Below are positions 1-64,000 of a stretch of DNA of 64,000 bases, piece by piece; the first letter of the stretch is position 1, and every line of letters begins with the position of its first letter. Made by a program: the position numbers and the translations under genes. The stretch covers positions 2,363,501-2,427,500 of the forward strand of contig NZ_CP060131.1 in assembly GCF_014235185.1 (NCBI RefSeq). The letters run 5' to 3'. The notes under the pieces are model-generated. The model searched no databases. It saw only the letters and a program-made list of their open reading frames with translations, and was not told the origin of the DNA. Origin of the DNA: Pseudonocardia petroleophila (lineage in GTDB: Bacteria; Actinomycetota; Actinomycetes; Mycobacteriales; Pseudonocardiaceae).

Positions 1-2
1 AC

Positions 3-314
3 GCGGCCCGCGCCGCGGGTCATCCCGACGTCGTCGCGCCGCCCACCTTCGCCGTCACGTTCACGATGCCGCTGATCGAGGGCTTCCTGCGCGACCCGGC
101 GCTCGGCTGGGACTACTCGCGGATGGTCCACGGCGACCAGTCGATCGTGCTGCACCGCCCGATCCACGGCGGCGACGAGCTGGTCACCGTGATCCACGTC
201 GACGACCTCAGCACCCGTGCGGGCAGCCACATGCTCACGCTGCGCTGCGAGGTCTCCGACGTCGACGGCACCCCGGTCGCCACCACGAAGGCACTGCTGG
301 TGACGGCCGGATGA
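3..314 (+). CDS. hadA: (3R)-hydroxyacyl-ACP dehydratase subunit HadA, 3' part only
   Basis: The gene enters from the left edge, so its start and about a third of the protein are missing. The frame is open from base 3 and reads AARAAGHPDVVAPPTFAVTF before the visible Met at base 66. The fold is the hot-dog dehydratase type (MaoC-like N-terminal domain). In mycobacteria HadA pairs with HadB to dehydrate 3-hydroxyacyl-ACP during FAS-II chain elongation. The assignment rests on the APPTFAV segment and on the order hadA-hadB-tRNA-Trp-secE-nusG, which matches mycobacteria. The stop overlaps the hadB start by four bases (ATGA), so the two are translationally coupled. Whether the substrate is a mycolic-acid precursor or an ordinary fatty acid cannot be told here. 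Confidence 0.85.
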   Translation, partial: AARAAGHPDVVAPPTFAVTFTMPLIEGFLRDPALGWDYSRMVHGDQSIVLHRPIHGGDELVTVIHVDDLSTRAGSHMLTLRCEVSDVDGTPVATTKALLVTAG

Positions 315-721
315 GCGACGTCGAGAAGGGCACCGAGCTGCCCCCGCTGGAGCTGCGCGTCACCCGAGCCGACCTGGTCCGCTACGCGGGCGCCTCCGGC
401 GACCTCAACCCGATCCACTGGAGCGACCGCGTCGCCACCGGCGTCGGGCTCCCCGGCGTCATCGCGCACGGGATGCTGACGATGGCGCTGGCCGGCCGGT
501 TCGTCACGGCGTGGGTGGGCGACCCGTCCGCGGTGCGCAGCTACGGCGTCCGCTTCACCCGCCCCGTGGTCGTCCCCGACGACGACGAGGGCGCGCTGGT
601 CGAGCTGTCCGGCAAGGTCACCGACGTGACGGGCGGGATCGCCACGGTCGCGATCACCGCCCGGTTCGACGGGAAGACCGTGCTGGGGCGGGCCGTGGCC
701 GAGGTCGCGCTCCCGTCCTGA
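311..721 (+). CDS. hadB: (3R)-hydroxyacyl-ACP dehydratase subunit HadB (MaoC family)
   Basis: 136-residue single hot-dog domain, close to the usual HadB length. The hydratase-2 motif GDLNPIHW carries the catalytic pair Asp31 and His36. VIAHGMLTMALAG and WVGDPSAV follow, as in mycobacterial HadB. HadB supplies the active site and HadA helps bind the acyl chain; together they dehydrate 3-hydroxyacyl-ACP in fatty-acid elongation. The ATG lies inside the hadA stop region (ATGA overlap), giving a two-gene operon. No third subunit gene (hadC) follows; a small protein and tRNA-Trp come next. Confidence 0.92.
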   Translation: MSDVEKGTELPPLELRVTRADLVRYAGASGDLNPIHWSDRVATGVGLPGVIAHGMLTMALAGRFVTAWVGDPSAVRSYGVRFTRPVVVPDDDEGALVELSGKVTDVTGGIATVAITARFDGKTVLGRAVAEVALPS

Positions 722-800
722 GCACCCCGGGTCGCCGCCGTCGCGGCGGTGGGTCGATGCTGCGCGACGCACAGACGTACCCGACCGGAGGGAGCACGAC

Positions 801-1010
801 GTGAAGTTCGGCAAGCTCGTGGACAAGGCGTGGGAGGACAAGTCCGCCGAGGAGATCCTCGCGGCCCCGCCGTCCGCGCTCGAGGGTCTGAGCGAGCGGC
901 ACGACGCCATCCTCAAGGAGCTCGGCATCTCGACCGTCGCCGACCTGGGCAACTGGAAGTACGCGCAGCGCGCGGCCGCGCTCGTCGCGCTGGGCCCGCT
1001 CGACAAGTAG
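801..1010 (+). CDS. small conserved protein, possible helix-hairpin-helix fold
   Basis: 69 residues, GTG start with a clear GGAGGG at 787-792. The N-terminal half (KLVDKAWEDKSAEEILAAPP) looks helical. The second half (LEGLSERHDAILKELGISTV, then ADLGNWKYAQRAAALVAL) has the spacing of a helix-hairpin-helix: a helix, the G-I-S-T-V-A-D-L turn, then another helix. Small proteins of this general form occur in actinobacteria and cyanobacteria without known function, as far as I recall. It follows hadB by 79 bases and precedes tRNA-Trp. No catalytic residues can be recognised. It is likely a real gene because of the ribosome site and protein-like composition. Confidence 0.7.
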   Translation: MKFGKLVDKAWEDKSAEEILAAPPSALEGLSERHDAILKELGISTVADLGNWKYAQRAAALVALGPLDK

Positions 1011-1039
1011 GGCGGGCGGAACCGCCCCGTCGGGTGCCG

Positions 1040-1045
1040 TACACT
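1040..1045 (+). promoter_or_regulatory. putative -10 element for tRNA-Trp/secE
   Basis: TACACT fits the actinobacterial TANNNT -10 pattern and lies 71 bases before the tRNA. A 9-bp inverted repeat (1056-1064 with 1070-1078) follows and would lie in the leader. I see no good -35 hexamer at the right distance, so the call is tentative. Confidence 0.4.
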
Positions 1046-1115
1046 CGTCGTGCTGGGTGCGTCGTCACGCGACGCACCTCTCCGTCGGCGGGCAGGTCTC
1101 CCGGCGGGGTGGTCT

Positions 1116-1188
<73 letters not shown>

Positions 1189-1269
1189 CACTGCGTACAG
1201 GACGGAAGCAGCGGATCCGACCGGCAGTTCCTGCCGGTCGGCCATCCGACGGCGAGCTGGAGGACGGTC

Positions 1270-1611
1270 GTGACGGACGAGCGCGAGGCAAGCGAAGACG
1301 GGCGGGAACGCCCGGGCTCCGCTGCCGACCGTCGGGGTCGACGGGCCGGCTCCACGCCGACCGGCGGCGGCGACAAGGGTCGGGCCACCGCGGTCCGGGA
1401 CGGCCGTCCCGAGAAGGCCTCGCTGCCGAGCAGGCTGATCCGGTTCCTGCGCGAGGTGATAGCCGAGCTGCGCAAGGTCATCTGGCCCACGCGCAAGCAG
1501 CTCATCACCTACACGATCGTCGTGCTGGTCTTCGTGTCCTTCATGGTCGCGTTCGTCGCACTGCTGGATCTGGTGTTCGCGCAGGGTGTCACGTACCTGT
1601 TCGGCACGTGA
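1270..1611 (+). CDS. secE: preprotein translocase subunit SecE
   Basis: 113 residues from the GTG at 1270, chosen because GGAGG at 1259-1263 lies six bases before it; an earlier in-frame ATG lies inside the tRNA and is not credible. The first ~65 residues are charged, low-complexity and cytosolic. Then comes the conserved SecE segment ([20 protein letters not shown]) and one membrane helix (about residues 80-105). SecE clamps the SecY channel at the inner membrane; SecY is encoded at 53.5 kb here. It is followed after 34 bases by nusG, the standard pair. The long N-terminus is common in actinobacteria, whose SecE has one rather than three membrane helices. Confidence 0.95.
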
Positions 1612-1645
1612 CCCGGCACGACACGGAGAAGGAAGCGAGACGTAC

Positions 1646-2500
1646 GTGAGTTCCCCAGACGGCGGCACACAGCTGTCCGACAGCGAGATCGAGGCCAACG
1701 AGGCCGCGCTCGACGCCACGGCCGAGGCCACTCCCGACGCTGATCTCCCCGAGCAGGCCGTGCAGGACGCCGACGTCGAGGCCGCCCACGGCGCCGAGGT
1801 CGTGTCCGACAGCTACACCGAGGACGAGCCCGGGGCCGACGACGTCGCCACGGACGAGGTCGTGGAGCCGGAGGTCGAGGAAGAGGTCGACCCCGTCGAG
1901 GAGATGCGGGCCGCGCTGCGGCGCGCGCCCGGCGACTGGTACGTCGTGCACTCCTACGCCGGCTACGAGAACAAGGTGAAGACCAACCTCGAGACGCGCG
2001 TGCAGACGCTCGACGTCGAGGACTTCATCTTCCAGGTCGAGGTGCCCACCGAGGAGGTCACCGAGATCAAGAACGGCCAGCGCAAGCAGGTGCAGCGCAA
2101 GGTGCTGCCCGGCTACATCCTGGTCCGGATGGATCTCAACGACCAGTCGTGGGGCGCCGTGCGCAACACGCCCGGCGTCACCGGGTTCGTGGGTGCCACC
2201 TCGAAGCCCTCGCCGCTCACCCACGACGAGGTCATCAAGTTCCTGCTGCCCAAGGTCGAGCCGAAGCCGGCCGCCGCGGGTGGCAAGGCCGACTCCGGCG
2301 CGAGCACGGGCGGCAAGCCCACGGTCGAGGTCGACTTCGAGGTCGGCGAGTCCGTCACCGTCATGGACGGTCCGTTCGCCACGCTCCCGGCCACCATCAA
2401 CGAGGTCAACATCGACGCCCAGAAGCTCAAGGTGCTGGTGTCGATCTTCGGCCGCGAGACCCCTGTCGAGCTGGCATTCAGCCAGGTCTCCAAGATCTAG
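1646..2500 (+). CDS. nusG: transcription termination/antitermination factor NusG
   Basis: 284 residues from the GTG at 1646, preceded by a GGAGAAGG tract. The first ~90 residues are very rich in Glu and Asp and look disordered. The NGN domain then begins at [20 protein letters not shown] and contains [11 protein letters not shown]. The C-terminal KOW domain is seen at [19 protein letters not shown], with a 25-residue Lys/Gly/Ala linker before it. NusG binds RNA polymerase (rpoB-rpoC at 28.6-36.1 kb) and modulates pausing, Rho termination and coupling to the ribosome through S10. Cotranscribed with secE and, 15 bases later, rplK. The protein is longer than the ~180 residues of E. coli NusG only because of the acidic N-terminus. 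Confidence 0.96.
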
Positions 2501-2515
2501 TACGAGGACACAGAG

Positions 2516-2950
2516 ATGCCCCCCAAGAAGCGGAAGCTCTCCGCGATCATCAAGCTCCAGATCAAGGCCGGGGCCGCGACCCCGGCCCCGCCGGTCGGCC
2601 CCGCGCTCGGCCAGCACGGCGTCAACATCATGGAGTTCTGCAAGGCCTACAACGCCGCCACCGAGGCGCAGCGCGGCGACATCGTGCCGGTCGAGATCTC
2701 GGTGTTCGAGGACCGCTCGTTCACCTTCGCTCTCAAGACCCCGCCCGCGGCGCGTCTGCTGCTCAAGGCGGCCGGTGTGGAGAAGGGCAGCGGCGAGCCG
2801 CACAAGACCAAGGTCGCCTCGGTGACCATGGACCAGGTGCGCTCCATCGCCCAGACCAAGATGGCCGATCTGAACGCCGACGACATCGAGCAGGCCGCGA
2901 AGATCATCGCCGGCACCGCGCGCTCGATGGGCATCACGATCAAGGGCTGA
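2516..2950 (+). CDS. rplK: 50S ribosomal protein L11
   Basis: 144 residues, the usual length. The N-terminal domain has [20 protein letters not shown] with the [16 protein letters not shown] motif that lies in the GTPase-associated centre and binds thiostrepton. The C-terminal rRNA-binding domain ends with [11 protein letters not shown]11 binds 23S rRNA helices 43/44 and helps recruit EF-G and EF-Tu, both encoded downstream in this window. It forms the L11 operon with rplA, 74 bases apart. Confidence 0.97.
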
Positions 2951-3024
2951 GCACCACCCCCCCTGCATGCGTGGGAGAGCCGGGCGCGGCTCGCACCACG
3001 ACCTGAACGAGACTGAGGATTCAG

Positions 3025-3747
3025 ATGGCACAGCGCAGCAAGGCCTACCGCGAAGCCGCGGAGAAGATCGACAAGGACAACCTGTACACGCCGCTCCAGG
3101 CCGCCAACCTGGCCAAGGAGACGGCGAGCACGAAGATGGACGCCACCGTCGAGGTCGCGATGCGCCTCGGTGTCGACCCCCGCAAGGCCGACCAGATGGT
3201 CCGCGGCACGGTCAACCTGCCGCACGGCACGGGCAAGACCGCCCGCGTCATCGTGTTCGCCACCGGTGACAAGGCCGCCGAGGCCGAGGCCGCCGGCGCC
3301 GACGTCGTGGGCGCCGAGGACCTCATCGAGCGGATCCAGGGCGGGTGGCTCGACTTCGACGCCGCCATCGCCACCCCGGACCAGATGGCCAAGGTCGGCC
3401 GGATCGCCCGCATCCTGGGCCCGCGCGGCCTGATGCCGAACCCGAAGACCGGCACCGTGACGCCCGACGTCACCAAGGCGGTCAACGACATCAAGGGCGG
3501 AAAGATCAACTTCCGCGTCGACAAGCAGGCCAACCTGCACATGGTGATCGGCAAGGCGTCGTTCGACACCGAGAAGCTGGTGGAGAACTACGGCGCCGCG
3601 CTGGACGAGATCCTGCGCGCCAAGCCGAGTGCGGCCAAGGGCAAGTACATCAAGAAGATCACGGTGAGCACGACGACGGGACCGGGCATCCCCGTCGACC
3701 CGCTGCGCACCCGCAACCTCCTGGTGGACGAGACCCCCTCGGCCTGA
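3025..3747 (+). CDS. rplA: 50S ribosomal protein L1
   Basis: 240 residues, full length. Signature [20 protein letters not shown] (from about residue 126) and [20 protein letters not shown] are typical of L1. L1 binds the mobile stalk of 23S rRNA near the E site and, in many bacteria, represses translation of its own L11-L1 mRNA. The gene ends 12 bases before a very strong hairpin, so the secE-nusG-rplK-rplA unit stops here; rplJ-rplL lie 20 kb further on, separated by accessory genes and the mce operon. Confidence 0.97.
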
Positions 3748-3758
3748 CACCGGACGCT

Positions 3759-3805
3759 CGACGAACGCCCCCGCCGCCCGATCCGGGCCGCGGGGGCGTT
3801 CGTCG
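3759..3805. terminator. bidirectional terminator between rplA and the CoA racemase gene
   Basis: A perfect 16-bp inverted repeat (3759-3774 with 3790-3805) around a 15-base loop. It sits between two convergent genes and can serve both. There is no U-tract, as is usual in high-GC actinobacteria. Confidence 0.85.
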
Positions 3806-3813
3806 TCCGGGGG

Positions 3814-4902
3814 TCAGCGCCAGTCGGCGAGCACCGACTCCACGTCCTCCGGGGCGGCGGGCGCCCCCGGGAGGTCCGGGACCGTGCGGGAGAAGCGGGG
3901 GGCGGGGGCGGCCTGCGCTACGCCGTCGGACTCCACGATCGTCGAGCGCGCCGCGATGTGCGGGTGCGCCGCGACCTCCCCGAACGCGAGCACGGGCGTG
4001 ACGCACGCGTCGGTGCCGCCGAAGACCGCGGCCCACTCGTCGCGGGTGCGGCCGGCGAAGGCCTCGGTGAACCGCGCGCGCAGCACGGGCCACTGCTCGC
4101 GGTCGTACTGCGGCGGCAGGTCGGCGGGGTCGATGCCCAGCCCGGTGAGCAGTGCCGCGTAGAACTGCGGCTCCAGCGACCCGACGGCGACGTGCTTGCC
4201 GTCGGCGCAGGTGTAGGTGTCGTAGAAGGGCGCGTGGCCGTCGAGGACGTTGGAGCCGCGCTCGTCGAGCCAGATCTTCCGCGACAGGAAGCCCCAGAAC
4301 ATCTGGCTCAGCAGCGACGCCCCGTCGACCATCGCGGCGTCGACGACCTGGCCCTGCCCGGACCGCCCCGCCTCCCACAGCGCGGAGAGCACCCCGACGA
4401 CGACCAGCATCGAGCCGCCGCCGAAGTCGCCGACCAGGTTCAGCGGCGGCACCGGGCGCTCGCCGGCCCGGCCGATGGCGTGCAGCGCACCGGTCAGCGA
4501 GATGTAGTTGATGTCGTGCCCGGCGCGCTGGGCCATCGGGCCGTCCTGGCCCCAGCCGGTCATCCGGGCGTAGACCAGCTTCGGGTTGCGCGCGTGGCAG
4601 TCGGCCGGGCCCACGCCGAGCCGCTCGGTGACGCCGGGCCGGTAGCCCTCGATCAGCACGTCGGCCCGCTCGGCCAGCCGCAGGACCGTCTCGACCCCCT
4701 CGGGCGACTTGAGGTCGGCGGCCACCCGGCGACGGCCGCGCAGCGTCGGGTCGGGGGCGTCGGCGTCGCCGAGCTGCAGCCCGCCCGGCCGGTCCACGCG
4801 CACGACCTGGGCCCCCAGGTCGGCGAGGATCATCGCGGCGTGCGGGCCCGGTCCGATCCCGGCCAGCTCCACGACCTTGCACCCTGCCAGCGGTCCACTC
4901 AC
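3814..4902 (-). CDS. CaiB/BaiF family protein, probable alpha-methylacyl-CoA racemase
   Basis: 362 residues from a GTG at 4902, chosen because GAGGAGG lies eight bases before it; a longer frame exists but has no ribosome site. The CaiB/BaiF fold is seen in [37 protein letters not shown] and [34 protein letters not shown] and [11 protein letters not shown] hold the His and Asp that act as acid/base in mycobacterial Mcr, and the length equals that of Mcr. Such enzymes epimerise 2-methyl-branched acyl-CoAs so that beta-oxidation can proceed; some relatives are CoA transferases, which remains the alternative. It follows a MocR regulator by 31 bases on the same strand and may be cotranscribed with it. 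Confidence 0.85.
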
Positions 4903-4933
4903 CCAAAGCCTCCTCGTGATCGTCGAGCCGACA

Positions 4934-6403
4934 CTAGGCGACCGCCACCGGTTCGGCGGTCGCACCCGCGTCGACGTGGTCGAGCCCGCGCCAGGCCAGC
5001 AGCAGCCGCTCCAGCGCGGCGTCGATGCGTTCGGGCCGCAGCGTGTAGGGCAGGCGCAGCCGCCGCTCGAACGCGCCGTCGAGCCCGAAGCGCGGTCCGG
5101 CGGCCAGCAGCACGTCGTGGCGGCGGGCGGCGACCGCGAGCCGGCTCGACACCGGTTCGCCGAGGTCGACCCACAGGCTCAGCCCGCCGCCGGGCCGCGA
5201 CGGCCGCCAGTGCGGGAAGTCCGCGGCGAGCCGTCCGAGCAGGTGGGCCCGCGCGGCGGTCAGCTCGGTGCGCCGCGCCGCGCTCACGGCGTCGACGTCG
5301 GCGAGCAGACGCGCGACGACGAGCTGCTCCAGCGCGGGCCCGCCGAGGTCGATCGACGCCCGCAGCGCCGCCAGCCGCCGGACCGTCGAGGCCGAGCCCC
5401 GGATCCACCCGACGCGCAGCCCGCCCCAGAACACCTTGCTCGCCGACCCGACGGTGAGCAGGTGCGCGGAGTCGCCGAACGTCGCCACCGGCGGGGGCAG
5501 CGGCCCGTCGAGCGCGAGCTCGGCCAGCGTCTCGTCGACGACGAGCGCGGTGCCGGTGCGGCGGGTGAGGTCGACGAGCCGCTCGCGGCCCGCGGCGTCG
5601 AGCACGGCGCCGGTGGGGTTCTGGAACTCCGGGATGACGTACGCCAGGCGCGGGGCGGCGTCGCGGACGGCGGCGGCGAGCAGGTCGAGGTCCCAGCTCC
5701 CGGTGCCGTCCGGGCCCGCGCCCATCGGCAGCGGCACGGCCCGGGCGCCGCGGGCCGCGACGGCGTCGAGGGCGTTGGGGTAGGTCGGGTGCTCGACGAG
5801 GACGCGGTCCCCGGGTGCGGTGAACGCGGCGAGCACCAGCCCGATCGCGCTCTGCGCGCCCGCGGTGACCAGCACCTGGTCCGGCGAGGTGGGCAGCCCG
5901 CGGTGGGTGAACCGGTCGGCGATCGCGGTGCGCAGCGCGGGGAGCCCGAGCAGGTCGTAGCCGTGGCCGCCGAGCAGGGCGTCGAGGTCGTGGACGGCGC
6001 CCGCCGCGGCCCGGCGCAGCTCCTCTCCGGGCGCGGGGAGGGCGGCGTGGGCCAGGTCGTACAGCGACCGGTCGCCGTGCGGGGAGAACGGCGACTGCGT
6101 CGTGGCGCCCGCGGGACCGTCGGGGAGCCGGGTCCAGCTGCCGGACCCGCGCCTGCTGAGCAGGACGCCGGCGTCGCGCAGCGCGTCGTAGGCGGCGGCG
6201 ACGGTGGTGCGGCTGACGCCCAGCGCCCCGGCCAGCTCGCGCTCGGCGGGCACCCGCGTCTGCAGCGGGAGCCGCCCGTCCAGGACGAGGAGCCGGACGC
6301 GGTCGGCGAGCGCGTCGGCGAGACCCCGCCCGTCCGGTGGCCGCCACTCGCCGAGCAGCCGGGCGAAGCTGCGCGCGCCGATCCGACGGTCCACGTCGTT
6401 CAT
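4934..6403 (-). CDS. MocR-type regulator (GntR winged helix fused to aminotransferase-like domain)
   Basis: 489 residues from the ATG at 6403, with AAGGTGG just upstream; the frame stays open further 5' but that part is shadow sequence. Residues ~25-90 form a GntR winged helix ([20 protein letters not shown]). The rest is a fold-type I aminotransferase domain with [11 protein letters not shown] around residues 255-265, ALVVDET around 286, and the PLP-binding lysine at about residue 323 in GSASKVF. MocR proteins use PLP, or an amine adduct of it, as signal and usually control neighbouring genes. An inverted repeat lies 19 bases upstream of the start. The CoA racemase follows downstream. The effector is unknown. 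Confidence 0.88.
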
Positions 6404-6421
6404 GGGGTCCACCTTCCCGGA

Positions 6422-6446
6422 ATTGGCCTTCGATGCCAAGGCCAAT
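6422..6446. promoter_or_regulatory. palindromic operator candidate for the MocR regulator
   Basis: Perfect 9-bp inverted repeat ATTGGCCTT (6422-6430) and AAGGCCAAT (6438-6446) with a 7-base spacer. It is AT-richer than its surroundings and lies between the MocR start (6403, minus) and a divergent small ORF (6457, plus). Position and symmetry suggest autoregulation and control of the divergent gene. Confidence 0.6.
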
Positions 6447-6456
6447 CGGGGTGACG

Positions 6457-6687
6457 ATGGACGGCATGGAGATCTGGGTGTACGTCGTCCTCGTCCTGAT
6501 CGCCGTCGCGGCCCCCCGCTACGGCGTCGACAGCCGCTGGGGTCCGCCGGACGGACGCGGGCGCACACCGTGGGGCGACCTCGCCCTGCTGCGTCGGGTG
6601 CTGCAGCGTCAGGTGTTCCAGTCCCAGGTGCCGCGGGCGAAGACGGCGAGCGTGTGCCCGCCGTCGTCGCGCTGCTCGGCGCTGTAG
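6457..6687 (+). CDS. small single-pass membrane protein, unknown function (tentative)
   Basis: 76 residues from ATG 6457; a second ATG at 6466 is equally possible. The N-terminus is a membrane helix (WVYVVLVLIAVAAP) followed by YGVDSRWGPPDGRGRTPWGD, a pattern I associate with short actinobacterial membrane proteins, then a basic tail. It starts 10 bases after the MocR operator and would be the divergent partner of that gene. The last 79 bases overlap the minus-strand gene at 6609-6872, and the C-terminal residues look non-native, so the true protein may be frameshifted or the reading frame may not be a gene. Confidence 0.4.
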   Translation: MDGMEIWVYVVLVLIAVAAPRYGVDSRWGPPDGRGRTPWGDLALLRRVLQRQVFQSQVPRAKTASVCPPSSRCSAL

Positions 6688-6872
6688 TGGTAGCGGCCGG
6701 GCTGCCACCCCTCGTGCGTCGCCACGGCCCCGAGGTAGGCGGCGGCCCACCGCTGCCACTCGTCGACGACCTCGGGCAGCGGCTCGGGGGCGTCGCACAC
6801 GACGTCGGTGAACGGGTGGAAGTTGCCCCGCAGGCCGGTCCACATCCGCACGTCGAGCCACACCTGGTCCAT
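6609..6872 (-). CDS. small protein of unknown function
   Basis: 87 residues, rich in Trp and aromatic residues (VWLDVRMWTGLRGNFHPFTD; EVVDEWQRWAAAYLGAVATH; ending GTWDWNT). It reads like a folded soluble protein rather than shadow sequence. There is no Shine-Dalgarno site, but GATACT (+ strand 6881-6886 complement) lies eight bases before the ATG, so transcription may start at the start codon. I do not recognise the family. It lies between the SCP2-like gene and the MocR region, converging on the small membrane ORF. Confidence 0.6.
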   Translation of the reverse strand: MDQVWLDVRMWTGLRGNFHPFTDVVCDAPEPLPEVVDEWQRWAAAYLGAVATHEGWQPGRYHYSAEQRDDGGHTLAVFARGTWDWNT

Positions 6873-6928
6873 GGACCGGGAGTATCGGGCTGCCCGCGAT
6901 CGGCGGCCCGGCGGATCACCCGATCGAG

Positions 6929-7339
6929 CTACGCGTCGAGGAGGTCCGACCGCCCGGCCGACTCCAGGTGCGCGCGGTAGGGGCCGAACAGCTGCTTGGC
7001 CAGCGGCAGCACCTTGAGCAGCTTCGCGACCGGCCCCTTCGCCCGGACCTGCCCCTTGGCCAGCGCCACCGGCAGGATCACCTTGCCGAGCCAGAACCGG
7101 TTGCCGGTGTCGGCGGTCATGAACAGCTCGACGTTGGGCTCCGGGCCCAGGCCCGCGCCCTCGTGGATCTCCTTGCCCGGCATGTCGACGGTGATCACCG
7201 CGTCCGGGTCGGTATAGGTGATGCGCAGGACGATGCCGGTGGGTTCGAGCTTGGCGACGAGGTCGGCGTCGTCCATGCCGCGCCGGAACACCCCGCCCAG
7301 GAACTCGTAGACCTCTGCCTCGCTGCTGAACGCCGCCAC
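6929..7339 (-). CDS. SCP2 sterol-binding-domain-like protein
   Basis: 136 residues from a GTG at 7339 with AAGGGG six bases upstream. The middle (TDPDAVITVDM, then EPNVELFMTADTGNRFWLGK, VILPVALAKGQVRAKGPVAK) fits the SCP2 lipid-binding fold: beta strands, a helix entering a hydrophobic cavity, and the GQVRAKGPVAKLLKVLP element near the end. Such stand-alone SCP2 proteins bind sterols, fatty acids or acyl-CoAs and are common beside lipid catabolic genes in actinobacteria. No catalytic domain is attached. It is 119 bases downstream of the response regulator on the same strand. Confidence 0.7.
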   Translation of the reverse strand: MAAFSSEAEVYEFLGGVFRRGMDDADLVAKLEPTGIVLRITYTDPDAVITVDMPGKEIHEGAGLGPEPNVELFMTADTGNRFWLGKVILPVALAKGQVRAKGPVAKLLKVLPLAKQLFGPYRAHLESAGRSDLLDA

Positions 7340-7458
7340 GTCGGCCCCTTCGCTGGGATGGATGCTGGTCGCAGGAGTCTGGCGCACCGCGGCGGCCGCG
7401 CGCAGGACCACGAACGGGCCATGTGCGGCCCGTGCGGGCCAGGGCCGCCGCTCCCGGT

Positions 7459-8130
7459 TCAGCGCCCGGAGCCGCCGTCGGTGTCGTCGAGCAGGCCGTA
7501 GCGCCCGGCCAGCGCGGCCGCCTCGATCCGGTTGGCCGCGCCGAGCCGGTGCAGCAGGGAGGCGATCATGCGCTTGGCGGTGCGCTCGCTGACCAGCATC
7601 GGCTTCGCGATCTCGCTGGTCTCCAGGCCGCGGGCCAGCAGCCGCCACAGCGCCACCTCGCGCGGGCCCAGGCGCTCCAGCAGCCCGTCCCCGGTGCGGT
7701 CGCCCGCCGCGAGCAGGGCGTCGAGCAGGTCGGGGCGCACCACCCGGACCCCGGCCAGGATGGCCAGCAGCGGCGCCACCAGCACCTCCGGGTCCGCCGA
7801 CTTGCCCAGGAACCCGCCGGCGCCCGCCCGCAGCGCCGCGGTGGCCAGCGCGAGGTCGTCGGTGCCGGAGAGGGCGAGGACGTGCGTCCGCGGGTAGGCG
7901 GCGGTGATCCGCCGGATCGTCTCGACGCCGCCGAGCGGGGGCAGCGCGAGGTCGACGATCGCGATGTCGGCCGCCTCGCGCCCGACGAGGGCGACCGCGT
8001 CCTCGCCCGCCGTGGTGGAGCCGGCCACGACGAAGGTGTCGCCCGCGCGCGACTCCAGCAGCAGGGCGAGGCCCTGCGAGAAGAGGGCGTGGTCGTCGAC
8101 GATGACCACGACGTAGCGGCCGTCGCGCAC
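7459..8130 (-). CDS. NarL/FixJ-type response regulator
   Basis: 223 residues from the GTG at 8130. The receiver domain has the acidic pair Asp12-Asp13, the phospho-acceptor Asp60 in AIVDLALPPLGG, Ser88, and Lys110 in FLGKSADP. A LuxR-type helix-turn-helix follows at residues ~152-212 (LGPREVALWRLLARGLETSE), but its recognition helix (VSERTAKRMIASLL) departs from the common sequence. TAGGGT (minus strand, complement of 8139-8144) lies eight bases before the GTG and no ribosome site is visible, so the mRNA is probably leaderless. It is divergent from dinB-like and histidine-kinase genes; whether that kinase is its partner is uncertain. Confidence 0.9.
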   Translation of the reverse strand: MRDGRYVVVIVDDHALFSQGLALLLESRAGDTFVVAGSTTAGEDAVALVGREAADIAIVDLALPPLGGVETIRRITAAYPRTHVLALSGTDDLALATAALRAGAGGFLGKSADPEVLVAPLLAILAGVRVVRPDLLDALLAAGDRTGDGLLERLGPREVALWRLLARGLETSEIAKPMLVSERTAKRMIASLLHRLGAANRIEAAALAGRYGLLDDTDGGSGR

Positions 8131-8138
8131 GGGACGGG

Positions 8139-8180
8139 ACCCTAAACCAGGCGACGGGCGGCGGGCGCCGGCCCTACCGT
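8139..8180. promoter_or_regulatory. divergent leaderless-type promoters
   Basis: Two TANNNT elements back to back: TAGGGT on the minus strand (8144 down to 8139), eight bases before the response-regulator GTG, and TACCGT on the plus strand (8175-8180), eight bases before the DinB-family GTG. Neither gene has a ribosome-binding site. Confidence 0.55.
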
Positions 8181-8188
8181 CCGCGCTC

Positions 8189-8704
8189 GTGACCCCACCC
8201 CGCGTCCGGCCCCCGCTCGTCGCCGACGAGCGCACCCAGCTCCTCGGCTGGCTCGACCTGCAGCGCGCGCTGGTCCGGTGGAAGTGCGAGGGGCTGTCCG
8301 ACGAGCAGGCGCGGCGGGCGGTCCTGCCCGGCTCGCCGCTGATGACGGTGGCCGGGCTCGTGTCGCACCTGCGCTGGACCGAGCACTGCTGGTTCGAGGT
8401 GCTCTTCCTCGGCGGGCCGTCCGCGGGCAACCCGCAGTTCGACGCCGACGTCGAGGACGCCGACATGCGGCCCGACGGCGTCCCGCTCGCCCGGCTCCTC
8501 GACGAGTTCGACGCCCAGTGGGCGCGGTCGAACGAGATCGTCGCCGCGCACTCCCTCGACGACACCGGGCGGCACCCCGACTTCTCCGCGGGAGGGGCGA
8601 GCCTGCGGTGGGTCCTGCTGCACGTGCTCGAGGAGACGGCCCGCCACGTCGGGCACCTCGACACGATCCGCGAGCAGCTCGACGGGGTGACGGGCTACTA
8701 CTGA
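8189..8704 (+). CDS. DinB-family (DUF664-type) protein
   Basis: 171 residues, GTG start. Four-helix bundle pattern typical of the DinB/YfiT family: LLGWLDLQRALVRWKCEGLS, the metal-site helix VAGLVSHLRWTEHCWFEVLF, and the C-terminal helix VLEETARHVGHLDTIREQLD, whose His residues, with that of SHLRW, would form the metal site. Members bind a divalent metal; several are thiol-dependent transferases using mycothiol or bacillithiol. Mycothiol is the expected low-molecular-weight thiol in this kind of organism. The substrate is unknown. A sensor kinase gene starts 25 bases after its stop. Confidence 0.85.
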   Translation: MTPPRVRPPLVADERTQLLGWLDLQRALVRWKCEGLSDEQARRAVLPGSPLMTVAGLVSHLRWTEHCWFEVLFLGGPSAGNPQFDADVEDADMRPDGVPLARLLDEFDAQWARSNEIVAAHSLDDTGRHPDFSAGGASLRWVLLHVLEETARHVGHLDTIREQLDGVTGYY

Positions 8705-8728
8705 GCGCCGTCCCGTCATGCTCCTCCC

Positions 8729-9973
8729 GTGGAGCACTCAGGGGAGGACCGGCCCGCGGTCGTCATCCGGGTCGTCGCGGTGGCGGCGGTCGGGCTGGCG
8801 CTGGCGCTGGGGCCGCAGCTCGCCCGCGGCCTCGTCGCACCCCTCACCGCACTGGTGGTGGCCGCGTTCGCCTACGCCGCGCTGCTCGCCGTCGCGGAGT
8901 TCCGGGGGTGGCGGCTGCTCCCGCCGCGGGTCGCGACCGCGATCGACGGCGGGCTGGTGCTCGTCGCGTGCGGGCTGACCGGTGGGGCGGAGAGCATCAT
9001 GGTCGCGCTGCTGCCGCTCATCGTCATCGCGGCGTCGGTGCGCGGCGGGGCGGTGGTCGGGCGGCTCGCCGCGGTCGTCGCCGGGGCGGGGTTCACGGTG
9101 GGGTCGGTGCTCGGCTCCGACGCCGACGTCCCGCTCGCCGACCGCTGGCTGGCGGGGGCGTGGTGGACCGGGTTCCTGGTGGCGGCGTCGGTGCTGGTCG
9201 GGGCACTGGTGCAGATGCTGGAGCGGCAGCTGGAGGCGGCGGCCGTCGCGCGGTCGGAGCACGAGGCGTTCCTGGAGGAGCGCGACCTGCGGGCGCGGCT
9301 GCTCGCCGCCCAGCAGGCCCGGCTCGACGGCGTGCGGGTGGTGCTGCACGAGTTCCGCACACCGGTGGCGTCGCTGACCGCGCTGAGCGCCGACCTCGCC
9401 GCGGACCGGCTGCCCGGGCCGTCCCGCGCCGTCGCGACCCGCCTGCTGGCCGAGCACGCGGTGCACCTGCGCGACATGCTCGACGGCCTCGCCGACGTCG
9501 CGGTCACCGACGGGAGCCCGATCGGGCGGGTGCGGGCCCGGGTCGTGCCCCTGTCCGAGCTGGCCGACGCCGTGCTGGACGCGGCCGGGGTGGCCGCGGC
9601 GCGCCGCCGCCCGTCGGTGGAGCCGGAGGGGGCGGCCGTCCGCTGCGACCCCCAGCGCCTGCGGCGCGTCCTCACCAACCTCGTCGAGAACGCGGCCCGG
9701 CACAGCGGTGACGCCCCCGTCGAGCTCGACCTCCGCCACGCCGACGGCGTGCTGGTCGCCGAGGTCCGCGACCGCGGCCCCGGCCTCCCGCCCGGACAGG
9801 AGGGCGTGGTGACGGCGAAGGGCGTGGCGCTGGGGGAGCGGCGCGGCACCGCGGGGCTGGGCCTGTGGATCGTCGAGGCGCTGGTGGCGGCGATGGACGG
9901 CGAGCTCAGCCTGGAGCCCCGGGCCGGCGGCGGCCTGGTCGCCCACCTCGAGCTCCCCCTCCCCGCCCCCTGA
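8729..9973 (+). CDS. membrane sensor histidine kinase
   Basis: 414 residues from a GTG. The N-terminal ~165 residues hold five or six hydrophobic helices with little outside the membrane, so the signal may be sensed in the bilayer. A coiled linker (~165-200) leads to the HisKA domain with the H-box VVLHEFRTP (His207). The ATPase domain shows the N-box LTNLVENAARH (Asn317, Asn321), G1 DRGPGLP (~348) and G2 TAGLGLW (~375). The HEFRTP type of H-box normally pairs with OmpR-class regulators, while the only regulator nearby, at 7459-8130, is NarL-class. CATGCT six bases upstream may be a weak -10. Confidence 0.92.
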   Translation: MEHSGEDRPAVVIRVVAVAAVGLALALGPQLARGLVAPLTALVVAAFAYAALLAVAEFRGWRLLPPRVATAIDGGLVLVACGLTGGAESIMVALLPLIVIAASVRGGAVVGRLAAVVAGAGFTVGSVLGSDADVPLADRWLAGAWWTGFLVAASVLVGALVQMLERQLEAAAVARSEHEAFLEERDLRARLLAAQQARLDGVRVVLHEFRTPVASLTALSADLAADRLPGPSRAVATRLLAEHAVHLRDMLDGLADVAVTDGSPIGRVRARVVPLSELADAVLDAAGVAAARRRPSVEPEGAAVRCDPQRLRRVLTNLVENAARHSGDAPVELDLRHADGVLVAEVRDRGPGLPPGQEGVVTAKGVALGERRGTAGLGLWIVEALVAAMDGELSLEPRAGGGLVAHLELPLPAP

Positions 9974-10055
9974 GCCGTCACCCGGACGGGTGGGCTGGCA
10001 CCCGCGGGCCAGGGGCGGACCCTCCGGGCCGGTGCGCACGACGGGACCGTCCCGG

Positions 10056-10061
10056 CATGCT
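10056..10061 (+). promoter_or_regulatory. putative -10 element of the alcohol dehydrogenase/R2lox operon
   Basis: CATGCT six bases before the ATG at 10068, where no Shine-Dalgarno sequence is present. The same CATGCT hexamer stands six bases before the histidine kinase GTG (8717-8722). It departs from TANNNT at the first base, so it is a weak call. Confidence 0.35.
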
Positions 10062-10067
10062 TCCCCC

Positions 10068-11174
10068 ATGCGGACGCAGGCGGCGGTGTTGTGGGAGCAG
10101 GGCGGCAAGTGGGAGGTCGAGGAGGTCGAGCTCGATCCGCCGAACGCCGGTGAGGTGCTCGTCGAGCTCGCCGCGAGCGGCCTGTGCCACTCCGACGAGC
10201 ACCTCGTCACCGGGGACCTCCCGGTCGGGTTCCCGATGGTCGGCGGGCACGAGGGCGCCGGGCGGGTGCTGCAGGTCGGGCCCGGCGTCACCGACGTGGA
10301 GGTCGGCGACCCCGTCGTCATGACGTTCCTGCCGTCGTGCGGGCGCTGCTCCTACTGCGTGCGCGGCTACACGTCGCTGTGCGACGACGGCGCGGGCGCC
10401 ACGCTCGGCCCGCAGCTCGACGGCACCTACCGCTTCCACGCCCGCGGCGAGGACGTCGGCCAGATGTGCCTGCTCGGCACGTTCGCCCGGCACACCGTGG
10501 TGCCGGTCAAGTCGGTCGTGAAGATCGACGAGGGCTTCCCGCTGCACCTCGCGGCCCTCGTCGGCTGCGGCGTGACGACCGGCTTCGGCAGCGCCGTGCG
10601 CACCGCGGAGCTGCGCGCCGGGGACACCGCCGTCGTCATCGGGATCGGGGGCATCGGGGCCAACGCGGTGCAGGGGGCGCGGATCGCGGGCTGCCGGTAC
10701 GTCGTCGCCGTCGACCCGGTGGAGTTCAAGCGCGAGAAGGCGCTCGAGCTCGGCGCCACGCACGTCGCCGCGAGCATGGACGAGGCCTGGAACACCGTCT
10801 CGGAGATCACCCGCGGCCAGCTCGCCGACGCCGCGATCCTGACGACCGGCGTCGCCGAGGGCGCGTACCTGCAGCCCGCGCTGCAGCTCGTCGGCAAGAA
10901 GGGGCGCGTGGTCGTCACCGCGCTGGGCCACCCCGACGAGGACACCGCGTCGCTGTCGCTGCTCGACCTCACGCTCTACGAGAAGCAGATCCGCGGCGCC
11001 CTGTTCGGCAGCTCCAACGGCCAGCACGACGTGCCGCGCCTGCTGGAGATGTACAACCTGGGCCAGCTCAGGCTCGACGAGCTGATCACCCGCGAGTACT
11101 CCCTGGAGGAGATCAACCAGGGCTACGACGACATGCGCGAGGGCCGCAACATCCGCGGCCTGATCCGGTACTGA
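10068..11174 (+). CDS. zinc-dependent, NDMA-type alcohol dehydrogenase
   Basis: 368 residues, class III-like medium-chain dehydrogenase. Catalytic zinc ligands are Cys40 (SGLCHSDEH), His61-Glu62 (GGHEGAGRV) and Cys167 ([12 protein letters not shown]). The structural zinc lobe is [10 protein letters not shown] with Cys91, Cys94, Cys97 and Cys105. The Rossmann motif is [20 protein letters not shown], starting near residue 189. The closest type is the actinobacterial NDMA-dependent alcohol dehydrogenase, where NAD(H) stays bound and an external acceptor, in several cases mycofactocin, reoxidises it. That cofactor link is from family knowledge and cannot be read here. R2lox follows after 17 bases, so both are one operon. 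Confidence 0.9.
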
Positions 11175-11191
11175 CTCAGGAGAGGTCTGCA

Positions 11192-12157
11192 ATGACGCGA
11201 TCGATCGAGCACGGCAAGCGCACCGGTTTCGCCACCCTCGGCGCGGGCGGGCTGAACTTCGACTCGTTCCCGATGCGGCTGTTCGCGAAGGGCAACGCGA
11301 AGCACTGGAACCCGGCCGACATCGACTTCTCCCAGGACGCCCGCGACGTCTCCGCGATGACCGACGCCGAGCGCTGGTGGACGACGATGCTCGCCGCGCA
11401 GTTCATGGCGGGCGAGGAGTCGGTGACGCAGGACCTGCAGCCGTTCGTCGCCGCCATGGCCGCGGAGGGCCGCCTCGCCGACGAGATGTACCTGACGCAG
11501 TTCGTGTTCGAGGAGGCCAAGCACACCGAGGGCTTCCGGCGGTGGTTCGACGCCGTCGGGATCACCGAGGACCTGCACCCCTACATCGCCGACAACGCCT
11601 CCTACCAGCAGATCTTCACCCACGAGCTGCCCGACAGCCTCTACGCGCTGGCCGCGGACCCGTCGCCGCGCAACCAGATCCGCGCCTCCGTCACCTACAA
11701 CCACATCGTCGAGGGGACGCTCGCGCTCACCGGGTACTTCATCTGGGCGAAGATCTGCAAGGGCCGGGGGATCCTGCCCGGGATGCAGCAGCTCATCAAG
11801 CACATCGGCGACGACGAGCGCCGCCACATGGCCTGGGGCACGTTCACCTGCCGCCGCCACGTCGCCGCCGACGACTCCCTGTGGGACACCGTCGACGAGC
11901 GCATGCAGGAGCTGCTGGTGCCGGCGATGGGAGTGGTCGCCGAGCCGTTCGACCGGCTCGCCGAGGGCGACGACCCCCCGTTCGCGATCGAGCTGAACGA
12001 GCTGGCCGAGTACGCGATGGACAAGATCGGCCGCCGGCTCGGCGCCATCGAGTCGGCCCGCGGGGCCGACCTGCTCGTCATCGACGTCGACGCGGCCCCC
12101 GAGGCGCTCGAGGAGCGCTTCCACGCCGAGGACGAGGCGGAGCTGGCCGCCGCCTGA
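11192..12157 (+). CDS. R2-like ligand-binding oxidase (R2lox)
   Basis: 321 residues with a good AGGAGAGG ribosome site. The ferritin-like four-helix core keeps all metal ligands of M. tuberculosis R2lox (Rv0233) at a constant offset of seven: Glu75, Glu108, His111 (EEAKHTEGF), Glu174, Glu209 and His212 (DDERRHMAW). Val78 and Tyr169, which form the unusual Val-Tyr ether cross-link in known R2lox, are also present. R2lox assembles a Mn/Fe centre and binds a long-chain fatty acid; its substrate is not known. It is not a ribonucleotide reductase subunit. It is coupled to the upstream alcohol dehydrogenase and is followed by a terminator. Confidence 0.93.
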
Positions 12158-12181
12158 CCGTCCCGCCCGGGCAGAAGTACG

Positions 12182-12223
12182 GCCCGCCGCCCCCGGAGCC
12201 GGTCCGCGGAGGGGGCGGCGGGC
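12182..12223 (+). terminator. terminator after R2lox
   Basis: Perfect 13-bp stem (12182-12194 with 12211-12223), all G/C except none mismatched, and a 16-base loop, 24 bases after the R2lox stop. It closes the alcohol dehydrogenase/R2lox operon. Confidence 0.85.
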
Positions 12224-12479
12224 GATCCACCGCGGCGGAGGTTCGCGCACACGCTCGGTAGCGGTGCCCGACCGACAGTAGCGACGCCCTGAGCTGGGGG
12301 TACCACCGGTTACACCTGCTGGGTGAGGCGCTCGGCGCGAACGGACCAACTTCGGGTTTCCCAGCAACTGGTCAGTAACCCACCTCACGATTCGTCGTTG
12401 GGGTGTTGTGGGCAGTCGGCCGCCCGCTCCCCGCACCGCGGCCGCGATCCGCCCGGAACCTGAACGAGGAGGCGGCGCC
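12224..12479 (+). other. intergenic region upstream of the mce operon
   Basis: 256 bases with lower GC than the neighbourhood, so it probably contains the mce promoter. A short palindrome ACTGGTCAGT lies at 12367-12376 and a GGGTT...AACCC pair flanks it. I cannot assign -35/-10 hexamers with confidence. The ribosome site GAGGAGG (12466-12472) precedes the GTG at 12480. No protein frame here looks real. Confidence 0.5.
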
Positions 12480-13622
12480 GTGGCCGGTGTCGAGGTGAAG
12501 GTCGAGGGGCTCTCGAAGTCCTTCGGTCGGGCGAACATCTGGTCGGACGTCACGCTGACGCTGCCGCCGGGTGAGGTGTCGGTGCTGCTCGGCCCGTCCG
12601 GCACGGGCAAGTCCGTCTTCCTCAAGACCCTGATCGGGCTGCTCAAGCCGGAGAAGGGCTCGATCGTCATCAACGACGTCGACCTCGTGAAGTGCTCGGA
12701 GTCGAAGCTCTACGAGATCCGCAAGCTGTTCGGGGTGCTGTTCCAGGACGGTGCCCTGTTCGGGTCGATGAACCTGTTCGACAACATCGCCTTCCCGCTG
12801 CGCGAGCACACGAAGAAGCCCGAGGCGCAGATCAAGGACATCGTCGCGGAGAAGATGGACCTGGTCGGGCTCAAGGGCGACGAGCGCAAGCTCCCCGGCG
12901 AGATCTCCGGCGGGATGCGCAAGCGCGCCGGGCTGGCCCGCGCGCTGGTGCTCGACCCGGAGATCATCCTGTTCGACGAGCCGGACTCGGGCCTGGACCC
13001 GGTGCGCACCGCGTACCTCAACCAGCTGATCATCGACCTGAACGCGCAGACCGACGCCACGTTCCTCATCGTCACCCACGACATCAACACCGCGCAGACC
13101 GTCCCGGACAACATCGGGATGCTCTACCGCAAGCACCTGGCGATGTTCGGGCCGCGGGAGGTGCTGCTGACCAGCGAGGAGCCGGTCGTCAGCCAGTTCC
13201 TCAACGGCCGCCGCCAGGGGCCCATCGGGATGTCGGAGGAGAAGGACACCGCGCAGGCGCAGCGGGAGATGGCCGAGGCGGGCGAGCTCGCCGGGCTGCC
13301 GGAGATGAAGCCGCAGCTCGAGGTCAGCCCGGGTGTGCCCGAGCGCAAGGCCGTGGCCCGGCGCCGGGAGCGGGTGCAGCAGATGCTGCACACCCTGCCG
13401 GCCGCCGCACAGGAGGCGATCCGCCGCAGCTACGCGAACGAGCCGGTGGCCGCGATGGCCGGCGGGGGAGGGCCCCTGCCCCAGCGCGGCCCGCGCGCCG
13501 GCGCCGACACCGAGGTGCTCCGCCCCGGCGACAACCCGCCCACGTGGTTCACCGGTCCCGGCAGCGGTCCCGGCCCGCAGGCGCCCCCGCCCGGCCCCGG
13601 CCGGCACCGGCCCCGGATGTAG
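12480..13622 (+). CDS. mceG: Mce transporter ATPase MceG (Mkl-type ABC ATPase)
   Basis: 380 residues from a GTG with GAGGAGG seven bases upstream. Walker A GPSGTGKS is at residues 38-45, the signature EISGGM at ~141-146, Walker B IILFDEPDSG at ~162-171, and the switch His200 in IVTHD. After the ATPase (to about residue 245) comes a ~135-residue tail, first helical (EEKDTAQAQREMAEAGELAG), then Gly/Pro-rich; a C-terminal extension is also known in mycobacterial Mkl. MceG powers lipid import through the two YrbE permeases encoded next. Here it opens the mce operon itself, whereas in M. tuberculosis it is unlinked from the mce operons but lies at a comparable place near rplL and rpoB. Confidence 0.93.
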   Translation: MAGVEVKVEGLSKSFGRANIWSDVTLTLPPGEVSVLLGPSGTGKSVFLKTLIGLLKPEKGSIVINDVDLVKCSESKLYEIRKLFGVLFQDGALFGSMNLFDNIAFPLREHTKKPEAQIKDIVAEKMDLVGLKGDERKLPGEISGGMRKRAGLARALVLDPEIILFDEPDSGLDPVRTAYLNQLIIDLNAQTDATFLIVTHDINTAQTVPDNIGMLYRKHLAMFGPREVLLTSEEPVVSQFLNGRRQGPIGMSEEKDTAQAQREMAEAGELAGLPEMKPQLEVSPGVPERKAVARRRERVQQMLHTLPAAAQEAIRRSYANEPVAAMAGGGGPLPQRGPRAGADTEVLRPGDNPPTWFTGPGSGPGPQAPPPGPGRHRPRM

Positions 13623-13634
13623 GGCCCCGAGACC

Positions 13635-14408
13635 ATGAGCGCTCCCCTCACCCGCGCGCTGACCCCCGTCGGCCGCCTGTTCTCCCTCGGCGCCGACGTC
13701 GTCGTCAGCGCGTTCAAGCCGCCGTTCCAGCTGCGCGAGTACATCGAGCAGACCTGGTTCGTCACCAAGGTGTCCGCGCTGCCCACGGCGCTGTTCACCA
13801 TCCCCTTCGGCGCGACGATCGCCCTGCTGCTCGGCGAGCTCACCCGCCAGTTCGGCGCGCAGAGCCAGACCGGCGCCGGCAGCGTGCTGGCGATCGTGCA
13901 GCAGGCCGCGCCGATCGTCACCGCGCTGCTGATCGCCGGGGCCGGCGGCAGCGCCGTCTGCGCCGACCTCGGGGCCCGCACCATCCGTGAGGAGATCGCG
14001 GCGATGGAGGTGCTGGGCATCTCGCCGATCCAGCGGCTCGTCGTGCCGCGGGTCCTCGCGATGGCCACCACCGCGGTCGTCCTCAACGGGCTGGCCACGG
14101 TCGTCGGCGTGGCGGGCGGCTACTTCTTCAACGTCATCGTCCAGGGCGGCACGCCCGGCGCCTACATCGCGGCGTTCTCCTCGATCGCGCAGGTCAGCGA
14201 CATCCTGGTCAGCGAGCTGAAGGCGCTGCTGTTCGGCTTCACGGCGGGGATCGTCGCGGCGTACCGCGGCCTGAACCCCCCGCCGGGGCCGAAGGGCGTC
14301 GGCGACGCGGTGAACCAGGCCGTCGTCATCTCGTTCGTGCTCGTGTTCTTCCTCAACCTGGTGCTGACGACCCTGTACCTGGACCTCGTCCCGCCGAAGG
14401 GCTCCTGA
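13635..14408 (+). CDS. yrbEA: Mce operon permease YrbEA (MlaE family)
   Basis: 257 residues with five or so membrane helices. The MlaE-family EQ loop is seen at ARTIREEIAAMEVLGISPIQ, the segment that contacts the ATPase. It forms the membrane channel of the Mce complex with YrbEB, moving lipids such as fatty acids or sterols inward. It starts 12 bases after the ATPase and ends one base before the second permease gene. Confidence 0.93.
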   Translation: MSAPLTRALTPVGRLFSLGADVVVSAFKPPFQLREYIEQTWFVTKVSALPTALFTIPFGATIALLLGELTRQFGAQSQTGAGSVLAIVQQAAPIVTALLIAGAGGSAVCADLGARTIREEIAAMEVLGISPIQRLVVPRVLAMATTAVVLNGLATVVGVAGGYFFNVIVQGGTPGAYIAAFSSIAQVSDILVSELKALLFGFTAGIVAAYRGLNPPPGPKGVGDAVNQAVVISFVLVFFLNLVLTTLYLDLVPPKGS

Positions 14409-14409
14409 G

Positions 14410-15249
14410 ATGGCGACCATCGGTTCCCGGGCCCGCAGCCTCGTCCGCGGCCCGCTCGACCAGCTCGAGGAGTTCGGCGACCAGCTCTCGCTCTACGGCC
14501 GGGCGATCGGTTGGGTGCCGCGCACGCTGCGGCGCTACCGCACCGAGATCGCGCGCCTGCTCGCCGAGGTCAGCTTCGGCTCCGGCGCGCTCATCGTCAT
14601 CCTCGGCACCGCGGGCGTGATGCTGTCGCTGTCGCTGTTCGTCGGCTCGCTGGTCGGCCTGCAGGGTTTCCGCGCGCTCGACTCGCTCGGCGTCGAGGCA
14701 CTGACCGGCTTCATCACCGCCTACTTCAACACCCGCGACATCGCGCCGCTGGTCGCCGCCGCGGCACTGACGGCCACGCTCGGCGCGGGCTTCACCGCCC
14801 AGCTCGGCGCGATGCGGATCTCCGAGGAGGTCGACGCGCTGGAGGTCATGGCGGTGCCGTCGGTGCCGTTCCTGGTGACCACGCGCGTCATCGCCGGGAC
14901 GATCGCGATCATCCCGATCTACACGATCGGCCTGCTGGCGAGCTTCATCTCCTCGCGGCTCAACGTCACGCTGATCAACGGGCTGCCGGGCGGCACCTAC
15001 GACCACTACTTCGACCTGTTCCTGCCGGTCAGCGACGTCCTGTACTCCTACCTCAAGGTCATCGTCTTCGCGATCGTGATCATCCTGATCCACTGCCACT
15101 ACGGCTACTACGCCAAGGGCGGGCCGGCCGGGGTGGGGATCGCGGTGGGCCGCTCGGTCCGCCTGTCGATCGTCAGCACGGCGATCCTCGACTTCTTCCT
15201 CACCCTCGTGATCTACGGGACGGAGACCTCGGTGCGGGTGGCCGGATGA
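14410..15249 (+). CDS. yrbEB: Mce operon permease YrbEB (MlaE family)
   Basis: 279 residues, second MlaE-type permease. Membrane helices include GALIVILGTAGVMLSLSLFV and the helix around IIPIYTIGLLASFI. The loop RISEEVDALEVMAVPSVPFL is the counterpart of the ATPase-contact loop in YrbEA. A heterodimer of A and B permeases is typical of actinobacterial Mce systems, while Proteobacteria use one MlaE. The stop overlaps the mceA start (ATGA). Confidence 0.93.
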   Translation: MATIGSRARSLVRGPLDQLEEFGDQLSLYGRAIGWVPRTLRRYRTEIARLLAEVSFGSGALIVILGTAGVMLSLSLFVGSLVGLQGFRALDSLGVEALTGFITAYFNTRDIAPLVAAAALTATLGAGFTAQLGAMRISEEVDALEVMAVPSVPFLVTTRVIAGTIAIIPIYTIGLLASFISSRLNVTLINGLPGGTYDHYFDLFLPVSDVLYSYLKVIVFAIVIILIHCHYGYYAKGGPAGVGIAVGRSVRLSIVSTAILDFFLTLVIYGTETSVRVAG

Positions 15250-16670
15250 TCAGGCGTCGGATCCAGGGACTCGCGTTCGTCCTGGTCATCGTCACCCTGC
15301 TGGGGCTGGCGATCGCGAAGTACAACGGGACGTTCGAGAGCGGGGTCCCGGTGACCCTGCAGGTCGACCGCGCGGGCAACCAGCTCACCGAGCGCTCCGA
15401 CGTCAAGGTGCGCGGCCTGATCGTCGGCACGGTGGAGCAGATCAGCACCACCGGGTCGGGAGCCGACGTCACGCTGTCGCTGCGGCCCGACATGGTCGAC
15501 ATGATCCCCGCGGGGGTCTCGGCGCGGCTGCTGCCCAAGACGCTGTTCGGCGAGAAGTACGTGTCGCTGGTGGTGCCGGAGAACGGCGGGAGCAGCACGA
15601 TCGCGGCGGGCGACGTCATCCCGATGGACCGCAGCGAGACCGCCCGCGAGATCGACGCGGCGCTCGACGGCCTGCTCCCGCTGCTGCAGGCCGTGAAGCC
15701 CGACGACCTCGCGACGACGCTCGGCGCGCTGTCGCAGGCGCTGTCCGGCCGCGGCGAGCGGCTCGGCGACACCCTCGTGCGCCTGCAGGAGCTGACCGGC
15801 GGCCTCCGCCCGGGGATCCCGGACCTGCAGGAGGACATCACGCAGTTCGCCGACTTCGCGGCCAACCTCGACTCGGCCGCGCCCGACCTGCTCGACGCGC
15901 TCGAGGACTTCACCGTGACCACCCGGACGGTGTCCGAGCAGCGCGAACAGCTCCGCGCGCTGATCGGCGGGGTGACCACGGCGTCCGACGACCTGCGCGG
16001 CTTCCTCGACCGCAACGGCGAGAACATCATCTCGCTGTCGGCTGCCTCGCGGCCGACGCTGGAGAGCCTGGCGCGCTACTCGCCGGAGTTCCCCTGCTTC
16101 TTCGAGCAGCTCAACGGCCTCATCCCGCGCCTGGACGACGTGTTCGGCGCGAACAACGGCCGGCCCGGCGTGTACGTGACCGTCGAGATCGTCAACAACA
16201 AGGGCAAGTACGTCCCGAACCAGGACGAGCCCGTGTACCTCGACGACCGCGGCCCGCGCTGCTACCCGATCCTGCCGCTGGGCCCGCAGGAGCCGCCGGA
16301 CGGCCCGTTCTGCGACGGCTCGCTCGCCCCGCCGCCGCCCGCCGACTCCCCGCGCGGCGACGTCGACGACCTGGGTGGCGACACCTTCGGCACCGGCGAC
16401 GCCTCCTACACCTGCGAGGACGGGTCCAGCGCCCGCGGCGAGGCCCCCGAGGGCGGGCTGCCCGGCCTACCGGGGTTGCCCGGCCTGCCGGAGCTCCCGA
16501 TCGAGGCCATCGCCTACGAGGGCATGGGCCTGCCCAACTCGCCCGGTGAGCGCCGGCTCGTCGCCGAGCTGGTCGCGGCCCAGGACGGCGGCGACCCGGC
16601 CGCCGTGCCGAGCTGGAGCTCGATGATGGTCGGTCCCCTCTACCGCGGCACGGAGGTGACGCTGACGTGA
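15246..16670 (+). CDS. mceA: Mce family protein MceA
   Basis: 474 residues. One N-terminal membrane anchor (LAFVLVIVTLLGLAIA, ~9-24) is followed by the MCE domain (about 38-120; VPVTLQVDRAGNQLTERSDV, then VKVRGLIVGTVEQI) and a long helical region that would build the tunnel through the periplasm. The last ~150 residues are Pro- and Gly-rich and include a short LPG/LPE tandem stretch near residues 405-420. Start ATG lies in the yrbEB stop. MceA is the first of six non-identical MCE subunits expected to form a hexameric shuttle between cell surface and membrane. Confidence 0.92.
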   Translation: MIRRRIQGLAFVLVIVTLLGLAIAKYNGTFESGVPVTLQVDRAGNQLTERSDVKVRGLIVGTVEQISTTGSGADVTLSLRPDMVDMIPAGVSARLLPKTLFGEKYVSLVVPENGGSSTIAAGDVIPMDRSETAREIDAALDGLLPLLQAVKPDDLATTLGALSQALSGRGERLGDTLVRLQELTGGLRPGIPDLQEDITQFADFAANLDSAAPDLLDALEDFTVTTRTVSEQREQLRALIGGVTTASDDLRGFLDRNGENIISLSAASRPTLESLARYSPEFPCFFEQLNGLIPRLDDVFGANNGRPGVYVTVEIVNNKGKYVPNQDEPVYLDDRGPRCYPILPLGPQEPPDGPFCDGSLAPPPPADSPRGDVDDLGGDTFGTGDASYTCEDGSSARGEAPEGGLPGLPGLPGLPELPIEAIAYEGMGLPNSPGERRLVAELVAAQDGGDPAAVPSWSSMMVGPLYRGTEVTLT

Positions 16671-17803
16671 GGAACCTGCCTCTCGCGCCCCTGCTCAAGT
16701 TCCTGGCGCTCGCCGTCGTGGTCGCGCTGGCCACCACCGTGCTCGGCGTGACCATCGCGAACGGCTCCGGGGGCGAGCGCACGACCTACACCGCGCGCTT
16801 CACCGACGCCGCCGGCCTGCTCGTCGGCGACGACGTCCGGATCGCCGGGGTCGTCGTCGGCGCCGTCGAGGACGTCCGGATCGTCGACCGCCGCTTCGCC
16901 GAGGTCGCGTTCAGCGTGGACCGCGCGCAGGACCTGCCCGCCTCGGTGTCGGCCTCGATCAACTACAAGAACCTCGTCGGCCAGCGCTACCTCGGGCTGG
17001 CGCAGGGATCGGGCCCGACCGGCGAGGTCCTCGCCGACGGCGCCACCATCCCGCTCGAGCGGACCCGCGGCCCGCTGAACCTGACGACGCTGTTCAACGG
17101 GTTCAAGCCGCTGTTCGCCGCGCTGGACGCCGACCAGGTCAACAAGCTCTCCTTCGAGATCATCGAGGTGCTGCAGGGCCAGGGCGGCACGATCCAGAGC
17201 CTGCTCGCGAGCACGGCGTCGCTGACCAACGAGATCGCCGACCGCGACGCGGTCATCGGCCAGGTCATCGACAACCTCAACCTCGTGCTCGACACCGTCA
17301 ACCAGCGCGACGAGGAGCTGTCGAACCTCGTGATCTCGCTGCAGCAGCTGGTGTCCGGGCTGTCGGAGGACCGCGAGCCGATCGGCCAGGCGCTCGCCTC
17401 CATCGGCGACCTCACCCAGGTCACGGCCGACCTCGTCGAGGACGGGCGGCCCGCGCTGCGCGACGACATCGCCGCGCTCGGGGACCTGTCGGACAACCTC
17501 AACGCGAGCGAGCCCGCGCTGGAGAGCTTCCTGGTCAACTGGCCCGGCAAGCTCAACACGATCACCCGGGCCGGCAGCTACGGCAGCTGGTTCAACTTCT
17601 ACCTCTGCCAGGCCAGCGGCACGGTCGGCCTCTCGCCGTTCGTCCCGTCGTTCCAGTTCGACGCCTACACGAACACGCAGGCCCGCTGCGGGGCCGACCC
17701 GGCCGGCAGCGGGGAGGGCGACACCAGCCTGCTGGGCGGGCCCCTCCCGGCCCTGCCCTCCTCCCCGGACCTGCCCGCGATCCCGCTGCTGGGGGAGAAC
17801 TGA
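16667..17803 (+). CDS. mceB: Mce family protein MceB
   Basis: 378 residues, GTG start overlapping the mceA stop (GTGA). N-terminal membrane anchor (LAVVVALATTVLGVTIA), then an MCE domain with YTARFTDAAGLLVGDDVRIA and GVVVGAVEDV, then the long helical region. SYGSWFNFYLCQASG near the end is the conserved post-helical segment of MceB proteins. Role as in MceA: one of six subunits of the lipid-conducting hexamer. Confidence 0.92.
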   Translation: MRNLPLAPLLKFLALAVVVALATTVLGVTIANGSGGERTTYTARFTDAAGLLVGDDVRIAGVVVGAVEDVRIVDRRFAEVAFSVDRAQDLPASVSASINYKNLVGQRYLGLAQGSGPTGEVLADGATIPLERTRGPLNLTTLFNGFKPLFAALDADQVNKLSFEIIEVLQGQGGTIQSLLASTASLTNEIADRDAVIGQVIDNLNLVLDTVNQRDEELSNLVISLQQLVSGLSEDREPIGQALASIGDLTQVTADLVEDGRPALRDDIAALGDLSDNLNASEPALESFLVNWPGKLNTITRAGSYGSWFNFYLCQASGTVGLSPFVPSFQFDAYTNTQARCGADPAGSGEGDTSLLGGPLPALPSSPDLPAIPLLGEN

Positions 17804-18768
17804 TGCCCGAGAAGCGCGGACCCGTCCCGATCGCGTTGATCGGCATCGTGGTCATCCTCGCGGTGCTGGTGGGGGCGTTCACCCTCCCGGCCCTGCTCAC
17901 CCGGGGGGAGACCCACCGGGCCGAGTTCAGCGAGGCGGCCGGGCTGCAGTCCGGCGACCTGGTCACCATCGCCGGCGTCGAGGCCGGCCGGGTCGACTCC
18001 GTCGAGCTCGCGGGGGACCGCGTGCTGGTCACCTTCGACGTCAAGGACGCCTGGGTCGGCGACCGGACGACGGCGTCGATCGAGGTCAAGACCCTGCTCG
18101 GCGCGAAGTACCTCGCGCTCGACCCGCAGGGCGACGCCGAGATCGCCCCCGACGCCGTCATCCCGCTCGACCGCACCGCGTCCCCCTTCGACGTGGTCGA
18201 GGCCTTCAACGGCCTGTCCAGCACCATCGACGCGCTCGACACCGACCAGCTCGCGGCCAGCCTCGACACGCTGTCGGAGACCTTCTCCGGCACCGCGCCC
18301 GAGGTCCGCGGGGCGCTCGACGGGCTGTCCCGGCTGTCGGAGACCATCGCGAGCCGCGACGAGGAGATCCGCAGGCTGCTCGCCGGCACACAGAACCTCT
18401 CCGGCGTGCTGGCCGACCGGGCGCCGGAGTTCGAGCGGCTGCTGCGGGACGGCAACCTGCTGCTCGCGGAGATCCAGCGCCGCAAGGACGCGATCAGCGC
18501 CCTGCTCGACGGCACCCGGGAGCTGTCCGTGCAGCTGCGCGGCCTCGTCGCCGACAACCAGGAGCAGCTCACGCCGACCCTGGAGGCGCTCGACGGCGTC
18601 GCGGAGATCCTGCAGCGCAACCGCGACAACCTCGACCTGGCCCTGGAGCGGCAGGCGGTCTTCACCCGCCTGTTCGCCAACGCCGTCGGCAACGGGCGCT
18701 GGTTCGACAACTACATCTGCGGCCTCGTCTTCCCGCCGCTGGGCCCGATCAACGAAGGCGGCTGCTGA
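17803..18768 (+). CDS. mceC: Mce family protein MceC
   Basis: 321 residues, shortest of the six MCE subunits here. Membrane anchor IALIGIVVILAVLVGAFTL, MCE domain with HRAEFSEAAGLQSGDLVTIA and GVEAGRVDSVELAGD, helical region, then NGRWFDNYICGLVFPPLGP. It has no long disordered tail. Its ATG overlaps the last base of the mceB stop and its stop overlaps the mceD start in the same way (TGATG). Confidence 0.92.
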   Translation: MPEKRGPVPIALIGIVVILAVLVGAFTLPALLTRGETHRAEFSEAAGLQSGDLVTIAGVEAGRVDSVELAGDRVLVTFDVKDAWVGDRTTASIEVKTLLGAKYLALDPQGDAEIAPDAVIPLDRTASPFDVVEAFNGLSSTIDALDTDQLAASLDTLSETFSGTAPEVRGALDGLSRLSETIASRDEEIRRLLAGTQNLSGVLADRAPEFERLLRDGNLLLAEIQRRKDAISALLDGTRELSVQLRGLVADNQEQLTPTLEALDGVAEILQRNRDNLDLALERQAVFTRLFANAVGNGRWFDNYICGLVFPPLGPINEGGC

Positions 18769-19991
18769 TGGCGCTCAACGACACCGACCGGCGGCAGTTC
18801 CAGCTCGTCGGGCTGGTCGCGGTGATCGCGGTGCTGCTGGCGTCGGCGTTCGTCGTCATCGCCCGCCCGCCCGGCCGCACGGTCGTCGCCTACTTCACCT
18901 CGGCCACCGCGGTGTTCGAGGACAACTCGGTGCGGGTGCTCGGCGTCGACGTCGGCACGATCGACCGGGTGGTCCCGGAGGGCACGCGGGTCCGCGTCGA
19001 GATGACGATCGACGACCCCGACCTGGTCCTGCCGGCCGACGCACGCGCCGTCGTGATCTCGCCGAGCCTGGTCACCGGCCGCTACGTCCAGCTCACGCCG
19101 ACGTACTCCGGTGGCCCGGAGCTGGCCGACGGCGCCGAGATCCCGATGGAGCGCACCGCGGTCCCGCTCGACGTCGACGACCTCGCCCGCACCGCCACGG
19201 ACCTCACCGAGGCGCTCGGACCGAACGGCGTCAACCGCGACGGGGCGCTGTCGCGGGTGCTCGACGTCGGCGCCGAGAACCTGGGCGGCAACGGCCAGGC
19301 CATCAACGACACGATCACCGACCTGGGCGAGCTCTCCGGCACCCTCGCCGACTCCCGCGAGGAGCTGTTCGGCACGGTCACCGAGCTGCAGCGGTTCGTC
19401 TCGGTGATCGCCGCGAACGACGCCGAGGTCCGCGAGTTCAACACCCGCCTCGAGGACGTCTCCGGCTTCCTCGCCGACGAGCGCGGCGACCTCGGCGCGG
19501 CCCTGCAGGAGCTCTCGATCGCCCTCGGCGAGGTCGCGGCGTTCGTCCGCGACAACCGCGAGATCCTCAACTCCAACGTCGACCGGCTCACCGACGTCAC
19601 CGGGGTGCTGGTCCGGCAGCAGCAGGCGCTCGCCGAGACCCTGGACGTGGCCCCGACCGCGCTGGGCAACCTCGCCAACGCCTACAACGGCTCGTCGGGC
19701 ACGCTCGACACCCGGGCCAACATCAACGAGCTGACGCTGCCGCCGCTCGTGCTGATCTGCGAGCTGCTCGAGCGCGGCACGCCGGAGGCGCTGGCCGACC
19801 TCCCGGTCGGGATCTCCGACGCCTGCGCCGCGCTCGGCCCGCTCGACCAGCTGCCGCTGCCGTCGGCGGCCGAGGTGATCACCTCGCTGCAGGCGGGCGA
19901 GGTCCCCCCGGTACCCGGGCTGGCGCTGCCCACCGTCCCCGCGGCCGCGGCGCCCGCCGCTCCCGCCGTCCCCCTGGAGGGTGGCCGATGA
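18768..19991 (+). CDS. mceD: Mce family protein MceD
   Basis: 407 residues. Membrane anchor (LVGLVAVIAVLLASAFVVIA), MCE domain (VVAYFTSATAVFEDNSVRVL, GVDVGTIDRVVPEGTRVRVE), long helical region, then the MceD-type LPPLVLICELLERGTPEALA segment and an Ala/Pro-rich C-terminus. It overlaps mceE by four bases. Part of the six-subunit lipid shuttle. Confidence 0.92.
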   Translation: MALNDTDRRQFQLVGLVAVIAVLLASAFVVIARPPGRTVVAYFTSATAVFEDNSVRVLGVDVGTIDRVVPEGTRVRVEMTIDDPDLVLPADARAVVISPSLVTGRYVQLTPTYSGGPELADGAEIPMERTAVPLDVDDLARTATDLTEALGPNGVNRDGALSRVLDVGAENLGGNGQAINDTITDLGELSGTLADSREELFGTVTELQRFVSVIAANDAEVREFNTRLEDVSGFLADERGDLGAALQELSIALGEVAAFVRDNREILNSNVDRLTDVTGVLVRQQQALAETLDVAPTALGNLANAYNGSSGTLDTRANINELTLPPLVLICELLERGTPEALADLPVGISDACAALGPLDQLPLPSAAEVITSLQAGEVPPVPGLALPTVPAAAAPAAPAVPLEGGR

Positions 19992-21277
19992 TCGCCCGGA
20001 AGCTGCGGCTGGCGGCCGTGCTCACGGTCGCGACCGTGTTCACCTCCGGCTGCGGGCTGCTGTCCGACGGTCTGCGCGGGGTCACCCTCCCCGGTGGTGC
20101 CGACCTCGGCGACACGCCGTTCGAGGTGACCGCCGAGTTCAGCGACGTCGTCGACCTCGTGCCCCAGTCCCTCGTGATGGTCGACGACGTGCCGGTCGGC
20201 ACCGTCACCGGCATCACGGTCAGCGACCGGTGGACCGCCATGGTCACGATGCTCGTCAACGACGACGTCGAGCTGCCGTCGGACGCGTCCGCCCGGGTGC
20301 GCACCACGAGCCTGCTGGGCGAGAAGTTCGTCGAGCTGGGCGGCCCGTCCGACGGGGCGGGCTCCGGCTCGCTCGCCGACGGCGCGGTGATCCCGCTGGA
20401 GCGCTCCGGCCGGGCCGCCGAGGTCGAGGAGGTGCTCGGTGCGCTGTCGATGCTGCTCAACGGCGGCGGCGTCGCGCAGATCCGGACCATCGCGAACGAG
20501 CTGAACCAGGCCCTCGACGGCAACGAGCCGGAGATCCGGGCCCTGCTCGACGACGTCGACACGCTGGTCGGCGCGCTCGACGAGCGCAAGACCGAGATCA
20601 CCCGCGCCCTCGACGAGGTCAACCGGCTCGGCATCACCCTGGCCGACCGCCGCGGGCAGATCGAGGTGGCCCTCGACGACCTGGAGCCCGGGCTGACCGA
20701 GCTGGAGAACCAGCGTGCGCAGCTCGTCGACATGCTGCAGGCGCTCGACCGGCTCTCCGTCGTCGGCACCGACGTGATCAACCGCAGCCGCGACGACCTG
20801 CTGGCCGACCTCGAGCTGCTGCGCCCGGTGCTGCAGAAGCTCGCCGAGTCCGGGGCCGACCTGCCCGAGTCGCTGCAGCTGCTGTTCACCCCGCCGTTCA
20901 CCGACGCCGGCGAGGCCGCCTTCGCGGGCGACTACGCGAACCTCTACGCCACCGTCGACCTCGACCTGGGGACCGTGCTGGCCAACCTCACGCGGTCCGA
21001 GCAGCCGCTGCTCGGCCCGGACAGCCCGCTCGCGGCGCTGCCCCCCACCGGCCAGCTGCTCGGGCCGCTGCTCGGCCCGACCGGCGCGCTGCAGGGCCTG
21101 CAGGAGTTCCCGCTCCTCGGCGACACCCTGCCGATCCTGCCCGGCCAGGTGGAACCCCTGCCCGAGCGCGCCCCGGAGGGCTCCACGACCCCGCCGCCCG
21201 CCACGCCGACCCGGCAGCCGGACGCCGGACAGAACGGCGGCGGCCTGCTCGGCGGCCTCCTGGGAGGCGGACGATGA
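19988..21277 (+). CDS. mceE: Mce family lipoprotein MceE
   Basis: 429 residues. Instead of a plain membrane anchor it has a lipoprotein signal peptide with lipobox FTSGC, so Cys22 should be acylated, as expected for MceE (LprK-type). The MCE domain follows (FEVTAEFSDVVDLVPQSLVM, VDDVPVGTVTGITV), then the helical region and a Pro-rich, Gly-rich C-terminus (GGGLLGGLLGGGR). Overlaps mceF by four bases. Confidence 0.92.
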   Translation: MIARKLRLAAVLTVATVFTSGCGLLSDGLRGVTLPGGADLGDTPFEVTAEFSDVVDLVPQSLVMVDDVPVGTVTGITVSDRWTAMVTMLVNDDVELPSDASARVRTTSLLGEKFVELGGPSDGAGSGSLADGAVIPLERSGRAAEVEEVLGALSMLLNGGGVAQIRTIANELNQALDGNEPEIRALLDDVDTLVGALDERKTEITRALDEVNRLGITLADRRGQIEVALDDLEPGLTELENQRAQLVDMLQALDRLSVVGTDVINRSRDDLLADLELLRPVLQKLAESGADLPESLQLLFTPPFTDAGEAAFAGDYANLYATVDLDLGTVLANLTRSEQPLLGPDSPLAALPPTGQLLGPLLGPTGALQGLQEFPLLGDTLPILPGQVEPLPERAPEGSTTPPPATPTRQPDAGQNGGGLLGGLLGGGR

Positions 21278-22509
21278 TCACCCGGTCGACGAAGATCCAG
21301 CTGGTGGCGTTCCTGCTGCTCACCGTCCTCGGCGTCGGCTACACCGGCTTCCGGTACGCGGGGTTCGGCGACGTCTTCGGCACCACGACCTACCCGGTGA
21401 CGATGCGGCTCGCCGACTCCGGCGGGATCTTCACCGGCGCCGACGTCACCTACCGCGGCGTCACCGTCGGGCGGGTCGGGCCGCTGACGCTCACGCCCCA
21501 GGGCGTGGACGTGCAGCTCGACGTCGAGCGCAGCGCCCCGGACATCCCCGCCGACGTCGACGCGGCCGTCCGCAACCTCTCCGCGATCGGCGAGCAGTAC
21601 GTCGACCTGCAGCCCGCCTCCGACGGCGGGCCGTCGCTGGAGGACGGATCGGTCATCCCCGTCGACCGCACCAGCACCCCGGTTCCGGTGGAGGAGCTCG
21701 TCGTCGGCGTCGACGACCTGGCGCGCTCGGTGCCGCTGCAGTCGCTGCAGACCGTCGTCTCCGAGCTCGGCACGGCGTTCGACGGCACCGCCGGTCCGCT
21801 GCAGCGGATCCTGGCCACCACCGACGCGTTCAGCGAGGACGCCGTCGCGGCGCTGCCGCAGACCCTCGACCTGCTGCGCGACGGGCGCACCGTGCTCACC
21901 ACGCAGAACGAGGTGTCCGGGTCGTTCCAGAACTTCAGCGCCGACCTGGCGCTGCTGGCCGAGCAGCTCAGGACCTCCGACCCGGACCTGCGGCGCCTGC
22001 TGGAGACCGCCCCCGAGGCCTCCGAGCAGATCACCGGTCTGCTGCGGGAGAGCGGTCCGGGGCTGTCCACGCTGATCTCGGACCTGCTCACGGTCGCCCG
22101 CGTCGCCGAGCCGCGCCAGACGGCCCTGCGGCAGCTGCTGGTGACCTACCCGGCCTTCGCCTCGGTCGCCTACACGGTGGCCCCCGGCGACGGCACCGCG
22201 CACCTCGGCCTCGCGGTCAACCTCTTCGACCCCTACCCGTGCACGCAGGGCTACGAGGGCACCCAGCGGCGCACCGGCATCGAGATCGAGGACGTCCCCG
22301 CGAACGCCGACGCGTACTGCGCGGAACCCCCCGGCAGCCCGATCTCGGTGCGCGGGGCGCAGAATGTCCCCCGGGCGGACACCCCCATGCCGCCCAAGGA
22401 CGCCCCGGTCGGACCGCCCTCGGGCGGTGTGTTCGCCGGTACGGCGCCGGTCGGCTCGGAGACCCCGCTGAGCAGCCCGGCCCAGATCCTCACCGGCCTG
22501 CTCCCCTAG
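21274..22509 (+). CDS. mceF: Mce family protein MceF
   Basis: 411 residues from ATG 21274, in the mceE stop. Membrane anchor IQLVAFLLLTVLGVGYTGF, MCE domain YPVTMRLADSGGIFTGADVT then YRGVTVGRVGPLTL, helical region, then the MceF-type motif YPAFASVAYTVAPGDGTAHL and NLFDPYPCTQGY. It completes the set A-F. Two Mce-associated membrane proteins follow 24 bases later. Confidence 0.92.
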   Translation: MITRSTKIQLVAFLLLTVLGVGYTGFRYAGFGDVFGTTTYPVTMRLADSGGIFTGADVTYRGVTVGRVGPLTLTPQGVDVQLDVERSAPDIPADVDAAVRNLSAIGEQYVDLQPASDGGPSLEDGSVIPVDRTSTPVPVEELVVGVDDLARSVPLQSLQTVVSELGTAFDGTAGPLQRILATTDAFSEDAVAALPQTLDLLRDGRTVLTTQNEVSGSFQNFSADLALLAEQLRTSDPDLRRLLETAPEASEQITGLLRESGPGLSTLISDLLTVARVAEPRQTALRQLLVTYPAFASVAYTVAPGDGTAHLGLAVNLFDPYPCTQGYEGTQRRTGIEIEDVPANADAYCAEPPGSPISVRGAQNVPRADTPMPPKDAPVGPPSGGVFAGTAPVGSETPLSSPAQILTGLLP

Positions 22510-22533
22510 GCCGCGTTCCCCCATGGAGGGCGC

Positions 22534-23076
22534 ATGACCCTGCTCGACGAACGCGACACCGCCGGAGAACCGGCCGCGGCGCCCCGCCGCGACCCGGTCC
22601 GGCTGCTCACGGTGCTGGTCGCCGTGGCGGCCCTCGTCGCACTGGTGCTCGGCGTGCTGTGGGCCCTGACGGTCACCGACGACGACCGCGACCTCGCGCA
22701 GGCCCGCGACGTCGTGCTGCTCGACGCCCGGCAGGCCGCGATCAACCTGAACACCCTCGACGCGGCGGACGTGGAGCCGGGGCTCGACCTGTGGGAGCAG
22801 TCCTCCACCGGCGGGCTGCTCGACGAGTTCCGCGCTAACCGCGCCGAGTACGCCGGGCTGGTCACCGAGTCCGGCCGCAGCACCTCCGCGTCCGTCACCG
22901 ACGCCGCGGTCGCCGAGCTGGACCTGCGCTCCGGCGTGGCCCGCGTCGTCGTCGGGGTGGACGTGCAGGTCACCGTGCCCGACGAGGACCCGGTGCTGCT
23001 GCGGCAGCGCCTGCAGATCGAGATGACCCGCACCGACCAGGGCTGGAAGGCCAGCCGGGCCGACGTCGTCCGCTGA
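22534..23076 (+). CDS. Mce-associated membrane protein (first)
   Basis: 180 residues. Short cytosolic N-terminus, one membrane helix (LLTVLVAVAALVALVLGVLW), then an extracytoplasmic domain with the overall plan of Mas proteins: helix-rich stalk followed by a beta-rich domain of the NTF2-like type (VTDAAVAELDLRSGVARVVV, then QVTVPDEDPVLLRQRLQIEM). Such proteins are encoded at the end of actinobacterial mce operons and stabilise or assist the complex. GGAGGG lies unusually close (three bases) before the ATG. Confidence 0.82.
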   Translation: MTLLDERDTAGEPAAAPRRDPVRLLTVLVAVAALVALVLGVLWALTVTDDDRDLAQARDVVLLDARQAAINLNTLDAADVEPGLDLWEQSSTGGLLDEFRANRAEYAGLVTESGRSTSASVTDAAVAELDLRSGVARVVVGVDVQVTVPDEDPVLLRQRLQIEMTRTDQGWKASRADVVR

Positions 23077-23117
23077 CCGGCCCCCGACCCGACCGCCCCG
23101 AGCAGGAGGTGCGACCG

Positions 23118-24035
23118 ATGCCCGCACGCCGCCGCACGAGCCCCAGCCCCGCCACCCGCCGTCCGAAGGTCGCGGGCACCGCGGCCCCTGGCCGTCCCGA
23201 GACCGACGGCGACGGCCCCACCCTCACCGGCGTCCGCGCGCCCCGGCCCGCGGCGTCCGTCGCGGCCCGCGCCCGGACGCAGCCGGCCGACCCGGCCACC
23301 GACGACGCCCCGGTCGCCGACGCCCCGGTCGCCGACGCCCCGGAGGCCCCCGCCGCCGCCGCCGCGACGGTCACCGACGCGGAGCCCGCGACCGGCGCCG
23401 ACCCGACGGCCGATCGGGCGACCGCGCCCCGCGGCCGTCGCAGGTCCCGGCGGTCCGCCGAGCCCGAGTCCGAGTCCGAGTCCGCAGAATCCGCCGAGCC
23501 CGCAGGCCCCGGCCGCGGTGCCGCCCTGCTGGCGCGCCTGCGCACCGTGCCCGTGCTCGCCGCGCTGCTGGTCGTCCTCGTCGCCCTGTCGGTGTTCTTC
23601 GGGATCGCGACCGCGGCGCTGCGGGGCTCCCCGTCGGCGGCGAACACGGCCCTGACGGACCTCACGGCGACGTCGGAGGTGAGCACCCAGCTCGGCGACG
23701 CGCTGGAGCTGCTGTACTCCTACGACTTCGCCCGCCTCGACGAGAACGAGCGCGCGGCCCGCGACGTCATCACCGAGGGCTTCACCCCGGAGTTCGACCG
23801 CCTGTTCGCGCAGGTCCGGGAGCTCGCCCCGCAGCAGCAGGCGGTCGTCTCGGCGGTCGTCACGGTCTCCGCGGTGCAGTCCATCGAGGGCGACACCGCC
23901 GTGCTCGTCGCGTTCATGGACCAGCAGGCCACCACCGCGGCCTCGGCCGAGCAGGTCGCCGCGGCGGGCCGCCTCACCGTCACCGGCGAGCGTGTCGACG
24001 GCCGCTGGAGGATCGCCTCGGTCGAGAGCCGCTGA
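23118..24035 (+). CDS. Mce-associated membrane protein (second), with low-complexity N-terminus
   Basis: 305 residues from ATG 23118 with AGGAGG eight bases upstream. Residues 1-~130 are Ala/Pro/Asp-rich and disordered, containing a tandem DAPVA repeat (15-bp DNA repeat at 23304-23333) and a Ser-Glu repeat. One membrane helix (VPVLAALLVVLVALSVFFGI, near 140) is followed by an extracytoplasmic NTF2-like domain like that of the preceding gene (FARLDENERAARDVITEGFT; RLTVTGERVDGRWRIASVES). It is the last gene of the mce operon, with a terminator directly after. Confidence 0.82.
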   Translation: MPARRRTSPSPATRRPKVAGTAAPGRPETDGDGPTLTGVRAPRPAASVAARARTQPADPATDDAPVADAPVADAPEAPAAAAATVTDAEPATGADPTADRATAPRGRRRSRRSAEPESESESAESAEPAGPGRGAALLARLRTVPVLAALLVVLVALSVFFGIATAALRGSPSAANTALTDLTATSEVSTQLGDALELLYSYDFARLDENERAARDVITEGFTPEFDRLFAQVRELAPQQQAVVSAVVTVSAVQSIEGDTAVLVAFMDQQATTAASAEQVAAAGRLTVTGERVDGRWRIASVESR

Positions 24036-24044
24036 CCCGGCCAC

Positions 24045-24071
24045 CCCCCGCGCCGGGACCCGGCGCGGGGG
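24045..24071 (+). terminator. terminator of the mce operon
   Basis: 10-bp perfect G/C stem (24045-24054 with 24062-24071) and a 7-base loop that can pair further, ten bases after the last mce-linked gene. Confidence 0.8.
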
Positions 24072-24073
24072 CG

Positions 24074-24079
24074 TAGTCT
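24074..24079 (+). promoter_or_regulatory. putative -10 element of the rplJ-rplL operon
   Basis: TAGTCT directly downstream of the mce terminator and upstream of the L10 leader structure. Transcription would start near 24086. No recognisable -35, since the terminator stem occupies that place. Confidence 0.5.
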
Positions 24080-24100
24080 GGCGAACGGTTCCACCGAAGA

Positions 24101-24174
24101 CCGCAGGTCTGCGCCCGCCAGCACGGGGGCGTACGAAGGCCCCGCCAGGAGCGGGCGACCCGCGCAGGAGGACG
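24101..24174 (+). promoter_or_regulatory. L10-type autoregulatory mRNA leader
   Basis: In the 5' leader of rplJ, CTGCGC (24109-24114) pairs with GCGCAG (24162-24167) and an internal hairpin CCCGC/GCGGG (24141-24145 with 24151-24155) lies between, with unpaired AGGAGG-type sequence at the closing side. The arrangement and the CGCAGGTCTGCGC...CGCGCAGGAGG sequence resemble the known L10 leader, where the L10/L12 complex binds its own mRNA and represses translation. The start codon is ~130 bases further down. Confidence 0.6.
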
Positions 24175-24301
24175 AGGTAGCTCCGGTCGCCGTCGTGCGG
24201 CCGTTCACGCCCCGTGCGCTCTGCGCCGGGGCGTCTCGCGTCTCCAGGGGCGGTCGACGGTGGGTTCACATCACCGACGACTACCCGAGAGGAGGCAGGG
24301 A

Positions 24302-24901
24302 ATGGCTCGATCCGACAAGGTCGCTGCGGTCGACGAGATCGCCAGCCGGTTCCGGGGCGCGTCCGCCTCGGTCGTCACCGAGTACCGCGGCCTCAGCATG
24401 ACCCAGCTGATCGCCCTGCGGCGCGCTCTGGGCAACGACACCACCTACCGCGTCGCCAAGAACACCCTGGTGAAGCGGGCGGCCGAGGATGCCGGAGTCA
24501 CCGGCATCGAGTCGCTGCTGGTCGGCCCGACGGCCATCGCGTTCATCAACGGCGAGCCGTCGGAGGCCGCCAAGGCCATCCGCGACTTCGCCAAGGACAA
24601 CAAGGCCCTGGTCATCAAGGGCGGCTACATGGACGGTCGCGCGCTGACCGTCGCCGAGGTCGCCTCGCTCGCCGACCTGGAGTCGCGCGAGGTCCTCCTG
24701 GCCAAGCTGGCCGGCGCGATGAAGGCCAACCTGTCCAAGGCCGCCGGTCTGTTCGCCGCCCCGGCGTCGCAGGTCGCGCGCCTGGCGCAGGCGCTCGCCG
24801 ACAAGCGTGCGGAGGAGGGTGGCGAGGCCCCGGCCGCCGCCACCGACGACTCCGCCGCCGCGGACGACGCCACCGAGGCCCCGGCCGCCGCCGAGAGCTG
24901 A
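24302..24901 (+). CDS. rplJ: 50S ribosomal protein L10
   Basis: 199 residues from ATG 24302, which has GAGGAGG upstream; an upstream in-frame start adds 14 non-conserved residues and is rejected. The N-terminal rRNA-binding domain has [20 protein letters not shown] and [15 protein letters not shown]. The C-terminal helix binds L7/L12 dimers, and the protein ends in an Ala-rich acidic tail. L10 anchors the L7/L12 stalk that recruits translational GTPases. It forms an operon with rplL, 49 bases apart, under the leader described upstream. Confidence 0.96.
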
Positions 24902-24950
24902 TCTCCACCCCCCACCTGAGCTAGATCACCTTCCAGAAAGGACCGCCACC

Positions 24951-25343
24951 ATGGCGAAGCTGTCCACCGACGAGCTGCTCGAGGCCTTCAAGGACCTCAC
25001 CCTCATCGAGCTGTCGGAGTTCGTGAAGAAGTTCGAGGAGACCTTCGACGTCACCGCGGCCGCCCCGGTCGCCGTCGCCGCCGCCGGTGGTGGCGGTGGC
25101 GCCGCCGCCGCCCCCGCCGAGGAGGAGAAGGACGAGTTCAACGTCGTCCTCGACGCCGCAGGCGACAAGAAGATCCAGGTCATCAAGGTCGTCCGCGAGC
25201 TCGTCTCGGGCCTGGGCCTCAAGGAGGCCAAGGACCTCGTCGAGGCCGCCCCGAAGCCCGTGCTCGAGGGCGTCGACAAGGCCGCGGCCGACGCCGCGAA
25301 GGCCAAGCTCGAGGAGGCCGGCGCGAAGGTCAGCCTGAGCTGA
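24951..25343 (+). CDS. rplL: 50S ribosomal protein L7/L12
   Basis: 130 residues. N-terminal dimerisation helix ([20 protein letters not shown]), an Ala/Gly hinge ([13 protein letters not shown]), and the C-terminal domain [20 protein letters not shown] with VREVSG-like [20 protein letters not shown], the face that binds EF-G and EF-Tu. AGAAAGGA precedes the ATG. A strong terminator follows. Confidence 0.97.
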
Positions 25344-25369
25344 TCACCGCGTCACCACCGCACGAACGC

Positions 25370-25406
25370 CAGAGGGGCGGCACCCGGACCGGGTGCCGCC
25401 CCTCTG
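25370..25406. terminator. bidirectional terminator between rplL and the acyl-CoA ligase
   Basis: A 16-17 bp inverted repeat: the outer CAGAGGGGCGG (25370-25380) pairs with CCGCCCCTCTG (25396-25406), and the inner CACCC/GGGTG continues it to a 3-5 base loop. It sits between convergent genes and can act on both strands. Confidence 0.88.
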
Positions 25407-25416
25407 CGCGTGTCCG

Positions 25417-27087
25417 CTACCGCCCGCGCAGCTCGCGCCGCAGCAGCTTGCCGGTCACGGTCTTGGGGATCTCGTCGAGGAACTCGATGGCCCGCGGGTA
25501 CTTGTAGGCCGCCATCCGCTCCTTGGCGAACGCGATGAGGTCGGCCTCGGAGACCTCCTTGCCCGGACGCAGGCTGACGAACGCCTTGACGCTCTCGCCG
25601 CGGTACTCGTCGGGCACCCCGACCACCGCGGCCTCGCGCACCGCCTCGTGCTCGTAGAGCACGTCCTCGACCTCGCGCGGCCAGACCTTGTAGCCGCCCG
25701 CGTTGATCTGGTCCTTCTTGCGGTCGACGATGTAGAACCAGCCGTCGGCGTCCATGTAGCCGACGTCGCCGGTGTGCAGCGAGCCGCCGGGCAGGGCCTT
25801 GGCGGTCTCCTCGGGCTTGTTCCAGTACCCGACGACCACCTGGGGGCCGGTGGTGACCAGCTCGCCGATCTCGCCGACGGGCAGGTCGTCGCCGTTGTCG
25901 TCGACGATCTGGACCACGGTGTCGTAGACGGGCACCCCGACCGACAGCGCGCCGGAGGCCTCGTCGACGGGTCCCTCGGTGCCGAACGGGGTGCCGTGGC
26001 TCGGGGACGTGGTCTCGGTGAGGCCGTAGACGTTGTGGATGTAGTGCCCGAACGTCGACGCGAACGCCTTCACCGTGGACGGCGGGATGGGGGCCCCGCC
26101 GGACAGGATCTTGGTCAGCGACGCCAGCGCGTCCTTCTCGGCGGCGGGGGAGTTCATCAGCGCGATGAACACCGTGATCGACCCGACGGTGAAGGTCGCC
26201 CGCTCGTCGCGGATCGTCTCGATCGTGACGGCCGGATCGAGCCGGTACATGAGCACCAGCGGCGCGCCGATCAGCAGCGAGATCGCGATGTGGGCGATCA
26301 GGCCGGTGATGTGGAACAGCGGGGCGACGCCGAGCACGACGTCGTCGCTGCTCAGGCCCACCCAGTCGCGGTAGGTCTGGGCGTTGAAGACCACGTTGCG
26401 GTGGGTGGTCATCGCGCCCTTGGGCGGGCCGGTGGTGCCGGAGGTGTAGGTCAGGAACGCGATGTCGTCGGGCCCCAGCGACACCGCGGGGGGCGACTGC
26501 CCGGCGAACCGCTCCAGCGCCCCCGCGAGGTCGACGGTGCCCTCGCAGGCGATCCGCTCGACGCCGGTGAAGATCCGCGGGTCGTTGCGGGTCTGGTACT
26601 CCAGCTCCGAGGTGGTGAGCACCGTGCGCACCGAGGTGTTCGGCACGACCTTCGACGCGACGTCGCGGTGCAGGCTCTCCAGGCACACGAGCACGGTCGC
26701 GCCGGAGTCGGTGAGCAGCTCGGTGAGCTCGCGCTCCTTGTTCATCGGGTTGATCGACACGGCGATGCCGCCGGCCTTCCAGGTCCCGATCTGGGCGATG
26801 AGGAACTGCGGCACGTTCTGCAGGTAGACCGCCACCCGCTCGCCCGGGGTGAACCCGGCGTCGACGATCGCGGCGGCGAACGCGTCGGTGAGCCCGTCGA
26901 GCTCGCGCAGGGTGATGCGCCCGTCGAAGTAGCGGATGATGTCGCCGTCGGGGTCGCGCTCCACCGCGGCCCGGAACATGTCCAGCGCGCTGTCGAACTC
27001 GACCGTGATGGACGAGGGCTGGCCGGGGGAGTAGCGGGCCAGCCACGGCTTGGAGCCGTAGATCGTGGACTCGGCGGCGGTGGTCAT
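25417..27087 (-). CDS. acyl-CoA synthetase (AMP-binding, class I adenylate-forming)
   Basis: 556 residues from ATG 27087. Motifs in order: P-loop TYTSGTTGPPKGA (~residue 222), YGLTETTSPSHG (A5), TGDVGYMDADGW (A7), DRKKDQINAGGYKVWPREVE (A8 hinge) and PKTVTGKLLRREL with the catalytic lysine (A10). It activates a carboxylic acid as acyl-AMP and transfers it to CoA. Overall similarity is to long- or medium-chain acyl-CoA ligases of actinobacteria; the acid is unknown. It overlaps the upstream cyclase-family gene by four bases (ATGA), so the two act together, perhaps opening a ring or lactone and then activating the acid. Confidence 0.9.
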   Translation of the reverse strand: MTTAAESTIYGSKPWLARYSPGQPSSITVEFDSALDMFRAAVERDPDGDIIRYFDGRITLRELDGLTDAFAAAIVDAGFTPGERVAVYLQNVPQFLIAQIGTWKAGGIAVSINPMNKERELTELLTDSGATVLVCLESLHRDVASKVVPNTSVRTVLTTSELEYQTRNDPRIFTGVERIACEGTVDLAGALERFAGQSPPAVSLGPDDIAFLTYTSGTTGPPKGAMTTHRNVVFNAQTYRDWVGLSSDDVVLGVAPLFHITGLIAHIAISLLIGAPLVLMYRLDPAVTIETIRDERATFTVGSITVFIALMNSPAAEKDALASLTKILSGGAPIPPSTVKAFASTFGHYIHNVYGLTETTSPSHGTPFGTEGPVDEASGALSVGVPVYDTVVQIVDDNGDDLPVGEIGELVTTGPQVVVGYWNKPEETAKALPGGSLHTGDVGYMDADGWFYIVDRKKDQINAGGYKVWPREVEDVLYEHEAVREAAVVGVPDEYRGESVKAFVSLRPGKEVSEADLIAFAKERMAAYKYPRAIEFLDEIPKTVTGKLLRRELRGR

Positions 27088-28052
27088 CGGATCGCGATCG
27101 GGTTCACCGGCGCACCCGTCCCGTTGACGACCTTCAGGGGCGCGGCGACGTAGAGGAAGCTCCAGCGCCCGTCCGCGGCGCAGGCGTCGGCGAGGTCGTC
27201 GAGCCAGGCGATCTCGGTGAGGGTGACGCCCAGGTTGCGCATCAGGGCGCAGTGCAGGGGCAGCGCGACCCCGGTCTCGGGCTCGTAGGTGACCTCGTTG
27301 GCGATGGTGTCGGTGACCAGGTTGGGCACCTCGCGGTCCTGGAACCACTCGACGAGCTCGCGGGAGTAGGTCAGGCCCGGCTCCTTGAAGCCCTCGTAGA
27401 ACTTCGCCGGGTCGTTGAGGTCGTACCAGTACTTCATCCAGCCGGTGCGCACGCAGAGGATGTCGTGCGGCTCGATGGCGACGCCCTGGGCGGCCGCGGC
27501 GGCCTCGAGGTCGGTGTGGTCGAAGGTCTCGCCCTTGTCGAGGTAGTCCTTGCCGCGGTGCCGGGCCATGTCGATCAGCACGCCGCGGCCGACGATCCCC
27601 TTCTCGGCGATCGGGAGCACGGAGGCCTTCTGCATCGCGTCGATGGTGGAGCGGGCGTCGTAGCCGTTCCACAGCTTGCCGTCGTACCAGACGTGGCCCA
27701 GCGCGTCGTACTGCGTGGAGCCCTGGAGGAAGATGTGCGCGGTGTCGTCGGCGTAGTGCAGGCCGCCGGGGAACGCCGGGGCGCCCTCGCCGTCCCAGGT
27801 GCCCTCGTCGAGCTCGTTCTTGCGCTTGATGCCCTCACGGCCGGGCCACAGCGGGTCGCCGGGGCCGTCGGTGCGGCCCATCTGGATCTGCAGCGTGAAC
27901 GTCTCCCCGGACGTCACGTGCTGGATGCCGCGCAGCACCTCGCCGGCGTCGAGGTAGTTCAGGGCCCCGAGCTCGTCGTCCGGGCCCCACTTGCCCCAGT
28001 TGGACGGGGCGTCGGCACCCAGTAGATCGCGCATGGCGGGGGCGTCGGACAT
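27084..28052 (-). CDS. cyclase-family (PF04199-type) hydrolase
   Basis: 322 residues, ATG with GAGGAG six bases upstream. The fold is that of bacterial kynurenine formamidase/cyclase proteins, but the usual HxGTHxDxPxH metal motif reads QGSTQYDALGH here (residues 110-120). Two His ligands are Gln, while Asp116 and His120 remain. This variant is one I recall from fungal and actinobacterial members and may change metal use. IEPHDILCVRTGWMKYWYDL and EIAWLDDLADACAADGRWSF match the family's C-terminal half. Likely substrates are amides, lactones or cyclic ketone products. Translationally coupled to the acyl-CoA ligase. Confidence 0.8.
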   Translation of the reverse strand: MSDAPAMRDLLGADAPSNWGKWGPDDELGALNYLDAGEVLRGIQHVTSGETFTLQIQMGRTDGPGDPLWPGREGIKRKNELDEGTWDGEGAPAFPGGLHYADDTAHIFLQGSTQYDALGHVWYDGKLWNGYDARSTIDAMQKASVLPIAEKGIVGRGVLIDMARHRGKDYLDKGETFDHTDLEAAAAAQGVAIEPHDILCVRTGWMKYWYDLNDPAKFYEGFKEPGLTYSRELVEWFQDREVPNLVTDTIANEVTYEPETGVALPLHCALMRNLGVTLTEIAWLDDLADACAADGRWSFLYVAAPLKVVNGTGAPVNPIAIR

Positions 28053-28304
28053 CGTTGTCTCCTCGTGTGTCGACAGAAGCGTTGACGTCCGCGATCGTCA
28101 TGTCGGCTGTCACAGCCTGTCAAGACGGGGGGCCGCTCACCGTGCCGCCGCAGCGTCGATCACGGAGCGCGACGACGAACGGGGGCGCCGTCGGCGGTCG
28201 ACACGACGGGGTGAACCTCCGGGGTGACCGGTTGCGGAGTGCAGGAACAGGCCCGTAGGGGCCGGTCGTCCCGCGAAACAGACCACTTACCGACGCGTAG
28301 CGTC
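28053..28304. other. divergent intergenic region, cyclase gene to rpoB
   Basis: About 250 bases between the cyclase start (28052, minus) and the first rpoB promoter candidate. No credible protein, RNA gene or long inverted repeat is seen. It should hold the cyclase-ligase promoter, which I cannot place. Confidence 0.5.
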
Positions 28305-28333
28305 TTGACTCGGTGCGCCTGTCAGGTCACTCT
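28305..28333 (+). promoter_or_regulatory. rpoB promoter candidate, distal
   Basis: TTGACT (28305-28310) and CACTCT (28328-28333) with a 17-base spacer. The -35 is good and the -10 weak, so this is less certain than the proximal site. Confidence 0.4.
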
Positions 28334-28364
28334 TAGGTCTCGATGGTTTCCTTGGGGACCTGTC

Positions 28365-28393
28365 TCGACAGCGGCTGCGTATGCAGCTAGACT
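28365..28393 (+). promoter_or_regulatory. rpoB promoter, proximal
   Basis: TCGACA (28365-28370) and TAGACT (28388-28393) with an exact 17-base spacer, matching the main vegetative sigma factor pattern. It leaves a leader of about 200 bases before rpoB, in which I see no clear regulatory fold. Confidence 0.65.
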
Positions 28394-28607
28394 GCCTCTT
28401 TGCGCTGCCTCCGTCCAGCTTCGCGCGCGCATCGAGGAGTCCACCCCGGTGGTCCACCCCGAAACGCTCGCGAAGGTGGTCGGCGGCCGCGCCCTGACAA
28501 CAGACGGCGTGACCCGGATCTTCCCGCTCCTACCGGACTGAACGAAACGGTAGCGCGAGGAACCCGGAGCACGCCAGATGAAGAGCGCAGTTCCGGAAGG
28601 ACGCATC

Positions 28608-32138
<3,531 letters not shown>

Positions 32139-32181
32139 CCGCCTGCCCGAGCCAGATACACAGAAGGAACTGAGGCGAATA

Positions 32182-36096
<3,915 letters not shown>

Positions 36097-36121
36097 GCAG
36101 CTCGCCGGCCCGAAGGCCCAG

Positions 36122-36166
36122 AACGGGGCCGGTCACCTCTCTCCCGTGGAGGTGGCCGGCCCCGTT
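36122..36166. terminator. bidirectional terminator between rpoC and the monooxygenase gene
   Basis: 18-bp stem (36122-36139 with 36149-36166) containing one G-U pair and a 9-base loop, between convergent genes. Confidence 0.88.
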
Positions 36167-36181
36167 CGTCGTTGCGCCGGC

Positions 36182-38509
36182 TCAGTGGTCGCGGTAGTCG
36201 CCGACCTCGAAGTGCGCGGTGCGCCTGCGGTACTCGAGCATCAGGCCGGGCCAGTTGTTGACGATCCGGCCCGACGCGGTCCGGTACCAGCTCCGGCAGC
36301 CCGTCCAGACGCTGCGGTCGAGCCGGTCCTGCATCTCGGTGTCGAACCGGCTCTCCACCTCCGGGCGCACCGACAGCGGGCCCGCTCCGCCCGCGATCGC
36401 GGTGATCGCCTGGCGCACGTAGGCGATCTGGCTCTCCAGCATGTGCACGATCGACCCGGAGCCGACGTTGGTGTTGGGGCCGTAGAGCAGGAACAGGTTG
36501 GGGAAGCCGGGCACCGCGATGCCCAGGTGGGCCCTGGCCCCCTCGCGCCACCGGTCCGAGAGCTCGACGCCGCCGGGGCCGAAGACCTTCATCGGGGTGA
36601 GGAAGTCGGTGGTGGCGAACCCGGTGCCCAGGACGATCACGTCCGCCGGGTGCTCGGTGCCGTCGGCGGTCCGGACGCCGGTGGGCGTCACGGCCGCGAT
36701 CGCGTCGGTGACGACGTCGACGTGCGGCCGGGCCAGCGCCGGGAACCAGTCCGAGGAGATGCCGACGCGCTTGCAGCCGACGGGGTAGTCGGGCTGCAGC
36801 TTCGCGCGCAGGTCGGCGTCGGGGACCTGGTGGCGCAGCATCGCGTCGTGCGCCCACCGGAACGGGGGCGTCAGCAGCGGGAACCGGGTGAAGCCCAGCG
36901 CCCCCGTCTCGAAGAACAGCGTCCAGAACGCGCGGGCGGGCAGCCGCCCGGCGGGGAGCACGCGGAGCAGGGCGCGCCGGACGCGGCCGTAGGCGCGGTC
37001 CGGCTTGGGGATCAGGTAGGGCGCGGAGCGCTGGAAGACCGTCATCGACGCGACGTCGTCGACGATCGCGGGCACGAACTGGATCGCGCTCGCGCCCGTG
37101 CCGACCACCGCGACACGCTTCCCGGTGAGGTCGACGTCGTGGTCCCACTCGGCGGAGTGGAAGACCGGGCCGGTGAACGAGTCGAGCCCGGGGATCCGCG
37201 GGACCGCGGGCCGGGAGAGCTGGCCGCACGCCGGCACCAGCACGTCGGCCTCGATCGAGTCGCCGTCGGAGAGGTCGAGCCGCCACGCGGCGCGCGCCTC
37301 GTCCCAGTGGGCCTCGGTGACCTCGGTGCCCAGCCGCGGTTCCAGCCGGTGCTCGGCGGCCACCCGCTCCAGGTAGCGCAGGATGTCGGGTTGCGGGGCG
37401 AACCGGCGGGTCCACTCCCGGCCGGGGGCGAAGGAGAACGAGTACAGGTGCGAGGGCACGTCGCACGCCGCGCCGGGGTAGGTGTTGGCGCGCCAGACCC
37501 CGCCGACGCCGTCGGCCTTGTCCAGGATCGTCACCTCGGCCGTGCCCGACCCGTGCAGCGCCGCACCCAGCCCGATCCCCCCGAAACCGGCGCCGACCAC
37601 CGCCACCCGCACCGGGGCCACCGCGCAGTCGCGCCGGACGGTCGCACCCAGCTCCGCGACGGCGGCGTCGGCCTCGGCGAGCAGGCCCGCGAACACCGGG
37701 TAGGCGTGCCACAGCCCGGCCGCCCGGGTGTAGGAGACCGGGACGCCCGCCGCCCGGGCCCGCTCGACGAGGGCGTCGGAGTCGCCGACGAGGATCTCGT
37801 CGGCCCCGGCCACGACGTGCAGCGGCGGGAAGCCGGTCAGGTCGGCGGTCAGCGGAACGAGCTCCGGGGCGTCGGCGCCGCGGCGGTACTCCTCGGCGGC
37901 AGGCGCGAGCGTGGACGGGTCGAGCATGGCGTCGCGGGAGGCGTTGGTGGTGACCCAGGGGGAGCGGAGGTCGAGGTCGAGCCACGGCGAGATCAGCCCG
38001 AGCGACCCGGGGAGGTCCTCGCCCGCGGCGCGCAGCCGCAGCGCCAGTGCCATCGCCAGCCCGCCGCCCGCGGAATCACCGAGCACCGCGATGCGTTGTG
38101 CCGCATGGCCCGCCGCGCGCAGCGCCCGCCACACCGCCACGGCGTCGTCGACGGCGGCGGGGAACGGGTGCTCGGGAGCGAGCCGGTAGGCCGGCACGTG
38201 CACCGGCGCGCCGCAGGCCCGGCTCAGGTGCGCGGTCAGCGCGCGGTGCGAGGTGGGGGAGCCCGTCTTGTACCCGCCGCCGTGGAGGTAGAGCACCTGG
38301 TGCGGGCCGTCGGCGCCCGGCGCCGCGACGCGCTCGACGGCCACGCCGCCGAGCGTCGTCGCGGTGCGGCGGGTGCCCAGCGGCAGGGGCAGGACGTACC
38401 CCGTGGCGTCGAGCAGGCGCCTGCTGACCGGCAGCGGCAGCAGCGGGGAGAGCAGGGGGGCGACGACGCCCCGGGTGAGCAGCCGGACGGCGGCGCGCGG
38501 AAGGGCCAT
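36182..38509 (-). CDS. alpha/beta-hydrolase fused to Baeyer-Villiger-type flavin monooxygenase
   Basis: 775 residues from ATG 38509. Residues 1-~290 form an HSL-type alpha/beta-hydrolase: oxyanion motif HGGG (76-79), nucleophile Ser146 in GDSAGGG, Asp237 and His268 (LWHAYPV). Residues ~298-775 form a flavin monooxygenase: FAD motif GAGFGGIG (306-313), the Baeyer-Villiger fingerprint FTGPVFHSAEWD (445-456), and the NADPH motif GTGASAIQ (~470). The monooxygenase would insert oxygen into a ketone to make an ester or lactone, and the hydrolase would cleave it in the same chain. The substrate is unknown. TACCGT (complement of 38515-38520) lies five bases before the ATG, so the mRNA may be leaderless. 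Confidence 0.88.
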   Translation of the reverse strand: MALPRAAVRLLTRGVVAPLLSPLLPLPVSRRLLDATGYVLPLPLGTRRTATTLGGVAVERVAAPGADGPHQVLYLHGGGYKTGSPTSHRALTAHLSRACGAPVHVPAYRLAPEHPFPAAVDDAVAVWRALRAAGHAAQRIAVLGDSAGGGLAMALALRLRAAGEDLPGSLGLISPWLDLDLRSPWVTTNASRDAMLDPSTLAPAAEEYRRGADAPELVPLTADLTGFPPLHVVAGADEILVGDSDALVERARAAGVPVSYTRAAGLWHAYPVFAGLLAEADAAVAELGATVRRDCAVAPVRVAVVGAGFGGIGLGAALHGSGTAEVTILDKADGVGGVWRANTYPGAACDVPSHLYSFSFAPGREWTRRFAPQPDILRYLERVAAEHRLEPRLGTEVTEAHWDEARAAWRLDLSDGDSIEADVLVPACGQLSRPAVPRIPGLDSFTGPVFHSAEWDHDVDLTGKRVAVVGTGASAIQFVPAIVDDVASMTVFQRSAPYLIPKPDRAYGRVRRALLRVLPAGRLPARAFWTLFFETGALGFTRFPLLTPPFRWAHDAMLRHQVPDADLRAKLQPDYPVGCKRVGISSDWFPALARPHVDVVTDAIAAVTPTGVRTADGTEHPADVIVLGTGFATTDFLTPMKVFGPGGVELSDRWREGARAHLGIAVPGFPNLFLLYGPNTNVGSGSIVHMLESQIAYVRQAITAIAGGAGPLSVRPEVESRFDTEMQDRLDRSVWTGCRSWYRTASGRIVNNWPGLMLEYRRRTAHFEVGDYRDH

Positions 38510-38514
38510 GCCCG

Positions 38515-38520
38515 ACGGTA
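38515..38520 (-). promoter_or_regulatory. putative leaderless -10 of the hydrolase-monooxygenase gene
   Basis: TACCGT on the minus strand, five bases before the ATG at 38509, with no ribosome site in between. Confidence 0.45.
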
Positions 38521-38716
38521 TCCACCCGTGCCCGGTGTCCGGAACGGCTCGCCGGGGCCAGGACGTGCACGAACGGGCCACGTCGCGGATCACGGTGGGT
38601 CCCCGCCCGTCTGCGACGAGCGGGGGTCGCTACGCGGCGAGCGGGCGAGTCTGCTTGCACCGCGCGCCGAGGTGCGGCACTCTGGCCGGACCGGCAGACG
38701 CTGACCAGGACCCGTT

Positions 38717-38746
38717 TTGACCCCCTCTCTGCGGGGCGGGTACTCT
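38717..38746 (+). promoter_or_regulatory. promoter of the str operon (rpsL-rpsG-fusA)
   Basis: TTGACC (38717-38722) and TACTCT (38741-38746) with an 18-base spacer, the clearest vegetative promoter in the window. It leaves a leader of ~250 bases before rpsL. Confidence 0.75.
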
Positions 38747-39001
38747 TGGTGCTTGCGCTCGACCACGGTCGGGCCGATCTGCGCGCCCGGGGGCCGCTGA
38801 TCGCAGGCTCCGGCCCGTGATCGCGTCCCCGACGCGCAGGGCCGATGGCCACCCGGTGAGGTTCCCCGACTTCATTCATGCGGTGTTCGTCGGTGCGACA
38901 CGCCCGACCTCGGGGGAGGGCGGCCGGTGCTACCGGCCTCCCCGGCACGACCCAGTCCAGTTAGAGCACCAGCACCACCGACGGGAAGAAGCAGACGGTT
39001 C
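38747..39001 (+). other. rpsL leader with a hairpin
   Basis: The untranslated leader holds one strong hairpin at 38913-38943: GGCCGGT (38922-38928) pairs with ACCGGCC (38932-38938) over a three-base loop, extended by GGGGA/TCCCC across a bulge. It could be a ribosomal-protein binding site or an attenuator. Nothing else here looks like a gene. Confidence 0.45.
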
Positions 39002-39376
39002 ATGCCCACGATCCAGCAGCTGGTCCGCAAGGGCCGTCAGGACAAGGCCACCAAGACGAAGACGGCCGCGCTCAAGGGGAGTCCCCAGCGTCGCGGCGTC
39101 TGCACGCGCGTCTACACGACCACCCCGAAGAAGCCGAACTCGGCGCTCCGCAAGGTCGCTCGTGTGCGGCTCACCAGCAACATGGAGATCACGGCCTACA
39201 TCCCCGGTGAGGGCCACAACCTCCAGGAGCACTCGATCGTCCTCGTCCGCGGTGGCCGCGTGAAGGACCTCCCGGGTGTCCGCTACAAGATCGTCCGTGG
39301 CTCGCTGGACACGCAGGGCGTCAAGAACCGCAAGCAGGCTCGCAGCCGTTACGGCGCGAAGAAGGAGAAGAGCTGA
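39002..39376 (+). CDS. rpsL: 30S ribosomal protein S12
   Basis: 124 residues from ATG 39002; the upstream extension of the frame is not S12-like. Contains [20 protein letters not shown] and [19 protein letters not shown]. Lys43 and Lys88, whose change gives streptomycin resistance, are wild type. S12 lies at the decoding centre. Its stop shares one base with the rpsG start (TGATG). Confidence 0.97.
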
Positions 39377-39846
39377 TGCCTCGCAAGGGCCCTGCTCCGA
39401 AGCGACCGCTGGTCTCCGACCCGGTCTACAGCTCGCCGCTGGTCACCCAGCTGGTGAACAAGGTGCTCCAGGACGGCAAGCGCAGCCTCGCCGAGCGGAT
39501 CGTCTACGCGGCCCTGGAGGGCACGCGGGAGAAGACCGGCACCGACCCGGTCGTCACGCTCAAGCGCGCGCTCGACAACGTCAAGCCCGCCCTGGAGGTG
39601 CGCAGCCGCCGCGTCGGTGGCGCCACCTACCAGGTCCCGGTCGAGGTGCGTGCCGTCCGGCAGACCACCCTGGGCCTGCGCTGGCTGGTGTCCTACGCCG
39701 GCGCGCGTCGTGAGAAGACCATGGTCGAGCGGCTCATGAACGAGCTCCTCGACGCGAGCAACGGTCTGGGCGCTGCCGTGAAGCGGCGCGAGGACATGCA
39801 CAAGATGGCGGAGTCCAACAAGGCCTTCGCCCATTACCGCTGGTGA
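39376..39846 (+). CDS. rpsG: 30S ribosomal protein S7
   Basis: 156 residues, full length. Starts [12 protein letters not shown] and contains [20 protein letters not shown] and [20 protein letters not shown], with [20 protein letters not shown] near the end. S7 organises the 3' domain of 16S rRNA and, in E. coli, represses the str operon. Second gene of the operon, directly coupled to rpsL. Confidence 0.97.
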
Positions 39847-39891
39847 CGGGCCGATCGTCCGCGCCAACCTCTTGAGGGAAGCGAGATAGCT

Positions 39892-41991
<2,100 letters not shown>

Positions 41992-42001
41992 GAGATCGTC
42001 C

Positions 42002-42028
42002 CCGGCGGGCCCTCCCTGGGCCCGCCGG
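42002..42028 (+). terminator. hairpin between fusA and tuf (attenuator or terminator)
   Basis: Perfect 11-bp stem (42002-42012 with 42018-42028) and a five-base loop, ten bases after the fusA stop. It may reduce read-through so that tuf has its own transcript as well, or define an mRNA end. Confidence 0.65.
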
Positions 42029-42098
42029 ACCCCGTTCCACCCACAGACCCCCCCGTCAGCACGGCGGATGAAGTCACTCAGTCCAGGAGGATTCCCCA

Positions 42099-43292
42099 GT
42101 GGCGAAGGCGAAGTTCGAGCGGACCAAGCCGCACGTCAACATCGGCACCATCGGTCACATCGACCACGGTAAGACCACGCTGACGGCGGCCATCACCAAG
42201 GTTCTGCACGACAAGTTCCCGACGCTCAACGCGGCGTCGGCGTTCGACCAGATCGACAAGGCTCCCGAGGAGCGCCAGCGCGGCATCACGATCTCGATCG
42301 CGCACGTCGAGTACCAGACCGAGAAGCGCCACTACGCGCACGTCGACTGCCCCGGGCACGCCGACTACATCAAGAACATGATCACCGGTGCGGCCCAGAT
42401 GGACGGCGCCATCCTCGTGGTCGCCGCCACCGACGGCCCCATGCCCCAGACGCGTGAGCACGTGCTGCTCGCCCGCCAGGTCGGCGTGCCGTACATCGTC
42501 GTCGCGCTGAACAAGGCCGACATGGTGGACGACGAGGAGATCATGGAGCTCGTCGAGCTCGAGGTCCGTGAGCTGCTCTCGGCTCAGGAGTACCCCGGCG
42601 ACGACCTCCCGATCGTCCGCGTCTCGGCGCTCAAGGCGCTCGAGGGCGACCCGGTGTGGGCCGAGAAGCTGCTCGAGCTCATGGACGCCGTCGACGAGTC
42701 GATCCCGGAGCCCGAGCGCGACGTCGACCGTCCGTTCCTGATGCCGGTCGAGGACGTCTTCACGATCTCCGGTCGTGGCACCGTCGTCACCGGCCGCATC
42801 GAGCGCGGCATCGTCAAGGTGAACGAGGAGGTCGAGGTCGTCGGCATCCGCGAGAAGTCGTTCAAGACCACCACGACCTCCATCGAGATGTTCAAGAAGT
42901 TCCTCGACGAGGGTCGCGCCGGCGACAACGCGGCGCTGCTGCTCCGCGGCATCAAGCGTGAGCAGGTCGAGCGCGGCATGGTCATCGTGAAGCCCGGCAC
43001 CACCACGCCGCACACCGAGTTCGAGGGCCAGGTCTACATCCTGTCCAAGGACGAGGGCGGCCGGCACACGCCGTTCTTCAACAACTACCGTCCGCAGTTC
43101 TACTTCCGGACGACGGACGTCACCGGCGTGGTCACGCTGCCCAGCGGCACCGAGATGGTCATGCCCGGCGACAACACCACCATGGAGGTCAAGCTGATCC
43201 AGCCGATCGCCATGGAGGAGGGCCTGCAGTTCGCCATCCGCGAGGGTGGCCGGACGGTCGGCGCCGGCCAGGTCATCAAGATCAACAAGTAG
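42099..43292 (+). CDS. tuf: elongation factor Tu
   Basis: 397 residues from a GTG with AGGAGG nine bases upstream. GTP-binding motifs: [52 protein letters not shown] is the switch I region and the C-terminal domains are complete ([20 protein letters not shown]). EF-Tu delivers aminoacyl-tRNA to the ribosome. Fourth gene of the str cluster. A terminator lies 17 bases downstream. Confidence 0.98.
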
Positions 43293-43308
43293 GACCGCAC
43301 CACCCCCG

Positions 43309-43344
43309 GTCAAGGATGCCGCGCACCCGTGTGGCATCCTTGAC
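43309..43344 (+). terminator. terminator after tuf
   Basis: Perfect 12-bp stem GTCAAGGATGCC (43309-43320) with its complement (43333-43344) and a 12-base loop. Less GC-rich than the other terminators of the window but longer than most. Confidence 0.82.
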
Positions 43345-43609
43345 GGGTTGCGCGTAGGGCGCCGGCATGCGCGGAGTTCGTCTCCGCGCGTGCCGGGCCC
43401 GGCGCCAGCCCCCCGAGCACAGCGACCCCCCGGGGTCGCGGGTGATCCCGGGGACCGGATCGCGAGAAACGGCGACACGCCCGACCTCGTGGACCGGAGC
43501 CCAGACCGTGCGAACCGACAGCGCCACCGCGCGCTGCGCCGGTCCACGGGCCGGGCCCGACCCGGACCACCCGTACACGCGGCAGGACAGAGAAGGACGA
43601 CCGACGACC
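43345..43609 (+). promoter_or_regulatory. S10 operon leader with two further hairpins
   Basis: The rest of the tuf-rpsJ gap. A 15-bp hairpin with one G-U pair and a TTCGT loop lies at 43362-43396, then an 18-base perfect palindrome at 43422-43439. With the terminator this makes three stacked structures in 130 bases. In other bacteria L4 regulates the S10 operon through its leader, so one of these could be that target. I cannot place the promoter. The rpsJ start has AGAAGGA about 12 bases upstream. Confidence 0.45.
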
Positions 43610-43915
43610 ATGGCGGGACAGAAGATCCGCATCAGGCTGAAGGCCTACGACCACGAGGCCATCGACGCCTCCGCGCGCAAGATCGTCGAGACGGTCACGC
43701 GCACGGGAGCTCGGGTCGTCGGGCCGGTGCCTCTGCCGACGGAGAAGAACATCTACTGCGTCATCCGCTCGCCGCACAAGTACAAGGACTCGCGCGAGCA
43801 CTTCGAGATGCGCACCCACAAGCGGCTGATCGACATCCTCGACCCGACGCCCAAGACGGTCGACGCGCTCATGCGCATCGACCTGCCGGCGTCCGTCGAC
43901 GTGAACATTCAGTAG
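43610..43915 (+). CDS. rpsJ: 30S ribosomal protein S10
   Basis: 101 residues, exact family length, from ATG 43610. [20 protein letters not shown], then [20 protein letters not shown] and [21 protein letters not shown]10 sits in the 30S head and as NusE binds NusB and NusG in antitermination. It opens the S10 operon (rpsJ-rplC-rplD-rplW-rplB-rpsS-rplV-rpsC-rplP-rpmC-rpsQ). Confidence 0.97.
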
Positions 43916-43929
43916 GGCTGACGGACATC

Positions 43930-44586
43930 ATGAGCGAACGACAGATCACCGGGATCCTGGGCACCAAGCTCGGGATGACCCAGGTCTTCGACGAGAACAA
44001 CCGGGTGGTCCCGGTCACCGTGGTCCAGGCGGGCCCGAACGTGGTGACCCAGGTCCGCACCACCGAGAAGGACGGCTACGTCGCCGTCCAGCTGGCGTAC
44101 GGCGCCATCGACCCGCGCAAGGTGAACAAGCCGCGCACCGGCCACTTCGGCAAGGCGGGCACCACGCCGCGTCGCCACCTGGTCGAGCTGCGCACCTCCG
44201 ACGCCGGCGAGTACTCGCTCGGCCAGGAGATCACCGCCGAGGTGTTCGAGAACGGCGCCACCGTCGACGTGGTCGGCACGTCCAAGGGCAAGGGCACCGC
44301 GGGCGTCATGAAGCGCCACGGCTTCCACGGCCTCGGCGCCAGCCACGGCGTGCAGCGCAAGCACCGCTCGCCGGGCTCCATCGGTGGCTGCGCGACCCCC
44401 GGTCGCGTCTTCAAGGGCATCAAGATGGCCGGTCGCATGGGCGTCGCGCGCGTCACCACCCAGAACCTCACGGTCTACCGGGTGGACGCCGAGCGCGGGC
44501 TGCTGCTGATCAAGGGTGCCGTCCCCGGACCCCGCGGCGGACTGCTGCTGGTCAAGAGCGCCGCGAAGGGTGGTGTGAAGGCATGA
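43930..44586 (+). CDS. rplC: 50S ribosomal protein L3
   Basis: 218 residues from ATG 43930. [20 protein letters not shown] at the N-terminus, [20 protein letters not shown] and [20 protein letters not shown] in the middle (near the peptidyl-transferase centre). L3 starts 50S assembly. Its stop overlaps the rplD start by four bases. Confidence 0.97.
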
Positions 44587-45488
44587 CCACGACCGTGAAG
44601 GCCGATCTCCCCGCGCACGTCTTCGACGTCACCGCGAACGTGCCGCTGATGCACCAGGTGGTGGTGGCCCAGCTGGCCGCCGCCCGCCAGGGCACGCACG
44701 ACACGAAGACCCGCGGTGAGGTTCGCGGTGGCGGCAAGAAGCCGTACCGCCAGAAGGGCACCGGCCGCGCGCGCCAGGGCTCGACCCGTGCGCCGCAGTT
44801 CGCCGGCGGTGGTGTCGTCCACGGCCCCACGCCGCGCGACTACACGCAGAAGACGCCCAAGAAGATGAAGGCCGCCGCCCTGCGCGGTGCCCTCTCCGAC
44901 CGGGCCCGCGCCGGCCGCGTGATCGTCGTCGACTCGCTGGTCACCGGCGAGGCGCCCTCGACCAAGGCCGCCCGGCAGACCATCGAGTCGCTCGTGAGCG
45001 ACGCGGGGCGCCGCGTGCTCGCCGTCGTCGGCCGCGAGGACGTCGTCAGCCAGCTCAGCCTGCGCAACCTGCCGGACGTGCACCTCATCGCGCCCGACCA
45101 GCTGAACACCTACGACGTGCTCGTCAACGACGTCGTGCTGTTCACCGAGGAGTCGCTCGAGACCTTCCTCGCCGGCCCGATCGCGGTGCCGACGCGGAAG
45201 TCCGCCGCCGCTGCCGCGGACGCGCCGCAGGGACTCGTCAAGAAGGCCCCGGCCGAGCCCGCCGGCGACGCCCCCTACGGCCCGCAGAGCCACGCTCCGC
45301 TGGCCGACGGCGGCGAGCCCGAGGGCTTCCCCGTCAAGGGCAACGCCGACTCGATGCTCTACCACGTGCCGGGCAGCTCGTTCTACGCCCGCACCGTGGC
45401 GGAGGTCTGGTTCGCCACCGCGGAGGCGGCCGAAGAGGCCGGCTTCCAGCTGCCGCCGTCGCAGCGCGGTGAGAAGGAGGAGAAGTGA
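44583..45488 (+). CDS. rplD: 50S ribosomal protein L4 with an extra C-terminal domain
   Basis: 301 residues, against ~205-220 usual for bacterial L4. Residues 1-~200 are normal L4: the exit-tunnel loop [20 protein letters not shown] and [20 protein letters not shown]. Residues ~201-248 are an Ala/Pro-rich linker. Residues ~249-291 form an added module, [20 protein letters not shown] followed by [20 protein letters not shown]. This resembles a short module (KGN..S..YH.PGS.FY..T..E.WF.T...A..AGF), the sunset-like type, that I recall as an appendage of other bacterial proteins. Its job on L4 is unknown. L4 lines the exit tunnel and may repress its own operon. Confidence 0.95.
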
Positions 45489-45787
45489 TCCCCGATCCGC
45501 GCGACATCCTGCTCGCGCCGGTGGTCTCGGAGAAGAGCTACGGGCTGCTCGAGGAGCGCCAGTACACCTTCCTCGTGAAGCCGGACGCGAACAAGACCGA
45601 GATCAAGATCGCCGTCGAGAAGGTGTTCGGCGTCAAGGTGCTCTCCGTGAACACCCTGAACCGCAACGGGAAGCGCAAGCGCTCCCGCACCGGCTTCGGC
45701 AAGCGCCGCGACACCAAGCGCGCGATCGTGACGCTCTCCGAGGAGAGCCGCACCATCGACGTGTTCGGTGGAAGGGCAGGGGCCTGA
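45485..45787 (+). CDS. rplW: 50S ribosomal protein L23
   Basis: 100 residues, GTG start inside the rplD stop (GTGA). [40 protein letters not shown] and [20 protein letters not shown] are typical. L23 sits at the exit of the peptide tunnel and docks trigger factor and SRP. Confidence 0.97.
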
Positions 45788-45790
45788 GCC

Positions 45791-46627
45791 ATGGGTATCC
45801 GCAAGTACAAGCCGACGACCCCCGGTCGCCGCGGCTCCAGCGTCTCCGACTTCGCCGAGATCACCCGGTCGACGCCGGAGAAGTCGCTGATCCGTCCGCT
45901 GCACTCCAAGGGCGGCCGCAACGCTCACGGGCGCATCACCACCCGGCACCAGGGCGGTGGTCACAAGCGCGCGTACCGGCTGATCGACTTCCGCCGGAAC
46001 GACAAGGACGGCGTGCCGGCCAAGGTCGCCGAGATCGAGTACGACCCGAACCGCACCTCGCGGATCGCGCTCCTGCACTACGCCGACGGCGAGAAGCGCT
46101 ACATCATCGCGCCGGAGAAGCTGAAGCAGGGCGACCGCGTCGAGGCCGGCCCCCGGGCCGACATCAAGGTCGGCAACAACCTGCCGCTGCGCAACATCCC
46201 CACGGGCACCGTGATCCACGCCATCGAGCTCCGCCCCGGTGGCGGCGCGAAGATGGCGCGCTCGGCCGGGGCCAAGGTGCAGCTGGTCGCCAAGGACGGC
46301 CCGTACGCGCAGCTCCGGCTGCCCTCGGGCGAGATCCGCAACGTCGACGTCCGCTGCCGCGCGACGATCGGCGAGGTCGGCAACTCCGACCACTCCAACA
46401 TCAACTGGGGCAAGGCGGGCCGCATGCGGTGGAAGGGCAAGCGCCCGACCGTCCGCGGTGTCGCCATGAACCCGGTCGACCACCCGCACGGTGGTGGTGA
46501 GGGCAAGACCTCCGGTGGTCGCCACCCGGTCAACCCCGCGGGCAAGCCCGAGGGCCGCACCCGCCGCACCAAGCCGTCCGACAAGTTGATCGTCCGTCGC
46601 CGTCGCACCGGCAAGAACAAGCGCTGA
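45791..46627 (+). CDS. rplB: 50S ribosomal protein L2
   Basis: 278 residues. [40 protein letters not shown] and the highly conserved [20 protein letters not shown] near the peptidyl-transferase centre. Full family length. It follows rplW by three bases. Confidence 0.98.
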
Positions 46628-46642
46628 GCAGGGAGGTAAAAG

Positions 46643-46924
46643 ATGCCACGCAGCCTGAAGAAGGGCCCGTTCGTGGATGACCACCTGCTCAAGAAGGTGG
46701 ACGTCCTCAACGAGTCGGGCAAGAAGACCGTCATCCGTACCTGGTCCCGACGGTCCACCATCATCCCCGACATGATCGGGCACACGATCGCGGTGCACGA
46801 CGGCCGCAAGCACGTGCCGGTGTTCGTGTCGGACTCGATGGTCGGCCACAAGCTGGGGGAGTTCGCGCCCACGCGGACCTTCCGGGGCCACATCAAGGAC
46901 GACCGCAAGTCGCGCAGGCGCTGA
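46643..46924 (+). CDS. rpsS: 30S ribosomal protein S19
   Basis: 93 residues. [40 protein letters not shown] and [21 protein letters not shown]19 pairs with S13 in the 30S head at the A-site finger. GGGAGGT precedes the ATG. Confidence 0.97.
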
Positions 46925-46946
46925 GACGGAGCAGGAGGAAGTGACC

Positions 46947-47362
46947 ATGGCTGGAACAGCCGAGAGCACGACCGCCGCGCCCGTCCGGGCGCGCGCGATC
47001 GCGCGGCACGTGCACATGTCGCCGACCAAGGTCCGGCGCGTCATCGCGCTGATCAAGGGTCGGCCGGTCCAGGACGCTCTCGACATCCTGCGGTTCTCGC
47101 CGCAGGCTGCCTGTGAGCCCCTGTACAAGGTGGTCGCCAGTGCGGCGGCCAACGCCCAGAACAACCTCGACCTGGACCCCGACACCCTCGTGGTGGCCGT
47201 GGCCATGGCCGACGAGGGCCCGACGCTCAAGCGCATCCGTCCGCGGGCCCAGGGCCGCGCGTACCGGATCCGCAAGCGCACGAGCCACATCACCGTCGAG
47301 GTCGAGTCGCAGCCCGCCAAGAACGGGCGCGGCGCTCGTGGTGCGAAGGGGAGGACCCGCTA

Positions 47363-47363
<1 letters not shown>
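46947..47363 (+). CDS. rplV: 50S ribosomal protein L22
   Basis: 138 residues from ATG 46947, chosen over the in-frame GTG at 46941 because AGGAGGA (46933-46939) is correctly spaced only for the [23 protein letters not shown] and [20 protein letters not shown] are signature stretches; the latter is in the tunnel loop region tied to macrolide response. Its stop overlaps the rpsC start (TAATG). Confidence 0.96.
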
Positions 47364-48199
<836 letters not shown>

Positions 48200-48201
48200 T
48201 C

Positions 48202-48621
48202 ATGCTGATCCCCCGCAGGGTCAAGCACCGCAAGCAGCACCGTCCGCACCGCACCGGTGCGGCCTCGGGCGGCACCCGCGTCACCTTCGGTGAGTACGGC
48301 ATCCAGGCCCTCGAGCCCGCGTACGTCACCAACCGGCAGATCGAGTCCGCTCGTATCGCCATCAACCGGCACATCAAGCGCGGCGGCAAGGTCTGGATCA
48401 ACATCTTCCCGGACCGCCCGCTGACGAAGAAGCCGGCGGAGACCCGCATGGGTTCCGGTAAGGGCTCCCCCGAGAAGTGGGTGTCCAACGTGAAGCCGGG
48501 TCGGGTCCTGTTCGAGATGAGCTACCCCAACGAGCAGCTCGCCCGCGAGGCCCTGCGCCGCGCGATCCACAAGCTGCCCATGAAGTGCCGGATCGTGACC
48601 CGTGAGGGTGGTGACATCTGA
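48202..48621 (+). CDS. rplP: 50S ribosomal protein L16
   Basis: 139 residues. [40 protein letters not shown] and [21 protein letters not shown]16 shapes the A-site tRNA pocket of the 50S. Two bases after rpsC, and one base overlap (TGATG) with rpmC. Confidence 0.97.
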
Positions 48622-48863
48622 TGGCCGCGTCGACGACGACCGCAGCCGAGCTGCGTGAGCTCACCGACGAGGAGCTCGTGCTCCGCGTGCGTGAGGCCAA
48701 GGAGGAGCTGTTCAACCTCCGCTTCCAGATGGCCACCGGGCAGCTGGACAACAACCGGCGGCTGCGTACCGTCCGGCACGACATCGCGCGGATCTACACG
48801 ATCATGCGCGAGCGCGAGCTGGGCCTCTCTGCCGCCCCGGACGAGAATGAGGGCGCGGCATGA
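48621..48863 (+). CDS. rpmC: 50S ribosomal protein L29
   Basis: 80 residues. Helix pair [20 protein letters not shown] and [20 protein letters not shown] is diagnostic, followed by [19 protein letters not shown]29 contacts L23 near the tunnel exit. Overlaps rpsQ by four bases. Confidence 0.96.
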
Positions 48864-49147
48864 GCGACACAGCGAAGACGCCGCCCACCGAGGTGGAGCG
48901 GAACGAGCGCAAGGTCCGTGAGGGCCTCGTGGTCTCCGACAAGATGGCGAAGACGATCGTCGTCGTCGTCGAGGACCGCGTGAAGCACCGGATGTACGGC
49001 AAGGTCATCCGCCGGACGACGAAGATCAAGGCGCACGACGAGGCCAACACGGCCGGCGTCGGCGACCGCGTCCGGCTGATGGAGACCCGCCCGCTGTCGG
49101 CCACCAAGCGCTGGCGCCTGGTGGAGATCCTGGAGAAGGCGAAGTGA
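48860..49147 (+). CDS. rpsQ: 30S ribosomal protein S17
   Basis: 95 residues. [20 protein letters not shown] and [20 protein letters not shown], then [20 protein letters not shown]. Primary 16S rRNA binder of the 30S body. Last gene of the S10 unit proper; rplN starts in its stop (GTGA). Confidence 0.97.
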
Positions 49148-49512
49148 TCCAGCAGGAGTCGCGGCTGCGCGTCGCCGACAACACCGGTGCCAAGGAGATC
49201 CTCTGCATCCGGGTGCTGGGCGGTTCGGCCCGGCGCTACGCGGGGATCGGCGACACCATCGTCGCCACGGTGAAGGACGCCATCCCCGGAGCGGGGGTGA
49301 AGCGCGGTGACGTCGTCAAGGCCGTCATCGTGCGCACCGTCAAGGAGCGTCGCCGCCCGGATGGTTCCTACATCCGTTTCGACGAGAACGCCGCCGTGCT
49401 GATCAAGCCCGACGGCGAGCCGCGCGGGACCCGCATCTTCGGACCGGTCGGTCGCGAACTCCGCGACAAGAAGTTCATGAAGATCATCTCCCTCGCGCCG
49501 GAGGTGCTGTAA
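49144..49512 (+). CDS. rplN: 50S ribosomal protein L14
   Basis: 122 residues, GTG start. [20 protein letters not shown] and [20 protein letters not shown], ending [13 protein letters not shown]14 forms an intersubunit bridge and binds the silencing factor RsfS. First gene of the spc operon, here continuous with the S10 operon. Confidence 0.97.
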
Positions 49513-49515
49513 CCC

Positions 49516-49842
49516 ATGAAGATCAAGAAGGGCGACACCGTCGTGGTGATCGCCGGCAAGGACAAGGGAGCGAAGGGGAAGGTCATCCAGGCCTACCCCG
49601 AGCGTGACCGCGTCCTGGTCGAGGGCGTGAACCGGATCAAGAAGCACACCCGGGTCAGCCAGAACCAGCGCGGCGCCCAGTCCGGCGGCATCGTCACGCA
49701 GGAGGCCGCCATCCACGTCTCGAACGTGATGGTCGTCGACTCCGAGGGCAAGCCGACGCGCGTGGGCCGCCAGGTCACCCGCGACGAGGACGGCAAGCGG
49801 TCCAGCGTTCGGGTCTCCCGGAGCACCGGGAAGGAGATCTGA
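49516..49842 (+). CDS. rplX: 50S ribosomal protein L24
   Basis: 108 residues with the KOW motif [20 protein letters not shown], then [20 protein letters not shown] and [20 protein letters not shown]. Assembly-initiating 23S rRNA binder. Three bases after rplN. Confidence 0.97.
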
Positions 49843-49843
49843 C

Positions 49844-50410
49844 GTGACCAGCACCGAGGAGAAGACGATCCCGAGGCTCAAGCAGCGCTACCGCGACGAG
49901 ATCGCGCCGCAGCTGCGTGAGCAGTTCGAGTACCCCAACGTCATGCAGATCCCCGGCGTCGTGAAGGTCGTCGTGAACATGGGTGTCGGCGACGCCGCCC
50001 GTGACGCGAAGCTGATCGACGGCGCCATGCGCGATCTCGCGACCATCACCGGTCAGAAGCCGCAGATGCGGCGGGCGACCAAGTCCATCGCGCAGTTCAA
50101 GCTGCGCGAGGGCATGCCGATCGGCGCGAAGGTCACCCTCCGCAGCGACCGGATGTGGGAGTTCCTGGACCGGCTGCTGACGATCGCCCTGCCGCGCATC
50201 CGGGACTTCCGCGGTCTGTCGAGCACGCAGTTCGACGGCCGGGGCAACTACACGTTCGGCCTGAACGAGCAGTCGATGTTCCACGAGATCGACCCCGACT
50301 CGATCGACCGTCCGCGCGGCATGGACATCACGGTCGTCACCACGGCGACGACCGACGACGAGGGCCGTGCGCTGCTCCGCAAGCTCGGCTTCCCTTTCAA
50401 GGAGGCATGA
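49844..50410 (+). CDS. rplE: 50S ribosomal protein L5
   Basis: 188 residues from a [43 protein letters not shown] and [20 protein letters not shown] are typical. L5 binds 5S rRNA and contacts P-site tRNA. One base after rplX. Confidence 0.97.
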
Positions 50411-50413
50411 GAC

Positions 50414-50599
50414 ATGGCCAAGAAGGCGCTCCGCATCAAGGCCGCGGCCGTTCCGAAGTTCAAGGTCCGCGGCTACACCCGCTGCCAGAAGTGCGGACGG
50501 CCCCGTGCCGTGCTGCGCAAGTTCGGCCTCTGCCGGATCTGCGTCCGCGAGATGGCCCACGCCGGCGAGCTGCCGGGCGTGAGCAAGTCCTCCTGGTAG
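50414..50599 (+). CDS. rpsN: 30S ribosomal protein S14, zinc-binding type
   Basis: 61 residues, the short C+ form. The zinc ribbon has CQKCG and CRIC pairs and ends in [15 protein letters not shown]. No zinc-free S14 paralog is seen in this window. Three bases after rplE; a hairpin lies before rpsH. Confidence 0.97.
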
Positions 50600-50626
50600 T
50601 TCCTCCTTCCTCCAGATCGTCACAGG

Positions 50627-50648
50627 CCCCCGGGTGAGAGCCCGGGGG
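50627..50648 (+). promoter_or_regulatory. hairpin between rpsN and rpsH
   Basis: Perfect 8-bp G/C stem (50627-50634 with 50641-50648) and a six-base loop, in the 77-base gap that interrupts an otherwise gapless operon. The rpsH start 28 bases downstream has only a poor ribosome site. It could be an attenuator, RNase site or the S8 control site of the spc operon. Confidence 0.45.
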
Positions 50649-50676
50649 AACCAGGCGGGAAAGCAGTGACGTCACC

Positions 50677-51075
50677 ATGACGATGACCGATCCCATCGCG
50701 GACATGCTCACGCGTCTCCGCAACGCCAACTCGGCGTACCACGACCGCGTGGTCATGCCGCACTCCAAGCTCAAGGTGTCGATCGCCGAGATCCTCCAGC
50801 GCGAGGGCTACATCGCGTCGCACTCCGTCGAGGACGCCGAGGTCGGCAAGTCCCTGGTCATCGAGCTGAAGTACGGGCGCAACCGCGAGCGGAGCATCGC
50901 CGGCCTGCGCCGGGTCTCTAAGCCCGGCCTGCGCGTCTACGCCAAGTCCACGAACCTGCCGCGCGTGCTCGGCGGTCTGGGCGTGGCCATCATCTCCACG
51001 TCCGCCGGTCTCCAGACCGAGCGGCAAGCACACAAGAACGGCGTGGGCGGAGAAGTCCTCGCCTACGTCTGGTGA
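50677..51075 (+). CDS. rpsH: 30S ribosomal protein S8
   Basis: 132 residues. [40 protein letters not shown] and [20 protein letters not shown]. An alternative ATG two codons on (50683) is closer to the usual MTDPI start. S8 binds helix 21 of 16S rRNA and represses the spc operon in E. coli. Confidence 0.97.
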
Positions 51076-51087
51076 GGGGGTAACACC

Positions 51088-51627
51088 ATGTCCCGAATCG
51101 GGAAGCTGCCCATCACCGTGCCGTCCGGTGTGGATGTCCAGATCGACGGCCGTACGGTGACCGTCAAGGGCCCCAAGGGCACCCTGACGCACACCGTCAT
51201 CGAGCCGATCACGGTCGAGCGCGACGACGACGGCACCGTGCTCGTCAAGCGTCCGGACGACGAGCGGCGCAGCAAGGCCTACCACGGCCTGTCGCGCACG
51301 CTGGTCAACAACCTCATGCTCGGCGTCACCGCCGGCTACGAGAAGAAGCTCGAGATCGTCGGCGTCGGCTACCGCGTCGCCCTCAAGGCCGGCAACCTCG
51401 AGTTCGCGCTCGGGTTCAGCCACCCCGTGGTCGTCCAGCCGCCCGAGGGCATCACCTTCGTCGTCGAGACCCCGAACAAGTTCTCCGTTCAGGGCATCGA
51501 CAAGCAGCTGGTCGGCGAGACCGCCGCCAACATCCGCAAGATCAGGAAGCCCGAGCCCTACAAGGGCAAGGGCGTGCGGTACGCCGGCGAGAACGTGCGC
51601 CGCAAGGTCGGGAAGACGGGTAAGTAA
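51088..51627 (+). CDS. rplF: 50S ribosomal protein L6
   Basis: 179 residues. [20 protein letters not shown] and the C-terminal signature [20 protein letters not shown], then [21 protein letters not shown]6 binds near the sarcin-ricin loop. Shares one base with the rplR start (TAATG). Confidence 0.97.
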
Positions 51628-52031
51628 TGGCCGAGACGATCAGTGCGGCCGCCAAGAAGCGGACCGCCTCCCAGGTGTCGGCCAAGCGCCGCACCGCAGT
51701 CACGCGCCGGCACGCCCGGCTCCGCAAGAAGGTCAGCGGCAGCCCGGAGCGTCCGCGCCTCGCGGTCAAGCGCAGCTCGCGGCACATCGTCGTGCAGCTC
51801 ATCGACGACCTCGCGGGCCGCACGCTGGCCTCGGCGTCGACGATGGAGGCCGACGTCCGCGCCTTCGACGGCGACAAGAAGGCCCGTGCGGCCAAGGTCG
51901 GCGAGCTCGTGGCCGCCCGTGCGCGCGAGGCCGGCGTCACCTCCGTCGTGTTCGACCGCGGTGGCTTCGGCTACCACGGTCGGATCGCGGCGCTGGCCGA
52001 CGCCGCCCGCGAGGGTGGGCTGGAGTTCTGA
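51627..52031 (+). CDS. rplR: 50S ribosomal protein L18
   Basis: 134 residues. [20 protein letters not shown] and [20 protein letters not shown], ending [21 protein letters not shown]18 binds 5S rRNA with L5. Its stop overlaps an ATG that opens a nine-codon reading frame leading to rpsE. Confidence 0.97.
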
Positions 52032-52060
52032 TGGTGAACAACATGGAAGGGAACCACTGA
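52031..52060 (+). CDS. nine-codon mini-ORF linking rplR and rpsE
   Basis: The ATG at 52031 shares its A with the rplR TGA, and the frame MVNNMEGNH stops with TGA at 52058-52060, which shares its A with the rpsE ATG. So ribosomes ending rplR could reinitiate, translate nine codons and reinitiate at rpsE. It contains the rpsE ribosome site GGAAGGG. It may be chance, but the two exact TGATG junctions are unlikely to be both accidental. The peptide itself probably has no function. Confidence 0.35.
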
Positions 52061-52725
52061 TGCCGGGACGTGCACGGCGCGACGGCGGAGGGCCCGGTGG
52101 GTCCGGTGGGCCCAACAGCGGGCCCGGTGGCGAGCGCAGCAACTCGGGTGGTGGCCGTGACCGTCGCGACAGCGGCGGCCGGGGCGGCGCCCAGGACAAG
52201 ACCCCGTACATCGAGCGGTTGGTCACGATCAACCGCGTCGCCAAGGTCGTCAAGGGCGGTCGGCGCTTCAGCTTCACCGCGCTGATGATCGTCGGCGACG
52301 GCGACGGCCTGGTGGGTGTCGGCTACGGCAAGGCCAAGGAGGTGCCCGCGGCGATCGCCAAGGGTGTGGAGGAGGCGAAGAAGAACTTCTTCCGCGTCCC
52401 CCGCATCGGCGGCACGATCGTCCACCGGGTGCAGGGCGAGGCCGCAGCCGGCGTCGTCCTCCTCCGCCCGGCCAGCCCCGGTACCGGCGTCATCGCCGGT
52501 GGCCCGGTGCGTGCCGTGCTGGAGTGCGCCGGGATCCACGACATCCTCTCCAAGAGCCTGGGCTCCGACAACGCGATCAACGTCGTGCACGCCACGATCG
52601 CCGCGTTGAAGATGATCCAGCGCCCGGAGGAGGTGGCGGCCCGCCGTGGCCTGCCGCTCGAGGACGTCGCCCCGGCCCAGATGATGCGCGCGCGGGCGGA
52701 AGCCGCGCAGGCGGCGAGGGCCTGA
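52060..52725 (+). CDS. rpsE: 30S ribosomal protein S5 with Gly-rich N-terminus
   Basis: 221 residues from ATG 52060. About 45 residues of Gly/Ser/Arg repeat precede the normal S5 body ([60 protein letters not shown]). S5 acts in decoding fidelity and the mRNA helicase activity at the entry channel. Its stop shares a base with the rpmD start. Confidence 0.97.
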
Positions 52726-52910
52726 TGTCGAAGCTGATCATCACCCAGCGCAAGAGCGTCATCGGCGCCAAGGCCAACCAGCGCGCCACGATGCTCTCGC
52801 TCGGGCTGCGCAAGATCCGCCAGACGGTGGAGAAGGACGACACCCCGCAGATCCGGGGCATGGTCCACACCGTCCGGCACCTCGTGACGGTTGAGGAGGT
52901 GTCCTCGTGA
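52725..52910 (+). CDS. rpmD: 50S ribosomal protein L30
   Basis: 61 residues from ATG 52725. [20 protein letters not shown] and [20 protein letters not shown], then [14 protein letters not shown]. Typical length. Overlaps rplO by four bases. Confidence 0.96.
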
Positions 52911-53362
52911 GCGAGTCCACCATCAAGATCCACCACCTGCGCCCCGCGCCGGGTGCGAAGACCGCCAAGACCCGCGTCGGACGCGGTGAGGGCGGCAAGG
53001 GCGGCAAGACCGCCGGCCGCGGTACCAAGGGCACGCGCGCCCGCAAGGGCGTGCCCGCGGGCTTCGAGGGTGGGCAGATGCCGCTGCACATGCGGCTGCC
53101 CAAGCTGAAGGGTTTCAAGAACCGCTTCCGCGTGGAGTTCCAGGTCGTGAACGTCGGCGACCTGGCCACCCTGTTCCCGCAGGGCGGCACGGTCGGCCCC
53201 GACGAGCTCGTCGAGGCCGGCGCGGTGCGTCGCAACCAGCCCGTCAAGGTGCTGGGCAACGGCGACCTGGACGGCGTGAAGCTCACCGTGAGTGCGCACG
53301 CGTTCTCCGGCAGTGCCCGCGACAAGATCGCGGCAGCAGGCGGGTCCGTCACCGAGCTGTGA
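52907..53362 (+). CDS. rplO: 50S ribosomal protein L15
   Basis: 151 residues from a GTG in the rpmD stop. [40 protein letters not shown] and [20 protein letters not shown]. Late 50S assembly protein. Last gene before a hairpin and the secY transcript. Confidence 0.97.
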
Positions 53363-53374
53363 CTCCCGTTCGGT

Positions 53375-53404
53375 GCGGACCGGCGCCATCGTGCGCCGGT
53401 CCGC
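53375..53404 (+). terminator. hairpin after rplO
   Basis: Perfect 12-bp stem (53375-53386 with 53393-53404) and a six-base loop, 12 bases after the rplO stop; it separates the ribosomal operon from secY-adk-map. Confidence 0.8.
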
Positions 53405-53429
53405 GCCGTGGGGGCGGCACAGCCGCTGT

Positions 53430-53435
53430 TAGGGT
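53430..53435 (+). promoter_or_regulatory. putative -10 element of secY-adk-map
   Basis: TAGGGT between the rplO terminator and secY, 72 bases before the start. No clear -35. Confidence 0.45.
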
Positions 53436-53507
53436 TCTGCGCGGTCGCCCCAGTGCCGCCGCGGCAGCCCGCGACGCGGGGGCCACCAGTACAGGAGGAT
53501 CACACCA

Positions 53508-54824
<1,317 letters not shown>

Positions 54825-54845
54825 CGTCGCATCGACAACCTGTAG

Positions 54846-56236
<1,391 letters not shown>

Positions 56237-56313
56237 CGGGACTGAATCGGTCGAGCCGCACGAACCGGCCCAACACTGATCACACGGCGGGTCCGGTGGT
56301 CGGGTCACTGGGC

Positions 56314-56319
56314 TAGGTT
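56314..56319 (+). promoter_or_regulatory. putative leaderless -10 of the pnt operon
   Basis: TAGGTT six bases before the pntAA ATG (56326), no ribosome site. Confidence 0.5.
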
Positions 56320-56325
56320 CCCGCC

Positions 56326-57423
56326 ATGACTGCAGCAAACGGGGGCACCACCGTCGGTGTGCCCCGCGAGTCCGGAGCGGGGGAGCGCCGGGTCGCGCTG
56401 GTCCCCAAGGTGGTGGAGAAGCTCGTCGCCAGGGGCGTCGGGATCGTCGTCGAGTCCGGCGCCGGGCTCGGTGCCCTGATCCCCGACGACCTCTACGTCG
56501 CGGCCGGGGCCACGATCGGCGACCCGTGGTCGTCCGACGTCGTGGTCAAGGTGGCGCCGCCGAGCACCGAGGAGATCGGGCGGCTCCGGTCCGGCGCCAC
56601 GCTCATCGGCTTCCTCGCCCCGCGCACCGCACCCGAGTCGCTGGCCGCGCTGAAGGCCGCCGGCGTGGTGGCGTTCGCGATGGAGGCCATCCCGCGCATC
56701 TCCCGCGCCCAGTCGATGGACGCGCTCTCGTCCCAGGGCAACGTGGCCGGGTACAAGGCCGTGCTGCTCGCGGCCGAGCGCTCCACGCGCTTCTTCCCGA
56801 TGCTGACCACGGCGGCGGGCACCGTGAAGCCCGCCCAGGCCCTGATCCTCGGGGTGGGCGTCGCCGGGCTCCAGGCGCTGGCCACCGCGAAGCGGCTCGG
56901 CGCCCGCACCACCGGCTACGACGTGCGTCCCGAGGTCGCCGACCAGGTGAAGTCCCTCGGCGCGCAGTGGCTCGACCTCGGGATCGAGGCGGTCGGCGAG
57001 GGCGGCTACGCCCGCGAGCTCACCGACGACGAGCGCACCGAGCAGCAGAAGCGGCTCGAGGAGGCGATCACCGGCTTCGACGTCGTGATCACCACCGCGA
57101 ACGTGCCGGGGCGCAAGGCCCCCACGCTGGTCACCGCGAAGGCGGTGGAGGGCATGCGGCCGGGCAGCGTCGTCGTCGACATGGCGGGGGAGAGCGGCGG
57201 CAACTGCGAGCTCACCGAGCCGGGCGAGGTCGTCGTCAAGCACGACGTCACGATCGCCTCGCCGCTCAACCTGCCCGCGACGATGCCCGAGCACGCCTCG
57301 GAGCTCTACGCGCGCAACGTCTCCGCGCTGCTGGAGCTGATGCTCGACAAGGAGGGCGCGCTGGCGCCCGACTTCGACGACGAGGTGCTCGCGAAGTCCT
57401 GCGTCACCCGGGAGGAGAGCTGA
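56326..57423 (+). CDS. pntAA: NAD(P) transhydrogenase alpha subunit, NAD-binding part
   Basis: 365 residues, domain I of the proton-translocating transhydrogenase. VPRESGAGERRVALVPKVVE at the start, Rossmann motif LGVGVAGLQALATAKRLGAR then TTGYDVRPEVADQVKSLGAQ, and DMAGESGGNCELTEPGEVVV. It binds NAD(H) and exchanges hydride with NADP bound by PntB. The three-gene split form (AA, AB, B) is usual in actinobacteria. Shares one base with pntAB. Confidence 0.95.
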   Translation: MTAANGGTTVGVPRESGAGERRVALVPKVVEKLVARGVGIVVESGAGLGALIPDDLYVAAGATIGDPWSSDVVVKVAPPSTEEIGRLRSGATLIGFLAPRTAPESLAALKAAGVVAFAMEAIPRISRAQSMDALSSQGNVAGYKAVLLAAERSTRFFPMLTTAAGTVKPAQALILGVGVAGLQALATAKRLGARTTGYDVRPEVADQVKSLGAQWLDLGIEAVGEGGYARELTDDERTEQQKRLEEAITGFDVVITTANVPGRKAPTLVTAKAVEGMRPGSVVVDMAGESGGNCELTEPGEVVVKHDVTIASPLNLPATMPEHASELYARNVSALLELMLDKEGALAPDFDDEVLAKSCVTREES

Positions 57424-57773
57424 TGGACGTCGCCGTACTGGCCGCCGACGCGGCCGAGGCGGGCTCGTCGGGCCTGCTCGCCAACATCGCGATCCTCGTC
57501 CTGGCCGGCTTCGTCGGCTTCGCGGTGATCTCGAAGGTGCCCAACACGCTGCACACGCCGCTCATGTCGGGCACGAACGCCATCCACGGCATCGTGCTGC
57601 TCGGCGGCCTGATCGTGCTCGGCCGGCTGGAGAACCCCTCCGTCGGCGACGCGATCATCCTGGTGGTCGCGATCGCCTTCGGCATGATCAACGTGATCGG
57701 CGGATTCCTGGTCACCGACCGGATGCTCGGCATGTTCAAGGCCAAGCCCGTGCAGAAGAAGGGCGACTCCTGA
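57423..57773 (+). CDS. pntAB: NAD(P) transhydrogenase alpha subunit, membrane part
   Basis: 116 residues with three or four membrane helices (IAILVLAGFVGFAVISKVPN, HGIVLLGGLIVLGRL, IILVVAIAFGMINVIGGFLV, TDRMLGMF). The VPNTLHTPLMSGTNAIHGIV segment is the family signature. With the helices of PntB it forms the proton channel. Coupled at both ends by TGATG. Confidence 0.95.
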   Translation: MDVAVLAADAAEAGSSGLLANIAILVLAGFVGFAVISKVPNTLHTPLMSGTNAIHGIVLLGGLIVLGRLENPSVGDAIILVVAIAFGMINVIGGFLVTDRMLGMFKAKPVQKKGDS

Positions 57774-59155
57774 TGGACGTGCTGATCCCGGTCCTCTACA
57801 TCATCGCCTTCGGCCTGTTCATCTACGGCCTGATGGGGCTCACCGGCCCGAAGACGGCGGTGCGCGGCAACAAGATCGCCGCGGTCGGCATGACGATCGC
57901 CGTGGTCGCCACGCTGCTCACCGTCACGCACAACTGGATCCTGATCATCGTCGGGCTCGTGATCGGCACGGTCCTGGGCGTGCCGTCGGCCCAGAAGGTG
58001 CAGATGACGGCGATCCCGCAGATGGTCGCGCTGTTCAACGGCGTCGGCGGTGGCGCGGTGGCGCTGATCGCGTGGTCGGAGTTCCGCACCACGGAGTCGT
58101 TCTCCGGCGAGCCGACCTACGTGATCGTCGCGTCGCTGTTCGCGGCGATCATCGGCTCGGTCTCGTTCTGGGGCTCGATCATCGCCTACGGCAAGCTGCA
58201 GGAGATCCTCCCCGGCCGCCCGATCGGGCTCGGCCGCGCGCAGCAGTTCGTCAACCTGCTGCTGCTGGCCGGCGCGATCGCGTGCGCCGTCGTGGCCGGG
58301 CTGGGCGGGGCGGCCGAGATCTGGATCATCGGGCTGCTGGTGGTCGCGGCGGTGCTCGGCGTGCTCGTGGTGCTGCCCATCGGCGGCGCCGACATGCCGG
58401 TCGTCATCTCGCTGCTCAACGCGCTCACCGGCCTCTCGGCGGCGGCGGCCGGCCTCGCGCTCGACAACACCGCGATGATTGTCGCGGGCATGATCGTCGG
58501 GGCGTCGGGCTCGATCCTGACCAACCAGATGGCCGTGGCGATGAACCGCACGATCCCGGCGATCGTCGCGGGCGGGTTCGGCGGAACCACGCTGGTGCCC
58601 GGCGCCGACGACGGCGTCGACCGCACCGTGAAGTCGACGTCCGCGGCCGACGCCGCGGTCCAGATGGCGTACGCGTCGTCGGTGATCGTGGTGCCCGGCT
58701 ACGGGCTCGCCGTCGCGCAGGCGCAGCACGCCGTCAAGGACATGGCGAAGCTGCTCGAGGCGAAGGGCGTCGAGGTCAAGTACGCCATCCACCCCGTCGC
58801 CGGGCGCATGCCGGGGCACATGAACGTCCTGCTCGCCGAGGCCGACGTCTCCTACGACGCGCTCAAGGAGATGGACGACATCAACGACGAGTTCTCCCGC
58901 ACCGACGTCACGCTGGTGATCGGGGCGAACGACGTCACCAACCCGGCGGCGCGGTCGGACTCGTCGAGCCCGATCTACGGGATGCCGATCCTCAACGTCG
59001 ACCAGAGCCACTCGGTCATCGTGCTCAAGCGCTCGATGAGCAGCGGCTTCGCCGGCATCGACAACCCGCTGTTCTACGCCGACAACACCTCGATGCTGTT
59101 CGGTGACGCGAAGAAGTCGGTCGCGGAGGTCACCGAGGAGCTCAAGGCGCTGTAG
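57773..59155 (+). CDS. pntB: NAD(P) transhydrogenase beta subunit
   Basis: 460 residues. About eight or nine membrane helices, then the NADP-binding domain III: VIVVPGYGLAVAQAQHAVKD, HPVAGRMPGHMNVLLAEADV, DVTLVIGANDVTNPAARSDS and VLKRSMSSGFAGIDNPLFYA. The complete enzyme uses the proton gradient to make NADPH from NADH. Last gene of the operon; a leaderless-type promoter for the next gene starts 14 bases later and no strong hairpin intervenes. Confidence 0.96.
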   Translation: MDVLIPVLYIIAFGLFIYGLMGLTGPKTAVRGNKIAAVGMTIAVVATLLTVTHNWILIIVGLVIGTVLGVPSAQKVQMTAIPQMVALFNGVGGGAVALIAWSEFRTTESFSGEPTYVIVASLFAAIIGSVSFWGSIIAYGKLQEILPGRPIGLGRAQQFVNLLLLAGAIACAVVAGLGGAAEIWIIGLLVVAAVLGVLVVLPIGGADMPVVISLLNALTGLSAAAAGLALDNTAMIVAGMIVGASGSILTNQMAVAMNRTIPAIVAGGFGGTTLVPGADDGVDRTVKSTSAADAAVQMAYASSVIVVPGYGLAVAQAQHAVKDMAKLLEAKGVEVKYAIHPVAGRMPGHMNVLLAEADVSYDALKEMDDINDEFSRTDVTLVIGANDVTNPAARSDSSSPIYGMPILNVDQSHSVIVLKRSMSSGFAGIDNPLFYADNTSMLFGDAKKSVAEVTEELKAL

Positions 59156-59168
59156 CGGTCGGGGGGAG

Positions 59169-59174
59169 TACGGT
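59169..59174 (+). promoter_or_regulatory. putative leaderless -10 before the phosphotransferase-like gene
   Basis: TACGGT seven bases before the GTG at 59182, no ribosome site. The same hexamer and spacing occur before the DUF4139 gene. Confidence 0.55.
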
Positions 59175-59181
59175 CGCCCGC

Positions 59182-61755
59182 GTGGTGGCCGTGCTCGCCC
59201 TCGCCGACGTCGGACGCGCCGACGTCGCGCTGGCCGGTGGCAAGGGCGCGAACCTCGGCGAGCTGATGCGGGCCGGGCTGCCGGTGCCGCCCGGTTTCGT
59301 GGTCCCCACCCCGGCCTACGCCGCCTTCGTGGCCGACGCGGGGATCGGGGCCGAGGTGGTGGCGCTGGCCCGGGCCGGGGAGCCCGACGCGGCCGACCGG
59401 ATCGGGGCGCTGTTCGCCGGGCACCCGCTGACCGGACCCGTGGCCGACGCGGTGGTGCGGGCCTACGCCGACCTCGGCGGCGGTCCGGTCGCGGTCCGCT
59501 CCTCGGCCACCGTGGAGGACCTCGAGGGCGCCAGCTCCGCCGGGCAGCAGGACACCTACCTGCACCGCACCGGGGCCGACGCGGTGCTCGCGGCCGTCCG
59601 CGACTGCTGGGCCTCGCTGTGGACCGCGCGGGCGATGGCCTACCGCGCCCGCGCGGGCGTCGACCCGGGGTCGGTGAGCCTGGCCGTCGTGGTGCAGCGG
59701 ATGGTCGCGGCGCGCTCGTCGGGCGTCCTGTTCACCGCCGACCCGGCCAGCGGGCGTCGCGACCGGGCGGCGGTGAGCGCGGCGTGGGGGCTGGGTGAGT
59801 CGGTCGTCGGTGGCACGGTGAGCACCGACGACCTCGTCGTCGACACGGCCACCGGCGCCGTCGTCAGCCGGACGGTGGCCGACAAGGCGGTGATGACGGT
59901 CGCCACCGCGACCGGGACGCGCGAGGACCCGGTGCCGGAGAACCGGCGCCGGACGGCGGTGCTCGACGACGCCGCGGCGGCCGAGCTGGTGGCGCTCGGC
60001 GTCCGGATCGCCGGGCTGTTCGGCTCGCCCCAGGACGTCGAGTGGGCGCGCGACGCCGACGGGGCGTTCCACGTCGTCCAGGCCCGGCCGATCACCGCGC
60101 TGCCGGAGCCGACCGGCGACGTGCCGACGAGCTGGCCGGTGCCCCACCCGGGCGGCACGTACTTCCGCGCGAGCATCGTCGAACAGCTGCCCGACCCCCT
60201 GACGCCGCTGTTCGCCGACCTGGTCGACGGCTCGGTGAGCCGCTCGCTCGGCGCGCTCATGGCGACCGCGTTCGGCGCCCCGCTGCGCGACGGTGACCTG
60301 TCGTTCCCCACCGTCAACGGCTACGCGTACTACTTCTACCGCAACACCGGACTGATCCGGATGCTGCTGCGCACGCCGCAGGCCGGGCGGGCGCTGCTCG
60401 GGCGCGGCGCCGGTGAGCTGCGCGGCGGCGTCGACGGGTGGCGGGAGCGGTCGCACCCCGCCTACGTCGCCGAGGTGCGCGCGTGGTCCGGTCGCGACCC
60501 GGCCGGGCTCACCGGCGCCGAGATCCTCGACGGCGTGGGCGCCCTGCTCGACGCGGGCACGCGGTACTACACGGCGGTGCAGTCGATCATCCCGCTCGCG
60601 GCTGGGTCGGAGATCGTGTTCGCCGCGTTCTACGACGCGCTCGTGCGCCGCGCCGGCGACCCGGCCGCGTCGACGTTCCTCGTGGGTTTCGACAGCCGTC
60701 CGCTGCAGGCCGAGACGTCCCTCTACGACCTCGCGCACGCCCCGCGCGACGCCGCCTGGGACGAGCGGTTCCGCGCCCACCTCGCCGCGTTCGGGCACAC
60801 CGTCTACAACCTGGACTTCGCGAGCCCCGTCCCCGCAGACGACCCCGGGCCGCTGCACGCGACGATCCGGTTCTTCGCCGACGGCGGGGGCACCGACCCC
60901 TACGAGCGGCAGCGCCGCGCGGCCGCGCTGCGCGACGAGCTGACCCGCGTCACCCGGGCCCGGCTCGACCCGCTGCGGCGCGCGCTGTTCGACCGGCTGC
61001 TCGCCGCCGCGCAGCGCACCGGGCCGGTGCGCGAGGACGCGCTGGCCGACGTCGGGCTGGCCTGGCCCGCGATGCGCCGGATGCTGCGCGAGCTCGGGCG
61101 CCGGCTCGTCGACGACGGGGTGGTGGCCGACGCCGACGACGTGTTCTGGCTGCGGCACGCCGAGCTGCGCGGCTACGTCGACGGCGTGCGCGCCGACCAC
61201 CGGGCCGACGTCGACGCGCGGCGGATGGTCTGGCGCGGGCAGCGCCGGGCCACCCCGCCGCAGCTGCTGCCCGAGCGGCCCTGGATGAGCCGCCTGCTCG
61301 GGGCGGTGATGCCGGGCCGCGAGGGCGTGCAGACCGGCCCGGTCGTCCGCGGCACCGGCGCGAGCGCGGGGCAGGTGACGGCCCGGGCCCGCGTCCTCGA
61401 CGGGCCGGGCGACTTCGCCGACCTCGTACCGGGCGAGGTGCTCGTCGCCCGCATCACCACCCCCGCGTGGACGCCGCTGTTCGCGATGGCCGCCGCCGTC
61501 GTCACCGACATCGGCGGGCCGCTGAGCCACGGGTCGATCGTCGCCCGTGAGTACGGCATCCCGGCGGTGCTCGGCACGGGGTCGGCGACCGGCCGGATCC
61601 GGACCGGGCAGCCGGTGCGGGTCGACGGGGACGCCGGCACCGTGACGCTGCTCGACGAGCCCGCCGCCGCGGAGCCCGCCGTCCCCCGGCGGTGGCCGGG
61701 GTGGGTGGCGGCGGCCGTCGTCGCCGGGCTGATCGTCCGTCGCCTGCGCCGCTGA
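59182..61755 (+). CDS. PEP synthase/rifampin-phosphotransferase-like protein with C-terminal membrane segment
   Basis: 857 residues. N-terminal ATP-grasp (PEP/pyruvate-binding type): GGKGANLGEL with Lys21, AVRSSATVEDLEGASSAGQQ with Arg106, and DVEW...VVQARPIT near 280-310. The C-terminal swivelling phosphohistidine domain has GGPLSHGSIVAREYGIPAVL with catalytic His783. The middle ~450 residues lack a PEP-synthase TIM barrel, so order and length match rifampin phosphotransferases (ATP domain, substrate domain, His domain). Unlike those, it ends with a likely membrane helix (WPGWVAAAVVAGLIV, ~841-855) and basic residues. The substrate may be rifamycin or another hydroxyl compound; this is open. 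Confidence 0.75.
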   Translation: MVAVLALADVGRADVALAGGKGANLGELMRAGLPVPPGFVVPTPAYAAFVADAGIGAEVVALARAGEPDAADRIGALFAGHPLTGPVADAVVRAYADLGGGPVAVRSSATVEDLEGASSAGQQDTYLHRTGADAVLAAVRDCWASLWTARAMAYRARAGVDPGSVSLAVVVQRMVAARSSGVLFTADPASGRRDRAAVSAAWGLGESVVGGTVSTDDLVVDTATGAVVSRTVADKAVMTVATATGTREDPVPENRRRTAVLDDAAAAELVALGVRIAGLFGSPQDVEWARDADGAFHVVQARPITALPEPTGDVPTSWPVPHPGGTYFRASIVEQLPDPLTPLFADLVDGSVSRSLGALMATAFGAPLRDGDLSFPTVNGYAYYFYRNTGLIRMLLRTPQAGRALLGRGAGELRGGVDGWRERSHPAYVAEVRAWSGRDPAGLTGAEILDGVGALLDAGTRYYTAVQSIIPLAAGSEIVFAAFYDALVRRAGDPAASTFLVGFDSRPLQAETSLYDLAHAPRDAAWDERFRAHLAAFGHTVYNLDFASPVPADDPGPLHATIRFFADGGGTDPYERQRRAAALRDELTRVTRARLDPLRRALFDRLLAAAQRTGPVREDALADVGLAWPAMRRMLRELGRRLVDDGVVADADDVFWLRHAELRGYVDGVRADHRADVDARRMVWRGQRRATPPQLLPERPWMSRLLGAVMPGREGVQTGPVVRGTGASAGQVTARARVLDGPGDFADLVPGEVLVARITTPAWTPLFAMAAAVVTDIGGPLSHGSIVAREYGIPAVLGTGSATGRIRTGQPVRVDGDAGTVTLLDEPAAAEPAVPRRWPGWVAAAVVAGLIVRRLRR

Positions 61756-61761
61756 CGGCGC

Positions 61762-61767
61762 TACGGT
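61762..61767 (+). promoter_or_regulatory. putative leaderless -10 before the DUF4139 gene
   Basis: TACGGT seven bases before the ATG at 61775, with only 19 bases separating that ATG from the previous stop and no ribosome site. Confidence 0.55.
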
Positions 61768-61774
61768 GCGGTCC

Positions 61775-63283
61775 ATGGACCTCCCGGCCCCGATCGTCGC
61801 CGTCACCGTGCACCCCCGCCGCGCCCGCGTGACGCGGCGCGCCCGGGCGGCCGTCGCGGCCGGGCGGACCGATCTCGTCGTCGCCGACCTCCCGCCCACG
61901 CTGCTGCCGGACTCGGTGCGCGCGGTGGCGGGCGGGGCCCGGGTCGTCGGCGTCGACGTGCTCCGGCGCGACCTCGCGGAGGTGCCCGACGACCGCGTGC
62001 GGGCCGCGGAGGCCGCGGTGCGCGACGCGGAGCGCGCGCTCGCGGCCGTCGACGGGGCCGACGCGGGCGAGTCCGCCCGCGAGGACCTGCTGCGCCGGCT
62101 CGCGCTGCGCAGCGGCGACCGGCTCGCAGCCGCGCTGGCCGACGGGTCGGCCGAGCCGGCCCGGGCGGGGGAGATCGGGGCGGCGGTGGCCGCGCAGATC
62201 ACCGAGGTCGCAGCGGCCCGCCGCGCCCACGCCGAGGCCCGGGTCGACGCCGGGCACCGGCTCACCGCAGCCCGCGCCGAGCTCGACCGGCTGCGCGGCT
62301 CCGCCCGCACCCGGCGCGAGGCGGTGATCGGGATCGAGGCCGACGCGGCGGGCGACGTCGACGTCGAGCTGACCTACGTGGTCGACGGCGCGAGCTGGAC
62401 GTCGGCCTACGACGCCCGCCTCGACGACGACGGCCGCGTCACGCTCACCTGGTTCGGGATGGTCGTCCAGGAGACCGGGGAGGACTGGCCGGCGTGCGAG
62501 CTGACCCTGTCGACGGCCCGGCCCTCGGTCACCACGACGCTGCCCGAGCTGGAGCCGTGGTGGATCGACCTCGCCCGGCCGCGGCCGGAGATCGCGATGG
62601 CCGCCGGGGCGGTGCCCGCGGCCCCGCTGCTGCGGGGCAAGGCGGTGGAGGCCGTCCCCGAGGAGGGGCTCGCGGCGGGCACCTGGCGGCTCGCCCGGCC
62701 CACCGCGGTCGCCGCCGACGGCACCCCGCACCGCACGACGGTCACGACGGTGCGGGCCGACGCCCGCCTCGACCACCTCGCCGTCCCCGTGCTGGGTCCC
62801 GACGCGCACCTGCGGGCCACGCTCGTCAACCCGAGCGGGCACGTGCTGCCGGCCGGGCCGGTGTCGACGTTCCTGGCCGACGCCTACGTCGGCACGACGG
62901 CGCTGGAGACCACCGCGCCCGACGGCGGGATCGAGCTCGCGCTGGGCGTCGACGACCGGGTGGTGGTGGAGCGCGAGCTGGAGTCGCGCACCGCGCACCG
63001 GGCGCGGTTCGGTGCGCAGCGGGGCGCGGTGCAGCGCTGGCGCACCACGGTCACCAACCACCGGCCCGCCGAGGCGCGCGTGGTGGTGCGGGACCGGCTC
63101 CCGGTGTCGCGCGCGGCGGAGGTGAAGGTCGTCGAGGTCGAGCTGGTGCCCGAGCCGGCCGAGCGCGACGAGCTGGGCCGCTGCGAGTGGGTCGCGCGGA
63201 TCCCGCCGGGCGGCCGCTGGGAGGTCTCCGTGCGGTACGGGGTGGAGCATCCGAAGGACGTCGGGGTCACCGGCTACCGTTGA
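61775..63283 (+). CDS. DUF4139/DUF4140 (MuiA-like) protein
   Basis: 502 residues from ATG 61775. The N-terminal DUF4140 part (VAVTVHPRRARVTRRARAAV; GRTDLVVADLPPTLLPDSVR) is followed by an Ala/Arg-rich helical stretch (~residues 80-180, probable coiled coil) and the DUF4139 part beginning at VDVELTYVVDGASWTSAYDA, with LTLSTARPS, LVNPSGHVLPAGPVSTFLAD and VTNHRPAEARVVVRDRLPVS. The name of the family comes from a mucoidy inhibitor; its biochemical role is unknown. No signal peptide, so probably cytosolic. It stands close behind the phosphotransferase-like gene but with its own promoter candidate. Confidence 0.82.
   Translation: MDLPAPIVAVTVHPRRARVTRRARAAVAAGRTDLVVADLPPTLLPDSVRAVAGGARVVGVDVLRRDLAEVPDDRVRAAEAAVRDAERALAAVDGADAGESAREDLLRRLALRSGDRLAAALADGSAEPARAGEIGAAVAAQITEVAAARRAHAEARVDAGHRLTAARAELDRLRGSARTRREAVIGIEADAAGDVDVELTYVVDGASWTSAYDARLDDDGRVTLTWFGMVVQETGEDWPACELTLSTARPSVTTTLPELEPWWIDLARPRPEIAMAAGAVPAAPLLRGKAVEAVPEEGLAAGTWRLARPTAVAADGTPHRTTVTTVRADARLDHLAVPVLGPDAHLRATLVNPSGHVLPAGPVSTFLADAYVGTTALETTAPDGGIELALGVDDRVVVERELESRTAHRARFGAQRGAVQRWRTTVTNHRPAEARVVVRDRLPVSRAAEVKVVEVELVPEPAERDELGRCEWVARIPPGGRWEVSVRYGVEHPKDVGVTGYR
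63275..63280 (+). promoter_or_regulatory. putative leaderless -10 before the methyltransferase gene
   Basis: TACCGT seven bases before the ATG at 63288, inside the last codons of the DUF4139 gene. Confidence 0.5.
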
Positions 63284-63287
63284 CCGC

Positions 63288-63998
63288 ATGATCGATCTGG
63301 ACGGGGTGGTGGCGCTCTACCGCACCCACGCCGCCGACCTGTCCGCCGTGGTCGCCCGGCAGCGCGCGTTCCGCGAGGCCACGCCGTCGATGACCCCGCA
63401 GCTCGACGACGTCGAGGCCGAGGTCACCTACCTGCTCCTGCGCGACGCCCGCCCGGCGCACGTGATGGAGCTGGGCACGTTCCACGGCTGGTCGACGACC
63501 TGGATCCTGCAGGCGCTGCGCGACAACGGATCCGGGCACCTGCACTCGTTCGACCGCATCGACAACGTGCGCCGCACCGTCCCGCGCGAGCTGGCGCAGG
63601 ACCGGTGGACGTTCGTGCACGGCGACGTGCGCGAGCGGCTCGCGGACGTGCCGCGCGCGGCCGGCTACCTGTTCGTCGACGCGGCGCACACCGCGTCGTT
63701 CGCGCGGTGGTTCCTCGCGGAGCTGTTCCCGCTCGTGCCCGCCGGGATCCCGGTGAGCGTGCACGACGTGCACCACGGGCGGCGGGTCCTGCCGTTCACC
63801 GAGGGCGCGGTGCTGCTGCGGTGGATGCGCGAGCACGGCGTCGACGGGTTCACGGCGTCGCGGCGGCGGGCACCGGGGGTGTTCGCGCGGCTCGCGGCGG
63901 TGCGCGAGGAGCTCGGGCTCACCGGGGCGCGGGGGACGACCCGCAACCCGATGCTGTGGTTCACGATGCCGGAGCCGGCGACGTCGGCGCGGAGCTGA
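63288..63998 (+). CDS. class I SAM-dependent methyltransferase
   Basis: 236 residues, complete just before the right edge. SAM motif I is HVMELGTFHGWSTTWILQAL (~residues 58-77), the acidic post-I position is in HLHSFDRIDNVRR, and YLFVDAAHTASFARWFLAEL holds the DxxH motif typical of the Methyltransf_24 type, with SVHDVHHGRR after it. The D-x-H pattern suggests a metal-assisted O-methyl or sugar methyl transfer, but the acceptor is unknown. It starts four bases after the DUF4139 stop. Confidence 0.8.
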   Translation: MIDLDGVVALYRTHAADLSAVVARQRAFREATPSMTPQLDDVEAEVTYLLLRDARPAHVMELGTFHGWSTTWILQALRDNGSGHLHSFDRIDNVRRTVPRELAQDRWTFVHGDVRERLADVPRAAGYLFVDAAHTASFARWFLAELFPLVPAGIPVSVHDVHHGRRVLPFTEGAVLLRWMREHGVDGFTASRRRAPGVFARLAAVREELGLTGARGTTRNPMLWFTMPEPATSARS

Positions 63999-64000
63999 CC

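Follow-up and report, generated by a model that had tools for sequence, protein, structure and literature searches.

The window analyzed here, a 64,000-nucleotide stretch of the Pseudonocardia petroleophila genome, encodes a protein that was predicted to be a rifampin phosphotransferase (RPH)-like enzyme carrying a C-terminal membrane anchor. This raised the question of which dikinase family the protein belongs to, on what kind of substrate it might act, and what its unusual C-terminus does. The gene and its domains are as follows.

59182..61755, + strand: dikinase-like gene, 857 aa, GTG start, stop included (ORF list and translation)
59227..60108, + strand: ATP-grasp domain, residues 16-309 (Pfam PPDK_N, E 4.8e-86)
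60109..61341, + strand: middle domain, residues 310-720, with the RPH rifampin-binding-domain fold and its own sequence signatures (predicted model and structural alignment, VIA-align)
61342..61665, + strand: swivelling phosphohistidine domain, residues 721-828 (Pfam PEP-utilizers; structural matches within 718-829)

The three-domain order and length of 857 residues given in the original prediction were borne out by the ORF translation and Pfam. The PEP-utilizers match spans residues 750-819 (E 8.1e-24), and Pfam found no family between the ATP-grasp and phosphohistidine domains and no C-terminal PEP-binding barrel, with approximately 30 residues remaining past the His domain. The whole protein was modeled with AlphaFold2 from 33 sequences (mean pLDDT 87.9, pTM 0.80), and the middle domain was also folded alone (pLDDT 90.3). 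Among the matches listed, the isolated middle-domain model had good matches only to the six entries of Listeria RPH (RPH-Lm), which aligned over 340-366 residues with Z of 17.3-22.1; the chain ranked next had a Z of 6.3. Identity to RPH-Lm in these structural alignments was 13-14%, and hhalign against RPH detected the C-terminal half of the middle domain alone. The whole model aligned with RPH 5hv1 over 752 residues at 26% identity (Z 37.8), and its ATP-grasp domain with HpeI 9goj (Z 31.4). Pfam and the predicted models together place the RPH domain order and fold (ATP-grasp, RIF-binding-domain fold, swivel phosphohistidine) in this protein. The structure prediction and comparison suggested as a check thus aligned the middle domain with RPH and revealed no TIM barrel, in agreement with the expected RPH-like, rather than phosphoenolpyruvate synthase-like, architecture.

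Homologues of the protein are 42-88% identical to it. In a midpoint-rooted tree, 31 rows of this family formed a monophyletic group, separate from RPH and from two further groups of dikinases (support 0.957), and the family has its own signatures, REDAL, NGYAYY, and YNLDFA. Clade A of RPH is described as sharing >42% identity with RPH-Lm in the accessible text of PMC4844700; the 26% identity to 5hv1 lies outside that range. A literature search covering mostly journals other than subscription titles turned up no publication dealing with this branch or describing an RPH-like enzyme with a tail.

Residues were counted in a 77-row alignment of the homologue set plus the window protein, from which four homologues with broken or partial frames (L039, L066, L071, and L072) were dropped. 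The RPH ATP-site positions are occupied by K21, R106, T125, E287, Q300, and R302, which are the same in 77/77 rows except at T125 (71 T, 6 S). The catalytic K21, R106, E287, R617, E618, and H783 are invariant in all 77. The positions of most interest are listed here.

60181..60183, + strand: Glu334, at the RPH Gln337 position; Glu or Asp in 77/77 rows
61030..61035, + strand: Arg617-Glu618, corresponding to catalytic RPH Arg666-Glu667; invariant in 77/77 rows
61042..61044, + strand: Leu621, at the RPH Lys670 position; Leu or Ile in 77/77 rows
61528..61530, + strand: His783, the phosphate-carrying histidine (RPH His825); invariant in 77/77 rows

RPH Gln336 is likewise replaced, by Val, Ala, or Ile, in 77/77 aligned relatives; at 333-335, residues were matched to RPH by sequence alignment, and similarity in that region is low. 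According to the accessible text of PMC4844700, a block 1 Gln and a block 9 Lys lie at the substrate phosphate of RPH, and neither was found in any of the 77 rows. The Lys670 position is occupied by Thr (REDAT) in L094, a genus orthologue outside these rows, and 18 others have REDAL.

The same genome provided a positive control, as another gene in it (C1:768638-771193) encodes a true RPH, which scored 1402.9 bits with the RPH model NF041857 and keeps Gln, Gln, and Lys at positions 336, 337, and 670. It also encodes a rifampin monooxygenase (868 against a cut-off of 800). Only two rifamycin-associated elements were found in the genome, one before the true rph and one before the monooxygenase gene, and none was found in the window with up to 4 mismatches. 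At the same tolerance, 6 of 10 RPH-type loci from relatives and the genome itself had the element (L119-L124), and it was not recognizable in L118, L125, L126, and L127; the missing element alone therefore decides nothing. When 100 window-family loci (L009-L108) were scanned whole with 3 mismatches, six had a match. Three of these (L016, L057, and L061) overlapped the initial codons of the dikinase gene, and one (L049) fell inside the gene; the good sites in L026 and L044 (1 mismatch) lay downstream, at distances of approximately 2.8 and 4.8 kb. The rpoB gene of the window (28578-32138) has an ordinary rifampicin region when read by eye at the resistance positions, in keeping with the earlier view that it is rifampicin-sensitive in sequence.

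These data bear on three other identities for the enzyme. A phosphoenolpyruvate synthase or pyruvate phosphate dikinase would have the ATP-grasp and His domains in common with it, and phosphoenolpyruvate synthase 2ols gave the top Z of the whole model (38.2), level with that of RPH 5hv1 (37.8), although only over the shared domains (377 residues aligned, chain range 4..467). NCBIfam models of the same architecture (PRK06241) are also named phosphoenolpyruvate synthase. This identity was rejected on domains and fold, and its probability is negligible: the PEP-binding barrel is absent, the middle domain matches RPH, and the phosphoenolpyruvate synthase model TIGR01418 gave 367.4 bits against a cut-off of 739.75. 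A divergent, membrane-bound RPH that inactivates rifamycins would be in keeping with the domain order, the middle-domain fold, the retained catalytic Arg-Glu and His, the apparently sensitive rpoB, and the RPH-type loci that likewise lack the element. It is nonetheless very improbable, in view of an NF041857 score of 390.5 bits (cut-off, 999), the replacement of Gln336, Gln337, and Lys670 in every row, the low identity of the middle domain to RPH-Lm, and elements that precede other genes. The curated model, the residue equivalences, the in-genome control, and the element led us to reject rifampin as the best explanation, and with it the proposal of a rifampin-inactivating enzyme; the alternative put forward at the same time, that of a different substrate, was judged right. 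By sequence, the substrate of the window enzyme is predicted to be other than a rifamycin.

A RedH/PigC-type ATP-dependent ligase, in which the phosphohistidine route activates one partner for condensation with another, was considered improbable. The RedH model scored 415.3 bits, nearly level with the top-scoring model, PRK06241.1-3 (415.6 bits), but the best stretch reported was the shared ATP-grasp part, and the cut-offs of 1350 for RedH and 1300 for PigC (362.6 bits) were both missed. The Pfam-tested neighbors of the window gene (pntB, DUF4139, and a methyltransferase) are not of prodigiosin type. Membership in RedH or PigC was rejected on these scores, and ligase chemistry itself was kept as a rival.

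Beyond the His domain, the protein ends in WPGWVAAAVVAGLIV-RRLRR.

61693..61752, + strand: C-terminal tail, 15 non-polar residues (838-852) then RRLRR (853-857); pattern kept in congeneric orthologues

Tails were scored by a rule requiring at least 15 residues without RKDENQH and with mean hydropathy of at least 1.3, followed by at least 3 R/K no more than 30 residues from the C-terminus. The rule matched 16/20 genus orthologues, and one of the four misses (L106) has a broken frame and was left out of the tail count and the tree, so that the tail is present in 16 of the 19 Pseudonocardia orthologues with a complete C-terminus. It matched 7/77 rows of the homologue set plus the window. The chance level was 51/467 neighbor proteins, or 10/276 for those without another strong hydrophobic segment; six of these 10 are similar copies of what we take to be CorA transporters. 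Seven pairs across the two sets (L009/L091, L010/L097, L028/L105, L037/L101, L059/L096, L072/L107, and L073/L102) were apparently the same sequence, as judged by identity and tail. On a tree built without the tail, the trait required 5 changes (mean after shuffling, 12.2), by a quick method with some forks left open and near-copies included. By these counts, the tail is common in Pseudonocardia orthologues of the window enzyme. It was absent from the Arthrobacter, Actinomycetospora, Brachybacterium, and Chloroflexota rows, and it would therefore be dispensable for core activity.

Whether the tail enters a membrane is less clear. The 15 non-polar residues have a mean hydropathy of 1.87, equal to that of body segment 469-483, and a summed Hessa-scale value of +2.36; the strongest 19-residue hydrophobic window in the protein body reaches 1.56. 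Arg residues flank the core on both sides, more of them C-terminally, a distribution at odds with the positive-inside rule if a spanning helix were to anchor a cytosolic enzyme. A C-terminal basic cluster has been taken to suggest an outside N-terminus in the accessible text of PMC3087755, a reading ill-suited here because an ATP-using enzyme can hardly face outside. The tail was modeled as a helix (841-856) with pLDDT under or near 50 and is therefore read as flexible. The short non-polar core and the low model confidence are compatible with a tail that is no membrane anchor but a flexible, basic extension with affinity for polyanions such as nucleic acid, the ribosome, or acidic lipid head groups, as are the 3 to 8 Arg/Lys that follow the non-polar stretch and the Arg/Lys directly ahead of it in 18/19 tails measured. 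Such an extension is a credible but unlikely explanation; the non-polar stretch of 15-25 residues is conserved while linker and exact sequence vary, which argues against a purely basic tail, as that would not need such a stretch. The original prediction was thus right that the tail is real and unusual, and its anchoring function was not substantiated: "membrane anchor" is an unproven interpretation of a candidate segment.

Neighboring genes were taken from a simple gene caller and mostly named by eye.

57773..59155, + strand: pntB, NAD(P) transhydrogenase beta subunit (Pfam PNTB), ending 26 bp upstream of the dikinase-like gene

By sequence, pntB also neighbors the dikinase gene in the three closest orthologues (L089, L090, and L091). 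Clustering of 2863 flanking ORFs of homologue loci gave no cluster of more than 9 loci, and thus, at this threshold, no partner gene common to all loci. Six loci, all from Chloroflexota, shared a MalT-LuxR-type cluster (Pfam run on L088 only), and 6 of the 9 Chloroflexota loci have an MFS transporter downstream. In the five MFS neighbors tested, the best NCBIfam model was Tet(A)/(B)/(C) with 170-193 bits, below the cut-off of 475; these proteins are only distantly Tet-like. A TetR-like gene ends approximately 20-40 bp upstream in L012, L035, L037, and L073 (Pfam run on L012 and L037) and overlaps the dikinase start in L099 (by sequence). Arthrobacter loci have mostly other, changing neighbors, with an HspR-like heat-shock gene in several (by eye).

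We consider it rather probable that the gene encodes a single-chain RPH-fold dikinase of a separate, uncharacterized subfamily, active on a small molecule and possibly serving in detoxification. The activity, the substrate class, and the membrane location are what we infer beyond the observed domains, predicted fold, conserved catalytic residues, separate clade, and tail recurrence. By analogy with the mechanisms of RPH (PMC4844700) and of related dikinases such as PpsAB/HpeHI (PMC12167813), as given in the accessible text of each, the ATP-grasp domain would pass the beta-phosphate of ATP to His783, and the phosphorylated His domain would then swing over to the middle domain. There, a small and probably hydrophobic molecule would receive the phosphate on one of its hydroxyls, and the products would be AMP, phosphate, and this molecule in phosphorylated form; the conserved acid at 334, in place of the RPH Gln, may act as general base. 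In Pseudonocardia and some Propionibacteriaceae, the Arg-capped hydrophobic tail probably keeps the enzyme at the cytoplasmic membrane, which would place it near a membrane-partitioning substrate. The likeliest substrate class would be a xenobiotic or endogenous toxic metabolite, since some homologues have TetR- or MarR-type regulators as neighbors and Chloroflexota ones have transporters of the drug-efflux type. The detoxification reading is confined to some lineages, as Arthrobacter neighbors vary and the window clade lies behind pntAB. For that clade, a membrane-tethered RPH-fold dikinase encoded behind the transhydrogenase pntAB and acting on a membrane-resident acceptor (for example, polyprenol, quinol, or another phenolic lipid) is quite doubtful; the known acceptors of the superfamily, to our knowledge, are soluble compounds, among them antibiotics, phenols, and pyruvate.

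PMC4844700 (accessible text) describes the RPH superfamily as large and unexplored, and the present analysis sets apart one well-conserved branch, mainly of soil Actinobacteria and Chloroflexota, with catalytic residues intact and the substrate site remodeled. It also cautions that domain order is an insufficient basis for annotating such a gene as a phosphoenolpyruvate synthase or a rifampin phosphotransferase. The recurrent hydrophobic tail hints at a membrane-partitioning substrate. Were the branch a drug- or toxin-modifying kinase, it would constitute a reservoir of unrecognized inactivation chemistry; were the acceptor membrane-resident, this part of the superfamily would phosphorylate lipids or quinols.

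Among known systems, RPH (RPH-Lm, PDB 5hv1/5fbs; NF041857) shares with the window enzyme the domain order, middle-domain fold, ATP-site residues, Arg-Glu, and catalytic His. The window enzyme differs in its score below the cut-off, the replaced Gln336, Gln337, and Lys670, its own signatures, its C-terminal tail, and the lack of a rifamycin-associated element. Phosphoenolpyruvate synthase 2ols is alike in its ATP-grasp and His domains, but the window enzyme has no TIM barrel, and the structural alignment stops at 2ols residue 467. The prodigiosin and undecylprodigiosin ligases PigC and RedH give shared-domain HMM scores similar to those of other families, and the window enzyme falls under both of their cut-offs. 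Tail-anchored proteins of Streptomyces coelicolor, as far as described in the accessible text of PMC3087755, likewise have a single C-terminal hydrophobic segment, whereas that of the window enzyme is short and has Arg on both sides. The phenolic dikinases HpeHI, CreHI, and PpsAB use an RPH-type mechanism with small-molecule acceptors (PMC12167813, accessible text), and an apparent two-chain pair of this type is encoded elsewhere in the genome. Those enzymes carry the ATP-grasp and the His/substrate parts on separate chains, whereas the window enzyme unites them in a single 857-aa chain.

The window protein is a member of a conserved subfamily of putative dikinases with the predicted fold of rifampin phosphotransferase (RPH). 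The original observation is confirmed. Its gene is an ORF of 857 codons with a GTG start, encoding PPDK_N and PEP-utilizers domains; a Pfam scan found no Pfam domain between the two. The locus and the domains of its product are as follows.

57773..59155 (+), pntB, whose stop lies 26 bases before the dikinase start
59182..61755 (+), dikinase
61775..63283, downstream of the dikinase, DUF4139/DUF4140 gene of MuiA type (MuiA family, 275.8 bits versus 112.6)
63288..63998, methyltransferase gene, after the MuiA-type gene
Residues 16-309 of the dikinase, PPDK_N (Pfam)
Residues 750-819 of the dikinase, PEP-utilizers (Pfam)

A DUF4139/DUF4140 (MuiA) gene also lies downstream in the genus orthologue L089. 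It is absent there in orthologues L090 and L091; in both, the last 4 bases of the dikinase gene are shared with the methyltransferase gene.

The AlphaFold2 model of the protein, built with 33 sequences, had a pTM of 0.80 and a mean pLDDT of 87.9, with the C-terminal tail near or under 50. Foldseek ranked Listeria RPH (RPH-Lm, 5hv1) first against the whole model, and in VIA-align PEP synthase 2ols (Z 38.2) and 5hv1 (Z 37.8) tied at the top. The 2ols alignment comprised 377 residues and reached only residue 467 of 2ols, so the barrel was not included in the match. The 5hv1 alignment took in the whole chain (752 residues, 26% identity), at an rmsd of 10.3 that would fit a shifted domain in the model. 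Modelled alone, the middle domain (414 residues, pLDDT 90.3) matched the six RPH-Lm entries in VIA-align (Z 17.3-22.1, 13-14% identity), against a Z of 6.3 for the chain that came next; Foldseek, at E up to 0.001, returned the same six entries and no others. By hhalign, RPH likeness in sequence was confined to the C-terminal half of this domain (Prob 97.1, E 5.5e-11). On this evidence, the original prediction was right in proposing an RPH-type architecture. A stretch of about 34 residues of the middle domain, present in most other family members shown, is missing from the window protein (at residues 523-524, about 60751) and from its relative L009.

Relatives were gathered in one scan of genome contigs, and the best 80 of 280 loci were kept. 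These belong to Actinobacteria (Pseudonocardia, Arthrobacter, Pseudarthrobacter, Actinomycetospora, Brachybacterium, Microlunatus and unplaced members), to Anaerolineae and other Chloroflexota, and to one Acidobacteriaceae. Together with 76 full-length rows from these 80 loci, the window protein formed a 77-row set; L039, L066, L071 and L072, with partial or broken frames, were left out. In a midpoint-rooted FastTree tree of 58 rows, the 31 family rows grouped together as one clade (support 0.957), and both the 8 RPH rows and two further groups of dikinases from the relatives fell outside it. Each of 62 genomes of the genus gave 1 to 20 matches to the window protein, two matches being possible from one gene, so the genus seems, by sequence matches, rich in RPH-like dikinases. 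An apparent two-chain dikinase pair of HpeHI/PpsAB type was seen elsewhere in the same genome (contig C1:6088130-6090135; L004, L007).

The suggestion that rifampin is the substrate found no support. The window protein scored 390.5 bits on the RPH model (NCBIfam NF041857), versus a cut-off of 999 and versus 1402.9 bits for a true rph gene in the same genome (C1:768638-771193), whose product aligns to 5hv1 over nearly its whole length. Matches above the cut-off occurred in 10 of the 60 genomes searched, this one included. We also searched for the rifamycin-associated element with a pattern for its consensus. With at most one mismatch, the pattern occurred at only two places in the 6.49-Mb genome, and the reversed control pattern at none.

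C1:768558-768576 (L146), rifamycin-associated element ending about 60 bases before the true rph start, GGGTCTTGCGGCAAGACCC
C1:554165-554183 (L145), rifamycin-associated element adjoining the start of a rifampin monooxygenase gene (868.2 bits versus a cut-off of 800)

In Actinobacteria, this element is described as a palindrome of 19 bases that stands upstream of genes responding to rifamycins (PMC10719064, PMC8655204). None was found within 4 mismatches in the 64-kb window, nor within 3 mismatches upstream of the dikinase in 100 family loci. Two Arthrobacter loci have good elements, with 1 mismatch to the consensus, on the downstream side of the dikinase, at distances of 2.8 kb (L026:10416-10434) and 4.8 kb (L044:12493-12511). 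The marker is imperfect, being missing from 4 of 10 RPH-type loci. Since the elements precede the true rph and the monooxygenase gene and none lies in the window, rifamycin inactivation in this genome is served by separate genes, and the window dikinase is not marked among them.

Of the 9 Chloroflexota loci among the best 80 of 280, 6 carry an MFS transporter gene on the downstream side of the dikinase (L076, L082, L083, L084, L086 and, with one intervening gene, L088). The best NCBIfam model for the five MFS proteins tested (all but that of L084) was Tet(A)/(B)/(C), at 170-193 bits versus a cut-off of 475, so these are kin of that family and not members. A MalT-LuxR-type regulator is common to 6 loci of the Chloroflexota set (Pfam check on L088). 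Some Actinobacteria have a TetR-type gene next to the dikinase, stopping about 20-40 bases before its start in L012, L035, L037 and L073 and overlapping the start in L099; MarR and PadR types stand beside L069 and L059. Neighbours vary in Arthrobacter, with an HspR-like gene in several loci by eye, and pntB is directly upstream in the four closest genomes (the window's, L089, L090 and L091). From these neighbours, we read the protein with moderate confidence as a stand-alone small-molecule-modifying enzyme, having its own regulator in some lineages, with detoxification the likeliest role.

Some Chloroflexota proteins beside a full-length dikinase have a His domain without an ATP-grasp domain (L084:1617-2831 and 3660-5339, L085:7565-9046, L088:7607-9208; families checked on L085 and L088). 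By analogy with HpeH and HpeI, these might use the ATP-grasp domain of the adjoining dikinase.

The hydrophobic, Arg-ending C-terminal tail noted originally is present (PRRWPGWVAAAVVAGLIVRRLRR). Among 20 genus orthologues (L089-L108) from 62 Pseudonocardia genomes, 16 have at their C-terminus at least 15 non-polar residues and, after these, several Arg. The tail is missing from L099, L102 and L103, and the L106 frame is broken. It also occurs in two Propionibacteriaceae (L066, L069), and in none of the Arthrobacter, Actinomycetospora, Brachybacterium or Chloroflexota members of the 77 rows from the best 80 of 280 loci. As background, the same tail rule was applied to 276 neighbour proteins that have no other strong hydrophobic segment, and 10 matched. 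The pattern is constant while exact letters and linker differ between orthologues. When the tail was left out of the tree, the trait required 5 changes, versus 12.2 on average after shuffling. We conclude that the tail is inherited in part of the family. In the window protein its non-polar stretch has 15 residues with a mean hydropathy of 1.87, not above that of a body segment, and positive charges on both sides. A spanning helix on a cytosol-facing enzyme would place 3-8 Arg/Lys outside, contrary to the positive-inside rule, and we infer that interfacial or shallow membrane attachment would be a better fit than such a helix.

All of the 77 rows from the best 80 of 280 loci share K21, R106, E287, Q300 and R302 at the ATP site, along with H783 and the R617-E618 pair. 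In the same 77 rows, the positions of RPH Gln336, Gln337 and Lys670 hold V/A/I, E/D and L/I, respectively; L094, an orthologue outside this set, has Thr at the Lys670 position. In RPH-Lm, according to PMC4844700, Gln337 and Lys670 are part of a network round the substrate phosphate, and Arg666 and Glu667 are essential. The same paper reports that the most distant RPH clade retains Arg-Glu and Lys. Compared with that clade as there described, the window branch retains the Arg-Glu pair but is without the Lys.
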